A stretch of 58,048 nucleotides of DNA from Alphaproteobacteria bacterium (lineage in GTDB: Bacteria > Pseudomonadota > Alphaproteobacteria > Rhizobiales > Beijerinckiaceae). Position numbers and translations under genes: made by a program. Shown here piece after piece: positions 1 to 58,048 of the stretch. Position 1 is the first letter of the stretch; the number at the start of each line of letters is the position of its first letter. The notes below the pieces were generated by a model. It did no database searches, was not told the DNA's origin, and was given only the letters and a program-made list of their open reading frames with translations. Location: contig VGDT01000018.1 of the NCBI GenBank assembly GCA_016869595.1, positions 1 through 58,048 of the forward strand, given 5' to 3'.

Positions 1-179
1 GAATTTTGTCGCGTGGGTCCCGCTTTGCGAGACTGTGACAACTTGCCGGCATGCGACGCGTCGTCGCGCAGGCCCCACGGTCCGCCTTGGCGGCGAAAGA
101 CATTCGATTAGACCTTTCGCGGCGCAATGGTAGTGTGCGCCGGGCCGCCCGGCGCCCAGCCTATGTCACACGGAAAGAA

Positions 180-728
180 ATGATGCGCGCAGCGCCGCTT
201 AGCCTTTGCCCGCGTGTTCTTGCGCTCGCTCTCGTCTTGATCGCCTTCGCAACCGAATGCGCAGCCCGGCCCTTATCTCCGGCTCAGCCTGTCATCGTCA
301 GCCCCGACGCCACGACATCCGCCCCGGCGGAAAGACTCGCCATTCGCGGACGCACGTTCATTCCGCTGCACTCGACGCTCATTGGGCAAGGCGGCGTGAC
401 GCGGCTGAACTTCTCCGGCGCGCTCTCTATTCATAACGCCTCGGCGACGAACATTCTTGCGATCGACAAGATCGAATATCGCAGCGGCTCGGGGCAATTG
501 ATTGAAAGCTACTTGACCGAGCCCCTTTATCTGAAGCCCTATGCCTCTCTGCAGGTGATCATTGCGCAAGATGACGTTCGCGGCGGAACGGGCGCGAGTT
601 TCACAGTCGATTGGTCGAGCGTTGAAGGTTCGGACGAACCTTTGATCGAAGCCGTCATGACGTCCTACACCGGGCCTCACAGCTACGCCATCCTCTCGCC
701 GGGCCGCCGCGTTTCCAGGCCACAATGA
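180..728 (+). CDS. DUF3124 family secreted protein
   Basis: Protein of about 182 residues, starting at the ATG at 180 (a second ATG follows at 183) just after a GGAAAG ribosome binding site; the upstream in-frame extension to 51 looks non-coding. Residues 1-28 form a signal peptide (basic start, a Leu/Ala core, then an Ala-rich cleavage region). The rest matches my memory of DUF3124: a TFIPLHSTL-like strand, a SIHN strand, then the Y-x-S-G-S-G-Q-L-I-E-S-Y-L segment and a closing VEAVM strand. This is probably an all-beta periplasmic domain of unknown function. It lies 46 bp upstream of recF on the same strand, so it could be co-transcribed, but no functional link to recombination is known. 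No enzyme motif is visible. Confidence 0.8.
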   Translation: MMRAAPLSLCPRVLALALVLIAFATECAARPLSPAQPVIVSPDATTSAPAERLAIRGRTFIPLHSTLIGQGGVTRLNFSGALSIHNASATNILAIDKIEYRSGSGQLIESYLTEPLYLKPYASLQVIIAQDDVRGGTGASFTVDWSSVEGSDEPLIEAVMTSYTGPHSYAILSPGRRVSRPQ

Positions 729-774
729 TCGTCCGCGCGCGCGCGCCGCATCGCTTCGGCGGGACAGTGTCATA

Positions 775-1911
775 ATGGCGGTCGCGATCAAGAGCGCGCC
801 GCGCGTGCGCCGTCTGACGCTTGGCGATTTCCGATCTTATGCGGCGCTCGACTGCCGGTTCGAGTCAGCGATGATTGCGCTCTTTGGAGAGAATGGAGCC
901 GGCAAAACCAATTTGCTCGAAGCCTTGTCGTTGTTCTCGCCCGGCCGCGGCCTGCGTCGCGCGGAGCTTGCCGAATGCGCAAGACGCGGCGGTCCCGGCG
1001 GTTTCGCCGGCTCGATCGAAGTCGAGATCGATGGCGCGACGACGCAGCTCGGTCATGGGCTGACAGCGTCGGGCGAGCGGCTTTTCCGTATCGATCGCGA
1101 GCCTGCGACGTCTGCGCGCGCCTTTGCCGATTACGTACGCGTGCTCTGGCTCACCCCAGCGATGGATGGGCTGTTTTCGGGGCCCGCGGGCGAGCGCCGA
1201 CGCTTTTTGGACCGGCTGGCGCTCGGCGTCGACGCCGAGCACGGCGCGCGGGCCAATAGGCTGGAGCGTGCGCTGCGCAATCGAAACCGGCTTCTCGAAG
1301 AAGGCGTTTCAGACCGGCGCTGGCTCGACGCCGCAGAACAGGAAATCGCTGCGCTTGGCGTTGCGGTAGCCGCCGCCAGACGCGAGACCGTCTCGCGGCT
1401 TGCTGCGCTGATCGCCGCAGGCCGCGACGACGCTTCGTCGTTTCCCTGGGCGGACGTGACGATCGAAGGCGAGCTAGAGCAGCGCCTTGGGCTTGAGCCT
1501 GCGCTCGTCGTCGAAGAATGGTATCGCGGCGAACTCGCGGCGTCGCGCCGCCGCGACGCCGCCGCCGGACGCACGCTGATCGGTCCGCAGGCGAGCGACC
1601 TGGCCGTGCGGCATGGTCCCAAGAATGAAGCGGCGCGCGCCTGTTCGACCGGCGAGCAGAAGGCGCTGCTGATGGGGCTCACGCTGGCGCACGCCAAGCT
1701 GGTCGATGCGATGACCGGCCAGGCGCCGATCCTCCTGCTCGATGAGGTCGCGGCGCATTTCGACGTGAAGCGCCGCGAGGCGCTCTACGACGAACTGCAG
1801 GCGCTTGGCGGACAGGTCTGGATGACCGGCGCCGACCCCGCGCTGTTTGAGCCCTTGCGGGGTCGCGCTGAGCTTCTGCTCGTGACTCCCGGACGAATAA
1901 CCTCTGCTTAG
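775..1911 (+). CDS. recF: DNA replication and repair protein RecF
   Basis: RecF is an SMC-like ATPase that works with RecO and RecR to load RecA at gapped or stalled replication forks. The 378-residue product has the family length. It shows the Walker A motif GENGAGKTN at about residues 37-45, the ABC signature region STGEQKALLMGL near residue 290, and Walker B LLLDEVAAHFD near residue 322. The N-terminal V-R-R-L-x-L-x-D-F-R-S-Y segment is typical of RecF. The ATG at 775 fits the family N-terminus. Its position shortly before gyrB matches the common dnaN-recF-gyrB order, although here a GST gene sits between recF and gyrB. Confidence 0.96.
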   Translation: MAVAIKSAPRVRRLTLGDFRSYAALDCRFESAMIALFGENGAGKTNLLEALSLFSPGRGLRRAELAECARRGGPGGFAGSIEVEIDGATTQLGHGLTASGERLFRIDREPATSARAFADYVRVLWLTPAMDGLFSGPAGERRRFLDRLALGVDAEHGARANRLERALRNRNRLLEEGVSDRRWLDAAEQEIAALGVAVAAARRETVSRLAALIAAGRDDASSFPWADVTIEGELEQRLGLEPALVVEEWYRGELAASRRRDAAAGRTLIGPQASDLAVRHGPKNEAARACSTGEQKALLMGLTLAHAKLVDAMTGQAPILLLDEVAAHFDVKRREALYDELQALGGQVWMTGADPALFEPLRGRAELLLVTPGRITSA

Positions 1912-1989
1912 CGACCGCCCGGACCTCGACGATGGCGCCGCGCGGTGGCGCCGGGGTTGCAACGGCTGCGCAACCCTCCAGAGGCATCA

Positions 1990-2595
1990 ATGAAATTCTA
2001 CATGACGCCGGGCTCCTGTTCGACCGGCATTCACATCCTACTCGAAGAGATCGGCCTTGTTTTCGAAGCCTATGTGCTCAATCTGCCGCGCGGCGACCAT
2101 TTGAAGCCGGAATATCTGGCGATCAATCCCCATGGCACGATCCCGACGCTCGTGCGCGACGATGGCACGGCGCTGACGGATTTCGTCAGCATCGCGACGT
2201 GGCTGGCGCAGACCTACCCACGGCGGAAGCTACTGCCCTCCGACCCCACACGGGCGCAAGAAGCGTTCGCGATGCTCGTTTTCTGCACCGGCCACATCCA
2301 CGGCGAAGGTTTTCGCCGCGTCTTCACGCCAGAGCGCTATGGCGACGCGCGGGAGCAGATCGTCGCCGATGGGCGCGCCATCGCTGAGGCGGCCTTTCAA
2401 ACAGTGAACGCCGAACTCGCCGGCCGCGACTATGTGGCGGGCGACTTCTCCATCGCCGACGCGGCCCTGTTCTATGTCGAATTCTGGGCCGACAAGACGG
2501 GCATGACGCTGCCGCCGAACTGCGCTGCGCACTACCAGCGCATGAAGTCGCGAGCCGCGGTCCGCCAAGTGCTCGCCGAGGAAGGATACCACTGA
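1990..2595 (+). CDS. Glutathione S-transferase family protein
   Basis: Soluble GST-fold protein of 201 residues that probably conjugates or reduces substrates with glutathione. The N-terminal thioredoxin-like half starts MKFYMTPGSCS, with Ser/Cys near residues 9-11 where bacterial beta-class GSTs keep their catalytic residue. It includes the glutathione-contact segment I-N-P-H-G-T-I-P-T-L (about residues 41-50). The helical C-terminal half has the N-capping box F-S-I-A-D-A-A-L (about residues 153-160). The ATG at 1990 has an AGAGG site upstream; an earlier in-frame ATG at 1945 adds a tail unlike GSTs. The gene lies between recF and gyrB and ends at a clear terminator. The substrate cannot be told from sequence. 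Confidence 0.88.
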   Translation: MKFYMTPGSCSTGIHILLEEIGLVFEAYVLNLPRGDHLKPEYLAINPHGTIPTLVRDDGTALTDFVSIATWLAQTYPRRKLLPSDPTRAQEAFAMLVFCTGHIHGEGFRRVFTPERYGDAREQIVADGRAIAEAAFQTVNAELAGRDYVAGDFSIADAALFYVEFWADKTGMTLPPNCAAHYQRMKSRAAVRQVLAEEGYH

Positions 2596-2642
2596 CGCGC
2601 GAATCGTCGAATTGGACCTATCCGATTGATTCGAAAGGGTAG

Positions 2643-5204
<2,562 letters not shown>

Positions 5205-5230
5205 GCGGCGCCGGGCTCTCGTACTAAGGC

Positions 5231-6412
5231 CCTCATCCTGGAGACCTTTGCACGAATCGGGCGGCGTGATTCACTCCTGCCGGAGTGCGGGAGGAGATCA
5301 TGCCGAAGCGTCGGGTGGGGCGGCTTGATTTTGTTGATGGCCTGGTCGCGCAGCGTCGACAGTCCCGGCCTTCTGCTCTGACTGAGATTGCGGGGCTGGT
5401 CGACTGGTCGCCGTTCGAGAAGCTTTTGAGCGCGCTTCCCGTTTCGGCGAGAGGCGAGCCGTCCTATCCGGCGCTCGTCATGTTCAAGGCGCTGCTCTTG
5501 CAGCGCTGGCATGGCCTGTCTGACCCGGAGATGGAGACGGCGTTGGCCGATCGCCTGAGTTTCATGACCTTTGTTGGTCTATCGCTCGGCGATCCGACGC
5601 CGGATCACTCGACCATCTGGCGATTTCGCGAGAAGCTTGGCGCCCACGATCTGCTCGACAAACTGCTTGCCGAAGCCAATCGCCAGATCGCGGCGGCCGG
5701 CCTGATGGTCAGGCAAGGAACCCTGATCGACGCGACGCTGGTGACGAGCGCCGCGCGTCGTCCGCGCATGGAGGAAGGCAAGACCAGCGCGACGGACAAG
5801 GCGGCGCGGTTCGGCACAACCAATGAACGCGGCCGTTTCGCCTTCGGCTATAAGATGCATGTCGCCGTCGACGCCGGCTCGGGTCTCGTGCGCGACATGA
5901 AGGTGACGCCCGCCAATGTGCAAGACGTCGTGGCGGCGCCGCAGCTTCTCGATCATGCGGCCGGGGTCGTCTATGCGGACCGCGGCTACGACAGCGACGG
6001 ATTGCGCGCAGAGCTGGCGCGCCGCGGATTGGGCGACGGTCTCATGCGCAGAAAGCGCGGCCGGCCGCTGACCGCGGCGGAGGTCCTGCGCAATCACCAA
6101 CTGTCGCTCAAGCGACGCGCGGTCGAAAGTCTGTTCGGCACGATGAAGCGAAGTTATCGGCTTGGCCGCATGCGCGCCTTTACGCAATTGCGCAACGCCG
6201 CCGATCTCATCCTCTTCTGCCTCGCCTTCAATCTGCGTCGCTGGCGCGTCCTCGCCGCGCCGTGAGCGCCTTGGCGACGCCAGAAGAGCGTCCCGGCGAC
6301 AAGGCGCATGCAGCCGCCCGCACTCAAACCGACCTTAAAAAGCAATCAAATCGACCCAAAACACGCTACTCGCGCCAAAACCGCTTTCCATGCAAAGATC
6401 TCCAGGATGAGG
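5231..6412 (+). mobile_element. IS5-family insertion sequence, about 1.18 kb
   Basis: A single transposase gene is bounded by terminal inverted repeats: 5231-5251 (cctcatcctggagac...) and 6392-6412, which match at 20 of 21 positions with one C/T change. The element lies 26 bp after the gyrB stop. Both outer edges run into sequence of the dispersed palindromic repeat family seen at 8288, 12661 and elsewhere. The exact boundary and target duplication are therefore unclear: the outermost 7-9 bases of each end could belong to the target repeat rather than to the element. The transposase frame is intact, so it may be active. Confidence 0.8.
5300..6265 (+). CDS. IS5 family transposase (DDE, DUF772-type N-terminus)
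   Basis: Transposase of 321 residues. The N-terminal half has the DUF772-like segment Y-P-A-L-V-M-F-K-A-L-L-L-Q-R-W and L-S-F-M-T-F-V-G-L followed by P-D-H-S-T-I-W-R-F-R, typical of IS5-group enzymes. The catalytic half has G-T-L-I-D-A-T-L-V (first Asp), V-V-Y-A-D-R-G-Y-D-S (second Asp) and the C-terminal R-R-A-V-E-S-L-F-G-T-M-K (Glu). The ATG at 5300 sits 4 bases after a GGGAGGAG site and is preferred over the GTG at 5285. No frameshift or internal stop is seen. The expected partner sequences, terminal inverted repeats, are present on both sides. Confidence 0.93.
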   Translation: MPKRRVGRLDFVDGLVAQRRQSRPSALTEIAGLVDWSPFEKLLSALPVSARGEPSYPALVMFKALLLQRWHGLSDPEMETALADRLSFMTFVGLSLGDPTPDHSTIWRFREKLGAHDLLDKLLAEANRQIAAAGLMVRQGTLIDATLVTSAARRPRMEEGKTSATDKAARFGTTNERGRFAFGYKMHVAVDAGSGLVRDMKVTPANVQDVVAAPQLLDHAAGVVYADRGYDSDGLRAELARRGLGDGLMRRKRGRPLTAAEVLRNHQLSLKRRAVESLFGTMKRSYRLGRMRAFTQLRNAADLILFCLAFNLRRWRVLAAP

Positions 6413-6443
6413 AGGCGCCGCAGGCGGCGTCTCGAAGGACGAG
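6401..6443. repeat. Palindromic repeat family F, copy interrupted by the IS
   Basis: The sequence after the right IS end (ggaggcgccgcaggcggcg then tctcgaaggacgagg) is the right part of the dispersed palindrome whose intact copies lie at 8288, 12545, 12661 and 12770. The left part (aaggccctcatcctg) sits at 5226-5240 on the other side of the IS. Confidence 0.6.
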
Positions 6444-6462
6444 GAGCCGTTTCGATTTGCGG

Positions 6463-6570
6463 CTGTCACTCCCGACAGGCCGAAGGCCTGATCGGGACTT
6501 CAGGGCTGCGTCACGAATATTTGATTCTGTGCTGGATTCCCGCTTGCGCTTCGCGCGTCGGGAATGACAG
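6463..6570. repeat. Inverted-repeat element with ctgtcactcccgac ends
   Basis: The outer arms ctgtcactcccgac and gtcgggaatgacag are inverted copies with one mismatch, enclosing about 80 bp that include a second small palindrome (caggccgaaggcctg). It lies between the IS and the 3' end of olsB. No gene is seen in it. It resembles the dispersed intergenic palindromes common in Rhizobiales genomes. Confidence 0.7.
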
Positions 6571-6576
6571 GAGGCG

Positions 6577-7503
6577 CTATGCCGCGCGGCGGTGAGTTGC
6601 GCCGCCAAAAAATTCGATATAGCGCGCGTCAATTTCAGCGACGGGCATCACCACGAAAACATCGGTCGTGTTGAATTTGCGGTCGACGACGGCGCCGTCG
6701 CCGAAACGCGCGCCGAGCCGCAAATAGCCCTTGATCAGCGGCGAGAGCGCGTCGCGCGCCTTCCGTGGATCGAAGGCGTCGTGCGCGAGCATCCGCATCG
6801 GCGTATGCAGTTCTTCTCGCGCGCTGACGCGCCACTCTTCTTCCGCTGGCGCGTAATGCGCGAGATAGCTTAACGCCTGCGCATGGGCGAGCGGATTGGC
6901 GCCGTGCAGGCTTGCGCAGCCGAACATCACGTCGATGTCATGCGCCCGCACATAGGCGAGAAGCCCACGCCAGAGAAGTTCGATCGTGCGCTTGCTGCGA
7001 TAGGGGGCGAGCACGCAGGAACGCCCGAGCTCCAGCGCGCGCATGCCAGCGTGACGCGCGAGGAGCGGGGCGAGGTCATATTCGCTTTCGGAATAGAAGC
7101 CGCCGGCCTTCCGCGCCATGTCGTCGCGCATCAGCCGATAGACGCCGACGATTTTTGGCCTGATCTTGCCAAGGCGGGTCTGCGCCGCATGATCAATGAC
7201 GATGAGATGATCGCAGAATTTGTCGAACCGGTCGACGTCTCGGCGGGTGAAGGCCGTGCGGGCGTCGGGAATGGCGCCGCCTTCTTTGTAAAAGACCTGG
7301 TAGCGCAGGCGCTGAGCCTTGCGCACTTCCCTCTTGCCACGCGCGAGTCGCACTTCGAGCGCGCCCAAACGGCCAAGCGTTTCGCTGAGCGCTTTTTTGG
7401 TCTCTTTCGGTCTTTTCGAAGCAGTTTGCGGAAAATTGACGAGGGCGAAGATCGTCTGACCGAAATCCGCGTTAACCGTCCACATGTGCGACTCGCTCCG
7501 CAT
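6577..7503 (-). CDS. olsB: L-ornithine N-alpha-acyltransferase (OlsB), GNAT fold
   Basis: OlsB transfers a 3-hydroxyacyl group from acyl carrier protein to the alpha amino group of ornithine, the first step to ornithine lipids, which many Rhizobiales make as phosphate-free membrane lipids. The 308-residue product has the hemolysin-like GNAT pattern: V-R-K-A-Q-R-L-R-Y-Q-V-F-Y near residue 60, the D-x-F-D-x-x-C-D-H-L-I-V-I-D segment, G-V-Y-R-L-M-R, then E-L-G-R-S-C-V near residue 160 and the Y-R-S-K-R-T-I-E-L-L-W-R-G helix. The annotated start is the ATG at 7503. The ATG at 7485 has a better spaced GGAG and may be the true start. olsA is not nearby. Confidence 0.85.
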   Translation of the reverse strand: MRSESHMWTVNADFGQTIFALVNFPQTASKRPKETKKALSETLGRLGALEVRLARGKREVRKAQRLRYQVFYKEGGAIPDARTAFTRRDVDRFDKFCDHLIVIDHAAQTRLGKIRPKIVGVYRLMRDDMARKAGGFYSESEYDLAPLLARHAGMRALELGRSCVLAPYRSKRTIELLWRGLLAYVRAHDIDVMFGCASLHGANPLAHAQALSYLAHYAPAEEEWRVSAREELHTPMRMLAHDAFDPRKARDALSPLIKGYLRLGARFGDGAVVDRKFNTTDVFVVMPVAEIDARYIEFFGGATHRRAA

Positions 7504-7628
7504 CGATCCATCTGATTGAAGATCACGGAGAGGCGAAGCTTTTGTGACGAGACGATTGCTCCTGCGCCGCCCGAGTTGCGCTTCACGCTCGAACTCTTAC
7601 AAGGCGAAGGGGGTCAACGAGAGCGATC

Positions 7629-8189
7629 ATGATGAGAAGTTCGCGACGCGCCGCCGCAGCGGCGATCTGTCTCGCCGCAACGCAAGCGAGCGCCGAGACG
7701 CCGCTCGCCGGCTGCTATGAGCGAATCTATGACGAAGCGCATCTTGGCGCGCATCGCCGTCAGATCGTGCGCCATGTGCGCTTAAAGATTGCGCCGACTT
7801 CGGTGTCGCCGTCGGAAGGCGGCGCAAAGCCGCCCATCGCCGACGCGCTCCTGCAGATATGGACGGGAAAACAGAAGAAGAGCTTTGACTCGCTTGGCGC
7901 CTGCTGGTCCGAGGCCGACGGCCTCGTCTGCAACGGGTCAGATTCAGCCGCCGAGACGCGTGTCTGCAAGACGAAGGCGCCAGGCGTTCGCGATTGCCGG
8001 ATCGACGACGCGCATTCGGGTCGCTTCCGCATCGCGCCGCGTCCGGGCGGAGCGTTGGTCGTTACCGTGCTGGAGACGTTGGAGCTGCCGCAGACGGGTT
8101 CCGACGTGGGGCCATTTCTTTATCTGAGCCCGACCGACCCGGAGAATCGCGATTTCTTGCTGCAAGCGTCTCCAGGGGCGTGCAAGTAG
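7629..8189 (+). CDS. Hypothetical secreted protein
   Basis: Not recognised. The 186-residue product has a signal peptide (MMRSSRR, an Ala/Ile/Leu core and a likely cut after ASA near residue 22). The mature part holds six cysteines (CYER, ACWSEADGLVCNGS, VCKT, DCRID, GACK), which suggests disulfides in the periplasm. A D-S-L-G-A-C-W segment followed by G-L-V-C could be one bonded pair. It is divergent from olsB across a 125 bp gap that must hold both promoters. No catalytic motif is seen. Confidence 0.7.
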   Translation: MMRSSRRAAAAAICLAATQASAETPLAGCYERIYDEAHLGAHRRQIVRHVRLKIAPTSVSPSEGGAKPPIADALLQIWTGKQKKSFDSLGACWSEADGLVCNGSDSAAETRVCKTKAPGVRDCRIDDAHSGRFRIAPRPGGALVVTVLETLELPQTGSDVGPFLYLSPTDPENRDFLLQASPGACK

Positions 8190-8194
8190 CCAAG

Positions 8195-8248
8195 CAGTCC
8201 TCGTCCTTCGAGACGCCGCTTACGGCGGCTCCTCAGGATGAGGACTGC
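8195..8248. repeat. Palindromic repeat family F, copy 2
   Basis: The arms gcagtcctcgtcct and aggatgaggactgc close a hairpin with an inner gacgccgcttacggcggc core. It lies just after the stop of the preceding gene, on the upstream flank of the nrdJ region. Confidence 0.8.
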
Positions 8249-8287
8249 TTACTGACGCCTTCGAGAGGATCAATCCGGCGTAAACCA

Positions 8288-8400
8288 GGCCCCTCATCCT
8301 GAGGAGGCCGCACCCAAGTCGGGTTCGCCCGACTTGGGCTTCAAATGCCGATCTCGGGTAAACCCGAGATCGGTGAGGCCGTCTCGAAGGGCGAGGGGCC
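8288..8400. repeat. Palindromic repeat family F, long compound copy 3
   Basis: The outer arms ggcccctcatcctgagg and the matching cgaagggcgaggggcc enclose two further perfect hairpins: cccaagtcgg/ccgacttggg at about 8313-8338 and ccgatctcggg/cccgagatcgg at about 8348-8372. The compound structure is longer than the other copies, as if extra palindromes had nested into it. Confidence 0.75.
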
Positions 8401-8545
8401 GGCGTTTGTGAACGGGCTAATCGCGAGCCACAGTATCCTCGGGACGCGCCGAGGCGCGGGCCACAAACGTCGCGCTTGCCGAATCTCGCGAGATGGCCGA
8501 CGCTAGCCGTTCGCGGGCTGGAATTTTCCCCAACATCCACTAAAT

Positions 8546-8592
8546 TTTCCACATATTGTCGAATTTTTAATACCCACCACAATATCTTGTTG
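8546..8592 (+). promoter_or_regulatory. Paired NrdR boxes upstream of nrdJ
   Basis: Box 2 (8577-8592, ccacaatatcttgttg) matches the NrdR consensus acaCwATATaTwGtgt at about 12 of 16 positions. Box 1 (8546-8561) keeps the right half CATATTGT. Equivalent positions are 31 bp apart, three helical turns, which is the usual spacing for NrdR pairs. NrdR represses ribonucleotide reductase genes when dATP is high. The surrounding 70 bp is AT rich, unlike its flanks. Confidence 0.7.
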
Positions 8593-8628
8593 ACGCAGGC
8601 GGAAGACTCGCACAGCTTAGGAGCTGCG

Positions 8629-8850
8629 ATGACGCGGCGAAGAACGCTCCTACAGACGTTCAAACGCAACAAGCGCGAGCGAAGCGTCAGCGCGCTTTCT
8701 AGTTATCTGCGTGGTCTCGTCCCAGCGGCGGCGCCCAGCGTCGCGACGGGGCGCACGCGTCCTGCGTATTGCAACTATCTGACGGCGTCGCGGGCCGGCG
8801 AACGGCTGCGCGCGGGCGGACGCCTGCGCTTTGAGGGGATGGAACGATGA
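8629..8850 (+). CDS. Small basic ORF coupled to nrdJ (unknown)
   Basis: A 73-residue ORF begins at the ATG at 8629 with a good AGGAG site six bases upstream. Its TGA at 8848 overlaps the nrdJ ATG at 8847 (ATGA), so the two would be translationally coupled. The product is strongly basic (MTRRRT..., FKRNKRERS), has one cysteine (AYCNYL) and no membrane segment. It lies between the NrdR boxes and nrdJ, so it would belong to the same regulated transcript. I do not recognise the family. It could be a real partner, or a leader ORF that tunes nrdJ translation. Conservation in relatives would decide. Confidence 0.5.
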
Positions 8851-11800
8851 AAATTGACCGGCGCTACACCAAGGCGGGCGAATCTCCTTATGCGAACATC
8901 CCGTTCCGCACGACAAAGAGCGAGATTCGCAATCCCGACGGCTCAATCGTCTTTTCCCTCGACAATATCGACGTCCCGAACCAGTGGAGTCAGGTCGCCG
9001 CCGACGTTCTGGCGCAAAAATATTTCCGCAAGGCCGGCGTGCCGGCGCGCTTGAAGCGCGTCGAGGAGAACGCCGTTCCCTCCTTCCTGTGGCGCTCCGT
9101 CGCCGATACGGAGGCGCTGTCGGAATTGCCCAAGGACCAGCGCAACGGCTCCGAGACCTCCGCCAAGCAGGTTTTCGACCGTCTCGCCGGCGCCTGGACC
9201 TATTGGGGCTGGAAAGGCGGCTACTTCGACACGGAAGAGGATGCTCAGGCCTTCGAGGACGAGCTTCGCTACATGCTCGCCATGCAGATGGCGGCGCCGA
9301 ATTCCCCGCAATGGTTCAACACCGGCCTGCACTGGGCTTACGGCGTCGACGGGCCGAGCCAGGGCCATTTCTATGTCGACTACGCCAATGGCAAGATGGT
9401 GAAGTCGAAATCGGCCTATGAGCATCCGCAGCCGCACGCCTGCTTCATCCAGTCGATCGCCGACGATCTCGTCAATGACGGCGGCATCATGGACCTCTGG
9501 GTGCGCGAGGCGCGGCTGTTCAAATATGGCTCGGGCACCGGCACCAATTTCTCGAAGCTGCGCGGCGAGAAGGAGAAGCTTTCGGGCGGCGGCTCCTCTT
9601 CGGGCCTGATGTCCTTCCTCAAGATCGGCGACCGCGCGGCTGGCGCGATCAAATCCGGCGGCACGACGCGGCGCGCGGCGAAAATGGTCGTCGTCGACAT
9701 CGATCATCCGGACGTCGAGCAATTCATCGACTGGAAGGTGAAGGAGGAGGAGAAGGTCGCCTCGCTCGTCGCGGGCTCGAAGATCGTCAAGAAGCACCTT
9801 AAAGCGATCATGCGCGCCTGCGTGAACTGCGAAGGCCCCGGCGACGACTGCTTCAATCCCGAGATCAATCCGGCGCTGAAACGCGAGATCAAACTCGCGC
9901 GCCGCAATGAAGTGCCGGACAATTACATCAAGCGCGTCATTCAATTCGCCAAGCAGGGCTATAAGGACATCCAGTTCGACACTTATGACACGGACTGGGA
10001 CAGCGAAGCCTATCTCACCGTCTCGGGCCAGAACTCCAACAATTCCGTGCGCGTCACGGATGAGTTCCTGCAGGCGGTCGAGAAGGACGGTGACTGGACT
10101 CTCATCAAGCGGCTCGACGGCAAAGTAGCGAAAACGCTGAAAGCCCGCGACCTATGGGAGAAGATCGGTTACGCCGCCTGGGCCTCCGCCGATCCTGGCA
10201 TTCAGTTCCACACAACCATCAACGACTGGCACACCTGTCCTGCGGGCGGTCCCATCCGCGCATCCAATCCGTGCTCGGAATATATGTTCCTCGACGACAC
10301 GGCCTGTAACCTCGCGTCCTTGAACCTACTGCAGTTCCGCGACCTCGAGACTAAGCGCATCGACATCGACTCTTACGAGCACGCCGTGCGGCTGTGGACC
10401 ATCGTGCTCGAAATCTCGGTGCTGATGGCGCAGTTCCCCTCAAAGGAAATCGCGCAGCTCTCTTACGACTACCGCACGTTGGGGCTGGGCTTCGCCAATG
10501 TCGGCGGCCTCTTGATGTCGTCGGGCGTCGCTTACGACAGCGAGGCGGGCCGCGCCATCGCCGGCGCGCTTTCTGCGATCATGACCGGCGTCTGCTACGC
10601 GACTTCCGCCGAGATGGCCAAGGAGCGCGGACCCTTTGCGCGCTTCATGGAAAATCGCGAAGCGATGCTGCGCGTCATCCGCAATCATCGCCGCGCCGCG
10701 CATGGCGAACGCGTCGGCTATGAGCAGCTCGCAATTGTACCCGTGCCGCTCGACAAGGCGGCCTGCCCCGATCAGCTTTTGATCGAGCGCGCCGGCGCCG
10801 CATGGGACAAAGCGCTCGCGCAAGGCGAGCTCTATGGCTATCGCAATGCGCAGGTCACCGTCGTCGCGCCGACCGGCACGATCGGCCTTGTGATGGATTG
10901 CGATACGACCGGCATCGAACCCGATTTCGCGCTCGTTAAATTCAAGAAGCTCGCCGGCGGCGGCTATCTCAAGATCGTCAACCGCGCCGTGCCGGAAGGA
11001 CTGCGCGCGCTCGGCTATCGCGAGAGCGAGATCGCCGAGATCGAAGCCTATGCCGTCGGCCACGCCTCGCTCTCCAATGCGCCGGCGATCAACACCGCGA
11101 GCCTGCGCGCGCGTGGCTTCACCGACGAGAAGATTGCCGCCATTGAGGCGGCGCTGCCTTCCGCCTTCGACATCAAATTCGTCTTCAACAAATGGACGCT
11201 TGGGCCCGACTTCCTCACCGAGACTCTGAAAGTTCCGGCGGCCGCGCTCGACGACAAGAATTTCGATCTCCTGACCCATCTCGGCTTCGCCAAGTCAGAG
11301 ATCGAAGCGGCGAATATTCACGTCTGCGGCGCGATGACGCTCGAAGGCGCGCCGTACCTCAAGCGCGAACACTATCCGGTGTTCGACTGCGCCAATCCCT
11401 GCGGACGCACGGGCAAGCGCTATCTCTCGGTCGAGTCGCATATCCGCATGATGGCGGCGGCGCAGCCCTTCATTTCGGGCGCGATCAGCAAGACGATCAA
11501 CATGCCAAATGACGCGTCGATCGAGGATTGCGAACAGGCCTATCTGCTGTCATGGCGCCTCGGCCTCAAGGCCAATGCGCTCTATCGCGACGGCTCCAAG
11601 CTCTCGCAGCCGCTCTCGGCGCAGCTCATCGCCGGCGACGACGATATCGACGCGATGGACGTCGTCGAGGAAATCGCGACCGCCACTATGCCAGCGCGCG
11701 CCGCGGCGATCGCCGAACGCATCGTCGAGCGCGTTGTGCATCAGGTGATCCGCGAGCGCGAGAAGCTGCCGGATCGCCGCAAGGGCTATACGCAGAAGGC

Positions 11801-12518
11801 GTCGGTCGGCGGCCACAAGGTCTATCTGCGCACCGGCGAATATGAAGACGGACGGTTGGGCGAAATCTTCATCGACATGCATAAGGAAGGCGCGGCCTTC
11901 CGCTCGTTGATGAACAATTTCGCCATCGCGATTTCGCTCGGCCTGCAATATGGCGTGCCGCTCGAAGAATATGTCGACGCCTTCACCTTCACGCGCTTCG
12001 AGCCAGCGGGGCCGGTGCAGGGCAATGACGCAATCAAGAACGCGACGTCGATCCTCGACTATGTGTTCCGCGAACTTGCGGTCTCCTATCTCGGCCGCAA
12101 CGATCTCGCGCATGTCTCGCCCGACGACATCGGCCATGACGTGCTCGGCAAGGGTCAGCATGAAGGCAAGGCGCCGGAAACGAACTCCGTCGTCTCGCGC
12201 GGCCTCTTACGCTCCAAGACCGACAGGCTGATGGTGGTGCAAGGCGGCGAAGCTCATGGCGCCGCTCGAAACATCGGCGGCGCTGTCGCCCTGAGATCGG
12301 AGCCGACGCCGGAGGCCGTGCGCGAGGCGGAGGCGCTGTCGTCGCTTGGCTGGACCGAACCGACGAAGACGGTGCATGGCGTCGCCGAGAAACGCGCCGA
12401 AGCGCGCATGAAGGGCTATGTCGGCGAGGCCTGTCCTGAATGCGCCAATTTCACGCTGGTGCGCAACGGCACCTGTCTGAAGTGCGAGACCTGCGGCGCG
12501 ACGACGGGGTGTAGTTAA
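8847..12518 (+). CDS. nrdJ: Vitamin B12-dependent (class II) ribonucleotide reductase
   Basis: NrdJ reduces ribonucleotides to deoxyribonucleotides using adenosylcobalamin, so it works with or without oxygen. The 1223-residue length fits the large alphaproteobacterial form. Visible elements are the [21 protein letters not shown] active-site segment near residues 475-495, the A-C-F-I-Q-S-I cysteine near residue 200, P-T-G-T-I-G-L near residue 677, and a C-terminal cysteine cluster (CPEC...[13 protein letters not shown]) used to relay reducing power from thioredoxin. The start ATG has GAGGGG upstream. Paired NrdR boxes lie about 255 bp upstream. No cobalamin riboswitch was recognised. Clusters of palindromic repeats lie on both sides. 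Confidence 0.95.
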
Positions 12519-12544
12519 GTGTGAGGCTGCGAGCGGAAAAGCGC

Positions 12545-12597
12545 AGCCCTCGTCCTTCGAGACGCCGCCTTCGGCGGCTCCTCAGGATGAGGACTGC
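12545..12597. repeat. Palindromic repeat family F, copy 4
   Basis: Same consensus as the copies at 8195 and 12770: ccctcgtccttcgagacgcc, then an inner ccttcggcgg turn and ctcctcaggatgaggactgc. It starts 27 bp after the nrdJ stop and may act in transcript ending or 3' protection. Confidence 0.8.
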
Positions 12598-12660
12598 TGA
12601 TGGACGCTTTGAGGTCGCGAATGGTAGGCGCCATTCAATCTCTATCAGCCGCGCAACTAA

Positions 12661-12714
12661 GGCCCCTCATCCTGAGGAGCCTGCGCTAGCAGGCGTCTCG
12701 AAGGGCGAGGGGCC
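12661..12714. repeat. Palindromic repeat family F, copy 5
   Basis: The outer arms ggcccctcatcctgagg and cgaagggcgaggggcc flank an inner cctgcgctagcagg hairpin. It is in opposite orientation to copy 4, so copies 4-6 alternate in direction between nrdJ and the GIY-YIG gene. Confidence 0.8.
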
Positions 12715-12769
12715 GTTGCCGAAAACGAGCAGCTGCGCTCGTCGTCGCGATCCGCAAAATTCTGAAGGC

Positions 12770-12823
12770 GCAGTCCTCGTCCTTCGAGACGCGCCCTGCG
12801 GGCGCTCCTCAGGATGAGGACTG
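12770..12823. repeat. Palindromic repeat family F, copy 6, overlapping a gene end
   Basis: The sequence starts gcagtcctcgtccttcgag and ends aggatgaggactgc. Its right arm overlaps the last codons (K-K-Q-S-S-S) and the stop of the minus-strand GIY-YIG gene, so the repeat supplies that gene's C-terminus. Confidence 0.8.
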
Positions 12824-13120
12824 CTTTTTGATGCGGCGCGCCGCGAGCGCAGGCAGCGCATCGTAATCGCCGCGGATCAATGCCTCTTTTTTCCCACGGC
12901 TCCAGCCCTTGACGCGCCGTTCAGTCGCGATGGCATCCGTCAGCAGTTCAAAATATTCAGACCAGACCAGCTTCCCTGGCCGGCGCCGCATCGTGTAATC
13001 GGCGTTAATCCCGAGATTGTGTTCGCTGACGCGGGTCTCGACCGCTTTTCGCGTCAGACCGGTGTAATAACTGCCATCGGCGCAGAGCAAGATGTAAACG
13101 CTCGCGCCTTCCGCTTGCAT
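12809..13120 (-). CDS. GIY-YIG nuclease superfamily protein
   Basis: Product of 103 residues from the ATG at 13120, which follows an AGGA site and starts 7 bp after the glyS stop. The GIY-YIG domain begins at residue 7: V-Y-I-L-L-C, then Y-Y-T-G-L-T (the GIY...YIG positions), followed by R-V-S-E-H-N-L-G, where the conserved Arg and His-Asn are expected. A later E-x-F-x-x-L-T-D-A-x-x-x-E-R-R-V-K-G-W-S-R-x-K-K-E-A-L-I segment is typical of the small UrbS/UPF0213-like group. The biological substrate of this group is unclear. The last six residues come from a palindromic repeat. Its proximity to glyS suggests co-transcription. Confidence 0.85.
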   Translation of the reverse strand: MQAEGASVYILLCADGSYYTGLTRKAVETRVSEHNLGINADYTMRRRPGKLVWSEYFELLTDAIATERRVKGWSRGKKEALIRGDYDALPALAARRIKKQSSS

Positions 13121-13127
13121 CGCAGTC

Positions 13128-15440
13128 CTACACCGCCGCCTCACCCGCGATCTTGCCGAAATCGGCGACGCCCATCATCACGCGACGCAACTCGGCGAGA
13201 AGGCGCAGGCGATTCAAGCGCAGATCGGCGTTCTCGGCGTTGACCGTCACATCGTCGAAGAAGGCGTCGACCGGCGCGCGAAGCTTTGAGAGCGCGCGCA
13301 TGGCGCCGGCGAAATCTTCCGTCTTGAGATGTTCCGCAGTCTCTTCGCGCGCGCGGGCGATCGCCGCGGCGAGCTTGTGCTCCTGCGGCTCGATGCGCAG
13401 ATTCGGCGCGTGGCGCTGCGCATAGGCGTCCGGCCCGTCCTTCTTCTCCTCGATCTTGAGAATATTGACGGCGCGGCGGAAGCCGGCGAGCAGGTTCTTT
13501 CCGTCGTCGGTTGAGAGGAATTTGTCGAGCGCTTCGACTTTGCGCGTGATCATCAGCAGATCGTCCTGTAGCGGCGGATTCCCTTCTCCCGCTGGCGGGA
13601 GAACGCACTCTGGCGAAGCCGGATCGGATGAGGGCAGAGCCCCAAGCGCCGCATCTATCAGATCGTATCGCGCCCCCTTGTCGCGCAAGTAGACCTTCAG
13701 GCGATCGATGAAAAATTCGAGGAGGTCCGCCGCGACGTCATGCCCGGACTTGGTCCGGGCATCCACGCCCTCGCATCGCCCGTGGATGGCCGGGACAAGC
13801 CCGGCCATGACGCCATGAAGCGGCAACCGCAACTCGTTCTCCAGCACAAGCCGGATCACGCCAAGCGCCGCTCTGCGCAACGCGTAAGGGTCCTTGCTGC
13901 CCGTCGGCTTTTCATCGATCGCCCAGAAACCCACAAGCGTGTCGAGCTTGTCAGCGAGCGCCACAGCGATTGAGACTGGATCGGTCGGGATGCGGTCGTT
14001 CGGCCCCTGCGGCTTGTAATGTTCCTCGATCGCCGCGGCGACGCTGGCGTCTTCGCCTTGCGCGGCTGCGTAATAGCGGCCCATTAGCCCCTGCAGTTCG
14101 GGGAACTCGCCGACCATTTCGGAAACGAGATCGGCCTTGCAGAGCGTCGCCGCGCGTTCAGCGAGAAAGGCGTCGGCGCCGACCAGCGGCGCAAGCTCCT
14201 TTGCGAGCGCCGCGATGCGCTTCACCCGTTCGCCCTGCGTCCCGAGCTTTTCGTGAAAGACGATTGAGTCGAGCTTCGGCAGGCGCTTTTCGAGCCTCAA
14301 CTTGAGATCGGTCTCGTAAAAGAATTTCGCGTCCGACAGCCGCGCGGCGATGACGCGCTCATTGCCGGCGACGACCGTCGCGCCGCCATCGCTCGGCTCG
14401 ATATTCGAGACGAGGATGAAGCGCGGCGCGAGTTCACCTCCCCCTTGAGTGGGGAGGTCGGCAGGCGAAGCCTGCCGGGTGGGGGTGACGCGCGCGTCGC
14501 TTGAGCCCTCACCCCACCCCGGCGCTTCGCGCCGACCCTCCCCCTCAAGGGGAGGGTGGTTGCGCAACACGAAACATTTCTGGTTCACGCGGATCGTCGC
14601 GCGAATGACTTCCGGCGGGATGACAAGAAAACTTTCGTCAAACGACCCCATGAGCGTCACGGGCCATTCGACGAGTCCCGCGACTTCTTCAAGAAGGCCC
14701 GCGTCTTCCACGAGCTCCAAGCCTTGCGCGAAGGCGAGGTCCTTTGCGTCATGCAAAATGATGTCGCGCCGGCGCCCTGCGTCGATGACGACCTTCGAGC
14801 GTTCGAGCGCCAGCGCGTAATCGTCGAAGCGCTTCACCTGGATCGCATAGGGCGCCATGAAGCGATGGCCGTGGGTCACATTGCCGGACGCAATGCCGTC
14901 TACCTCGAAAACCACGACGTCGGGCGTTTCGGTCTCGGGTCCAAAAGTCGCGACGATCGAATGCAGCGGGCGCACCCAGCGTAGCGAGTCCGGGCGCTCC
15001 GACGACGCGCCCCAGCGCATCGATTTCGGCCAGGGAAAGCTTTTGATGATCGCGGGAAGGATCTCGGCAAGCACGTCGATCGTTTCGGCGCCGGCGCGTT
15101 GGATGACCGCGAGATAAAACTCGGCGCCCTTCTTGTCCTTCTCAATCTTCGCCTGATCGAGCGACGCGAGTCCGGCGCTTTTGAGAAAACCGGCGATCGC
15201 CGCCTCCGGCGCGCCGACGCGCGGGCCTTTGCGCTCCTCGCGGAGATCAGGCTGGCGCGAAGGAAGGCCGACCACTTGCAGCGCGAGACGCCGCGGCGTG
15301 GCGTAGGCGGCCGCGCCCTCATAAGAGAGGCCACGCTCGACGAGCGCATTGGTGACGAGACGCTTGAGGTCGTCCGCCGCCTGGCGCTGCATGCGCGCCG
15401 GAATTTCTTCGGAAAAAAGTTCAAGAAGCAGATCGGACAT
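13128..15440 (-). CDS. glyS: Glycyl-tRNA synthetase beta subunit with three repeat-derived insertions
   Basis: The beta subunit of the alpha2beta2 bacterial glycyl-tRNA synthetase. The N-terminus [15 protein letters not shown] is diagnostic. Further family segments are V-N-Q-K-C-F-V-L near residue 280, [26 protein letters not shown], and the C-terminal [10 protein letters not shown] and anticodon-binding regions. At 770 residues it is about 80-100 longer than usual. The excess falls in three low-similarity stretches (about residues 293-335, 543-568 and 603-623). Each coincides with a palindromic DNA repeat and keeps the frame open. glyQ, normally adjacent, is not in this window upstream. If the inserts are tolerated in loops, the enzyme should still work. 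Confidence 0.93.
13571..13632. repeat. Palindromic repeat (cttctcccgctggcgggaga type) inside glyS
   Basis: A ttctcccgctggcgggagaa hairpin is followed by gaagccggatcggatgaggg. It encodes, in frame, the glyS segment [20 protein letters not shown], a stretch with no counterpart in the family as I know it. Confidence 0.7.
13736..13812. repeat. Palindromic repeat (cgtcatgcccggacttggtc type) inside glyS
   Basis: The outer arms cgtcatgcccgg and the complementary ccggccatgacg enclose cttggtccgggcatccacg and cgtggatggccgggacaag, a widespread Rhizobiales intergenic repeat pattern. Here it is read in frame as [13 protein letters not shown]...K-S-G-H-D-V within the synthetase. Confidence 0.8.
14435..14560. 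repeat. Palindromic repeat (acctcccccttgagtgggga type) inside glyS
   Basis: The left block acctcccccttgagtgggga with its ggcaggcgaagcctgcc hairpin, and the right block ending ctcaaggggagggtgg, form a 126 bp imperfect palindrome. 126 is a multiple of three, and it inserts 42 residues between the V-L-R-N and L-A-P-R-F-I-L-V segments of glyS. Confidence 0.8.
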
Positions 15441-15454
15441 TGCGCCTGACTATT

Positions 15455-15497
15455 CCCCTCCCCCCGCTTGCGGCGGGGAGGGGCTAGGGGTGGGGGG
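15455..15497. repeat. GC-rich palindromic repeat, left copy flanking the DUF559 gene
   Basis: The sequence cccctccccccgcttgcggc, then ggggaggggctaggggtgggggg. An almost identical inverted copy lies at 15983-16023 on the other side of the DUF559 gene. Confidence 0.8.
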
Positions 15498-15501
15498 CTC
15501 T

Positions 15502-15617
15502 AGATCACGCTGCATTGGGGCGGAATTGCCCAAATGCAGATAACGTGATCGATTCAAAAAGTTTAGAGCGCGCTTTGCGCGAAAAACCGGATTCCACTTT
15601 TTCGCGAGCCGCGCTCT
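15502..15617 (+). repeat. Dispersed repeat family D, copy 1
   Basis: Contains the arm agatcacgctgcattggggc, a ggcggaattgccc hairpin region, aatgcagataacgtgatcga, then agagcgcgctttgcgcgaaa, aaccggattccactttttcg and a closing gcgctct. The same 115 bp unit occurs in inverse orientation at 26483-26595. Both copies abut the end of a coding region. Confidence 0.8.
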
Positions 15618-15982
15618 TACGTTTGGTAGAGCGCGGCGCAGATCGTGTCCACAACGCTTTCGAGATTGCGCAAAACTTCGTGATTCCAAAATCTCAGCAC
15701 GCGATAGCCGTTTGTTTCAAGAAATCGCGTGCGCTCTTGGTCTCGCAGCCGCCCATCGTCAAAGCCATGTTGCGCGCCGTCTATCTCAACGACGATGCGC
15801 GTGCGATGACATGCGAAATCCGCGAAATAGGGACCGATCGGCGCTTGTCGGCGGAAATGAACGTTTTTGATTTCGAGCTGCCGGAGCTGTGTCCAAAGCT
15901 TGCGTTCTGCTGGCGTCGCTTCTCGTCGCAGCTTACGGGCGCGGGGCGTTCGCGGATCTGAACGACCTGTTTTGTCGTTCAT
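15617..15982 (-). CDS. DUF559 (VSR-like nuclease fold) protein
   Basis: Product of 121 residues starting M-N-D-K-T-G-R at 15982; the longer frame to 16048 reads through a palindromic repeat and is probably not translated. The domain shows A-R-x-L-R-R-E-A-T-P-A-E-R-K-L-W-x-x-L-R near residue 15, then F-R-R-Q-A-P-I-G-P-Y-F-A-D-F-A-C near residue 45 and V-V-E-I-D-G-A-Q-H near residue 65. It ends with R-T-x-F-L-E-T-N-G-Y-R-V-L-R-F-W-N-H-E-V. The FADF / EIDGAQH pair matches the D...ExD/K nuclease core of the VSR and restriction-endonuclease fold. No activity is established for the family. It sits between inverted GC-rich repeats and its ribosome binding site is weak. Confidence 0.87.
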   Translation of the reverse strand: MNDKTGRSDPRTPRARKLRREATPAERKLWTQLRQLEIKNVHFRRQAPIGPYFADFACHRTRIVVEIDGAQHGFDDGRLRDQERTRFLETNGYRVLRFWNHEVLRNLESVVDTICAALYQT

Positions 15983-16023
15983 CCCCCCACCCCTGCCCCT
16001 CCCCGCCGCAAGCGGGGGGAGGG
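15983..16023. repeat. GC-rich palindromic repeat, right copy flanking the DUF559 gene
   Basis: Reverse complement of the 15455-15497 unit with only a 2 bp difference in the middle. It directly abuts the start codon of the DUF559 gene. Confidence 0.8.
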
Positions 16024-16048
16024 AGAATGCAGCGTCCGTTGAAAACAC

Positions 16049-17011
16049 TCAGGCGATTTCCTTGACCGCCGAGTTCGGCGTCTCAAGGAGAAATTTCTCG
16101 ACTTCGAGCGCCGCCATGCAGCCGAGTCCCGCGGCGGTCACCGCCTGACGGTAGACTTCGTCGGCGACGTCGCCGGCGGCATAGACGCCCGGCATGCTCG
16201 TGCGCGTCGTTCCAGGCTCGACGGCGATGTAGCCGGAGGGCTTGATCGTCAACTGGCCACGGAAAAGTTCAGAAGCCGGCGAATGGCCGATGGCGACGAA
16301 GACGCCGTCCGCCGCAAGCGTATGGATCGCGCCAGTCGCGACATTCTTGACGCGCGCGCCGGTGACGCTCAGCGGGCCCTCCTCCCCGACGATTTCTTCG
16401 ATGACGTGATTGAAGAGAATCGAGACGTTTTCTTGCGCGAGCAGACGCTTCACCAATACGCGCTCGCTGCGGAATTCGTCGCGGCGGTGGATGATCGTCA
16501 CATGCGACGCGAGATTGGAAAGATACAGCGCCTCCTCGACCGCGGTGTTGCCGCCGCCGACGACGAGCACTTTCTTGCCGCGGAAGAAAAAGCCGTCGCA
16601 GGTCGCGCAGGCGGAGACGCCGAAGCCTTTGAACTTCTCCTCGCTCGGCAGGCCAAGCCATTTCGCCTTGGCGCCGGTCGCGATGATCAACGAGTCGCAG
16701 GTATATGACGCGCCGGAATCTCCGGTGAGCCTAAACGGCCGCTCGTCGAGATGCGCTTCGACGATATGATCGGAGACGAGCTTTGTCCCGACATGCTCGG
16801 CCTGCAGGCGCATCTGCTCCATGAGCCATGGCCCCTGGATCGGCTCGGCGAAGCCAGGGTAATTCTCGACCTCGGTCGTGATCATGAGCTGGCCGCCCTG
16901 ATCGAAGCCGGCGATGAGCATCGGCTCGAGCAACGCGCGCGCGGCGTAGATCGCCGCCGTATAGCCGGCCGGGCCGGAGCCGATGATGATGACGCGCGCA
17001 TGCTGCGGCAT
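16049..17011 (-). CDS. trxB: Thioredoxin reductase (NADPH)
   Basis: Flavoprotein of 320 residues that passes electrons from NADPH to thioredoxin, and so to the disulfide-dependent ribonucleotide reductase encoded upstream. The FAD-binding motif G-S-G-P-A-G-Y-T-A-A-I-Y-A-A-R lies at residues 11-25. The redox disulfide CATC is near residue 135. The NADPH motif G-G-G-N-T-A-V-E-E-A-L-Y-L lies at about 152-164, with H-R-R-D-E-F-R after it. The C-terminal G-V-Y-A-A-G-D-V-A-D and R-Q-A-V-T-A-A-G-L-G-C-M-A-A complete the FAD site. Length and motifs are canonical. The downstream neighbour is the DUF559 gene, after a repeat. Confidence 0.96.
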   Translation of the reverse strand: MPQHARVIIIGSGPAGYTAAIYAARALLEPMLIAGFDQGGQLMITTEVENYPGFAEPIQGPWLMEQMRLQAEHVGTKLVSDHIVEAHLDERPFRLTGDSGASYTCDSLIIATGAKAKWLGLPSEEKFKGFGVSACATCDGFFFRGKKVLVVGGGNTAVEEALYLSNLASHVTIIHRRDEFRSERVLVKRLLAQENVSILFNHVIEEIVGEEGPLSVTGARVKNVATGAIHTLAADGVFVAIGHSPASELFRGQLTIKPSGYIAVEPGTTRTSMPGVYAAGDVADEVYRQAVTAAGLGCMAALEVEKFLLETPNSAVKEIA

Positions 17012-17154
17012 GAAGTGGCCTCGCGAGTGACGACGCCCGCAATCTAGCCATTCTCAGCGTCGCCGCAACCGCCAGGCTGGAAGCGATGCGATCAATGCGA
17101 AACGCCCCCCGAATATCGGAAGGGCGCTCATGTCGGACAAGCAAAAGGCTCGGC

Positions 17155-17616
17155 TTACCAGCCCCAACCGCCATTCGAGCCGCCATAGCCGCCCCAGCCG
17201 CCGTAGCCGCCCCAGCAGACATTCACCCACTGGCGCCGCCAGCCCAAATAGGTCCATACGGGACGGAGCTGATAGCAGCTGTCAGAGGCGACGTTCGAAT
17301 AATTGGGCCAACCCCAGCCCGCCCCTGCGCCGATCACGCCCGGGCCGTAGCCGGGCCCAGAGGGTCGCCGCCATGGACGGTAATAGCTCCAGCCCCAAGG
17401 CCGGCCCCAGCCCGCGGGCCGGCCCCAACCGCCCCCGTCGCCGCCCCAACCGCCGCGCCAGCCGACGCCGGGCAGAACCGCGCCGCGGAAGCTGCCGCCG
17501 CCCCAGCCGAAGCCATGCCATCCATCCCATCGCTGCGCCTTAGCGACGCCGGAATGGGCCATCAAGCCGATGAGCAGGGCGCCGGTCGCCGCCGCCGTTT
17601 TGATCGATTTAGACAT
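17155..17616 (-). CDS. Gly/Trp-rich secreted protein
   Basis: Not recognised as a named family. Product of 153 residues from the ATG at 17616, which has a strong AAGGAG seven bases upstream. The signal peptide MSKSIKTAAATGALLIGLMAHSG ends near A-K-A. The mature chain is built from short W-G, G-G-W and W-G-R-P repeats with Tyr and Pro (residues 30-105). A Cys-containing segment follows (D-S-C-Y-Q-L-R-P-V-W-T, then W-V-N-V-C-W-G), which probably forms one disulfide, and the tail is G-G-Y-G-G-W. Similar low-complexity Gly/Trp proteins in Rhizobiales are secreted or cell-surface proteins of unknown role. Tail-to-tail with nothing; the next plus-strand gene is rlpA. Confidence 0.7.
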   Translation of the reverse strand: MSKSIKTAAATGALLIGLMAHSGVAKAQRWDGWHGFGWGGGSFRGAVLPGVGWRGGWGGDGGGWGRPAGWGRPWGWSYYRPWRRPSGPGYGPGVIGAGAGWGWPNYSNVASDSCYQLRPVWTYLGWRRQWVNVCWGGYGGWGGYGGSNGGWGW

Positions 17617-18016
17617 GTCCAGCTCCTTTCCCGCTCTCGCTAGAAACGCACTGGCGAACCGAAATAGTCCCGCCACTCAGTGTCCGCCGCAGCTCCGCAG
17701 CCGGGTACATTGCGCGCCTCTCCCACAGTTCAAGCTGTTGAATATCCGACCTCCACCCCGACGCCCGCAGGCCTGCCGTCGTAAATAATTCTGTAGTGTT
17801 GCGTTTATGCAACATGCCATTTCAAAGGAAGTCGTGGCGCGCTGCGAAAATAGTAATAAGCAACAATTGAACAATGTTCGATCAAACATCGGCGTAACGC
17901 TCTTTGTTTCTGCTACAGGCGGGTCGAGTTTTTGGCTCTGATGCGCCTTTATTCGGTCACAGGCGATTTCTATTGGGCGAACAGCTGACGAGAAACTTGA
18001 AACAAGGAACAAAGTA
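17617..18016. other. Intergenic region upstream of rlpA
   Basis: About 400 bp between two divergent genes. It should hold promoters for both. An AT-richer part (17845-17900) contains the imperfect palindrome ttgaacaatgttcga at 17867-17881. No coding region is supported, since the frames that cross it have poor starts and no recognisable protein. Confidence 0.5.
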
Positions 18017-18364
18017 TTGAAAAAATTGATGTCCGCACTCTTGGTCCTTAGCGCCGCGAATGTTCTCGGCTTTGATGCGCAGGCAAGCGAGTGGGTCGGC
18101 AAGGCGTCTTACTATCGGCTCAAGGGCAGAACCGCGAGCGGCGCGCATGTCGGCGCCTACACGGCCGCGCATCGGACGCTCCCCTTTGGCTCGCGGGTTC
18201 GAGTGACCAATTTGCGTAACAATCATTCCGTCGTCGTCACGGTGAACGATCGCGGCCCCTTCACGCGCGGCCGCGTCATCGACGTGTCGGTCGCGGCTGC
18301 CGAAAGTCTCGGTTTCAGATCGGCTGGCGTGACGCAGGTCAAAGTCGAGCAGATCGTCGACTAA
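18017..18364 (+). CDS. rlpA: RlpA-family double-psi beta-barrel protein
   Basis: Short periplasmic protein of 115 residues with a TTG start at 18017 that has a clear AAGGAAC ribosome binding site six bases away. After a signal peptide (MKKLMSALLVLSAANVLGFDAQA) comes a single RlpA/DPBB domain. It begins G-K-A-S-Y-Y, has the T-A-S-G segment (although the usual F-D-G is H-V-G-A here), A-A-H-R-T-L-P-F-G-S-R-V-R-V-T-N, and V-N-D-R-G-P-F-T-R-G-R-V-I-D-V-S with the catalytic-site Asp. The SPOR domain of septal RlpA is missing, so this is a minimal form. It could act as a lytic transglycosylase on peptidoglycan. Its stop overlaps the stop of the convergent gene. Confidence 0.85.
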   Translation: MKKLMSALLVLSAANVLGFDAQASEWVGKASYYRLKGRTASGAHVGAYTAAHRTLPFGSRVRVTNLRNNHSVVVTVNDRGPFTRGRVIDVSVAAAESLGFRSAGVTQVKVEQIVD

Positions 18365-19209
18365 TATCGCCACCATAACGCGCTGATCAGACCGCGCTCG
18401 GCCGGCGAATTCACGCCGCCGACGGCGGCGATCGCGCCGATTTGGAAAGAGAGTGAAGCGGTCGCGTCGTAAATGGCGCTCAGTTGAAACTTTTGCGCAG
18501 CGACCACGCCCGCTGGGCCGCCCCTCGGCGCGAAGGCCGAAAAGCTTTGCGCAAGAATCAGGACAGGAGCTAGCGGCCTCAGGCCTGCAGTAAAATCCGC
18601 CCGGATCTCCTCCCCGTTCTGCCCGCGTGATCGATAGCCCAATTCGGCGTCGATGAACGCGGGCAGGCCAAAAACATCAAACGGTCGACCGATGAGAAGC
18701 CTCAGGTCGGCCTGCACCGGGTCGCGCATGTCGAGGAAGCGCCGCGCTGCCGGAGAAGCCGCTCGCGCGCCCGCTTGCAGCGACACAATGTAATCGCCCC
18801 AGGTGAAGAGTCGCGTCCGCGCGCCGATCGCGCCCAGTCCGAGGCCCTCATAATGCGGTCCCGGCGGCGGCCTTGGCGCCGACAACGGCAGACCGGCTTT
18901 GGCTTCCTCGATGAGCACGCTGAGGTAATCGTATGGCGCGGCGGCGCCGTGGAAATTCATGTAGCCGCCCTCGCCGACAATCGTCAGCCAGTCGAAGAGG
19001 CCATGCTCGACGTAAACGCGCGACTCGAACTTTCGATAGGAGGGCGTCTCGATGAGGCGCCCACTTGCGTCATAGGCCTTGCGCGCATCGGCAAAAGTCG
19101 TAGTGACGATCGCCTGTCCCCTGCCCGATGGCATTAGCCACGCGCCAGCCAAGGCGGACTGCGCGACGATCGCCGAGCAACAAACGAACAGAACGGCCGA
19201 CGCACGCAT
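18361..19209 (-). CDS. Putative outer-membrane beta-barrel protein
   Basis: Family uncertain. Product of 282 residues with a signal peptide (MRASAVLFVCCSAIVAQSALA) and then alternating amphipathic strands: Q-A-I-V-T-T-T-F, R-V-Y-V-E-H-G-L-F-D-W-L-T-I-V-G-E-G-G-Y, G-A-R-T-R-L-F, Y-I-V-S-L-Q-A-G-A-R. The chain ends in aromatic W-W-R-Y, as barrel proteins often do for insertion by Bam. The G-L-F-D-W-L-T-I-V-G-E pattern resembles the transporter / phenol-degradation MetA-like outer membrane group, but I cannot assign a substrate. It converges on rlpA with a three-base stop overlap. Confidence 0.6.
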   Translation of the reverse strand: MRASAVLFVCCSAIVAQSALAGAWLMPSGRGQAIVTTTFADARKAYDASGRLIETPSYRKFESRVYVEHGLFDWLTIVGEGGYMNFHGAAAPYDYLSVLIEEAKAGLPLSAPRPPPGPHYEGLGLGAIGARTRLFTWGDYIVSLQAGARAASPAARRFLDMRDPVQADLRLLIGRPFDVFGLPAFIDAELGYRSRGQNGEEIRADFTAGLRPLAPVLILAQSFSAFAPRGGPAGVVAAQKFQLSAIYDATASLSFQIGAIAAVGGVNSPAERGLISALWWRY

Positions 19210-19307
19210 AGCGGCGCCACGTAAAACAAGAGTCCGGCCGCTCCCGGCGGCCGGAGAGCCTTATAACGCTGGAAACGATGCGTTCAGTTGACAATCGACG
19301 GTCGCGC

Positions 19308-19880
19308 TTACGCCCCGACATGGGCATGCACGTCGCGTCCGCCGTGACGCCGCATAATCTCCATCGCCGCGCGCTCCCGCTCGTCGTTCCAGGCGCGGGC
19401 CCAAAGCAGCAGTCCGCCGTGCTTCAATTGCGACTGCGCCCAACTGGTCTGACGGTCGGCCACGAGCTTCGAAATCATCAGACCCACGACGCCGGCTGCG
19501 CCGCCAGTCAACAGGCCAATGGCGATGGCGCTCGTAAGCGATAGACCCAACGCCAGGGCGAGCCCCGCGCCAATGATCACGCCCACATAGAAGAGAACGC
19601 CCACGATCGAGGCCTTGCCGATATTGAGCGACTCGGTGTCGATGTAGGGCGTGCGCGGCGCAGAGGGACTGTCTTCGAGCTCATTAGCGCTCACGTCCTT
19701 GTCGCCGAGCTTCTGCCGCACTTTATCCTCTTCGGCGAGGAGGCTGATCTCCGAACGATCGAAGCCGCCGGTAAGAAGATCGTCGATCGCCGACTGCAAA
19801 TTGTCGACCGTGTCGAAAACGCCGACGACTTCGCGCAGTTCATGACGTTCTTCGGGTGTGGGAACCTTGTTCGTTTCCAT
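19308..19880 (-). CDS. Membrane protein with general-stress-protein-17M-like domain
   Basis: Product of 190 residues. The N-terminal half (about 15-60) has the ferredoxin-like pattern V-V-G-V-F-D-T-V-D-N-L-Q-S-A-I-D-D-L-L-T-G-G-F-D-R-S-E-I-S-L-L-A, as in stress-linked 17M / heat-induced YflT-like domains. Two hydrophobic glycine-rich segments (about 94-116 and 119-141) form a hairpin in the inner membrane. The C-terminal H-G-G-L-L-L-W-A-R and A-x-E-I-M-R-R-H-G-G-R-D-V-H segment is a recurring end in this group. No enzyme motif is visible. Its role is unknown; a stress link is inferred only from domain resemblance. Confidence 0.65.
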   Translation of the reverse strand: METNKVPTPEERHELREVVGVFDTVDNLQSAIDDLLTGGFDRSEISLLAEEDKVRQKLGDKDVSANELEDSPSAPRTPYIDTESLNIGKASIVGVLFYVGVIIGAGLALALGLSLTSAIAIGLLTGGAAGVVGLMISKLVADRQTSWAQSQLKHGGLLLWARAWNDERERAAMEIMRRHGGRDVHAHVGA

Positions 19881-20012
19881 GTCGGTGCTCCCTGCGCGGC
19901 GCTTGGCGCGCGGCCGCGCTCTTGATGCTTAAAGGGAGCAGCGTGGACGGTCTTCAAGAGGCGTCGGCGCAGGAAAATCGCCAGAGCTGAGTTGAATTTG
20001 AGGCGCGAACGC

Positions 20013-21239
20013 TTACGCGCCGTTGCCAGTGAAATTGCGCGGCGCCGGCGAGATGATCTTCGCCGATCCGCCGCCGATCTCGAGCACCGACAGGCCACGC
20101 TCATTGCCGCCGTCCGGCTTGAAGCGGAACACGCCGTCAGCGCCGTTAAAACCGGAGGGATTGGTCAGCACGCTTTCCGAATAGCGTTGCGAGCCCTGTG
20201 AGCGCGACAGCGCGATAGCGAGCGACACGGCGTCATAGGCGAGCGTCGCGACGCGCGCAGGATCGGAGCCGTATTTTGCCTTATAGCGCTGCGCGAAAGC
20301 ATTGAAGCCGGCGTTTTCCGGCGCCGTAAACCAGGCCCCCTGCAGCGCCGGAAGGCTCAACGTGCGCGCGTCATTCCACAGGCCTGTGCCGAATATCTGC
20401 ACCTTCTTCGAGTCGATGCCGTTCGCCACAAGCTCCTTAGACACCGCCTGCATCGCCTCGGCCTGTTCCGGGATGAATAACGCGTCGAACTGATCGCGCA
20501 CGGCGGCGAGACGCTTCACGGAATCGCCCGGCGCGCCGGGCTTGTAGCGCTCGATCACCGGCACGCGAATTCCATAGGTGGCGGCGCTCTGCTGGAACTG
20601 CGCCATCGCCAGCGTGCCGTAGTCATTTTCAGGAACAAGCGCCGCGATCGACTTCTTGCCGTGCTGCGAAGCGAAACTGACGCCCCGGTCGACATAGCCC
20701 TCGACCGGGAAGGACAAGAGATAACTGCCGCGGCCCGCCGCCGAAGAGTCAGTGGAGAAGGCGATCATCGGCTTGTTGGCGGCGCGCGCGACGCGGCTCG
20801 CCTCCTTGACGCCGGCGCCGAACACCGGGCCTAAAATGATTTCGGCGCCCTCATTGATCGCCGCCTGAGTCGCCGAGGCGGCGCCCGACGGCGTCGACCG
20901 GTCGTCCTTGACGAGGATCGTCACGTCATTCTCGCCGCTGTCGGCATAGGCGAGCTTTGCGGCGTTAAGCAGCGACGCGCCGACCGAGGAAGGTCCAGAT
21001 GGGCCCGTCAGAGGCACGATCAGCCCGATCTTCACCGCGCCTGTCCCGATGCTTTCACCTTCCCCAGGCGCGACCTGCGTCGAGGCGCTCAACTTCAGGT
21101 CGCGCGCGCCTGGCGCCCATGGTCCGGCTGTGGGATTGCAGGCGGCGAGCAGGGCCGCGAAGCCGAGAAGCGCGGCATGTTTCATCACGGCCCAGCGCCT
21201 TGGCGCGCCGGCGCGCGCGTGAGAAGACAATGTCGGCAT
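20013..21239 (-). CDS. LpoA-like lipoprotein / penicillin-binding protein activator
   Basis: Product of about 408 residues with a lipobox L-L-A-A-C near residue 34, so it is probably anchored in the outer membrane. The remainder is a periplasmic-binding-protein-like (type I, Leu-binding) fold: V-K-I-G-L-I-V-P-L-T-G-P, then I-L-G-P-V-F-G-A-G-V near residue 140 and F-G-T-G-L-W-N near residue 290. Such proteins next to rsmI and yraN correspond to LpoA, the activator of the peptidoglycan synthase PBP1A in gammaproteobacteria. In alphaproteobacteria the role is inferred. The start at 21239 has GGGGGAT upstream; the ATG at 21185, which gives MKHAALLGF..., is a plausible shorter signal peptide start. 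It is divergent from rsmI. Confidence 0.8.
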   Translation of the reverse strand: MPTLSSHARAGAPRRWAVMKHAALLGFAALLAACNPTAGPWAPGARDLKLSASTQVAPGEGESIGTGAVKIGLIVPLTGPSGPSSVGASLLNAAKLAYADSGENDVTILVKDDRSTPSGAASATQAAINEGAEIILGPVFGAGVKEASRVARAANKPMIAFSTDSSAAGRGSYLLSFPVEGYVDRGVSFASQHGKKSIAALVPENDYGTLAMAQFQQSAATYGIRVPVIERYKPGAPGDSVKRLAAVRDQFDALFIPEQAEAMQAVSKELVANGIDSKKVQIFGTGLWNDARTLSLPALQGAWFTAPENAGFNAFAQRYKAKYGSDPARVATLAYDAVSLAIALSRSQGSQRYSESVLTNPSGFNGADGVFRFKPDGGNERGLSVLEIGGGSAKIISPAPRNFTGNGA

Positions 21240-21420
21240 GAAATCCCCCTGCGACCAAGGCTCCCGCCACGGCGCGGCTATTTGTGCGCTAAGGTCCGGG
21301 TCCCTGGCCGAAAGTCAATAGACAGGCCATTTGGAAGAATTGCGGCCTCGCGCACAGTTAGCGCTTGTCCTCTTTATCGAACACACAGTATCTTAAAAAG
21401 AACGAACATTGGCGACGCCC

Positions 21421-22335
21421 ATGAATATCGAGGCTGCTTCCCCGCCTTCTACGAGCTACACCGCCTTCGGCCTACGCGCCGAAGCCGAAAGAATCGAGCC
21501 GGGACTGCATCTGGTCGCGACGCCGATCGGCAATCTGAAGGACATTTCCTTTCGCGCCCTCTCTACCCTCGCCGCCGCGGACGCGGTGATTGCGGAGGAT
21601 ACGCGAGTCACCAAGACTCTGCTCGCGCATTACGGGATTTCGACGCCGCTCATCGCCTATCATGAGCACAACGCCAAGGTCATTCGCCCGCATCTTTTGG
21701 CGCGGCTCGAGGCCGGCGCGAAGCTCGCGCTCGTTTCCGACGCCGGCACGCCTCTGGTTTCGGACCCTGGCTTCAAGCTTGTCCAGGAGGCGCTCGAGAA
21801 AGGCGTGCATGTGACCTCGGTGCCCGGCCCTTCCGCCGTGCTCGCGGCGCTGGTCGTCGCCGGACTGCCGACCGACCGCTTCTTTTTCGAGGGCTTTCTG
21901 CCGCACAAGAGCGGCCCGCGGCGCGCGCGGCTCGCCGAACTCGCCCAAATTCCCGGCACGCTGGTGTTCTTCGAAAGCCCGCGTCGGCTGGTCGAAACGC
22001 TCGCCGACTGCGCGGCGGCGCTCGGCAAGCGCGACGCGGCGATCGCGCGTGAACTGACCAAATTGTTTGAATCGGTGCGGCGCGGCGCGCTTGATGAACT
22101 CGCAGTTGCGCTTGCCGAAGAGGAGCCGCCGAAGGGCGAAATCGTGCTGCTCGTGGCGCCGCCCGGAGCGGGCGCCGCGCAGGCCTCGGCGGCCGATCTC
22201 GACGCAAAAATCGAAGAGGCCCTTACGGCGCATTCGGTGAAGGATGCGGCGAGCGTCGTTTCGGCGGCGACAGGCCAACCGCGTCGCCAGGTCTACGCGC
22301 GGGCGCTGGAGCTGGCGGCGGGTCGCGCGAAGTAG
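21421..22335 (+). CDS. rsmI: 16S rRNA (cytidine-1402-2'-O)-methyltransferase RsmI
   Basis: RsmI methylates the 2'-OH of C1402 in 16S rRNA using SAM. The product is about 304 residues. Family signatures are [16 protein letters not shown] at residues 26-41, I-A-E-D-T-R-V-T near residue 59, [12 protein letters not shown] near residue 110 and [11 protein letters not shown] near residue 136, with F-F-E-G-F-L-P after it. The ATG at 21421 is chosen; the TTG at 21409 would add four residues. The order lpoA-like, rsmI and yraN matches the conserved yraL-yraM-yraN arrangement. Confidence 0.95.
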
Positions 22336-22369
22336 GGGCACTTAACCCTCTCTCCTTGTGGGAGAGGGT

Positions 22370-22409
22370 GACGCGCCGCCCTATTGGAGGACGCGCCGCC
22401 CTATTGGAG
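22370..22409. repeat. Perfect 20-bp tandem duplication before yraN
   Basis: The unit gacgcgccgccctattggag occurs twice back to back at 22370-22389 and 22390-22409. The second copy carries the GGAG used by the yraN start. A ctctctccttgtgggagag hairpin lies just upstream. Confidence 0.9.
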
Positions 22410-22412
22410 AGA

Positions 22413-22787
22413 GTGTTGAGGGACGACGCCCGCCGCGCCGCCTATGTCTACGGCCTACGCGCCGAGACGGCGGCGACGCTGTGGCTACGGGCGCGGCTCT
22501 ATCAAATCCTTGCACGTAATTTTCGGGCGCATGGCGGCGAGATCGACATCGTCGCGCGGCGCGGCCGCACGATCGCCTTCGTCGAAGTGAAAGCGCGCGG
22601 CAATCTCGACGACGCCATCATCGCGATCACGCCGCAAAAACAAAAACGCTTCTCGCAGGCTGCAGGTCGATGGCTCGCGTCGAACCCCTGGGCGATGACG
22701 TATACGCTGCGCGCTGACGCCATTTTCGTCGCGCCGCGCAGGCTGCCGCGTCATCTCGAAAACGCTTTTGAGCTGCGCGTCGGCTGA
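22413..22787 (+). CDS. yraN: YraN family endonuclease-fold protein (UPF0102)
   Basis: Product of about 124 residues of the UPF0102 family. Core motifs of the restriction-endonuclease-like fold are [15 protein letters not shown] near residue 45 (with the conserved E-I-D) and I-A-F-V-E-V-K-A-R near residue 63 (with E-V-K). These are followed by [10 protein letters not shown]. Its role is unclear, perhaps in DNA processing. The start is uncertain. GTG at 22413 and TTG at 22416 both lie just after GGAGAGA; frames further upstream read a repeat. It follows rsmI by 77 bp. Confidence 0.9.
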
Positions 22788-22802
22788 CGAATAGAGCGGG
22801 CC

Positions 22803-23549
22803 TCACCAAGTCTGGATAAACCGCCGCTCGAAGCCCTCCAGCGCCACCGCGGTGAGCACGCCGCTACTCACCGCGCGGGTGTCGAGATTGATCCGGTTCG
22901 GCAAATCCTCGACGTTAGTGTGCGGCGTATGTCCGTGCACGATCACCTTCCCGAAGGACTGCTCGCAGTCGAGAAAGCCCTCGCGAATCCACATCAGATC
23001 GTGAGGGTCCTGCAAATGCAGCGGCCGGCTTGGCCGCACGCCCGCATGACAGAAGAAATAGCCGCCATATTCGGTCCACAGCCGGGTCTCTTCGACAAAT
23101 TGACGATGCTCGCTCGGAAAATGCGCGAGAAATTTTTGCTGAACGCGCGACGCCCCGCCGAGCGCGACTTCCTGACCGGCGTCGACGCCATAGGAATGCA
23201 ACGTCGTGAGCGCGCCATTCGTCACCCAATCGTCGAGCGCCGCAGCGTCGTCGAGGAAGCGCAGCAGCGCCTCTTCGTGGTTGCCGCGGAGAGTGACGAT
23301 TGGGGTAGGAAAATCGCCGGCCGACAAGCGCTTCAGAACGCCGTTCGAGCCTAATCCGCGATCGATATAGTCGCCGATGAAAATCGTCACCGCCTGTCGG
23401 CAAGGGTTTGCTGCGAGGTCTTCCGCGATCGCCTCAGCGAGAACGTGGAGAAGATCGGCGCGGCCATGGATATCGCCGATCGCGTAAAGGCGCATGCCGG
23501 GCGGGGCCTCGGCGGTCCTTAAAGCGGAAGGGAATGAGCGTGTCGTCAT
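22803..23549 (-). CDS. Metallophosphoesterase / serine-threonine phosphatase-like protein
   Basis: Product of 248 residues with the complete calcineurin-like phosphoesterase motif set: G-D-I-H-G-R near residue 26, G-D-Y-I-D-R-G near residue 60, R-G-N-H-E near residue 88, and late H-G-H-T near residue 208. A C-H-A-G-V-R-P segment lies near residue 168. These ligate two metal ions. The group includes the ApaH/PrpA phosphatases, which dephosphorylate proteins or diadenosine polyphosphates; the substrate cannot be read from sequence. It lies tail-to-tail with yraN and divergent from haoA. Confidence 0.88.
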   Translation of the reverse strand: MTTRSFPSALRTAEAPPGMRLYAIGDIHGRADLLHVLAEAIAEDLAANPCRQAVTIFIGDYIDRGLGSNGVLKRLSAGDFPTPIVTLRGNHEEALLRFLDDAAALDDWVTNGALTTLHSYGVDAGQEVALGGASRVQQKFLAHFPSEHRQFVEETRLWTEYGGYFFCHAGVRPSRPLHLQDPHDLMWIREGFLDCEQSFGKVIVHGHTPHTNVEDLPNRINLDTRAVSSGVLTAVALEGFERRFIQTW

Positions 23550-23706
23550 CGTTTCCCTTCATTTATCGCCACGCCGCGCCTTGACGAGCCGATCAGGGAC
23601 GGGTGGCCTCATTGGCGAGAAGACCTGTGGTCCTTTCCCCTCACCGCCTTGGCGCCCGACAATGCAGCCAGACGCCGAACGGGGAACGGAACGGGCGAGA
23701 GAGAGC

Positions 23707-25416
23707 ATGCGGAATTTGACAAAGATTTTTATTTGCGCGGCTCGCCTCATGCTGATCCTTGCGTCTACCCTGACCTTCGCCGTCGGCGCCCCTGCATTTG
23801 CCGAGACGCCGGACGAAACTTTCAAGGCGCTTGGTCTTTCAAAGAGCGCTTCCCCCAAGGAGCTCTATGACGCTCTGACCAAGCGCTACTACGACGAATC
23901 GCAAGGCGCCGGAAAAGGCTCGTTCTCGAAATATTGGGAGCCGATTCCGATCTCGAAATATCTCAACCCGCACGACTTCTATAAGCCGCCGCAGACGATC
24001 GACGTCGACGCACAGCGCGCGCAATGCGTCGAATGCCATCAGCAGGCGACGCCCGGCTGGACGCATAGCTGGAAGGGCAGCGTGCACGGCAATCTCGACG
24101 CCATCCGCAATCTGCCCGATTCGGATGCGCGCGCCTATAAGAAGGCGATGATCACGGAGGTCGAGAACAACCTCCGCTCGATGGGAACGCTCAAGGCCGG
24201 CGAAACGCTCAAAGAAGTCGGCTGCATCGATTGCCATATGGGAGTCGGCAAGGAGCACGGCCAGCACAAGACCGAACTGAAAATGCCTGACGCCGCCGCG
24301 TGCGGACAGTGCCATGTCCAGCAATTCGCCGAACGCGAGTCGGAGCGCGACACCTTCACCTGGCCGCAGGATCAATGGAAGCCGGGCCATCCGTCACATG
24401 CGCTGTCGATGAAGGCCAATGTCGAAAATGCCGTCTGGGCGGCGATGGAGCAGCGCGAAGTCGCGGAAGGCTGCACCTTCTGCCACACGCCGCAGACGAC
24501 GTGTAACTCCTGCCACACGCGCCATGAATTTTCGGCCGTTGAAGCGCGCAAGCCACAGGCCTGCGCGCAATGCCACAATGGCGTCGATCACAATGAATTC
24601 GAAGGCTATATGCTCTCGAAGCACGGCACGATTTATCAGACGCGCGGCGACAATTGGGACTGGAACGTCCGTCTCGCCGACGCGATGGAAAAGGGCAAGA
24701 TGAACGCCCCGACCTGCGCCTTCTGCCACATGGAATATGAGGGCAAGTTCACGCATAACATGGTGCGCAAGGCGCGCTGGGCTTTCGTGCCGATGCCGAA
24801 GATCGCGGAAAATTTGAACCACCCTTGGTTCACGCAGCGCAAGGAGTCATGGGTTTCGACCTGCTCGAACTGTCACTCCGACAGTTTCGCCCGCGCCTAT
24901 CTCGACGGCATGGATAAGGGGATCATCTCCGGTCTCGAGATCACCGAGAAGGCGCGTAGCGTCCTCGTGAAGCTCTATAACGACAGGCTGCTGCCGGGTC
25001 AGACGACGAACCGTCCGGCGCCGCCTGCGCCTGAGAAGGACGACGCCGGCGGCTTCTTCCAGCTCTTCTGGCAGAAGGGCAACAATCCGAGCGCCATCGA
25101 ATATGTCTTCGCCGATATGTGGGAGCACCATCAGATCAAGCACTACAAGGGGCTCGCCCATATGAACCCCGGCGGCTACACCTATACCGAGGGTTGGTCG
25201 CAGCTCATCGGCGCGGCGGCGAAGATCAATGACGAGGACACGCGGCTGCGTGAAGCCGCGGAAATCCGCTCGGAGTTGACGCGCATCTCCGGCCAGAAGC
25301 GCGGCGACCTCGATCTTGATTCGCCGACGCGCCGCGCCTGGGCGGGCGGTCTGGGGCTGCTCGCCATGCTTGCCGGCACCGGCCTGCTGATGCGCCGCGA
25401 GCGCAAGAGCGGGTGA
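23707..25416 (+). CDS. haoA: Octaheme hydroxylamine oxidoreductase (HaoA-like)
   Basis: Periplasmic multiheme enzyme that oxidises hydroxylamine to NO/nitrite. In methanotrophs it deals with hydroxylamine formed when pMMO oxidises ammonia. The product has 569 residues. A signal peptide ends near residue 32 (A-F-A-E-T-P). Eight CxxCH heme sites lie at about 107, 173, 199, 256, 266, 286, 337 and 386. Tyrosines at 480, 491 and 493 (H-Y-K-G and Y-T-Y-T-E-G-W) are candidates for the crosslink that defines the P460 heme. A hydrophobic C-terminal helix (about 544-562) followed by R-R-E-R-K suggests membrane anchoring. The ATG at 23707, with GAGAGAG upstream, is preferred to an upstream in-frame start at 23494. 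No haoB or cytochrome c554 gene is adjacent. Confidence 0.9.
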   Translation: MRNLTKIFICAARLMLILASTLTFAVGAPAFAETPDETFKALGLSKSASPKELYDALTKRYYDESQGAGKGSFSKYWEPIPISKYLNPHDFYKPPQTIDVDAQRAQCVECHQQATPGWTHSWKGSVHGNLDAIRNLPDSDARAYKKAMITEVENNLRSMGTLKAGETLKEVGCIDCHMGVGKEHGQHKTELKMPDAAACGQCHVQQFAERESERDTFTWPQDQWKPGHPSHALSMKANVENAVWAAMEQREVAEGCTFCHTPQTTCNSCHTRHEFSAVEARKPQACAQCHNGVDHNEFEGYMLSKHGTIYQTRGDNWDWNVRLADAMEKGKMNAPTCAFCHMEYEGKFTHNMVRKARWAFVPMPKIAENLNHPWFTQRKESWVSTCSNCHSDSFARAYLDGMDKGIISGLEITEKARSVLVKLYNDRLLPGQTTNRPAPPAPEKDDAGGFFQLFWQKGNNPSAIEYVFADMWEHHQIKHYKGLAHMNPGGYTYTEGWSQLIGAAAKINDEDTRLREAAEIRSELTRISGQKRGDLDLDSPTRRAWAGGLGLLAMLAGTGLLMRRERKSG

Positions 25417-25535
25417 GCGTCCCGCATATCGTTCCGGCGCACGAGCGCGCCGACTAAAAACCTCGCCGCTCGGACTCGTCGCCAAAATGCATTATGTTCG
25501 CGTAAGGAATCGGCGTCGAGCGCCGAGGAGACCCA

Positions 25536-26483
25536 ATGCGAGAACTTGTTGCATCGCCCCACAATCCTATCCCTGACGGCGCCGCGGTCTACGCGCTGAG
25601 GACGCGCGACGGACGCTACTTGCGCGCCGCTGCTTTCCCTTGCAGCGAGAGGGCGCGCGGCACAGTGGCGTTGTTTCAGGGCCACAATGAATTCATCGAG
25701 AAATATTTCGAGACAATCCAGGATTTACGCAGGCGCCGACTCGACGTGGTCGCGCTCGACTGGCGCGGTCAGGGCGGCTCTGAACGCGAACTCGACGACC
25801 CGCGCAAGGGACATATTGACGACTTCTCGCAATATCAGCGCGACCTCGATGTTTTCATCACACATGTCTTAAGCGATCGGCCGCAACCCTGGTTCGCCCT
25901 CGCCCATTCGATGGGCGCGGCCATCATGCTCGACGCGGCGCATTCGGGAAGAACGCCGTTCCAGCGTTTCGTGCTGACCGCGCCCATGATCGATCTTGCT
26001 AATTTGCGCTTTCCGCGTGCGACGCGTTGGCTCGCCGACACCCTCGACATGTGCGGATTTGGCGGAATGTACATCCCAGGCGGGACTGGCGCTTCCTTTA
26101 TCGAGAAGCCCTTCAAAGGGAATCTCTTGACTACCGATGCCGTTCGCTTCGAACGAAACGCGGCGATCCTCCGGTCGGCGCCGCAGCTCGCCATCGGCGA
26201 TCCGACAATCGGCTGGGTAAACGCCGCATTCCGACTGATGAGAGGCTTCGAGTCGCCCGACTACGCGCGCAGAATCCGTGCGGCCGTTCTGATGTTTGGC
26301 TGCGGGCGCGAGATGATCGTCTCGAACGCCGCGATTGAACGTTTCGCGCTAAATCTCAACAGCGGCGCTCTCGCGATGGTCCCCGGCGCCAAGCACGAAC
26401 TCATGATGGAGCGCGATGAGTTTCGCAGCCAGTTCTGGCGCGCCTTCGACGCCTTCATTCCGGGAGAAGTTTTTGTCGCCTAG
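25536..26483 (+). CDS. Lysophospholipase-like alpha/beta hydrolase
   Basis: Product of 315 residues of the PldB/monoacylglycerol lipase group. The nucleophile elbow A-H-S-M-G-A lies near residue 124. The oxyanion strand V-A-L-F-Q-G-H-N-E-F and D-W-R-G-Q-G-G-S-E-R near residue 72 are typical of this group. A late G-A-K-H-E-L-M-M-E supplies the catalytic His near residue 289, and the acid is probably the Asp or Glu near residue 259. It probably hydrolyses lysophospholipids or monoacylglycerols in the cytoplasm, since no signal peptide is seen. It stands alone between haoA and a dispersed repeat. Confidence 0.85.
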   Translation: MRELVASPHNPIPDGAAVYALRTRDGRYLRAAAFPCSERARGTVALFQGHNEFIEKYFETIQDLRRRRLDVVALDWRGQGGSERELDDPRKGHIDDFSQYQRDLDVFITHVLSDRPQPWFALAHSMGAAIMLDAAHSGRTPFQRFVLTAPMIDLANLRFPRATRWLADTLDMCGFGGMYIPGGTGASFIEKPFKGNLLTTDAVRFERNAAILRSAPQLAIGDPTIGWVNAAFRLMRGFESPDYARRIRAAVLMFGCGREMIVSNAAIERFALNLNSGALAMVPGAKHELMMERDEFRSQFWRAFDAFIPGEVFVA

Positions 26484-26595
26484 AGCGCGCTGCGAAAAAG
26501 TGGAATCCGGTTTTTCGCTTAAAGCGCGCTCTAAATTTCTAAGATCGATCACGTTATCTGCATTTGGGCGATTCCGCCCAAATGCAGTGTGATCT
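26483..26595 (-). repeat. Dispersed repeat family D, copy 2
   Basis: Inverse orientation of the 15502-15617 unit. The shared blocks are agagcgcgct, the gaaaaagtggaatccggttt block and the gatcacgttatctgcatttg arm. It starts in the stop codon of the preceding hydrolase and runs to the stop of hisN, so the whole gap between two convergent genes is the repeat. Confidence 0.85.
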
Positions 26596-27406
26596 ATGCT
26601 CGGAGCAGCTTTAACGCTTCCTCGTGCAGCGCAGGATCGCCCGCCGCAATGATGGCGCCTCCCGGCGCTGCGACGCCGCCTTCCCAATTGGTGACGACGC
26701 CGCCCGCGCCCTCGATGATCGGAATCAGCGCGACGATGTCGTAGGGCTGCAAATTCGTCTCGATGACCAGATCGACATGGCCAGAGGCGAGCGCGCAATA
26801 GGCGTAGCAGTCGCCCCCATAACGCGAAAGCCGCGCCGCGCGCTCGACGCGATGGAAATTGTCGCGCAGCGCCGGGTCGATCAACAGCGGCGAGGTGGTC
26901 ATCAGCGTCGCCTGCGCGAGCTTGGAACAGCAGCGCGTCGCAAGTCTTCGCGTCTCGAGAGCCCCGCGCGCGCCATCCGCCCCCCTCGACGGGCCGCGCC
27001 AATGCGCAGCCTCCCCGTCGCCGAAGAAACGCTCGCGGGTGAACGGCTGGCTCATGAGGCCATAGCAGGGCCGGCCGCCATGGGTGAGGCCAATCAGAGT
27101 GCCCCAGAGCGGCAAGCCGCAGATGAAGCTCTTGGTGCCATCGATCGGATCGAGCACCCAGACATATTCGGCGTCTTCGCGTAACTGGCCGAATTCCTCG
27201 CCATAAATGCCGTGGCCGGGAAAGGTCGTTTCGATTAAGCGCCGCATCGCGAGTTCTGCGGCGCGGTCGGCTTCCGTCACGGGATCGAAAGCCCCGCCAT
27301 GCGCCTTGTCGTCAGCGGCGAGCGCCGTCCGAAAGAAGGGCATAATCGCTTCCGCCGAAACATCGGCGAGACGCTCAACGAATTTCTCGAAATCGACGGC
27401 GGTCAT
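26594..27406 (-). CDS. hisN: Histidinol-phosphatase, inositol-monophosphatase family
   Basis: Product of 270 residues from the ATG at 27406, which has GGAG six bases upstream. The longer frame to 27616 overlaps the next gene and is rejected. Metal-binding motifs of the IMPase fold are Y-G-E-E-F-G near residue 71, W-V-L-D-P-I-D-G-T-K-S-F near residue 84, and L-Q-P-Y-D-I-V-A-L near residue 219. The K-S-F-I-C-G-L-P-L-W-G-T-L-I pattern follows the HisN group rather than SuhB, so it most likely dephosphorylates histidinol phosphate in histidine synthesis. It is followed upstream by an N-formylglutamate amidohydrolase gene on the same strand. Confidence 0.85.
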   Translation of the reverse strand: MTAVDFEKFVERLADVSAEAIMPFFRTALAADDKAHGGAFDPVTEADRAAELAMRRLIETTFPGHGIYGEEFGQLREDAEYVWVLDPIDGTKSFICGLPLWGTLIGLTHGGRPCYGLMSQPFTRERFFGDGEAAHWRGPSRGADGARGALETRRLATRCCSKLAQATLMTTSPLLIDPALRDNFHRVERAARLSRYGGDCYAYCALASGHVDLVIETNLQPYDIVALIPIIEGAGGVVTNWEGGVAAPGGAIIAAGDPALHEEALKLLRA

Positions 27407-27438
27407 GCCAGCTCCAGGCGGGCCCCTCGAGCGTCCAG

Positions 27439-28398
27439 CTACTCGGCCGCCGCCCGCCGTTCGCCGCCCAAAATCTCGCCCAAGTCTTCGCGCCGCGCCA
27501 CCGCCGCCAGAACGTCTCCGAGATCGCGGGCCACAGTGTCGAAGCGCTCGTTCTTCTGGAGCGTAGACTCGTCCATGTAAAGACCGCGCGATACTTCGAT
27601 CTGCAGCGCGTGCCAACCGGCGGCGGGCTTGCCGTAATGCTCGGTGATGAAGCCGCCCGCGTAAGGACGGTTGCGCATGACGTGATAGCCGCGGCCGCGC
27701 AACCGATCCTCTATAATGTCGACCAGTCCGGTGGAGGCGCTCGCGCCGTAACGATCGCCGATGACGAAATCCATGCGCCGCTTGTCGCCTCGCGCCGCCA
27801 GCAGCGGATCGCGCGCCCCCGTCGACGGCATTGAATGGCAGTCGATCAGCACGGCGAGGGCAAAACGAGATGCGGCGCGCTCCATCAATCCACGCAGGGC
27901 GGAATGATATGGCTTGTAGAGGCTATCGATCCGCCGCAACCCCTCGTCGAGCGTGAGGCGGCTTTCATAGATTTCGCGCGCGTCGGCGACCACGCGAGGA
28001 ATCGTGCCTAGTCCCGCAGCAACGCGCAGCGAACGCGTGTTGGCGAAAGCCGGCAAGGCCCCGTCGAAGAGCTTGGGATCGAGTTCGTAAGGTTCGCGAT
28101 TGAGATCAAGGTAAGCGCGAGGAAAGCGCGCCCGCAATAAAGGCGCCCCGATAGACGAGGCCGCAGCGAAGAGATCATCGACATAGGCGTCTTCGGAACG
28201 GCGCAAGGTCGCCGTATCGAGCGGCGATGCGGCAAGAAAATGCGCTGGATAGATCCGGCCCGAATGCGGCGAGGAAAAAACCAGGGGCGAAGTCAGCTTA
28301 TCAGGCTCGAGGATATCGAACGCGCGCTCGAACTCCGGCTCGCAGCAAGGCGTCGCCACCATCTTCGTTTCGCGCGATTCGCGCATGCGATCGTTCAT
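27439..28398 (-). CDS. N-formylglutamate amidohydrolase family protein
   Basis: Product of about 319 residues. The family signatures are P-L-V-F-S-S-P-H-S-G-R-I-Y-P near residue 39, then E-D-A-Y-V-D-D-L-F and R-A-R-F-P-R-A-Y-L-D-L-N-R-E-P-Y-E-L-D. Near residue 187 comes L-I-D-C-H-S-M-P, and then I-T-E-H-Y-G-K-P with Q-I-E-V-S-R-G-L-Y-M-D-E. In histidine breakdown such enzymes cleave formylglutamate, but many homologues in Rhizobiales lie outside hut loci, as here, next to cpdR. The start is chosen at the ATG at 28398 (GAGACGAG upstream); ATG at 28362 is an alternative. Confidence 0.87.
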   Translation of the reverse strand: MNDRMRESRETKMVATPCCEPEFERAFDILEPDKLTSPLVFSSPHSGRIYPAHFLAASPLDTATLRRSEDAYVDDLFAAASSIGAPLLRARFPRAYLDLNREPYELDPKLFDGALPAFANTRSLRVAAGLGTIPRVVADAREIYESRLTLDEGLRRIDSLYKPYHSALRGLMERAASRFALAVLIDCHSMPSTGARDPLLAARGDKRRMDFVIGDRYGASASTGLVDIIEDRLRGRGYHVMRNRPYAGGFITEHYGKPAAGWHALQIEVSRGLYMDESTLQKNERFDTVARDLGDVLAAVARREDLGEILGGERRAAAE

Positions 28399-28580
28399 TC
28401 GCTCGTCTCGGTCCCGCGTCGCAACAGCCTTGTTCAATCTAGCGCCGGCGTGGCGGATAGGCCTCGATAAAGGATGGCGCTTCACGCTATATTGGGCGCT
28501 AAGTTAACGCGCCGCCACCTCGGTTTCATCTGAAATTTAGAAATATCAGGCGATATGGCGAAAAACCCGCGAGGATGGCG

Positions 28581-28955
28581 ATGAACGATAGGCTGGCCAC
28601 ACGAATTCTGCTTGCTGAAGACGACAACGACATGCGGCGTTTTCTAGTAAAGGCATTGCAACAGGCCGGTTTTTCGGTCACCTCGTTCGATAACGGGCTT
28701 TCCGCCTATGATCAGCTTCGGGTCGAGCCCTTCGAACTTCTCCTGACCGACATCGTCATGCCTGAGATGGATGGAATCGAACTCGCCCGCCGCGCGACTG
28801 AGCTCGATCCGGACATAAAAGTCATGTTCATCACCGGCTTCGCCGCCGTCGCGCTCAATCCGGACAGTCGCGCGCCGCGACAGGCAAAAATCCTCTCCAA
28901 GCCGTTTCATCTGCGGGATCTGGTCACCGAGGTGCAGAGGATGCTCGCCGCCTAG
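28581..28955 (+). CDS. cpdR: CpdR-like single-domain response regulator
   Basis: Receiver-domain protein of 124 residues. In Caulobacter and rhizobia, unphosphorylated CpdR primes ClpXP to degrade cell-cycle regulators. The acidic pocket is A-E-D-D near residue 13, and the phospho-acceptor lies in L-L-T-D-I-V-M-P-E-M-D-G near residue 57. The switch residues are F-I-T-G-F-A-A-V-A-L and the Lys is in I-L-S-K-P-F-H-L-R-D-L-V. The protein ends right after the domain (Q-R-M-L-A-A), as CpdR does. The ATG at 28581 has GAGG six bases upstream and is preferred over the ATG at 28575. It is divergent from the amidohydrolase gene, a common Rhizobiales pairing. Confidence 0.9.
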   Translation: MNDRLATRILLAEDDNDMRRFLVKALQQAGFSVTSFDNGLSAYDQLRVEPFELLLTDIVMPEMDGIELARRATELDPDIKVMFITGFAAVALNPDSRAPRQAKILSKPFHLRDLVTEVQRMLAA

Positions 28956-28956
28956 G

Positions 28957-29892
28957 CTAGCCGCAGGCTTCGCAGATCGCCGCGACGTGGCGGTCGTCTG
29001 TCCCGCAACAGCCGCCAAGGATGCGCAAGCCCGGATAATGCTGGCGCAGCTTGGAATACCTGCGGCCAAGATCGAGCGGATCGCCGGAATCGAGCGTGTC
29101 CGATCGATCGAGCTCGGCGTGACTCTTTGTCGAGGCGTTGGCCTTGGCGCCGAAGAGCCGCCTCATCCACGGCTCGTCCGCCGACAGCGCCTGCTCGAAA
29201 TGCGTCGGATGGGCGCAATTGATCATGTAATAGGCGGGGGCCGCCCCCGTCTCGCGGTCTACCGCCTCGATGGCGTCGCGCAAGCTAAGGCCGCCGATGA
29301 GCTTGCCATCGGTCTCCACGGTGAAGGAAATTGAGCATGGCATGCCGAGCGCGCGGGCCGCGCGCGCGACGCCGATCGCTTCCTCGACATCATTTAAAGT
29401 ATAGGCGGCCACCATGTCGGCCTCGGCTTCTGCGAAGGCCGCGATCTGCGGCGCGTGGTAGTCCTGCGCTTCCTTCGCGGTCATGCGCCCCGCGGCGTAG
29501 CCGTCTCCGCGAGGACCCAGGACTCCGGCGATGACGATCGGCGTTTCCGGCGTTTCCCAGGCCTCGCGAAGTTCTTCCAAGAGCTTGATCGAGAACATGT
29601 TGATGCGCTTCAAATCTTCCGCGTCGTAGCCGAGCTTACCGCCCCAGTCGCGGTTGGCGCGCCAAGTCGGCGTATCCAAGATGAGTCCGAGGCCGTGGCG
29701 GCGCGCGATGGCCAGGTAACGCTCATAATAGTCGCGCAGCCGCGCCCGCCCCTCCTCGCTGTCGAGCAGAACGAAAGACGCGAAATGCGGCAGGTCGACG
29801 CCCTCATGGAAGATAAGCGTCGTCTCCAGGCCGCCGTCGCTGATGAAGAGAGCCGGTTTCAGTTGCGGCAGATCGGCCCGGTATTTGGCCAT
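28957..29892 (-). CDS. Homocysteine S-methyltransferase family protein
   Basis: Product of 311 residues from the ATG at 29892, with AGGA upstream. It carries the Hcy-binding fold with three zinc cysteines: N-C-A-H-P near residue 224 and G-G-C-C-G-T near residue 297. The N-terminal L-F-I-S-D-G-G-L-E-T-T-L-I-F and the D-T-P-T-W-R-A-N segment are characteristic. It would transfer a methyl group from a donor such as S-methylmethionine to homocysteine. It has neither the cobalamin domain of MetH nor the MetE fold. The stop lies directly beside the cpdR stop, so the genes converge. The donor is unknown. Confidence 0.87.
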   Translation of the reverse strand: MAKYRADLPQLKPALFISDGGLETTLIFHEGVDLPHFASFVLLDSEEGRARLRDYYERYLAIARRHGLGLILDTPTWRANRDWGGKLGYDAEDLKRINMFSIKLLEELREAWETPETPIVIAGVLGPRGDGYAAGRMTAKEAQDYHAPQIAAFAEAEADMVAAYTLNDVEEAIGVARAARALGMPCSISFTVETDGKLIGGLSLRDAIEAVDRETGAAPAYYMINCAHPTHFEQALSADEPWMRRLFGAKANASTKSHAELDRSDTLDSGDPLDLGRRYSKLRQHYPGLRILGGCCGTDDRHVAAICEACG

Positions 29893-30063
29893 TTTCTCTG
29901 TTCCTCGCTTTCGGCGCTTCGACGCGCCGCCCAAGGGGCAACTTGCCCATTTGCCCGCATTGCGTTATCAGCGCCGTCAAATTCGCTTGTTTCGACCGGC
30001 CGACCTCGCGCCGCTGCGGCGCGGGGCTTTCAGCCGTTTCTATCGCAGTAAGGATGCGTCGCC

Positions 30064-30306
30064 ATGAAAAAGGACATCCACCCCAATTATCATTCGATCA
30101 AGGTCGTCATGACCGACGGCACGGAATATATGACCCGCTCCACATGGGGTAAGGAGGGGGACACGATGCATCTCGACATCGACCCCAAGACGCACCCCGC
30201 CTGGACGGGCGGATCGACCCAGCTCCTCGACCGCGGCGGCCGGCTGTCGCGCTTTAACTCCCGGTTCGGCAATATTTCGTTCGGCGGGAACAAGGGCAAG
30301 AAGTAA
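30064..30306 (+). CDS. rpmE: 50S ribosomal protein L31
   Basis: Ribosomal protein of 80 residues. The start [10 protein letters not shown], the H-P-A-W-T-G-G segment and the R-F-N-S-R-F-G ending are typical of alphaproteobacterial L31. The CxxC zinc motif is absent, so this is the zinc-independent form. The ATG follows GTAAGGATGCGTCGCC. It converges on the rcdA-like gene 43 bp away. Confidence 0.95.
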
Positions 30307-30349
30307 CAGGGCGGCGGGTGAACCGCAGCCCCAATCGCCAGTCAGGATA

Positions 30350-30883
30350 TTAGCGGGCGAAGGCTTCTCGCAGCCTCGCGATCTGCGCCTCAATTGGGCG
30401 CAGCGCCAGTGCGGGCCCGGCGGACGCAGGCTGAGGCGCATAGATCAGCCGGTCGAGATGAATGATCCGCGCCTGCAGACGCAGCGAGTGCAACGAGAGC
30501 TCGCGCAGGCGCTCAGGCAGCCGCAGGAAGACGTCGGGAGCCGAGGCCAGCTCTTGCTCACGAAGCTTTACCCGATGGCGATTGCTCGCCGCCTGATGAC
30601 GCGTCAGTTCGCCCTGATTTACCGCCCTCTGCAGCAAGAGCCAGGATGCGATCTGCATCAGCCGGGTCGTCAGCCGCATGCTCTCGGCCGCATAGGCGAG
30701 AGCTTCCACTCGCGCCAGAGCTTTGGACTCCAAGCGCCCGTCGCCATCGAGATAAAAGGCCGCCTCCTCCACAAGGGTCATGCTCTCGCGGAATAGAGCG
30801 CAAAACCCTTCAGATCCCGCAAGCTTTTCGATGAAAGAGACCGGCTGCTGTTTTTCTCCGGCGCCGCCTGTGACTCTAGCCAT
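30350..30883 (-). CDS. rcdA: DUF1465 / RcdA-like regulator of protein degradation
   Basis: Product of 177 residues of the DUF1465 family, which to my knowledge includes Caulobacter RcdA, a ClpXP adaptor acting with CpdR in CtrA degradation. The recognisable core is S-E-G-F-C-A-L-F-R-E-S-M-T-L-V-E-E-A-A-F-Y-L-D-G-D-G-R, then A-Y-A-A-E-S-M-R-L-T-T-R-L-M-Q-I-A-S-W-L-L-L-Q-R-A-V. The C-terminal part has L-R-E-L-S-L-H-S-L-R-L-Q-A-R-I-I-H-L-D. The sequence is predicted all helical. A near-perfect CtrA box lies 75 bp upstream. cpdR lies 1.4 kb away on the plus strand. Confidence 0.78.
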   Translation of the reverse strand: MARVTGGAGEKQQPVSFIEKLAGSEGFCALFRESMTLVEEAAFYLDGDGRLESKALARVEALAYAAESMRLTTRLMQIASWLLLQRAVNQGELTRHQAASNRHRVKLREQELASAPDVFLRLPERLRELSLHSLRLQARIIHLDRLIYAPQPASAGPALALRPIEAQIARLREAFAR

Positions 30884-30958
30884 ATGCGCTCACGCAAGTT
30901 CGGCGCGACAGCGCCTTCGACGCGCGGACAGTAGCGCAGGCGACTGAGTGGCGCGCGC

Positions 30959-30973
30959 TTAGCCTTTCCTTAA
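30959..30973 (-). promoter_or_regulatory. Candidate CtrA binding site upstream of rcdA
   Basis: TTAG-N7-TTAA (ttagcctttccttaa) differs from the CtrA consensus TTAA-N7-TTAA at one position. It lies 75 bp before the rcdA start. A further TTAA follows at 30976-30979. Confidence 0.45.
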
Positions 30974-31011
30974 CCTTAATTGGGATTGGGCCTCGCCTCG
31001 AGCGCTTCCCG

Positions 31012-31110
31012 ATCACATGGAACATGTGATCGATAAGAAAACGCTCAAAATCAAAACATTGGAGCAGGTTCTCATCGAAAAAGTCTGTCAACTTTTTTCG
31101 GAACCTGCTC
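31012..31110. repeat. Dispersed repeat family E, copy 1
   Basis: Begins with the inverted repeat atcacatggaacatgtgat and ends with the hairpin gagcaggttctcatcgaaaa / cggaacctgctc. The second half recurs at 51491-51540. An in-frame reading across it has no recognisable protein, so it is not called as a gene. Confidence 0.8.
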
Positions 31111-31117
31111 TAACGCG

Positions 31118-31228
31118 CAAAAAGAGAGCCGCAAAGCGGCTCTCAAGGCTTCTTGACAGGGAGGCATCAAGGACGAGTGGAGAAGAAGCCACTCGGACAT
31201 CCCACTGAAGGGATGCATCGAAGCTAGA
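31118..31228 (-). ncRNA. Putative small RNA, suhB/MmgR (alpha-r8)-like
   Basis: Transcribed leftward, this 110-nt stretch folds into four hairpins. In transcript order they are CATCCC/GGGATG, CGAGTGG/CCACTCG with a CTTCTTCT loop, CTTGA/TCAAG with a ten-base loop containing CCTCCC, and the perfect terminator GAGAGCCGC-TTT-GCGGCTCTC followed by TTTTT. A promoter-like TTGATG-17-TTAATA lies just upstream on the same strand. The CCUCCC loop could pair with Shine-Dalgarno sequences. The position beside suhB fits the Rfam suhB RNA, whose members include MmgR of Sinorhizobium. The family assignment is inferred from position and structure only. Confidence 0.68.
31119..31144 (-). terminator. Terminator of the small RNA
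   Basis: A perfect nine-bp stem (31124-31132 with 31136-31144), a three-base loop and five T on the minus strand. Confidence 0.85.
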
Positions 31229-31431
31229 TGACAAATTATTAATATAGGGTTAACGCCCGCATCAAATCGTGACTTTTCCAAATGTTTTTGCCTCCGTCGC
31301 GAAGCAAAAAAAGAGACTGGCCCTGCGACAAAATCTGGCGCATTTGAACAAAGCCTTAGCGTTCCTCCGGAACGTCCCGCCGCGCTCAAGAGCGTGGAAC
31401 CTCCCGCAATCATCCTCTTAGGCTCTTCTGA

Positions 31432-32223
31432 ATGATTCGTTCCGCCTTGATGAATGTGATGACCGCCGCCGCTCTGAAAGCGGGCCGCAGCCTCAAACGC
31501 GACTTCGGAGAGGTGGAGAACCTGCAAGTCTCGGTGAAAGGTCCAGGCGATTTCGTCACAGCGGCCGACAAGCGCGCCGAGAAGACCCTGTTTGAAGAGT
31601 TGTCAAAGGCGCGCCCCGGCTACGGCTTTGTTATGGAGGAAGGCGGCATCGTCGAAGGATCCGACAAGAGCCATCGCTGGCTGATCGATCCGCTCGACGG
31701 CACCTCCAACTTTCTCCATGGCCTGCCGGTCTTCGCCATCTCCGTCGGCTTGGAGCGCGAAGACCGTCTCGTCGCCGGCCTTGTCTACAATCCCGCTACT
31801 GACGACATGTTCGTCGCCGAGCTCGGCCAGGGCGCTTATTACAACAATCGCCGCATGCGCGTCGCGGCGCGGCGTTCGCTAGGCGAGTCCATGATCGCCT
31901 GTGGAATACCGCCGCTTGCGCGCGCGCGCGATCATGAGTCCTTCAAACGCGAGCTCGCGGCCGGCATGGGGAAGATCGCCAACATCCGGCGCATGGGCGC
32001 CGCCGCTCTCGATCTCGCGATGGTCGCCTGCGGCCGTTTCGACGGCTACTGGGAGCGCGGCATCAACTCTTGGGACGTGGCGGCGGGAATCGTGCTCGTG
32101 CGCGAAGCCGGCGGCTTCGTAAGCGACCTATCGGGAGGCGCCGACATGCTTGCGAAGGGCGAGATATGTGCGGGCAACGAGACGATCCACCGCCAGTTGC
32201 TCGACCTAATGAGGAAGGCGTGA
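31432..32223 (+). CDS. suhB: Inositol monophosphatase family protein, SuhB-like
   Basis: Product of 263 residues with the IMPase metal-binding motifs: V-M-E-E-G-G near residue 67, W-L-I-D-P-L-D-G-T-S-N-F near residue 83, and the C-terminal W-D-V-A-A-G near residue 218. It belongs to the SuhB group (T-S-N-F-L-H-G-L-P) and can hydrolyse inositol 1-phosphate. E. coli SuhB also joins the rRNA antitermination complex. It shares a four-base stop/start overlap with the following GNAT gene, so the two are translationally coupled. The small RNA is divergent from it. The ATG at 31432 has a weak ribosome binding site; the ATG at 31450 is a possible alternative. Confidence 0.9.
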   Translation: MIRSALMNVMTAAALKAGRSLKRDFGEVENLQVSVKGPGDFVTAADKRAEKTLFEELSKARPGYGFVMEEGGIVEGSDKSHRWLIDPLDGTSNFLHGLPVFAISVGLEREDRLVAGLVYNPATDDMFVAELGQGAYYNNRRMRVAARRSLGESMIACGIPPLARARDHESFKRELAAGMGKIANIRRMGAAALDLAMVACGRFDGYWERGINSWDVAAGIVLVREAGGFVSDLSGGADMLAKGEICAGNETIHRQLLDLMRKA

Positions 32224-32699
32224 ACGCCCTGCCCGCACATACGCCGCCTAAGCTGCGCTCGCGCGTTGACGACGACTGGACCTCGATTCTCGATGTCTGG
32301 GTCGCTTCCTGGCGGGCGACTTATCCAGACATCGACTTCGATCTGCGCCGTGACTGGCTCGTGCGCCACATTCAAGAACTCGAAGCGGCCGGGGCGTTGA
32401 CGCTCTGCATGTTCGACGCACAGTCGGCGCTTGTCGGCTTCGTCGTGATTAACCCGACCGATGGCTGGCTCGATCAGATTTGCGTCGCTCCCGATCGATT
32501 TGGCGCCGGCTTCGGGGCGTCGCTTCTGTCCGCAGCGCGAAATGTCTCGCCAAATCTTATTCGGCTCGACGTCAACGCCGACAACGCTCGCGCCATCCGC
32601 TTTTATGAAAGCAACGGATTCTTGCGCGTCGGGCGTGGCGCCAACACGTTGTCCGGACGCGAAACCATCATGATGGAATGGCGCTCGCGGGGAGAATGA
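32220..32699 (+). CDS. GNAT family N-acetyltransferase
   Basis: Product of 159 residues from a GTG start at 32220 that overlaps the suhB stop (GTGA) and has GAGGAAGG upstream. The GNAT core includes L-V-G-F-V-V-I-N-P near residue 70, I-C-V-A-P-D-R-F-G-A-G-F-G-A-S-L-L (the acetyl-CoA pyrophosphate loop), and L-D-V-N-A-D-N-A-R-A-I-R-F-Y-E-S-N-G-F near residue 120. The substrate is unknown. Confidence 0.88.
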   Translation: MNALPAHTPPKLRSRVDDDWTSILDVWVASWRATYPDIDFDLRRDWLVRHIQELEAAGALTLCMFDAQSALVGFVVINPTDGWLDQICVAPDRFGAGFGASLLSAARNVSPNLIRLDVNADNARAIRFYESNGFLRVGRGANTLSGRETIMMEWRSRGE

Positions 32700-32717
32700 C
32701 AATCTCGCCGCGCAGGG

Positions 32718-32744
32718 TTTCAATTGAAGGTCTTGCCCTATAAT
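32718..32744 (+). promoter_or_regulatory. Candidate promoter of the cold-shock gene
   Basis: A perfect TATAAT -10 box at 32739-32744 with a weak TTTCAA at -35 (spacer 15). Transcription from here would give a leader of about 135 nt, in line with the long 5' leaders of cspA-type mRNAs. Confidence 0.45.
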
Positions 32745-32885
32745 ATGGCTGCGCAATCGAGTTTCGGCCGAACGATCTTGCTCTCTCGTCTCAAGACGCG
32801 CGGCGCCTGACCTTCCCCAAAGCTTCGACTGACTGAGAACGCAGCAATTCCGCAGCGTTCCGCGCGATTTTAGAAGGAAAAGGCC

Positions 32886-33098
32886 ATGCCTACTGGCGCT
32901 GTTAAATGGTTCAACGCACAAAAGGGCTTCGGATTCATCCAACCGGACGCGGGCGGGCAGGACGTCTTCGTGCACATCAGCGCTGTCGAGCGCGCTGGTC
33001 TCGACGGCCTCGCTGAAGGCCAGAAGGTTGCTTACGAACTCGTCGTGGATAAGCGTAGCGGCAGATCTTCAGCCGATCAGCTGCAACTGCAGGATTAG
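32886..33098 (+). CDS. Cold-shock protein, CspA family
   Basis: Single cold-shock domain of 70 residues that binds single-stranded nucleic acid. The start is [10 protein letters not shown], with RNP1 K-G-F-G-F-I near residue 15 and RNP2 V-F-V-H-I near residue 30. The GAAGGAAAAGGCC ribosome binding region precedes the ATG. Its last bases overlap the end of the convergent pyk gene by four bases. Confidence 0.95.
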
Positions 33099-34540
33099 CC
33101 TTTCGGCGCGTAGCCCTCGCCGAGATGCGCAATGCGGATCATGTTCGTCGCGCCGGGCGTGCCGAAAGGCATGCCGGCGACGATGATCACACGGTCGCCG
33201 GCGACGCCAAACCCCTCGCTCTCCGAGTATTCGCAGGCGCGCCCGACCATGTCTTCGATGTCGGTGGCGTCGCGCGTCTGGAGCGCATGCACGCCCCAAA
33301 CAAGCGCGAGACGGCGAGCGGTGTCGCGCTTGGGCGTCAGCGCGAGAATCGGCGACTGCGGCCGCTCGCGCGCAATGCGCAATGCCGTCGAGCCAGACGA
33401 CGTCCAGGCGATGATCGCTTTCGAATGAAGCGTCTGCGCCACGTCGCGCGCGGCGACGGCGATGGCGTCGGCTGATGTCGGATTAGGCAATTCGCCGCGC
33501 TGGGCGTTGATGATCGAGCGGTAGATCGCGTCGGTCTCGACCTCTTCCGCGATCCGGCTCATGGTCGCGACAGCTTCGTTAGGATATTGCCCCGCCGCGC
33601 TTTCGGCCGAAAGCATGACGGCGTCGGCGCCCTCAAATACGGCGGTGGCGACGTCGGACACTTCGGCGCGCGTCGGCAGCGGCGAGAGGATCATGGATTC
33701 GAGCATCTGCGTCGCGATCACGACGGGCTTACCCAGCCGTCGCGCCGACCGATTGATGCGCTTTTGAAGTCCAGGCACGCGTTCGAGAGGCACTTCAACG
33801 CCGAGATCGCCGCGCGCCACCATCAGCGCGTCAGAAACTTCGATCACTTCCTCGAGCCGCGAGATCGCCTGAGGCTTCTCGATCTTAGCCATGACCAGCG
33901 CTCGGCCTTGGGTGATCTGCTTCACCTCAAGAACGTCTTCAGGACGCTGGACGAAGGAAATCGCCACCCAATCGACGCCCTCTTTCAGCGCGGCGTCGAG
34001 ATCGGCGCGATCCTTGTTCGTCATCGACGTAATGGGGATTTCCGTGTCGGGCAGACTTACGCCCTTCCGGTTCGAAAGCCGCCCGGCGACGTCGACGACG
34101 GCGTGCGCCCGCTCCGGAGACGTTTCAACGACATGAAGCCGCACCCGCCCATCGTCGATGAGGATCGAATCATTGACCTTGAGCGCCGCCAGGATCTCGG
34201 GATGCGGCAGCCGCACGCGGGTTGCGTCGCCGGGTTTCGGATCGCTGTCGAAGACAAATACGTCGCCCTTGCGCAGATGCACGGAGCCTTCCTCAAAGGC
34301 TCCGATGCGCAGCTTGGGCCCCTGGAGATCGACAAGCACAGCGATCGCCCGCGACATGTCGCTTTCGATTTCGCGGATCATCCGGACGTAGCTGGCAAGT
34401 CCGGCATGATCCGTGTGGCTCATATTGATGCGGAAGACATCGGCGCCGGCGCGCACGAGTCCCGCTATGACCGCCTTGTCGACCGTCGCCGGTCCAAGCG
34501 TTGCGATGATCTTGACGCGCCGCGACCTTCTCATGATCAA
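33095..34540 (-). CDS. pyk: Pyruvate kinase
   Basis: Glycolytic enzyme converting phosphoenolpyruvate and ADP to pyruvate and ATP. The 481-residue product has the typical start [13 protein letters not shown] and F-R-I-N-M-S-H near residue 36. It also has M-A-K-I-E-K-P-Q-A near residue 220, [12 protein letters not shown] near residue 240, [13 protein letters not shown] near residue 273, and [13 protein letters not shown] near residue 305. The C-terminal allosteric domain is complete. ATGs at 34540 and 34534 are both possible starts. A DUF1036 gene lies just upstream, a common Rhizobiales pairing. Confidence 0.96.
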
Positions 34541-34557
34541 AACATTCCTGAACTGGG

Positions 34558-34977
34558 TTATTGCGCCGGCGTGGCGTTGGGGTCGGTGAGCTGAACCGTC
34601 CAGCTCTTTGCGTCCCGTCCCGTATCAATCTCGAAGAATCCGGTCCGATCAAAACCGCGGGCGAAACAGTCCTCCCTACCGTCAATGCGGAATTCCCGAT
34701 CGCGCGTGCACATGAAGGCTTTGCCCTTCCACTCGCCGCCGCGTTCGTCCATCGCATAGACATAGTAATATTGCGCCGCGAGCGGACCCCGCAGAAGCGT
34801 CTCGCAAACGCTCGGCCGAAGGTTCCACCAGCCTTCCGACAACCAGTTACGCCCGTCGGTGTAGGCGATGGCGACGCTCACTCGCCCGCTCGTGTTGTTG
34901 CACAGACGAAAGTCTGCGCGCGCCGGTCCAGCGGCGCTAAACGTAAGAGCGGCAACAAGAATGGCGCGTTGAATCAT
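34558..34977 (-). CDS. DUF1036 family secreted protein
   Basis: Product of 139 residues from the ATG at 34977. A signal peptide (MIQRAILVAALTFSAAGPARA) is followed by the DUF1036 pattern: F-R-L-C-N-N-T-S-G-R-V-S-V-A-I-A-Y, W-L-S-E-G-W-W-N-L-R-P-x-x-C and Y-Y-Y-V-Y-A-M. Four to five cysteines are likely to form disulfides (L-C-N-N, S-V-C-E, F-M-C-T, D-C-F). Function is unknown. It lies 18 bp from pyk on the same strand, so co-transcription is likely. The start is preferred on signal peptide grounds, although its ribosome binding site is weak. Confidence 0.85.
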   Translation of the reverse strand: MIQRAILVAALTFSAAGPARADFRLCNNTSGRVSVAIAYTDGRNWLSEGWWNLRPSVCETLLRGPLAAQYYYVYAMDERGGEWKGKAFMCTRDREFRIDGREDCFARGFDRTGFFEIDTGRDAKSWTVQLTDPNATPAQ

Positions 34978-35193
34978 ATCTTTAGCGAGGCCTGGAAGAG
35001 GCTGAAGACAGGGCGTCGGCAACGCGACGCGGCAGGCGGTTCTGCAAACCATGCTTGGTGGTCTTTGTCCACCCCGCGACGTCGAAGCTTGGCGCCCTAC
35101 CCGCCGTGGAGCGGCGCGCCACAACCGTCGGAACAAAGCAAGGCGCCTGTTGTTTTAGGACGCGTGCGCGCGTGCGTTCCCGGGAGGCAGGAC

Positions 35194-35634
35194 ATGGATA
35201 AAACTGAAGTCATCTCCACCTTGAACGAACTTGCTGAAATCAGCCGCGACGGCGAGCAAGGGTTTCTGGCTGCGGCCGAAGACGTCCAAAACCCGACGCT
35301 GAAGGCTGTGTTTCGGACGGCGGCCGCGCGCTGCGCGGAAGGCGCCCGTGAGCTTGAATCGAAGATCGTCAGCTTAGGCGGCGAGCCATCGCGAAGCGGC
35401 TCCATGACTGGCGCGATGCACCGCGCCTGGACGAATCTGCGGGCCGCGCTGACCGGCCGATCGGAACGCGCGGTGCTTGAGGAGGTCGAACGCGGCGAGG
35501 ATGCGGCCAAGGACGTCTACCAGCAGGCCATAGCGCAGCCTCTCCCTCCGGAGATCAGGTCAATGGTCCAGCGCCAGTATCAAGGCGTGAAGGAAAATCA
35601 TGATCGCGTGCGCAGCCTGCGCGACGCGGCGTAA
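35194..35634 (+). CDS. PA2169/DUF2383-like four-helix-bundle protein
   Basis: Product of 146 residues from the ATG at 35194, with a GGGAGG site upstream. It is entirely helical and charged. The pattern is L-N-E-L-A-E-I-S-R-D-G-E-Q-G-F-L-A-A-A-E-D-V, then A-A-A-R-C-A-E-G-A-R-E-L-E, L-G-G-E-P-S-R-S-G-S near residue 68, and L-E-E-V-E-R-G-E-D-A-A-K-D-V-Y. These are ferritin-like four-helix segments as in the PA2169 family. The E-x-x-H-type iron motifs of true ferritins are not clear. Function is unknown, with general stress links in some relatives. Confidence 0.8.
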   Translation: MDKTEVISTLNELAEISRDGEQGFLAAAEDVQNPTLKAVFRTAAARCAEGARELESKIVSLGGEPSRSGSMTGAMHRAWTNLRAALTGRSERAVLEEVERGEDAAKDVYQQAIAQPLPPEIRSMVQRQYQGVKENHDRVRSLRDAA

Positions 35635-35664
35635 CGCCTCCATAAGGAAGTGGCGCTTCACGCG

Positions 35665-36789
<1,125 letters not shown>

Positions 36790-36823
36790 TCAACGGCCGT
36801 TGCGCTTGCGCGAGGAAAAACCA

Positions 36824-37282
36824 TTGAAAATCGGCTCGCGCAACTCTTCCTTGACCCGCGTCGCGCGCGAGGTGGCGATCGCCGCCGGCGCCCTCCTCAC
36901 TGCAAGCGCGTCGCTGGCGCAGGTCAAGCCCGCGGCGCCGATTCCGCCGACGCGATCGGCTCCCGCGCCGCAAAGGCAAGGAACGCCCGCGCCTCAGCAG
37001 GAGGTGCGGCAGCCAGCGCGTCAGCCAAGTTCCCAGGACGCTGTTCCGGCGACGCCAACTGCAAAGCCTGCTCCGCAGCCGGCTCAGCCGCCGGGAGTCA
37101 GCACGCTCCCGCCACCGCAAGCGCCGCCCCCGGTCGATACGAGTCAGCCGCCGCCTTCTCTGCCTCGCGCGCCGCGCGCCAAAATGCGCGCCTGCGCCGA
37201 GGAATGGGACAGGATGAAGCGCGAGTCAAAAGAAGGCTTGCCGATGTGGCGCGATTTCGCGACGGAGTGCTTGACGCGCTAA
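36824..37282 (+). CDS. Proline-rich secreted protein with C-terminal Cys pair
   Basis: Family not named. Product of 152 residues from the TTG at 36824, which has a clear GAGGAAAA ribosome binding site; an earlier TTG at 36800 is weaker. A signal peptide (A-I-A-A-G-A-L-L-T-A-S-A-S-L-A) is followed by about 85 residues of Pro/Gln/Ala repeats. The conserved-looking tail M-R-A-C-A-E-E-W-D-R-M-K-R...M-W-R-D-F-A-T-E-C-L-T-R holds the only two cysteines. This C-x-x-E-W...W-x-x-F-x-x-x-C tail recurs in Rhizobiales secreted proteins. A periplasm-spanning linker role is a guess. Confidence 0.65.
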   Translation: MKIGSRNSSLTRVAREVAIAAGALLTASASLAQVKPAAPIPPTRSAPAPQRQGTPAPQQEVRQPARQPSSQDAVPATPTAKPAPQPAQPPGVSTLPPPQAPPPVDTSQPPPSLPRAPRAKMRACAEEWDRMKRESKEGLPMWRDFATECLTR

Positions 37283-37339
37283 TCGGCTGAAGCGAGCAAA
37301 GCGACGGCCGCGCCCAAAACGCAATGAGCTGAAAATACT

Positions 37340-37384
37340 ATCGCCCGGGACGCATCTTACGTAGACGCGTGGCCCCCGGGCGAT
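37340..37384 (-). terminator. Stem-loop downstream of the histone-like gene
   Basis: A perfect ten-bp stem atcgcccggg / cccgggcgat with an inner acgc/gcgt pairing. On the minus strand it is followed by the weak T-rich stretch AGTATTTTC, so it could end the histone-like transcript. It also lies between two convergent genes. Confidence 0.5.
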
Positions 37385-37447
37385 GAGTGCGTGAAGCGGC
37401 TTGCGATGACGCGAAACGATCAATCGCGCAGGTGCAGGCGCTTCGAC

Positions 37448-37750
37448 TTACATGCTTTCCGATGGAGCCGCCGGCGTTGGCGCCTTCATCTTTCGTGGGG
37501 CACGCTTCTTTGCCGCGCCCTTACGCGCGCCTTTCTTAGCGCCGGCTTTCCTCGCGCCGCCGCGCTTTTTGGTCGCCGCCTTACGGACGCCCTTGCGGGC
37601 CGTCTTCTTCGCAGCGGACTTTCGCGTAGCCTTGCGGGCGCCCTTCTTGGCCGCCGACTTCTTCGTCGCAGCCTTCCTCGCGGTTTTACGCGCACCCTTC
37701 TTCGCCGCAGCCTTCTTGGCCGGCTTACGCTTCATTGTAGCTCTCGCCAT
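37448..37750 (-). CDS. Histone H1-like (AlgP/Hc1-type) Lys/Ala-rich DNA-binding protein
   Basis: Product of 100 residues from the ATG at 37750, preceded by AGGGGA. It is a tandem array of K-K-G-A-R-K, A-A-K-K and A-T-K-K units with no acidic residues until the last four. It ends R-K-M-K-A-P-T-P-A-A-P-S-E-S-M. This composition matches bacterial H1-like proteins (eukaryotic H1 C-terminal tail type) that bind DNA non-specifically and compact it. Expression and repeat number often vary between strains. There is no operon partner; large ORFs on the opposite strand are reading shadows of the repeat. Confidence 0.85.
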   Translation of the reverse strand: MARATMKRKPAKKAAAKKGARKTARKAATKKSAAKKGARKATRKSAAKKTARKGVRKAATKKRGGARKAGAKKGARKGAAKKRAPRKMKAPTPAAPSESM

Positions 37751-38410
37751 AATAAGTCCCCTTATCCGAATTGCCGGAGCAAATGTTCGACCGACAACAC
37801 GCACAAATAGCGTAACGCGGTTAATCACTCGTTCAAGTGCTGCGCGCGCAGAAGTGATCAACGCAACGCATGGCAAGCCATGTTGAGCGCCGTCGCGAGA
37901 CAAGCAAAACGACCATGAAGCTGCTTTGTGAACGCTTCAACGAGACTATCTCAAGAGGTTTGCGCGCGCGCTTTTACTGGCGCCGATCTGTGATCGAAAT
38001 TGGTTGACGATGTCCGCTTCAAAGTCGTTTTCGGACGTGCAGGCGCAGGCGCCGACGGAGGCGCGAATGAGGTTCAATTACTTGATTTGCTTTTGTATCC
38101 TCGAACAGTTGCATTGCGTTTGCGCCCTGCGCGATGGATCGTCCGAGTCATATCGTGACACGATAGAATTTTGCGGAATGGGCTTGCGGCAGATACGCAA
38201 ATTGGCGCTGGCAGAGCGGCTGAAGGCGTCGCGCACTGCATGAGGCCGCGTGCGCGAACAGGAGCGTAACGAGGGCGCGCAGGAGGAGAAAAAAAAATTG
38301 TGGTCAGCGCCGCTGAATCGAAAAAAATCGACGCGCGACGCCTCCATTTGGAGAGGAATCGCGCAACGCGCGTCGCAAACTGATTCGTTTTCGTGCCGAA
38401 AAGCGCGGCG
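37751..38410. other. Long gene-poor gap between the histone-like gene and gatB
   Basis: About 660 bp between a gene reading left and the 3' end of gatB. Two short frames (plus 38004-38243 and minus 38078-38347) have no recognisable product or convincing ribosome binding site and are not called. The stretch holds the perfect palindrome tatcgtgacacgata at 38151-38165. No terminator with a T run was found after gatB. Confidence 0.5.
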
Positions 38411-39880
38411 TCAGACGCCCAATTTGTGCTTGAGCAGCTCGTTTACCGCCTGCGGATTCGCCTTTCCGCCGGTCTGCTTCATCACCTGTCCGACGAACCA
38501 GCCGAGCATGGTCGGCTTCGCCTTCGCCTGTTCCACCTTGTCGGGATTGGCGGCGATGACGGCGTCGACGGCGGCTTCGATGGCGCCCGTATCGGTCACC
38601 TGCTTCATGCCGCGCGCTTCGACAATCTCCTTCGGGTCGCCGCCTTCAGTCCAGACGATCTCGAAAAGATCCTTGGCGATCTTGCCCGAAATGACGCTCT
38701 GCGAAATGAGATCGATGATCGCGCCCAAGGCCTTCGAAGACACGGGCGAGCTCGCAACGTCGAGTCCTTCTTTATTCAGGCGGCCGAACAACTCGTTGAT
38801 CACCCAATTCGCCGCAAGCTTGGCGTCGCGGCCCTTCGCTGTCTCCTCGAAATAATCGGCCGCGGCCCGCTCCATCACGAGCACGCCGGCGTCGTAGGCC
38901 GGCAGTCCGTACTGCTCGATGAAGCGCGCGCGTTTGTCGTCCGGCAATTCTGGCAACTGCGCCTTCAGCGAATCCACATAGGCCTGGTCGAATTCGAGCG
39001 GCAACAGGTCAGGATCGGGGAAGTAGCGATAATCATGCGCCTCCTCCTTGGAGCGCATCGACCGTGTCTCTCCCTTGCCGGGATCGAAGAGTCGGGTCTC
39101 CTGCTCGATCGAGCCGCCATCTTCCAGGATGCCGATCTGACGTCGAGCCTCGACATCGATCGCCTGGCCGATGAAGCGAATGGAGTTCACGTTCTTGATT
39201 TCGCAACGCGTGCCGAGGGGCTCGCCGGGCCGGCGCACCGAAACGTTAACGTCGGCGCGCAGCGAGCCCTGCTCCATGTTGCCGTCACAGGAGCCGATGT
39301 AACGCAAGATCGTCCGCAGCTTTGAAACATAGGCGCGCGCCTCCTCGGCGGAACGCATGTCAGGCTTCGAGACGATTTCCATCAGCGCGACGCCGCTGCG
39401 ATTGAGATCGACGTGGCTCTCAGTCGCCGAAAGATCATGCAGCGATTTGCCCGCGTCCTGCTCGAGATGCAGACGCTCGATGCCGACCATGATGCGCTCG
39501 GTTGGCGACACATCGACGATGACCTCGCCCTCGCCGACGATCGGGTGCTTGTACTGGGAGATCTGATAACCCTGCGGCAGGTCCGGATAGAAATAATTCT
39601 TACGATCAAAGACCGAACGCAGGTTGATCTTGGCCTCAAGGCCAAGACCCGTGCGGATGGCCTGTTTGACGCATTCCTCATTGATCACCGGCAGCATGCC
39701 CGGCATAGCCGCGTCGACGAGCGAGACGTGATCGTTGGGAGCGCCGCCATACTCGGCCGAAGCGCCGGAGAAGAGCTTGGCGTTGCTCGTCACCTGGGCG
39801 TGAATCTCCATCCCGATTACAACTTCCCAGTCGCCGGTCGCGCCCTTGATGAGCTTGGTGGGAGCCGCCTGTGTCGCCAT
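38411..39880 (-). CDS. gatB: Aspartyl/glutamyl-tRNA amidotransferase subunit B
   Basis: GatB is the kinase/tRNA-binding subunit of GatCAB, which converts Glu-tRNA(Gln) and Asp-tRNA(Asn) to the amidated forms. Product of 489 residues from the ATG at 39880, which has GAGG seven bases upstream. Signatures are [12 protein letters not shown] near residue 18, [17 protein letters not shown] near residue 90, [14 protein letters not shown] near residue 165, and [12 protein letters not shown]. The YqeY-like tail ([22 protein letters not shown]) closes the protein. The partner genes gatA and gatC lie 0.8-2.6 kb away on the same strand. Confidence 0.96.
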
Positions 39881-39968
39881 ATCTGCCTCGCTAAACTTGC
39901 ATCTTCCATATAAACCACCCCTTGCGGGAGCGGAACGGCTAGCGCGAAGCAGAGGAGACGCGGGCGTG

Positions 39969-40301
39969 ATGGCCACGAACCGGAATTCAGAAGACCGCCG
40001 CGGAAAGAACATTATCTCGCGCATGCACGGGGCGCCCCGCTACGTGAGCATTCCAGTCGGCGTCGGCTTAATCCTTGGGGGAACCATTCTCGCGCCGCTT
40101 CCGGTTTTCGGGTTCTGGATGTTTCCTGTCGGTCTCGCGATCCTCGCCCCGCACTCGCCCGGCGCTCAAAGGCTGTCGCGGCGTTTCCACTGGTGGTCGC
40201 TGAAGTGCCTGCGCTGGTCAATCCGCAACGGTTTCGTCCGCATCAAAACGAAATCGCGCAGCGACGATCAGGAAGACGCGTCGCCGTCCGAAGATGTTTG
40301 A
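39969..40301 (+). CDS. Small membrane protein (hypothetical)
   Basis: Product of about 110 residues from the ATG at 39969 (GTG at 39966 is possible), after GAGGAG. A basic N-terminus is followed by two hydrophobic segments close together ([17 protein letters not shown] and [16 protein letters not shown]), with a P-L-P turn that would make a hairpin. The C-terminus is basic, then acidic. Similar small inner-membrane proteins are common in Rhizobiales, but no function is known. Its last 34 bp overlap the end of the convergent chorismate mutase gene. Confidence 0.7.
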
Positions 40302-40651
40302 GAAGCGCCTCTAGGCGCGCGGTCGCCCATCAGCCGCTCTTCGTACTCAATTGACCAGTCGATCAGCGCGCGCCAGAGATTCATCGCCACCTCGACCGAG
40401 AGCCCTTCACGGCGCGCCACGCCGAGCACATGCGCCAATACTTCGTCGACGCGTTCGGGCACGTTAGCCGGAATCCCTAGCGCTGGTTTGACCCTTGCGG
40501 CCCGCTCGATTTGCCTTTGGCGCTTAGCGAGCAGCTCAACCAGCTTTTCATCCAACTCGTCAATTAAGCGGCGAACATCGGACATCTCGTCCTGCAGCGC
40601 CTGCTCAGCGCGTTCCGCAATGTCCTTCTCAGCGCCTGGCGTCCTCATCAT
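40268..40651 (-). CDS. Chorismate mutase (AroQ type)
   Basis: Small all-helical enzyme of about 127 residues that rearranges chorismate to prephenate for Phe/Tyr synthesis. The AroQ pattern is V-R-R-L-I-D-E-L-D-E-K-L-V-E-L-L-A-K-R near residue 25, A-A-R-V-K near residue 50, and W-R-A-L-I-D-W-S-I-E-Y-E-E near residue 95. The ATG at 40651 overlaps the gatA stop (TGATG), and a second ATG lies at 40648. Translation is probably coupled to gatA. Confidence 0.88.
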   Translation of the reverse strand: MMRTPGAEKDIAERAEQALQDEMSDVRRLIDELDEKLVELLAKRQRQIERAARVKPALGIPANVPERVDEVLAHVLGVARREGLSVEVAMNLWRALIDWSIEYEERLMGDRAPRGASQTSSDGDASS

Positions 40652-42141
40652 CAGCCCTCGCGCCACCATGGCTGCGGAAATTCGATCTTTGGCGCCGCCG
40701 CTTCGATCGCCGCGGCGAGAGAGAAAAGCGTCTCTTCATCGAATGGCTTGCCGATGAGCTGCAAGCTCAGAGGCAAGCCGTTTGCCGCAAGGCCCCCCGG
40801 AACGGCGACGCCAGGAAGACCGGCCATGTTCACCGTAACGGTGAATACGTCGTTGAGATACATCTCGACAGGATCGGCGGCGCCTTTCTCTCCTTGCGCA
40901 AAGGCGGTCGAAGGCGTCGCCGGCGTCAAAACGGCGTCGACGCCTGACGCGAAAGCTTCGTCGAAGTCGCGCTTGATCAGACTGCGGACTTTCTGCGCGC
41001 GCACATAATAAGCGTCGTAGTAGCCGGCGGAGAGCACATAAGTGCCGATCATGATGCGTCGCCGCACTTCCGGACCGAAGCCCGCCGCGCGCGTCTTCTC
41101 GTACATGTCGATGACGTCGCGGCCTTGCTCGCGACGGCCGTAACGCACGCCATCATAGCGCGCGAGATTGGACGACGCTTCAGCCGGCGCAATGATGTAA
41201 TATGTGGGCAAGGCGTAGCGCGTATGCGGCAAGGAAATTTCGACGATCTCCGCGCCCGCGTCCTTCAGCCAAGCGGCGGCCCGATCCCACAAAGCGGCGA
41301 TCTCGGCCGACATTCCGTCGATGCGATATTCCTTCGGCACGCCAATGCGGCGCCCTTTCACCGAGGCGCCGACGGCGGCTTCATAATCCGGCACCGGCGC
41401 ATCGACGCTGGTCGTGTCTTTTGGATCGTGGCCGGCCATCGACTTTAGCATGATCGCGGCGTCGCGCACCGTGCGCGTTATCGGGCCAGCTTGATCGAGC
41501 GACGAGGCGAAGGCGACAATGCCCCACCGCGAGCAGCGGCCATAAGTCGGCTTGACGCCGACAGCGCCAGTGAAGGCTGCAGGCTGACGGATCGAGCCGC
41601 CTGTATCGGTCGCAGTGGCGCCGAGGCAAAGATGCGCCGCCACCGCCGCCGAAGAACCGCCGGAGGAGCCGCCCGGCACGATCTTGGCGTCGGGATCGCC
41701 GGCGCGGCGCCACGGCGAAACGACGGGTCCGAAGGCGCTCGTCTCATTCGACGAGCCCATGGCGAATTCATCGAGATTGAGCTTGCCGAGCGTGACCGCG
41801 CCGTCGCGCAGCAGATTGGCGGAGACGGTCGATTCATATGTCGGCGTGAAGTCGTCGAGAATTCGGCTCGCCGCCGTCGTGCGGACTCCCTTTGTACAGT
41901 AGAGATCCTTTATGCCGAGCGGCAGGCCCTCGAGCAGACGCCCTTCCCCGCGCGCGATGCGCGCGTCGCTCTCCCGCGCCTGCGCCAGCGCGAGTTCCGG
42001 CGTCTCCGTGATGAAACAGTTGAGCGCGCGCGACTTCTCGATCGCGCCAATATGCGCCTGGGTCAGCTCAACCGCGGAGAGCTTTTTCAATTTGAGAGCG
42101 TCGCGCGCCTCGGCCAACGAAAGATGCGTGGGATCGGACAT
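40651..42141 (-). CDS. gatA: Aspartyl/glutamyl-tRNA amidotransferase subunit A
   Basis: Amidase-signature subunit that releases ammonia from glutamine for GatB. Product of 496 residues from the ATG at 42141, which has AGGGAC upstream; an earlier ATG at 42171 adds ten atypical residues. The catalytic Ser-cisSer-Lys region is visible: [10 protein letters not shown] near residue 78 (Lys), and the [13 protein letters not shown] segment near residue 158, with [11 protein letters not shown] near residue 181. It follows gatC by 51 bp and overlaps the chorismate mutase start. Confidence 0.96.
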
Positions 42142-42192
42142 TTGTCCCTTTATATCTGAGCTGCCGCACACGCGGCGGCTGCGCGGGAAGCG

Positions 42193-42480
42193 CTATTCGA
42201 CGACCTTGGGCACGACGAAATAATGGTCTTCGCGTATGGGCGCGTTGGCGAGAATTTCGTCGGCAATGCCGCCGTCCGTCACGACGTCGACGCGCTTCTT
42301 CATTTGCATCGGCAAAGCGGAGGTCAAAGGCTCGACCCCATCGACGTCGACCTCGCTCAGCGTCTCGACGAAAGCGAGAATGGCGTTGAGTTCGCCGCGC
42401 AGGCGCTCAACCTCGCTGTCTTCGATGGCGATGCGCGAGAGATGGGCGATCCGCCGGACGGTCGCGGAATCAACGGACAT
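42193..42480 (-). CDS. gatC: Aspartyl/glutamyl-tRNA amidotransferase subunit C
   Basis: GatC stabilises the GatA-GatB complex. Product of 95 residues starting [18 protein letters not shown], with [21 protein letters not shown] and the terminal [12 protein letters not shown] typical of the family. It is first in the gatC-gatA-chorismate mutase transcript. It is divergent from ruvX across a 144 bp gap. Confidence 0.96.
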
Positions 42481-42624
42481 CTAGGGCTCCGCAAGAATGA
42501 TCTCGACGGGCGCTATAGCGCCTGGCCTTTCGCGGCGCAATGACGGGGGCTTGTCGCGGCAGAAAAACAAGAAGTTCTGAACCGCTGGTTTGAGGAACGC
42601 CGGCGGCATGGTAGCGGAGGCGGG

Positions 42625-43095
42625 GTGACCATGCCCGCGACGAAGCTTGAAGAATTGGCGGCGCTTCTGCCGCCGAAAGGCCGCCTGATGGGAGTGGATC
42701 TTGGGACCAAGACCATCGGATTGGCGCTTTCCGACGTTGAAAGACGACTGGCGTCGCCGCTCGACACGATCGCGCGGACGAAGTTTTCCCAGGACGCCGT
42801 TGGCTTGCTAAAGCGCGCAGCTGATTTCGAGGTTTGTGCGCTTATCGTGGGACTTCCGCTCAATATGGACGGCACGGAGGGCCCACGCGCACAGGCCACA
42901 CGCGCCTTCATGCGCAACCTAACGAAACTCACGCCGCTCCCCTTCGCCTATTGGGATGAGCGGCTGTCGACCGCGGCGGTGACCCGCGAATTGATTGCGC
43001 AGGACGCCTCGCGGACAAAGCGGGCTGAAGTCGTCGATCGTATGGCCGCCGCATATATCCTGCAGGGTGCGCTCGACCGTCTTAAACGATTGTAG
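42625..43095 (+). CDS. ruvX: Holliday junction resolvase-like / pre-16S rRNA nuclease (RuvX, YqgF)
   Basis: RNase H-fold nuclease of about 156 residues, needed for 16S rRNA 5' end maturation in bacteria and once proposed as a Holliday junction resolvase. Motifs are L-M-G-V-D-L-G-T-K-T-I-G-L-A near residue 21 (with the catalytic Asp), L-I-V-G-L-P-L-N-M-D-G near residue 76, and Y-W-D-E-R-L-S-T near residue 110. The GTG at 42625 has GGAGG five bases upstream; the ATG at 42631 is an alternative. Confidence 0.93.
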   Translation: MTMPATKLEELAALLPPKGRLMGVDLGTKTIGLALSDVERRLASPLDTIARTKFSQDAVGLLKRAADFEVCALIVGLPLNMDGTEGPRAQATRAFMRNLTKLTPLPFAYWDERLSTAAVTRELIAQDASRTKRAEVVDRMAAAYILQGALDRLKRL

Positions 43096-43226
43096 CGCTA
43101 TTCCAGCGATACAACTTTTGATAGAATTTTGTTCTTGACTCCCAATAGACCTGATGGGAAAAAATGCAGGAAACTCTTACGCTTAAGTAATTCCTAACGC
43201 CTCGTGGTCCGTGGAGACTGAAAGCG

Positions 43227-43472
43227 ATGCGCCGGCCGGACGCCTCTCCGAAAAAATCAAACGAGCCACGTGAAACGGATTCGGAAAGCGCTAAAGCCAA
43301 AGAGGAGGCGGCGTCGATCGCTGCATATATCGCTGATATGGCGGACGAAATGGCGAAACTCGCCGATCGCTGCGACATGCCCATGCTTTGCTATTTCTTG
43401 AATTTGGCGCGCGCCGAGGCGGATATGCGGGCGCGCGAGCTTGGCGGCTATTCGATCGACCGCTCGGCTTAA
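43227..43472 (+). CDS. Conserved small helical protein, unknown function
   Basis: Product of 81 residues. The N-terminal third is charged and probably disordered. The rest is helical: A-A-S-I-A-A-Y-I-A-D-M-A-D-E-M-A-K-L-A, then C-D-M-P-M-L-C-Y-F-L-N-L-A-R-A-E-A-D-M-R-A-R-E. The last part looks like a motif I have seen in short hypothetical proteins of Rhizobiales, but no role is known. It starts 130 bp after ruvX and ends two bases before the dprA stop region. Confidence 0.7.
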   Translation: MRRPDASPKKSNEPRETDSESAKAKEEAASIAAYIADMADEMAKLADRCDMPMLCYFLNLARAEADMRARELGGYSIDRSA

Positions 43473-43473
43473 A

Positions 43474-44739
43474 TTACAACTTATAATTGTAAACGAGGGA
43501 AACGCCGTTGGCGCCGTGGCGCTGCAAGCGACCCTCGATGTCGAGTTCTACGAGCACCCCCTGCACCTCCCGCGCCGTCAGACCAGCGACGCGGATGAGA
43601 TCATCGATCGCAATCGGCGACGGCCCCAGCAAGGAAACGATGATCTCATGCGCGTCAGGGCGCGCCGAGCTGTCGTCCTGCGCGTTCGCTTGATGGTCGG
43701 GCAAGCTGGCCGCTGGAGGCGGCGCAGAGAAGCGCACTTGATCTGCTCTTTCCTCGAAGGCCGATCCATCGACGGCGCCGAAAAGATCCAGCTCGTCGAT
43801 CAGGCTTTCTTGTCCTTCAAGGGCGTCGTCATCAAAAAGATTCTTGCGCGGCGGCGCGCCGGCGTTCTCGGCAAGAACTGAAATGACGTCTTCCGGCCGG
43901 GCGCACAAAGTCGCGCCTTGGCGGATAAGATCATTGACGCCTTCGGCGCGGGGATCGAGAGGCGAACCTGGAACGGCGAAAACTTCCCGCCCCTGTTCAT
44001 TGGCGAAACGCGCTGTGATCAAAGACCCGGAACGCCGCGCCGCCTCGACGACGATCGTGGCGCGGCTGAGCCCGGAAATGATCCGATTTCGGCGTGGAAA
44101 ATCACGGCCGCGCGGCTCCCATTCGATCGGCATTTCAGAGACGATCAGTCCCCGCTCGGCGATCTCTTCAACGAGCCGCTCATGTTCAGAAGGATACGGG
44201 CGCGCGTGACCGCCGGCGAGCACGGCGATCGTTCCAGTTTCGAGCGTGGCGCGATGCGCGACGGCGTCAATGCCGCGCGCGAGTCCCGAGACAATGACAT
44301 AATTCTCCAGCGCAAGGCTGCGCGCGAGGCGTTCGGCGAAGGCGAGCCCCGCGGCCGAAGCATTTCGAGAGCCGACAATGGCGACCCCGTCGCGCTGCGC
44401 GGTCCAGGAGGGGCCGCGCAGCGCGATCAGCGGCGGCGCATCGGCAATTTCTCGCAGCAGCCGCGGATAGTCGGGATCGCCGGTGGTGGCGAAGCGCACG
44501 CCAAGCGCGCGCGCCGACTCGATCTCGCGCAACGCTTCCTCGCGCGTAGCGATACGGATTGTCCGTCCGCGCAGGGACTTCGCAGCAAGGGACGGCAGAG
44601 CGTCAAGCGCTGCGCTTGCGCCGCCAAAGCGGTTGATGAGCTGTCTGAATGTGCGCGGGCCGATATTCTCGCTGCGAATGAGTCTCAGCCAGTCGACAAG
44701 CTGCTCGTCGCTCAACCGCCCCGGCGAAGCCTCGCTCAC
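43474..44739 (-). CDS. dprA: DNA-processing protein DprA
   Basis: DprA loads RecA onto single-stranded DNA during natural transformation. Product of 421 residues from the GTG at 44739, which overlaps the plsY stop (GTGA). It has an N-terminal SAM-like helical domain (L-V-D-W-L-R-L-I-R...[14 protein letters not shown]). The Rossmann domain shows [13 protein letters not shown] near residue 125, [13 protein letters not shown] near residue 158, and [12 protein letters not shown] near residue 212. A C-terminal winged helix follows ([12 protein letters not shown]). An acidic, low-complexity linker separates the domains. Confidence 0.94.
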
Positions 44740-45329
44740 GCCTTTTGCCCTATGCGCGTCTCGGTGCCGGCGCGCAGACGCGCAATGTTCTCGCGATGCC
44801 TGTAGAAGAGGATCGCGGCCATGATCGCGACGACAAAGCCTTCGCCGCTGCGGCCGAGCATGAATAAAGCGATCGGCGCCGCAGCGCTCGCGGTCAGCGC
44901 GCCGAGCGACGAGTAGCGCCATAGCGCGGCAGCCGACAGCCAGACGAAACAGAAAATCAGCGCAGTCGGCCAGTTGAGGCCAAACAGCACGCCAAGGAAG
45001 GTCGCAACGCCCTTTCCGCCCTTAAACTGCAGCCAGACCGGCGCAACATGGCCGATGAAGGCAGCGAAGCCGGCGATCATGCCGCCTTCGGGCGAGAGCG
45101 ACGCGCCGATCAGCGCTGCCGCCGTTCCCTTCAGGCCGTCAAGCAGCAGCGTCGCCGCCGCCAGGTCCTTCCGGCCGGTGCGCAACACATTGGTCGCGCC
45201 AATATTGCCGGAACCGATCGAACGAAGGTCCCCGGCGCCCGCGAGGCGCGTCAGCAGCAGACCGAAAGGAATGGAGCCCAGCAGATAACCGATCGCAAGG
45301 GCAATTGAGTCGTAAATGATGGAGTTCAT
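44736..45329 (-). CDS. plsY: Glycerol-3-phosphate acyltransferase PlsY
   Basis: Inner-membrane enzyme that transfers an acyl group from acyl-phosphate to glycerol 3-phosphate, the first step of phospholipid synthesis. Product of 197 residues from the ATG at 45329. The three PlsY motifs are visible: [14 protein letters not shown] near residue 37, [18 protein letters not shown] near residue 96, and the late [11 protein letters not shown] near residue 180. Five or so hydrophobic helices are present. The ribosome binding site is weak. It is translationally coupled to dprA. Confidence 0.94.
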
Positions 45330-45550
45330 GGCGCTAAAAACGCGATACGTCTCGACGGCGAAGGGCGCGAGGATGCTAAAGGAGGCGCTATCGCGTCGCA
45401 ACAAGCGTTTCGGCCGGAACAGCGCTTATATGGGAGGCCTCCGCACTTGTCAGCGCCTATGACGAACATCGCTTCCTCGCGGGCTGGCGAAAGATGCGCT
45501 TCGCTTTTTCACCCGCGAGGCGCTAAGGAAGGCCAAAATTCAGGATCCGC

Positions 45551-46630
45551 ATGACCCAGCAACGAAGGTCGCGTCCACGAGCTTTCCGCCTTGAAGGCGA
45601 CCAGACGGTCACCTCCAAGGCGACGCCGCATGCCGAACAGGCGAAACGGCCCTCCGTCGAGGTGGTCGAAGCCGAATATGACGCCTTCGCCCGCGAGGCC
45701 GCAGAGCTCGCGGATGGGATGACCGGCGATGAAGCCGCCGTCGAAGCGGCGCAAGCGGACGGCATGCTGCGCCGTTATGTCTTCTCCTGGGGCGGCCTCT
45801 TCGTTTCGGCGGTCAGCGGCCTCGTCTCTCTGGCGCTCACTGTGTGGGTATGGAGTTTCGTCGAGGATCTCTTCCGGCGCTCCGCCATTCTTGGGACAGT
45901 GGGACTAAGCCTTGCGGGGCTCGCCGCCGTCGCGGCGATCATCTTCATCATGCGCGAGTTTCGCGCGATGGGTCGGCAGAACCGCATCGCCAAGTTGCAC
46001 GCCGCTTTGGCCGAGGCGCATGCGAGCGATGACGGGAAGGCCGCCCGCGCGCGCGTGAGCGAACTCTGCAAGCTCTACGACGAGCGCCCGGACACCAGCC
46101 GGGCGCGGGCGCTGCTTAAGGATTATCTGAAGCAGATCATCGACGGGCGAGATTTGATCACGCTTGCCGAGCGCAATCTCGTGGCGCCGCTCGATGAAGA
46201 GGCGCGACGCGAGATCGCCGGCGCGGCCAAACGCGTTTCCGTCGTCACGGCGATCAGCCCGCGCGCCCTCCTCGACGTTCTTTTCGTCGTCGGCCAGGCG
46301 ATCGTGCTGATGCGTAAAATTGCGGAGATTTATGGCGGCAGGCCGGGGCTGTTCGGCTTCTTCAAGCTTGCCCGCTCGGTCGGCGCGCATCTTGCCATTA
46401 CCGGCGGCATGGCGGTCGGGGATTCTTTGCTCCAGCAGGCGCTCGGCCATGGCATCGCCGCGCGCATTTCCGCTCGGCTCGGCGAAGGCGTATTGAATGG
46501 GCTTCTCACCGCGCGAGTCGGCCTTTCCGCAATGGCCGTTTGCCGTCCGACGCCGTTCATCGCCGAAAAGCAGCCGGGCGTCAGCGACGTCGCGCCTTTC
46601 CTTTTTCGCGGCGACAAGACCAAGAGCTGA
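45551..46630 (+). CDS. YcjF/TIGR01620 family membrane protein (DUF697)
   Basis: Inner-membrane protein of 359 residues of the YcjF group. After a charged N-terminus, two hydrophobic segments (about 80-103 and 112-136) are followed by the DUF697-like pattern: D-G-R-D-L-I-T-L-A-E-R-N-L-V-A-P-L-D-E-E-A-R-R near residue 200, then S-V-V-T-A-I-S-P-R-A-L-L-D-V-L-F-V, M-R-K-I-A-E-I-Y-G-G-R-P-G, and the C-terminal glycine-rich S-L-L-Q-Q-A-L-G-H-G-I-A-A. YcjF usually pairs with the GTPase-like YcjX, which is absent here. Function is unknown, possibly in envelope stress. Confidence 0.85.
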   Translation: MTQQRRSRPRAFRLEGDQTVTSKATPHAEQAKRPSVEVVEAEYDAFAREAAELADGMTGDEAAVEAAQADGMLRRYVFSWGGLFVSAVSGLVSLALTVWVWSFVEDLFRRSAILGTVGLSLAGLAAVAAIIFIMREFRAMGRQNRIAKLHAALAEAHASDDGKAARARVSELCKLYDERPDTSRARALLKDYLKQIIDGRDLITLAERNLVAPLDEEARREIAGAAKRVSVVTAISPRALLDVLFVVGQAIVLMRKIAEIYGGRPGLFGFFKLARSVGAHLAITGGMAVGDSLLQQALGHGIAARISARLGEGVLNGLLTARVGLSAMAVCRPTPFIAEKQPGVSDVAPFLFRGDKTKS

Positions 46631-46636
46631 TCATCG

Positions 46637-47452
46637 TTGAAACCCGCAAGCCTGAAGATCACCACCTGGAACATCAATTCCGTGCGGCTGCGCCTGCCGC
46701 TCGTCGCCGAATTTCTCAAAAGGCGCGCGCCGGACGTGCTCTGCCTGCAGGAGACAAAATGTCGGGACGCGGAATTTCCGATGAAGGATCTCCAATCGCT
46801 CGGCTACAAGCATATCGCGATCAATGGCCAGAAAGGCTACCATGGCGTAGCGGTCATTTCGAAACGCCCTTTGCGCTTCGTCGAGAAGCGCGAATTCTGT
46901 AAGAAGGGTGACGCGCGCCATATCTGCGTGGAGATCGACGCTAAAGGCGGCCCGATCTCGCTGCACAATTTTTATGTGCCGGCAGGCGGCGATGAGCCCG
47001 ATGTCGACATCAACCCGAAATTTCAGCATAAGCTCGATTTTCTGGACGAAATGCGCGATTGGATCGTCACGGAGGACGTCTCGCGGGGCCGCGTGGTGCT
47101 GGTCGGTGACCTAAATGTCGCGCCGCTCGAGCATGATGTCTGGAGTCACAAGGCGCTTCTGAAGGTCGTGAGCCACACGCCCATCGAGGTCGAGAAGCTT
47201 ACGGAAGTGTTTCAGGCCGGCGCGTGGGTGGATGCGATGCGGCATTTCGTGCCGGCGGAAGAAAAGCTTTATACTTGGTGGAGCTATCGCGCCGCCGATT
47301 GGGAGGCGTCGAACCGGGGGCGCCGGCTCGATCATATTTTGGTGAGCGAAGCGCTTGCAGGGGGGCTCGAACATCTTGACGTGCTACGCGACGCGCGAAG
47401 CTGGACTCGCCCGTCTGACCACGTGCCCGTGACGATCGAACTATCGGAGTGA
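46637..47452 (+). CDS. xthA: Exodeoxyribonuclease III
   Basis: Apurinic/apyrimidinic endonuclease and 3'-5' exonuclease in base excision repair. Product of 271 residues from the TTG at 46637, six bases after the previous stop; no ATG is available before the conserved I-T-T-W-N-I-N-S-V-R-L-R. Active-site residues lie in C-L-Q-E-T-K (Glu near 39), N-F-Y-V-P-A-G-G (Tyr near 114), L-V-G-D-L-N-V-A (Asp/Asn near 155), the W-W-S-Y-R near residue 214 and S-D-H-V-P-V (His near 265). Co-transcription with the preceding gene is likely. Confidence 0.95.
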   Translation: MKPASLKITTWNINSVRLRLPLVAEFLKRRAPDVLCLQETKCRDAEFPMKDLQSLGYKHIAINGQKGYHGVAVISKRPLRFVEKREFCKKGDARHICVEIDAKGGPISLHNFYVPAGGDEPDVDINPKFQHKLDFLDEMRDWIVTEDVSRGRVVLVGDLNVAPLEHDVWSHKALLKVVSHTPIEVEKLTEVFQAGAWVDAMRHFVPAEEKLYTWWSYRAADWEASNRGRRLDHILVSEALAGGLEHLDVLRDARSWTRPSDHVPVTIELSE

Positions 47453-47489
47453 GAGAGCGCAAAAGGGGATCGGGAGGCGAGACGGCGGC

Positions 47490-48431
47490 ATGATCGCGCG
47501 CGATCTGATGAACAGCGACTTTCCTTATGTAACGGCGGATGCAGATCTCGATTACGTAGCGAAACTCCTCGCTGACTGTGGCTTAGGCGCCGTGCCGGTC
47601 GTCGATGACGACCTGTCGCCCATCGGCATTGTGACGCGCAGCAATCTTGAACAGGCACGAAATCAACCCCTGCCCGAACTCGGCGCCATTCCGGAATTTC
47701 TTTTGCGCAACCGGCCGAAGCCGGCGTTTCACGCCAATGGGCGCGCGCTACGCGAAGTGATGACGTCTCCGGCGATATCAATTTCCGATGTCGCCAAAGT
47801 TCCCGACATCGCGCGGATCATGGAGAACCACAGCCTCAAGCGCATCCCTGTCGTCGAAGGCCACAAGATCATCGGCCTCTTGCTCCGCAAAGAAGTCGTG
47901 GAGGCGATGAAGGGCGGCTTTCCCGCCATGGCTTTGGAGGCGCATCGGCGTCGGCCGCTGATTTCGATTCCGCAGCAAACCGGCGACCGCTGCGCCCTAG
48001 CGACAGCGGAAGAATTTCGCGATCTCGTGACGGCGCATGAGCGCCAGCTAGAAATGGAGCGCTTGGAACGTCGGCACGCGGCGATCGAACTGCGCGATCA
48101 ACGCATCCGCGAACTTGCGAGCTTGCGGCTGACCGAGGCCCAATGGCGGGAGACGCTGGAGCAGGCGCGACGCAGCGCGGAGGCTGGGCTCACCGAGCAT
48201 TTGCTCATCCGATTTCCGTCACAACTTTGCACCGACGGCGGGCGCGCGATCAATGCGCCAGACCCACTCTGGCCAGCGACTCTGCGCGGCGAGCCGGCCG
48301 ACGTTTTCCAACGCTGGCGCAATGAACTGCACCCGCGCGGCTTTCGCATCGCGGCGCAAATCATCGATTTCCCGGAAGGAATGCCAGGCGATGCGGCGCT
48401 GTTCCTGTTGTGGAGCGCGGCGCGCAATTGA
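47490..48431 (+). CDS. CBS-domain pair protein with C-terminal extension
   Basis: Product of 313 residues. Two CBS repeats (residues about 5-56 and 88-145) have the usual D-L-M-N...V-T-A-D...A-V-P-V-V-D-D-D-L-S-P-I-G-I-V-T and V-M-T-S-P-A-I-S...R-I-P-V-V-E-G-H-K-I-I-G-L-L strands. CBS pairs bind adenosine nucleotides such as AMP, ATP or SAM. Residues about 178-235 are a charged helical region that may be a coiled coil. The last 80 residues (F-P-S-Q-L-C-T-D-G-G-R-A-I-N and G-F-R-I-A-A-Q-I-I-D-F) resemble no domain I know. The role could be signal-sensing. Confidence 0.82.
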   Translation: MIARDLMNSDFPYVTADADLDYVAKLLADCGLGAVPVVDDDLSPIGIVTRSNLEQARNQPLPELGAIPEFLLRNRPKPAFHANGRALREVMTSPAISISDVAKVPDIARIMENHSLKRIPVVEGHKIIGLLLRKEVVEAMKGGFPAMALEAHRRRPLISIPQQTGDRCALATAEEFRDLVTAHERQLEMERLERRHAAIELRDQRIRELASLRLTEAQWRETLEQARRSAEAGLTEHLLIRFPSQLCTDGGRAINAPDPLWPATLRGEPADVFQRWRNELHPRGFRIAAQIIDFPEGMPGDAALFLLWSAARN

Positions 48432-48437
48432 CCGCGG

Positions 48438-48896
48438 TTAATCGCTGCCGACGCCCGTGTCCACCCGCAGAGCCGCAAGCGAAGAATATCGGCGGGCGCG
48501 GCCATTAGTCTGCACTTCGACCGAACCGTCGGAAAACATCACGTAGACCGATCCGCCGGCAGTATATCTGTCGACTTCAACCGGCGGCTTCGACGCCTTC
48601 TCTGGCGCAGGCTGCTGTTGCGTGGGCCTGGGCCGCTCGGCGGCTTCTCTTGCAGGGGGTTCATTTATAATGGTCGCCTGCGGCGCCGGAATATTATCGG
48701 CGATGCGGCCCAAGACCCCGATGGCGCGCCCAAGCGCGATCGTGACGACGCCGCCAGAGACAGCCGTTGCGCCGCCGATAAACAGGCTCCAACCGCGTTC
48801 GAGCTGAATGTAATCCCAGCCGGCCCACATGCCGTAGGCGCCGCAGAGGGCAAGCGCGAGCCCAAGGAAGATCACGCCAAGTCCGTGACGCTTCAT
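48438..48896 (-). CDS. Membrane protein, unknown function
   Basis: Product of 152 residues from the ATG at 48896, with AAGGG six bases upstream. Two hydrophobic segments (about 8-28 and 38-60) form a hairpin. A Pro/Ala/Glu-rich linker follows (A-P-Q-A-T-I-I-N-E-P-P...), and then a small C-terminal strand pair, V-D-R-Y-T-A-G-G-S-V-Y-V-M-F-S-D-G-S-V-E-V-Q-T, with an aromatic/glycine pattern. That C-terminal F-S-D-G-S-V-E-V motif recurs in Rhizobiales hypotheticals. Convergent with the CBS gene, six bases apart. Confidence 0.65.
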   Translation of the reverse strand: MKRHGLGVIFLGLALALCGAYGMWAGWDYIQLERGWSLFIGGATAVSGGVVTIALGRAIGVLGRIADNIPAPQATIINEPPAREAAERPRPTQQQPAPEKASKPPVEVDRYTAGGSVYVMFSDGSVEVQTNGRARRYSSLAALRVDTGVGSD

Positions 48897-48956
48897 CGTT
48901 ACCCTTAAAGTGTTCGTCGGCCCGGAACCTATCACAAGCCACGCTGAGCGCCACAA

Positions 48957-49296
48957 TGGACGTCCGATGCAAAACCTCCAAGAATAAACGTGACATCAAT
49001 ACTTTTAGCGAAGCGGCGCTCTGAGGGCGTGCCGGCCCCAAAATGACCCATATGTATGTATATTATGACATAACACATCAATATGTAGCATCTATAAATT
49101 TTTCCGATCTCGGACAGCAAAATATTTTTGCTTTTATTTTCAATATCATAAAAGTATAGATTATGTGCGTCAAGATGACGCATCGTAATTCGCTGATCCA
49201 ATACAAACGTCATCGTTACAGCGTCGACGCGCGTGCGGCGGGAAGAGCGTCCGGCAGAGGCCGGAAAGACGTCGGCAATCGTGGGGAGAACTTGAA
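48957..49296 (+). promoter_or_regulatory. AT-rich upstream region of the PmoD-like gene, with inverted repeat
   Basis: About 340 bp with strongly AT-rich DNA from 49040 to 49170, unlike its surroundings. A perfect seven-base inverted repeat tgcgtca-aga-tgacgca lies at 49166-49182, about 115 bp before the start codon. It may be an operator or a leader hairpin. No clear -35/-10 pair or sigma-54 site stood out, and no coding frame is supported. Confidence 0.45.
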
Positions 49297-49908
49297 ATGG
49301 CAAGTGTGAGTGGCGCGCGCGGCCTGTTCGCCGGCGCAGTGATTGCGGCTGCGGCTTTTTTTGCCGCGCCGACGACCGCCTTCGCGCATGGCGGCGTGAT
49401 GCTCGAGCAAGATGAATGCGTGCTTCGGATCGGTCCGAACACAATGCATTTCATCGGCTATCAGCGCGCCGGAGAAGAGGCGGAGTTTTGCGAGGACATC
49501 GCCAAAACCGGTCCGACGGTGATCGCGCTTACCGCCGTTTCGCCCGATCTGCGCGACATGGCGATCGGAATCCGCGTTGTGAAAGACGTCGGCGAAGAAA
49601 AGGAAAAAGCCAATCTCGACGCGATCACCGTCGCCTATATCGAGCCGAAGGTCTATCGCAACGGCACTATGAGCTTCGAACACGACTTCAAAGAAGCCGG
49701 CCATTATGTTGGCATCGTCACGGTGCGCGATGATCTCGGCAATGAATGGGTTTCGCGCTTTCCATTCTCAGTAGGGCTCTACACCTTCTGGGGAATGCTC
49801 GAATACATCCTCTACGCCGTCGGCTTCTTCTCGCTTGTCGGCCTGATGTGGTGGACGTTGCGGGCAAACGCGAAGAAAAAGCCGGCGACGGGCGACGCGA
49901 TCGCCTAA
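49297..49908 (+). CDS. PmoD-family periplasmic copper protein, divergent paralogue
   Basis: Product of 203 residues with the same architecture as the PmoD next to pmoB: signal peptide (ends T-A-F-A-H near residue 31), a beta-rich periplasmic domain and a C-terminal membrane helix (about 166-187). Shared positions are Cys41, Met50 in T-M-H-F-I-G-Y-Q, Cys65 in E-F-C-E-D-I-A and the late F-K-E-A-G-H-Y-V-G-I-V-T-V. The C-x-V-M pattern of PmoD (C-M-V-M) reads C-V-L-R here, so the Met ligands proposed for PmoD are partly lost while the cysteines remain. GGGGAG lies eight bases before the ATG. The gene stands alone with its own terminator. Function is unknown; copper binding is inferred from similarity. 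Confidence 0.82.
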   Translation: MASVSGARGLFAGAVIAAAAFFAAPTTAFAHGGVMLEQDECVLRIGPNTMHFIGYQRAGEEAEFCEDIAKTGPTVIALTAVSPDLRDMAIGIRVVKDVGEEKEKANLDAITVAYIEPKVYRNGTMSFEHDFKEAGHYVGIVTVRDDLGNEWVSRFPFSVGLYTFWGMLEYILYAVGFFSLVGLMWWTLRANAKKKPATGDAIA

Positions 49909-49930
49909 AGAAAACGGCCCAAAGATTGCA

Positions 49931-49964
49931 GCACGGCTCGGTCGTCGCCGAGCCGTGCTTTTTT
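49931..49964 (+). terminator. Terminator of the PmoD-like gene
   Basis: An eleven-bp stem gcacggctcgg / ccgagccgtgc with a six-base loop and a run of six T. Confidence 0.9.
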
Positions 49965-50095
49965 GTTGCTAAAGGCGGACATAGCGGCGCGGTTCGTGAT
50001 CGCGCGATATTGCCGCATGTCGCGCGCGGGTCTAGTTATCGCGTGCAGCTGAGGCTGACAGGCTACGCTCGTCAAAACCTATTCGGGAGAGAATT

Positions 50096-50692
50096 ATGTC
50101 CTTCACCCTGGAAGATCTGCCCTATCCATACGACGCCATGCAGCCTTATCTCTCGCGAGAGTCTTTCGAATACCACCACGACAAGCATCACGCGACCTAT
50201 GTCACGAACGCCAACAATCTCGTCAAAGGCACCGAATACGAAGGCAAGCCGATCGAAGAAGTGATCGTCACCGCCTACAACCGGAATACGCCGATCTTCA
50301 ATAACGTCGCCCAGCACTACAATCATGCCCACTATTGGAAGTGGATGAAGCCGAACGGCGGCGGCGCCATTCCGGGCAAGGTCGAGAAGGCGATCATCGA
50401 GTCCTTCGGCTCAGTCGATAAATTCCGCGAAGACTTCCAGAAGGAGGGCTTGGGCCAATTCGGCTCCGGCTGGGTGTGGCTCGAGGTGAAGGATGGAAAG
50501 GTCGCGGTTCGCAAGACGCCGAACGCTGAAAACCCGCTGATCCATGGCGCAGCGCCGATCCTGGTGGCCGACGTCTGGGAGCACTCCTATTACATCGATT
50601 ATCGCAATCGACGCGCGGACTACCTCAAGGCGTTCCTCGACCATCTCGTGAATTGGGAGCATGTCGAGGAAATGTTCGACGCCGCGAAATAG
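50096..50692 (+). CDS. sodB: Superoxide dismutase (Fe/Mn)
   Basis: Converts superoxide to hydrogen peroxide and oxygen. Product of 198 residues. The four metal ligands are visible: His in Y-H-H-D-K-H-H-A-T-Y near residue 23, His in A-Q-H-Y-N-H-A-H-Y-W-K near residue 75, and Asp/His in V-A-D-V-W-E-H-S-Y-Y-I-D-Y-R-N near residue 160. The N-terminus M-S-F-T-L-E-D-L-P-Y-P-Y-D-A fits the family. Whether iron or manganese is used cannot be told. The ATG follows GGGAGAG. A strong terminator follows the gene. Confidence 0.95.
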   Translation: MSFTLEDLPYPYDAMQPYLSRESFEYHHDKHHATYVTNANNLVKGTEYEGKPIEEVIVTAYNRNTPIFNNVAQHYNHAHYWKWMKPNGGGAIPGKVEKAIIESFGSVDKFREDFQKEGLGQFGSGWVWLEVKDGKVAVRKTPNAENPLIHGAAPILVADVWEHSYYIDYRNRRADYLKAFLDHLVNWEHVEEMFDAAK

Positions 50693-50707
50693 CGCTGCTT
50701 CGTTTCT

Positions 50708-50745
50708 ACGCGGCGCGCCTCTAATAGCGCGCCGCGTATTTTTTT
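50708..50745 (+). terminator. Terminator of sodB
   Basis: An eleven-bp stem acgcggcgcgc / gcgcgccgcgt with an eight-base loop, then ATTTTTTT. Confidence 0.88.
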
Positions 50746-50763
50746 ACGCGCAGTTCTGGCGGA

Positions 50764-51312
50764 TCAACTTGCGGCGATTTTGGGCTGCGATTCGACAACC
50801 TTCTTGAGATCGACGAGCCCCTTATCGAACTGCTCGCCGAGCGCCTTGCCGATGTTATAAAATTTATAGATTGCCTTGCCCACGAATTCGTGGCGTCCGG
50901 ACATTGCCCAGGCGACCTCCGTGCGCTCCCCGCCCATCGGTTTTAGATCGAATTGCACATCATTCGTGGCTTTGAATGGCTTCTCGAAGTTGAGCTTGAT
51001 GCGAACGCGCTCGCCTTGCCGGCTCTCGACGATCTCCATATCGCCAACGCCGACCTGCTTATTCCCCGACCATGAATAGGTTGCGCCATAGCCCTGCGGC
51101 GTTCCCCCATATTCAGCCTTCATATCGGGATCGATCTTGGCCCAGGGCGACCACTCCGTCCAATTATGAAAATTGTTGATGTGCTCAAAGATCACTTCGG
51201 GCGGCGCGTCGATCACGATCGAGCGCGCGATGCGGAAGCTGTCCGGCAGGAGAGAGATGTAAGCGATCAGCGCGCTGAGAAGGGCGAGGAAAAGGAGAGC
51301 GAAAATCGTCAT
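50764..51312 (-). CDS. SRPBCC-fold membrane-anchored protein
   Basis: Product of 182 residues from the ATG at 51312, about nine bases after GGAG; a start at 51357 would add 15 residues before the same helix. One N-terminal membrane helix (MTIFALLFLALLSALIAYISLL) is followed by an SRPBCC/polyketide-cyclase-like domain: R-S-I-V-I-D-A-P-P-E-V-I-F-E-H-I-N-N-F-H-N-W-T-E-W-S-P-W, G-A-T-Y-S-W-S-G-N, and a C-terminal helix Q-F-D-K-G-L-V-D-L-K-K. Such domains bind hydrophobic ligands. The ligand is unknown. Confidence 0.82.
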   Translation of the reverse strand: MTIFALLFLALLSALIAYISLLPDSFRIARSIVIDAPPEVIFEHINNFHNWTEWSPWAKIDPDMKAEYGGTPQGYGATYSWSGNKQVGVGDMEIVESRQGERVRIKLNFEKPFKATNDVQFDLKPMGGERTEVAWAMSGRHEFVGKAIYKFYNIGKALGEQFDKGLVDLKKVVESQPKIAAS

Positions 51313-51490
51313 GGGCAGGTCTCCCGTAAGAGCGTGGCGCGCGTTGGCCGTGACCAACGAGCCGACAATCGAGTTCCGCGCTCCTCGGCGCGAGACTTCG
51401 CTCTCCTGGCGAAGCGCTCGCGTACGACCCGCCGCCTGACGCGTCAGCGTCAGTTTAGAACGGCGGGCGCAATGCGCAACGCATTGTCAG

Positions 51491-51538
51491 GAGCAGGTTC
51501 TCATCGAGAAAGTCTGTCAACTTTTTCGAAAACCTGCT

Positions 51539-51540
<2 letters not shown>
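51491..51540. repeat. Dispersed repeat family E, copy 2
   Basis: gagcaggttctcatcgagaa, then agtctgtcaactttttcg and aaaacctgctct, matching 31062-31110 with small differences. Its right end touches the stop of the aminotransferase gene. Confidence 0.85.
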
Positions 51541-53198
<1,658 letters not shown>

Positions 53199-53432
53199 AT
53201 GTCGCTCGTTGATAAATTTGAAGATCAAATGGAGCCTGCTTTCACCCGCAGCTTCGACAGGGATTCAGCCCGTCGCCAGTTTCGAGTTTCGCTGCTGCTC
53301 GTAGCAGCTATGGCGATGGCGGCATTCGTTCTCGGCTTCGCTCTGCCGATCAGCTCGCCTGCGCAGAAGGCCACGCCTGTCGCCACCGACAGCGGCGTAT
53401 TCGCCGGACGTCTGGTGACGATCGACCGCTGA
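53199..53432 (+). CDS. Small single-pass membrane protein (unknown)
   Basis: Product of 77 residues from the ATG at 53199, with AGGGAA close upstream. A charged N-terminal part (M-S-L-V-D-K-F-E-D-Q-M-E...R-Q-F-R) precedes one hydrophobic helix (V-S-L-L-L-V-A-A-M-A-M-A-A-F-V-L-G-F-A-L). A Pro/Ala-rich periplasmic tail ends G-V-F-A-G-R-L-V-T-I-D-R. Two consecutive terminators follow. It lies beside the copper cluster but on the other strand. The family is not recognised. Confidence 0.6.
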   Translation: MSLVDKFEDQMEPAFTRSFDRDSARRQFRVSLLLVAAMAMAAFVLGFALPISSPAQKATPVATDSGVFAGRLVTIDR

Positions 53433-53458
53433 ACTTTTTATAATTTCGCAGCAAGCCT

Positions 53459-53490
53459 TGCGCGCGTCCGATGACGCGCGCATTCTTTTT
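53459..53490 (+). terminator. Terminator after the small membrane gene
   Basis: Stem tgcgcgcgtc / gacgcgcgca with a four-base loop, then TTCTTTTT. Confidence 0.85.
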
Positions 53491-53516
53491 GGGCGCAGGA
53501 AGCTCTCCACGTAACC

Positions 53517-53546
53517 GGCTGCCCTTCAGGCAGCCAGTTTTTCTTT
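53517..53546 (+). terminator. Second hairpin terminator in tandem
   Basis: Stem ggctgcc / ggcagcc with a cttca loop, then AGTTTTTCTTT. It lies just beyond the 3' end of the convergent PCuAC gene. Confidence 0.75.
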
Positions 53547-53582
53547 GCCGTAGGCTCCGCAGACCCTTTACCGGCTTAGAGG

Positions 53583-54158
53583 TCACTTCTTTTCCATGTG
53601 ATGGTGGTGCTCGTGCGTCCCACCCTCTTTGGGGCCGGCTGAGTCCTGACCATGCGCCTTCTGCCAGCGCTCCATGGCTTCGGCGTCATGGGCATGGGCC
53701 GCATCGGGCGCGTCGATCGCAGCGTCGATCTCCACCTCGCCAGCCTTCTCGAAGACAAGCGTCATCTCGAGACCCCAGCCCACCTCAAGATGCTTCTTAA
53801 TGTCCAGGAGCGCGACATAGGCCCCGCCGGGCGCGAGGGTGATTTTGGACTTGGGCGGAAGGACGATCGGCGTGACGAGGTCGAGCTTCTTTGCGTCGCC
53901 GTGGATTTCGGCGGCGCCGAACTTTTCCGACTTGACTGCGATGAGCTTATCAGGCGTGGCGCCGTTGTTGTGCAGCATCGCGTAGAATTGCGCTTTGTTG
54001 TCGCCATCGGCCGGCGCACGAAGCCACGGATGCTCCACCTTCAGATTTCCGACGTCATACTCATGCGCGACGGCGGCGCCGCGCGAGGCGAAGAGCCCAA
54101 GCGCCGTCCCTGTCAGCAGAGTTCCTCCGGTCAGCAAAAATTCACGCCGCTTTAGCAT
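53583..54158 (-). CDS. PCu(A)C-type copper chaperone (DUF461) with His-rich tail
   Basis: Periplasmic copper carrier of 191 residues. A twin-arginine-like signal (M-L-K-R-R-E-F-L-L-T-G-G-T-L-L) ends near A-V-A-H. The domain shows V-E-H-P-W-L-R-A-P near residue 42, A-Q-F-Y-A-M-L-H-N-N-G near residue 57, A-A-E-I-H-G near residue 82 and V-L-P-P-K-S-K-I-T-L-A-P-G-G near residue 98. The usual H-x-M after the second His is not seen (H-G-D-A-K-K). The tail (about 150-191) is rich in His, ending T-H-E-H-H-H-H-M-E-K-K, and could bind extra copper. It closes the minus-strand pmoD-copC-copD set, 115 bp after copD. Confidence 0.87.
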   Translation of the reverse strand: MLKRREFLLTGGTLLTGTALGLFASRGAAVAHEYDVGNLKVEHPWLRAPADGDNKAQFYAMLHNNGATPDKLIAVKSEKFGAAEIHGDAKKLDLVTPIVLPPKSKITLAPGGAYVALLDIKKHLEVGWGLEMTLVFEKAGEVEIDAAIDAPDAAHAHDAEAMERWQKAHGQDSAGPKEGGTHEHHHHMEKK

Positions 54159-54273
54159 CTGGCTTCTCCCTTATGCGCCGGACTTTTCTCTTGCCGGCCT
54201 GAGTGCATCATGACCAAGGACGCGCCCACGCGATACCGTCGCGCCTCGTTCGAGCTTGCGACAATATGGCGCG

Positions 54274-56199
54274 CTAATGCGAGTGCAGGTTGATCTCGAT
54301 CAAGGGTTCATGGGCGAATTCGGCAACGAGGCCGGCGAGTTTCTGGGCGCTCCCATCGTCAGGCGCGAACGTGCGGAAACGCGCCCGAATGTAGCCTGAA
54401 CGGTCGACGAGAAAATGCGCCTCTTCGATCTCCTCCGACGGCATTTCGTTGGGATAGCGATTGATCACTGAATAGGCGGCCTCAACCGCCTTTGGATGAA
54501 CCGGCTCGCGGCCTTTCGCCTCCTGCGGACAGGCCGCGTCATAGACCGTTACATGGTTTGCGCCGGCGGCCTTCGCGGCGTCATGCGCGCTCTTCACGCT
54601 TGCGGCGCGCGCGTTCGGGTCGCCGGGTAGCGATCCGCAGCGCGCGAAAGAAATCAACGTCGGAACGCCGCGGAGCTTAAAGAGAGACGTCGCCGAATCG
54701 TTGGGGTCAATCAAAGCGAAATCCGGCGCGATCAGCCATTGAATCATGGGCTGAGCGCTCATGAAGCGCGCACGGTTCGAATAGGACATCATCAAGAGGA
54801 AGTTGATCACGTCCCAACGATCGTCGACGTCGAGCTGCTCGTTGAAGGCCGGCATGACGCCGCTTTGCCCGCCATTGGTCAGCCAGTGAAAGATGTCGCC
54901 AATCGTATGCGTGCCGACATGCGGGGCGGTGAGATCGGCCGGCTGCACTGGCAACCCTTTGAGGTTCTTGAGATCCTTGGCGAGCGGTCCATTGCCTTCG
55001 CCCTGCGCGCCGTGGCAGCCGGTGCAGTTCTCCTTGAAATGCGCGAGCCCGCGCGCCACAGACTCCGCGGTATAGTCCTGCGTCGGATCATTGTAAGTGT
55101 CGGTATACGCCTCTGTCGCAAGCGACACGGCCAGCGAGATTAGCGCCGCCGCGGAGATCGCCGGAGTGGCGTAGAGCCGATATTGGCGGGCTCTCGGCGT
55201 CCACCAGATCAGCGCTGCGATGATCGCAAGAACGACGGCGGCAATGCCCCACCACCAGATCGGGCTAAACATCGCTGGGTTTTGCCCCCATGTCGCGATG
55301 TAGGACAGCCGAAACGGCAGCGGCCAATAAAGATTGGTTTCATGGGAGGCCGGGGTGATGACCGCGATATAGCCGGCGATTGAAAGCAGCGCGAGCGCAA
55401 AGATCGACTCGCCGGCCCCCACCTTGCTGTACCAGGCGACATCGAATTCGCCTTTCGGCCGCCGCGTGATGTATCGCGCGAGCGCCAGCGCCGCGAGCAA
55501 CACGGCGCACAGAAAAACGAGCTTCAAGGTCAGCAGCCGACCATAGGGCGTCGCCAACATGTTTGGAATGCTGCCGACGTTTTCCCAGGCGATCGCAAAT
55601 CCGCTAACGGCGACGACCGCCATGGCGACCTTCGCGATGAGCGACCAGCGCTCGGCGAGTCGCGCGGCCGCTTCCGGCGGTTTGCCGCGCGCGGTGAACA
55701 TCCACCAAACGAGCCCGAGCAGTCCGCCAAGCCAGGTGAGTCCCGCTGCGGTGTGGAGAAGGAAGCTCGCCTGCGTCCAGCGTGGCAAGCCGTCGTCTAT
55801 GGCGTGCCCGGTCACCGAAACGGCGGCGATCAGGATGACGCCGATCCAGAGCGTGACGCGATCGAGCAATTCTGAAGCGACGAACAGGCGCGCCGCCGCC
55901 AAGCCGGCGAAAAGGAAAGCGATCAATTGCGTCGCGATCCAGGCCTTGCCGACGCTCGTGCTGACGGTGAACTCCCAGAGCGTATCGAATTCAACTGGAC
56001 GATCGGCGGGAAAAATCGCGCGCGCCGTGACATAGAGCAGCGCGAAGCCGAACAGGGCGCGCAACAAGGCGAGCGCGGCCACAGCCGGTTTGAAGCGCGC
56101 GCCATCTTCGCCGATCAAGCGCGGCAGGAGGAGAAGTCCGACCGCGAGGGCTGAGGGCAGGCTTAGAAAAAAGCGGATCGTCGCTAGAGAGAGATACAT
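54274..56199 (-). CDS. copD: CopD-cytochrome c-thioredoxin-like fusion protein
   Basis: Product of 641 residues. Residues 1-360 hold about nine hydrophobic helices of a CopD-type copper membrane protein (H-A-I-D-D-G near 132 and S-F-L-L-H-T-A-A-G-L-T-W-L-G near 145 are typical). Residues about 380-470 form a class I cytochrome c: C-T-G-C-H at 392-396 and G-V-M-P-A-F near 447, with the axial Met. Residues about 480-641 look like a thioredoxin-like domain (L-R-G-V-P-T-L-I-S-F-A-R and A-H-F-L-V-D-R-S-G-Y-I-R-A-R-F-R-T-F) but lack a CxxC. Electron transfer linked to copper import is inferred. It follows copC in the same direction. Confidence 0.85.
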   Translation of the reverse strand: MYLSLATIRFFLSLPSALAVGLLLLPRLIGEDGARFKPAVAALALLRALFGFALLYVTARAIFPADRPVEFDTLWEFTVSTSVGKAWIATQLIAFLFAGLAAARLFVASELLDRVTLWIGVILIAAVSVTGHAIDDGLPRWTQASFLLHTAAGLTWLGGLLGLVWWMFTARGKPPEAAARLAERWSLIAKVAMAVVAVSGFAIAWENVGSIPNMLATPYGRLLTLKLVFLCAVLLAALALARYITRRPKGEFDVAWYSKVGAGESIFALALLSIAGYIAVITPASHETNLYWPLPFRLSYIATWGQNPAMFSPIWWWGIAAVVLAIIAALIWWTPRARQYRLYATPAISAAALISLAVSLATEAYTDTYNDPTQDYTAESVARGLAHFKENCTGCHGAQGEGNGPLAKDLKNLKGLPVQPADLTAPHVGTHTIGDIFHWLTNGGQSGVMPAFNEQLDVDDRWDVINFLLMMSYSNRARFMSAQPMIQWLIAPDFALIDPNDSATSLFKLRGVPTLISFARCGSLPGDPNARAASVKSAHDAAKAAGANHVTVYDAACPQEAKGREPVHPKAVEAAYSVINRYPNEMPSEEIEEAHFLVDRSGYIRARFRTFAPDDGSAQKLAGLVAEFAHEPLIEINLHSH

Positions 56200-56310
56200 T
56201 TTTCTTTCGCCCGACGTTCTCTGGCGTTCATCTCCTCAGTCCACGCTAGGGCGCGGGAAATGAGCGGCGGACCGCGCAAGATCGCGAGCGCGTCATTCGC
56301 CCAATCGCGC

Positions 56311-56709
56311 TTATTTCGCGTCTACGGTGAATTCGTAGTTTCCCTCGACGATATGTCCGTCGCTGGAGAGCACGCGGTAGCGCACGATGTATTTGCCGGG
56401 CGCGAGCTCTGGCGCGTTCACCGACAATTCGCGCGGTTTCTCCGGAACGCCGATATTGCCTTCTCCGAGAATCTTCCCGTCGGGCGTCTCGATAGTGATC
56501 TTCGAGTAAGGCGGTTCAACGCCTCCGCCAAAACGCAACTTGACGGTCTTGGGAGGCCCCGCCACATGTTCTTTCGATGAAGGCGTCGCGTCAACGAGGA
56601 AGGAATGCGCGAACGCCGAAGTCGCTCCCAGGACGATGGCGAAAACTGCGCCGATGGCGCAGCTGAAACCGCGCGCCCCCATTGACGAAGTCTTGTCGAC
56701 GATTTTCAT
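56311..56709 (-). CDS. copC: CopC domain copper-binding protein
   Basis: Periplasmic copper-binding protein of 132 residues from the ATG at 56709, with GGGGAG five bases upstream; the longer frame to 56895 overlaps pmoD and is rejected. The signal peptide ends at A-F-A before His (A-H-S-F-L-V-D-A-T-P), so the mature N-terminal His can bind Cu(II). The other ligands lie in L-S-S-D-G-H-I-V-E-G near residue 118 (Asp and His). It sits 65 bp after pmoD and 111 bp before copD. Confidence 0.93.
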   Translation of the reverse strand: MKIVDKTSSMGARGFSCAIGAVFAIVLGATSAFAHSFLVDATPSSKEHVAGPPKTVKLRFGGGVEPPYSKITIETPDGKILGEGNIGVPEKPRELSVNAPELAPGKYIVRYRVLSSDGHIVEGNYEFTVDAK

Positions 56710-56774
56710 GGCGTCTCCCCGGAGGCTCAAGCCTCCCCTTTTCGTTTTTGAGATGTTCATGCGCATCGCCCCGT

Positions 56775-57389
56775 TCAAGACGCCGTGGCGCCGGCGGCAT
56801 CCTTCTTCTTTCCCGACGGATGCGTATGCTTCCAATACACGAAGACGATGCCGGCGATGAGCACGGCTCCGGCGATCTGCGGAACCCAGGCCCATAGGGT
56901 TTCTCCGACCATGAATTTGAACTCGGACGTTTCCTGGGTTCCGTCGGGACGGGTCAGAGTGACGAGGCCGATGTAATGGCCGTTGTTTTTGAAGTTGTGC
57001 TCAAGATTGAAGGTGCCCTTGGTGTATTTGGTCGCCGGACGATAAACCTCGGTCAGCGCCTCAAGGTCCGTATCCTTCGTGATCGGCGTGAGCGGATCAC
57101 GAATGATGCGCAGTTCAAGCGGCATATCGCGGAACGTTGGATTTTCGATATCGAACACGAGAATCGTCGGGCCGGCGGCCGGTATCTCCGCGCAATATTC
57201 GCTGCGCGACTTGCCCGGCTGATAGGCCGTGATGTGAATCATGTCGTAGCCGAACATGACCATGCACATATTGCCCATCGTCATCGCTTCGGGACCGGCG
57301 CCGCCCTCGGAAGCGCGCGCAGGCGCCGTCAACGCCATTGAGAAAAGCGCGCCGAGAACCGCGGCTGCGAGGCTACGCCAATTCTTCAT
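56775..57389 (-). CDS. pmoD: PmoD, periplasmic CuA-like copper protein
   Basis: Product of about 205 residues; the ATG at 57389 has GAGGG six bases upstream, and the ATG at 57395 is too close to it. A signal peptide ends near A-R-A. The conserved cluster M-G-N-M-C-M-V-M-F-G-Y-D-M-I-H-I near residue 42 and Cys near residue 66 (S-E-Y-C-A-E-I) fit the CuA-like site reported for PmoD proteins of methane and ammonia oxidisers. A beta-rich domain and a C-terminal membrane helix (about 165-186) complete it. It lies downstream of pmoB on the same strand but after a terminator and a 440 bp gap. It is needed for copper handling or pMMO assembly by inference. Confidence 0.9.
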   Translation of the reverse strand: MKNWRSLAAAVLGALFSMALTAPARASEGGAGPEAMTMGNMCMVMFGYDMIHITAYQPGKSRSEYCAEIPAAGPTILVFDIENPTFRDMPLELRIIRDPLTPITKDTDLEALTEVYRPATKYTKGTFNLEHNFKNNGHYIGLVTLTRPDGTQETSEFKFMVGETLWAWVPQIAGAVLIAGIVFVYWKHTHPSGKKKDAAGATAS

Positions 57390-57771
57390 TTCCATCCCTC
57401 GATCGATGTTGATTCCAAGGCTGTCGCTCTTGCCGGCGACCGTTGTAAACGCTGCATCTTCTATAGCGGATTTTTGGCTGACGGCTTCATTTTTTCATCT
57501 TCGTCCTAGCGTCGCGTGGCGGCTCGCCGCGGACGTTTCTTTTGACAAATGCCACAAATTGACGCGAGCGAAAACGGCCAGCATTTGATTTGCGTCCAAA
57601 GGACGCACCGCTTGTTTGGGGCCGTTCCGCGCTCGCCCGAAGCCGGAGAGAGGCGATCGCTTCGTCTAATACTCGACCGCTGAAATGAGCGGGATTGCGA
57701 AACCGCCGCGGGGAACGCTTCGCGTCAAACTTCGCTTCATGACTCCGCGTCGCGCCAGGCGACGCCGCCAT
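57390..57771 (-). other. Gap between pmoB and pmoD
   Basis: About 380 bp with no convincing gene. It contains a small gcgtcc-aaa-ggacgc hairpin at 57592-57606. It presumably holds the promoter of the pmoD-copC-copD-PCuAC transcript, but no clear promoter boxes were recognised. Confidence 0.5.
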
Positions 57772-57815
57772 AAAACAAAACCCCCGGCTTTATGGGCCGG
57801 GGGCTTTTTGTTTTT
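57772..57815 (-). terminator. Terminator of the pmoCAB transcript (bidirectional)
   Basis: Stem cccccggc / gccggggg with a seven-base loop. On the minus strand it is followed by TTTTGTTTT, and on the plus strand by CTTTTTGTTTTT. It lies 20-60 bp after the pmoB stop. Confidence 0.9.
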
Positions 57816-57831
57816 AATTCGTCAGTATCGC

Positions 57832-58048
57832 TTAGGGCATATCGCCGGCGACGAACTTCGGAATGACCGGACCGCCGATTTCGGCCGCGAAGCGGCGTCC
57901 CGTCGGCGAGAAGAACATCAACAGGCCGCCGATCTGGCTATCGGTGTCGTAAGCCAGGTCAGACAGACGCTCGATGTCCCAACGCGCGTCCTGCACCTTC
58001 ACGGCGATTTCCTTGGTCTCGCCCGGCGCGATCGGCGTCGGGTCCGTC
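57832..58048 (-). CDS. pmoB: Particulate methane monooxygenase subunit B, C-terminal part
   Basis: The window ends inside this gene, so only the last 71 codons and the stop (TAA at 57832) are seen. The fragment belongs to the C-terminal cupredoxin domain: P-I-A-P-G-E-T-K-E-I, then D-A-R-W-D-I-E-R-L-S-D-L-A-Y-D-T-D-S-Q-I-G-G-L-L and P-V-I-P-K-F-V-A-G-D-M-P at the end. This matches Methylocystis/Methylosinus PmoB as I remember it. PmoB is the periplasmic copper-binding subunit of pMMO. pmoC and pmoA should lie just outside the window. Confidence 0.93.
   Translation of the reverse strand, partial: TDPTPIAPGETKEIAVKVQDARWDIERLSDLAYDTDSQIGGLLMFFSPTGRRFAAEIGGPVIPKFVAGDMP

Follow-up and report, generated by a model that had tools for sequence, protein, structure and literature searches.

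In-frame palindromic repeats in glyS of a Beijerinckiaceae genome and a DUF559 nuclease gene as candidate mobiliser

Palindromic elements of Rickettsia have reportedly been described by Ogata and others. Two of the Rickettsia families, RPE-4 and RPE-6, have been assigned to the CGTC REP superfamily, whose repeats apparently have no dedicated transposase (PMC3733652). According to that study, genes that contain REPs include those for tRNA synthetases, DNA polymerase I and DNA ligase as well as uvrA, and in recB two Xanthomonas species have different REPs at nearly the same place; the words glyS, glycyl, Beijerinck, DUF559 and Vsr do not occur in its main text (PMC3733652). In the part of the literature on DUF559 that we consulted, VsrA of Caulobacter, which belongs to DUF559, is interpreted as an endonuclease of mismatch repair (PMC12907096). 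A literature search, mostly of papers outside subscription, gave two papers in which DUF559 occurs together with palindromic repeats as terms, both on other subjects judging by title and abstract.

Palindromic repeats in the glyS reading frame

The window is the whole stretch of DNA that was analysed, 58,048 nucleotides from a Beijerinckiaceae genome. It contains glyS and three inserts within this gene, named here sites A, B and C.

13128-15440, minus strand: glyS, which encodes the beta subunit of glycyl-tRNA synthetase (770 aa) and contains the three inserts
13582-13634, plus strand: site C, where a single arm of a two-hairpin element (hairpin 1, hairpin 2 and a GGATGAGGG tail) lies in frame in glyS, from covariance model R1 and own-genome copies
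13736-13812, unstranded: site B insert, head-to-head dimer of a CGTC-type REP, in frame in glyS, from CGTC features, DNA fold and genome copies
14435-14558, unstranded: site A, where the two-hairpin element forms an inverted dimer within the reading frame, from the R1 model and DNA fold
14436-14485, plus strand, and 14511-14556, minus strand: the two arms of the site A dimer

Profile searches matched glyS to PF02092 (621 bits) and TIGR00211 (751 bits), and its frame stays open throughout all three insert stretches. Each stretch is repeated elsewhere in the genome. In blastn against the own genome (E<=0.01, self included), 13571-13632 (site C) had 15 matches, 13736-13812 (site B) at least 67 and 14435-14560 (site A) at least 13, the last two counts coming from 40 scored candidates each, out of 63 and 51 respectively at first look. 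None of 200 shuffles was as stable as the DNA fold of 13736-13812 (z -5.48) or of 14435-14560 (z -7.46); 13571-13632 folded no better than its shuffles (z -1.14; 25/200 as stable).

The inserts are of two superfamilies, a CGTC-type REP at site B and a two-hairpin element at sites A and C. CGTC REPs are characterised by a CGTC end, a stem of 8-9 bp that opens with A and T, a loop of 4-5 nt and a CCA tail. The site B repeat agrees with this description, both of its arms having CGTC, 9/9 stem pairs starting AT, a 5-nt loop and CCA. The genome holds 22 CGTC..GACG dimers, the window's own counted, and they are mostly intergenic. The two-hairpin element consists of a hairpin, a second hairpin and a GGRTGAGGG tail; it is found singly, doubled into inverted dimers, or with a DUF559 gene between two arms (arm-DUF559-arm). 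It has no CGTC tag: 23 of the 24 aligned arms start with CC[CT]TCTCCC and one with ACCTCCCCC. Double changes were found at 8 of its 17 predicted pairs, chiefly in hairpin 2. The site C arm, itself among the 24 rows of the R1 model, scores 57.2 bits with it (E 1.7e-11). An Rfam scan of 12900-16200 gave one sub-threshold match (RF03037, 20.9 bits vs gathering 61.1).

The first-pass annotation of this DNA had claimed that the glyS frame crosses palindromic repeats of three distinct types, each in a loop between conserved segments, which make the product 80-100 residues longer than usual. The crossing is borne out by the open frame and the genomic copies, and all three sites are indeed GlyS loops separating conserved segments. 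There are not three types, as 13582-13634 and 14435-14558 share one superfamily. The gain in length was overstated: GlyS has 770 aa here vs a median of 728 in the family (103 genomes, 27 of them with at least 770) and 703-725 aa in the four congeners drawn. Loop A (49 aa vs 10-11 in the four congeners) is the sole clean net gain. Loop B has 34 aa vs 35 in three congeners and 10 in the fourth, and loop C exceeds the congeners by 7-13 aa. Because these two loops are little or no longer than those of the congeners, sites B and C look like replacement or expansion, not simple addition. In the AlphaFold model, pLDDT is below 50 at residues 305-326, 611-613 and 615-619 of sites A and C, and at site B, modelled as helix plus loop, block means are 70-89.

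Distribution in the genome and in relatives

A survey with 52 stretches, of which L039, L040, L044, L045, L047 and L048 gave no place because they had no match at the stricter cut-off, yielded 55 merged repeat places in the own genome. Fifty-one are intergenic, and three lie inside a gene, all in glyS. The intergenic calls depend on a custom gene finder, by which the coding share is 74% of the own-genome DNA (83% and 79% in two further surveys); some repeat loci overlap, L166, L170 and L176 being a single place. The repeat model had at least 98 matches in the own genome, with up to 150 candidates scored per genome. Since 51 of the 55 places are intergenic, we infer that insertion occurs generally, with copies in coding DNA persisting solely in tolerant loops. 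The repeats are not built to be open in every frame: open frames per six were fewer than in shuffles, both for CGTC repeats (2.62 in 26 copies; shuffles 3.62) and for two-hairpin elements (2.60 in 5 copies; shuffles 3.39). No target-site duplication was detected, as the mean abutting repeat was 0.64 nt at 22 CGTC dimers (control 0.54) and 3.74 nt at 23 two-hairpin dimers (control 3.59).

For the comparison of GlyS, 119 genomes were searched, 116 matched, 106 were fetched and 103 were aligned after three fragments were dropped. Nine of these 103 family genomes have an insertion in loop A, made of different repeats, and six of the nine have a hairpin with z<=-3. The insertions require 8 Fitch parsimony changes vs a shuffled mean of 8.77; genomes whose loop A escaped the pattern were scored as insertion-less in this count, and the alignment column count agrees. 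A loop A insertion is present in Rhizobium and Tianweitania too. In seven genomes, among them the own one, a total of ten GlyS loops match repeat copies of the own genome, at 74-100% identity. The four congeners lack the site A insert, a clearer picture than at sites B and C. L291, with 86% in tblastn the nearest relative identified, has the middle, site B repeat in common with the window, a different palindrome at site A and a different half element at site C. Between the two, the site B stretch has 7 amino-acid vs 2 silent changes, and the remaining gene 43 vs 146. Thus, as to whether relatives share the inserts with conservation of the protein, the middle repeat is shared, but changes there run 7:2 and the other two loops differ.

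These comparisons support an insertion that is recurrent and lineage-specific. The earlier suggestion of an active process placing repeats in coding DNA finds no support in the location data, with 51 of 55 places intergenic. GlyS as the only target is true for the own genome's 55 places and false in relatives, where the element lies inside another reading frame at 7 further loci among 30; in-frame copies occur in DNA polymerase I, UvrA-type and proline dehydrogenase genes. The neighbouring gene nrdJ served as control. Its full-length matches, judged by eye, span 3.63-3.77 kb vs 3.67 kb for the query. Four split matches were opened (G048, G039, G095, G038): in G048 an inverted two-hairpin palindrome (z -2.35) makes up a 32-aa insert, G039 has two short inserts that are no such palindrome, and G095 has a 371-aa insert resembling an intein. 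Insertion was therefore counted at least once in 117 genomes with an nrdJ match vs 9/103 for GlyS loop A.

A DUF559 gene between inverted arms

Beside glyS, the window contains a nuclease gene and two further arms.

15617-16048, minus strand: DUF559 (PF04480, E 2.6e-38) Vsr-like endonuclease gene, candidate mobiliser
15457-15496, plus strand: two-hairpin-type arm between glyS and the DUF559 gene (R1 24.8 bits, E 0.00043)
15984-16022, minus strand: two-hairpin-type arm on the trxB side, inverted relative to 15457-15496 (R1 24.1 bits, E 0.00063)

The inverted-repeat score of this locus (L341) is 39.0, and the first codons of the gene as called traverse the outer arm. Its product retains 20/20 near-invariant DUF559 residues. 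The DUF559 profile matched solely two solved structures at E<0.01, PDB 3hrl (E 1.4e-35), an endonuclease-like protein, and 3r3p (E 0.0013), a 'mobile intron protein' which we take to be of the EDxHD or Vsr-type homing endonucleases. In the region upstream of glyS, arm-DUF559-arm is found in the window and G017, a DUF559-less inverted dimer in L291, G089 and G105, and neither of them in the stretch inspected in G114 and G057. DUF559-bearing, DUF559-less and empty states therefore exist among relatives, without exact junctions.

In the family, 24 of 29 DUF559 loci have flanking inverted repeats scoring at least 20.5, and all 28 nrdJ flank pairs score 10.5 or less. The five loci without such a repeat are L332, L346, L352, L347 and L357; L332, in the own genome, abuts a repeat match on one side only, L347 is clipped at a contig end and L357 carries a 20.9-bit match. 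Model rows were found at 28/30 DUF559 loci vs 6/30 nrdJ loci. Class-wide, 18 of 30 DUF559 loci score at least 16 vs 2 of 113 control windows from the same loci, and 12 score below 16. Clear arms occur at 3 of 7 named plasmid DUF559 loci (7 of 43 records sampled), and arm-DUF559-arm at the single Deinococcus locus tested.

Furthermore, arms and DUF559 proteins covary (Mantel r=0.395, p=0.0002) over 38 units, all of which already had arms at a score of at least 18. The element is present in 20/20 chosen DUF559-positive genomes vs 5/18 DUF559-negative ones, the samples being 20 of 93 positives, all with strong matches, and 18 of 20 listed negatives (196 negative in total); 13/18 negatives are without it. 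Among genomes of at least 2.5 Mb the figures are 18/18 vs 3/11, with kinship and genome size partly controlled. The numbers of DUF559 genes and elements in eight family genomes correlate weakly (Spearman 0.49, p=0.22). As for the glyS inserts (n=14), 7 match the flank of a DUF559 unit in the same genome, 5 of them better than the flank of any other genome, and 5 further inserts have some flank match but none in their own genome. The matches include L002/L330 (94% over 54 nt) and L007/L351 (91% over 69 nt). The window's site A insert matches its own DUF559 flanks over 23 nt only (96%), and another genome's flank matches it better. The site B CGTC repeat has no DUF559 link in these data.

Mobilisation and comparison with known systems

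We consider it probable that the repeats spread as parasitic DNA, that GlyS loops tolerate in-frame copies and that DUF559 is the most likely mobiliser of the two-hairpin element. Both kinds of palindrome, CGTC REP dimers and two-hairpin elements, would spread as parasitic non-coding DNA and land mostly between genes. Three loops of GlyS may tolerate extra residues, and therefore insertions that keep the frame would survive there as neutral inserts, while new ones would keep reaching the same loops. Arm-DUF559-arm would be the parent mobile unit, and the Vsr-like nuclease would cut DNA near the arms, after which repair copying would move the unit. Inverted dimers, including the two-hairpin inserts in glyS, would then be nuclease-less derivatives, by analogy with MITEs and transposons. 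We regard it as evenly balanced whether arm-DUF559-arm, a Vsr-like nuclease gene between two-hairpin inverted arms, represents a kind of bacterial mobile element not described before, spread through Alphaproteobacteria and present at the one Deinococcus locus examined, whose nuclease-less derivatives form large palindromic families that repeatedly enter essential genes such as glyS.

A possible but less probable explanation is homing, in which the palindromes spread by another route and a selfish DUF559 nuclease cuts the centre of an inverted dimer and is copied in by repair. DUF559 sits exactly where the dimer spacer is, its solved relatives are just the two named above, and upstream of glyS the dimer of relatives occurs with or without DUF559. 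Among 27 inverted neighbouring pairs (75 arms picked from 132 rows) the spacer is at most 78 nt in 25; the two wide spacers (305 and 391 nt) are occupied by a CGTC dimer and by what visual inspection shows as another palindrome, which makes spacers landing sites in their own right. Homing leaves the spread of the dimers unexplained, and the lack of the element in 13 of 18 DUF559-negative genomes is what is expected if the element needs DUF559.

It is improbable that the elements are bidirectional terminators or insulators between which a horizontally moving repair or defence gene was kept by chance. Such roles would suit GC-rich, mostly intergenic hairpins, and the mismatch-repair role proposed for the Caulobacter protein (PMC12907096, as far as consulted) would suit such a gene, but in-frame copies in glyS, DNA polymerase I, UvrA-type and proline dehydrogenase genes are not predicted, nor are the arm-protein covariation and the absence of the element from most DUF559-negative genomes searched. 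Slippage or de novo GC-rich expansion of the GlyS loops, with palindromes as a compositional coincidence, is very improbable as a whole and unlikely for sites A and B: loop B does range from 17 to 176 aa across the 83 genomes parsed with few loops matching repeats, and in the window loops B and C exceed those of congeners by little, the site C arm folding at z -1.14, but dispersed repeats are 74-100% identical to the inserts, the folds reach z -7.5 at site A and -5.5 at site B, and site C of L004 matches an intergenic copy in another genus at 97% over 58 nt. Mobilisation by a RAYT (Y1 transposase), as with GTAG REPs, was rejected and has hardly any probability left, since, for all the REP-like anatomy and two weak Y1_Tnp matches (36 and 31 bits) in insert-bearing G105, Y1_Tnp matched in 3 of 12 genomes searched and PF01797 had no match in the own genome (G000, draft, 152 contigs) or in six insert-bearing genomes (G036, G077, G074, G014, G010, G062).

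With DUF559 as the probable mobiliser, this protein family gains a concrete hypothesis, and the candidate gene sits between the arms. For the question of how many palindromic repeats move or enter genes, another large class of repeats would thereby have a mobiliser that can be put to the test. GlyS is a natural experiment, an essential enzyme in which three loops are struck by different repeats across the order, and could record repeat invasion.

Compared with the CGTC REP superfamily in the main text of Di Nocera, De Gregorio and Rocco 2013 (PMC3733652), 13736-13812 has the same features, a mostly intergenic distribution and no dedicated transposase, whereas the two-hairpin element is without the CGTC tag. 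The likeness to coding palindromes of Rickettsia, proposed at first for a Rhizobiales relative, is supported by the CGTC REP features of site B. As far as PMC2229807 and PMC3733652 describe them, RPEs and Wolbachia palindromes are likewise in-frame repeats inside conserved genes, tolerated by the protein; here, by contrast, the host is of the Beijerinckiaceae, the loops of one gene are hit recurrently across genera and one family has a candidate nuclease. RAYT/REP and TIRYT systems, as outlined in PMC3733652, also have short palindromes that flank a small DNA-processing gene and are dispersed without it too, but the nuclease here is PD-(D/E)XK, a Vsr-like DUF559 and not a Y1 tyrosine transposase, and its arms are inverted repeats of two hairpins each. 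DDE transposons likewise give rise to gene-less inverted-repeat derivatives of a coding unit, the MITEs, but here no target-site duplication was detected and the encoded protein is not a DDE transposase. EDxHD/Vsr-type homing endonucleases (PDB 3r3p) have distant sequence similarity to the nuclease (E 0.0013), but DUF559 lies between palindromic arms in intergenic DNA. In summary, in-frame REPs in glyS are a variant of a published kind (Di Nocera 2013; Rickettsia RPEs), and the new part is the DUF559 nuclease gene bracketed by inverted arms.

Palindromic repeats in the glyS reading frame

The glyS gene was analyzed on contig 18 of a draft genome of 3.28 Mb in 152 contigs. The first-pass annotation placed palindromic repeats of three distinct types in its frame. 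Three stretches are indeed repeats, each with copies in its own genome (15 matches for site C, 67 for site B and 13 for site A at E<=0.01, the query itself counted). The count of types has to be lowered; the shared arm anatomy of 13582-13634 and 14435-14558 puts these two in one superfamily.

13128-15440, minus strand: glyS, 770 aa, strong Pfam and NCBIfam matches
14435-14558: site A repeat, inverted dimer of two arms of the two-hairpin element (arm model)
13736-13812: site B repeat, CGTC-type head-to-head dimer
13582-13634: site C repeat, single arm of the two-hairpin element (arm model)

Each arm of 13736-13812 consists of CGTC, a 9-bp stem starting with AT (9/9 pairs), a 5-nt loop and CCA, which fits the CGTC REP description in section 6 of PMC3733652. 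Alignment of 24 own-genome arms gave the two-hairpin consensus: hairpin 1 (CCYTCTCCC..GGGAGARGG), a variable second hairpin and a GGRTGAGGG tail. RNAalifold revealed 17 pairs in these arms, 8 of which are changed on both sides among some copies, and five of the 8 are in the second hairpin. Fold z was -5.48 for the site B dimer and -7.46 for the site A dimer, and only -1.14 for the single arm at site C.

Sharing of the inserts with relatives, with conservation as protein, was found only in part: the CGTC dimer at site B is common to the window and L291 (MAG VGEB01000047.1), the nearest named relative, but at the other two sites L291 carries something else: another palindrome at A, another half element at C. 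The loop A palindrome of L291 reads CGGCAGTGGGCAGTCG...CGACTGCCGACTGCCG. Around the shared repeat (residues 541-573), 7 codon differences change the amino acid and 2 are silent, versus 43 and 146 in the remaining glyS (Fisher p=0.0011). Both stems are identical; four of the 7 changes fall in the spacer, one in the loop of an arm and two just outside, where both silent differences also lie. The site B repeat is thus not conserved as protein.

Recurrence in GlyS loops and in other genes

Among 119 family genomes searched, 116 had a match; 106 glyS genes were taken and 103 were aligned. Pattern parsing of 100 genomes found loop A, which follows NQKCFV, to be no longer than 15 aa in 91 and 27-57 aa long in nine; alignment columns also gave a long loop in 9/103. 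On the GlyS tree, the nine long loops need 8 changes, close to the shuffled-label mean of 8.77, and thus they look independent in origin. Six of them contain hairpins at z<=-3 relative to other windows in the gene concerned; local hairpins occur in those of glyS loci L004 (z -1.5) and L006 (z -1.8), and no hairpin was found in the long loop A of L008. Ten GlyS loops from 7 genomes, our own among them, match own-genome repeat copies (E<1e-3); these include CGTC repeats at loop B in three genera, in the same reading frame.

Of 80 named genomes, 5 have a long loop A and 3 a long loop C. Long hairpins form in loop A of Rhizobium rhizogenes, R. tropici and Tianweitania populi and in loop C of Mesorhizobium sp. 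SOD10 (-73.6 to -105.2 kcal/mol, raw folding energies). Loop A of both Rhizobium species matches an own-genome repeat copy (E about 6e-11). At loop B, a CGTC-type match was obtained in Rhodoplanes serenus (E 6.8e-10); the long loop A of Fulvimarina had no match among own-genome repeat copies.

Most copies lie between genes. In 52 stretches around own-genome matches, with genes called by a small codon-usage finder, 55 merged places comprised 51 intergenic, one overlapping a gene start and three within a gene, all in glyS. The arm model matched 98 times in the own genome, 71, 30, 7 and 5 times in four congeners, 74 times in G036 (a compared genome), and 122 and at least 150 times in two genomes of another genus; the 30 loci drawn from this search, some overlapping, were all intergenic. 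Of 30 loci found in other relatives with the G036 glyS insert as query, 17 were intergenic, 5 lay at gene ends (three being a single place) and 8 fell within reading frames, among them glyS of G036. By Pfam, the other hosts are DNA polymerase I, proline dehydrogenase/aldehyde dehydrogenase, epoxyqueuosine reductase, ATP-dependent DNA ligase, a molybdopterin-binding dehydrogenase, a protein with UvrA interaction and DNA-binding domains, and one with a nitrogenase-type oxidoreductase domain, in which the element is close to the frame start. Furthermore, nrdJ of G048 (L396, contig 198, 23700-27700) carries a 32-aa in-frame insert that is an inverted two-hairpin palindrome. The nrdJ of G095 (L399, contig 29, 11800-16900) has a 371-aa in-frame insert, whose start, CVTGDTLVATADGLERI, is as would be expected of an intein.

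Among 75 arms picked from arm-model rows, 25 of 27 inverted pairs are 0-78 nt apart. Nested palindromes occupy the other two, wider spacers:

L076:1937-2317: CGTC dimer in the spacer of a two-hairpin dimer
L300:669-1157: by eye, another palindrome in a second two-hairpin dimer

A further weak arm-model match lies outside the glyS region (22346-22422, plus strand, 22.1 bits, E 0.0018). At 12521-12861, ORFs on both strands with PHPEEPALAGVSKGEG/PHPEERPQGASRR-type peptides resemble a palindromic repeat of yet another type, and a peptide like these is present at site A of L004 (G105), within the insert.

The DUF559 gene and its inverted arms

15457-15496, plus strand: arm-model match, one side of the DUF559 gene
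15617-16048: DUF559 gene between trxB and glyS (PF04480, E 2.6e-38)
15984-16022, minus strand: arm-model match, other side

Because this inverted pair brackets the nuclease gene, DUF559 loci were searched and their flanks compared. There were 31 matches, in 11 of 12 genomes. Flank-versus-flank inverted repeats scored 20.5-92.5 at 24/29 loci and 8-10.5 at the remaining 5, versus 7-10.5 at 28 control nrdJ loci. Arm-model rows were obtained at 28/30 DUF559 and 6/30 nrdJ loci, one of the latter being the window's glyS. Class-wide (30 loci, 30 genomes), 18 scored >=16, versus 2/113 control windows within the same loci, and 23 exceeded the best of 50 shuffles. Seven named plasmid loci included clear arms in Sinorhizobium meliloti, Deinococcus proteolyticus and Sphingomonas parapaucimobilis, a borderline score in Picosynechococcus, and no clear arms in Shinella, Azospirillum and Methylobacterium aquaticum. 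Arm similarity tracks DUF559 protein similarity across 38 units (Mantel r=0.395, p=0.0002). The arm model, run on 38 genomes, detected the element in 20/20 DUF559-positive and 5/18 DUF559-negative ones. The window's protein has 20/20 near-invariant residues; the family profile matches PDB 3hrl at E 1.4e-35 and has a weak match to the mobile intron protein 3r3p (E 0.0013).

Directly downstream of glyS, a 111-aa ORF (12809-13144, minus strand) contains VYILLCADGSYYTGLT and, by eye, presumably resembles a GIY-YIG endonuclease; with the DUF559 gene on its other side, glyS may therefore lie between two small nuclease genes.

Three states were observed upstream of glyS. The window and G017 have arm-DUF559-arm; L291, G089 and G105 have an inverted dimer that lacks DUF559; G114 and G057 showed neither over the stretch examined. 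A small gene named by eye as CDGSH-type precedes glyS in G114, G017, G089, G057 and G105; it is absent there in the window and L291, with repeats in place. Sites A and C of seven genomes provided 14 glyS inserts, and 12 of these match a DUF559-unit flank. For seven, a flank of their own genome is matched, which in five cases fits better than the flanks of all other genomes; the remaining 5 match foreign flanks only. The five cases are in G077 (94%/54 nt), G074 (91%/69 and 78%/97), G014 (92%/52 nt) and G036 (89%/47). The window's site A insert matches its own flank at 96% over just 23 nt, and a foreign flank matches better.

Proposed mechanism and relation to known repeats

We propose that DUF559 would cut at or near palindromic arms. 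This step draws on Caulobacter VsrA, a DUF559 relative, which the part of PMC12907096 consulted reports to account for an SOS response in a methylase mutant. The break would be repaired by copying in arm-flanked DNA, and gene-less copies would build up. Coding insertions would mostly be lost, and frame-keeping ones in a tolerant loop would persist. DUF559 might instead home into pre-existing dimers, a reading that we place somewhat behind; that the nuclease moves the element is somewhat ahead. The CGTC repeats, described without a transposase in the passages of PMC3733652 consulted, may use a separate route of spread.

The literature search found no paper joining DUF559 to such repeats, nor did the main text of PMC3733652 mention DUF559; this link could be categorically new. 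The glyS insertion itself belongs to a known phenomenon, since in-frame palindromic repeats have been described in Rickettsia and Wolbachia (PMC2229807, in part) and REPs inside uvrA, DNA polymerase I, DNA ligase and tRNA synthetase genes (PMC3733652, in part). As in those accounts, palindromes lie within genes; to our reading, the gene and the bacterial family are new, and the same loops are hit repeatedly.
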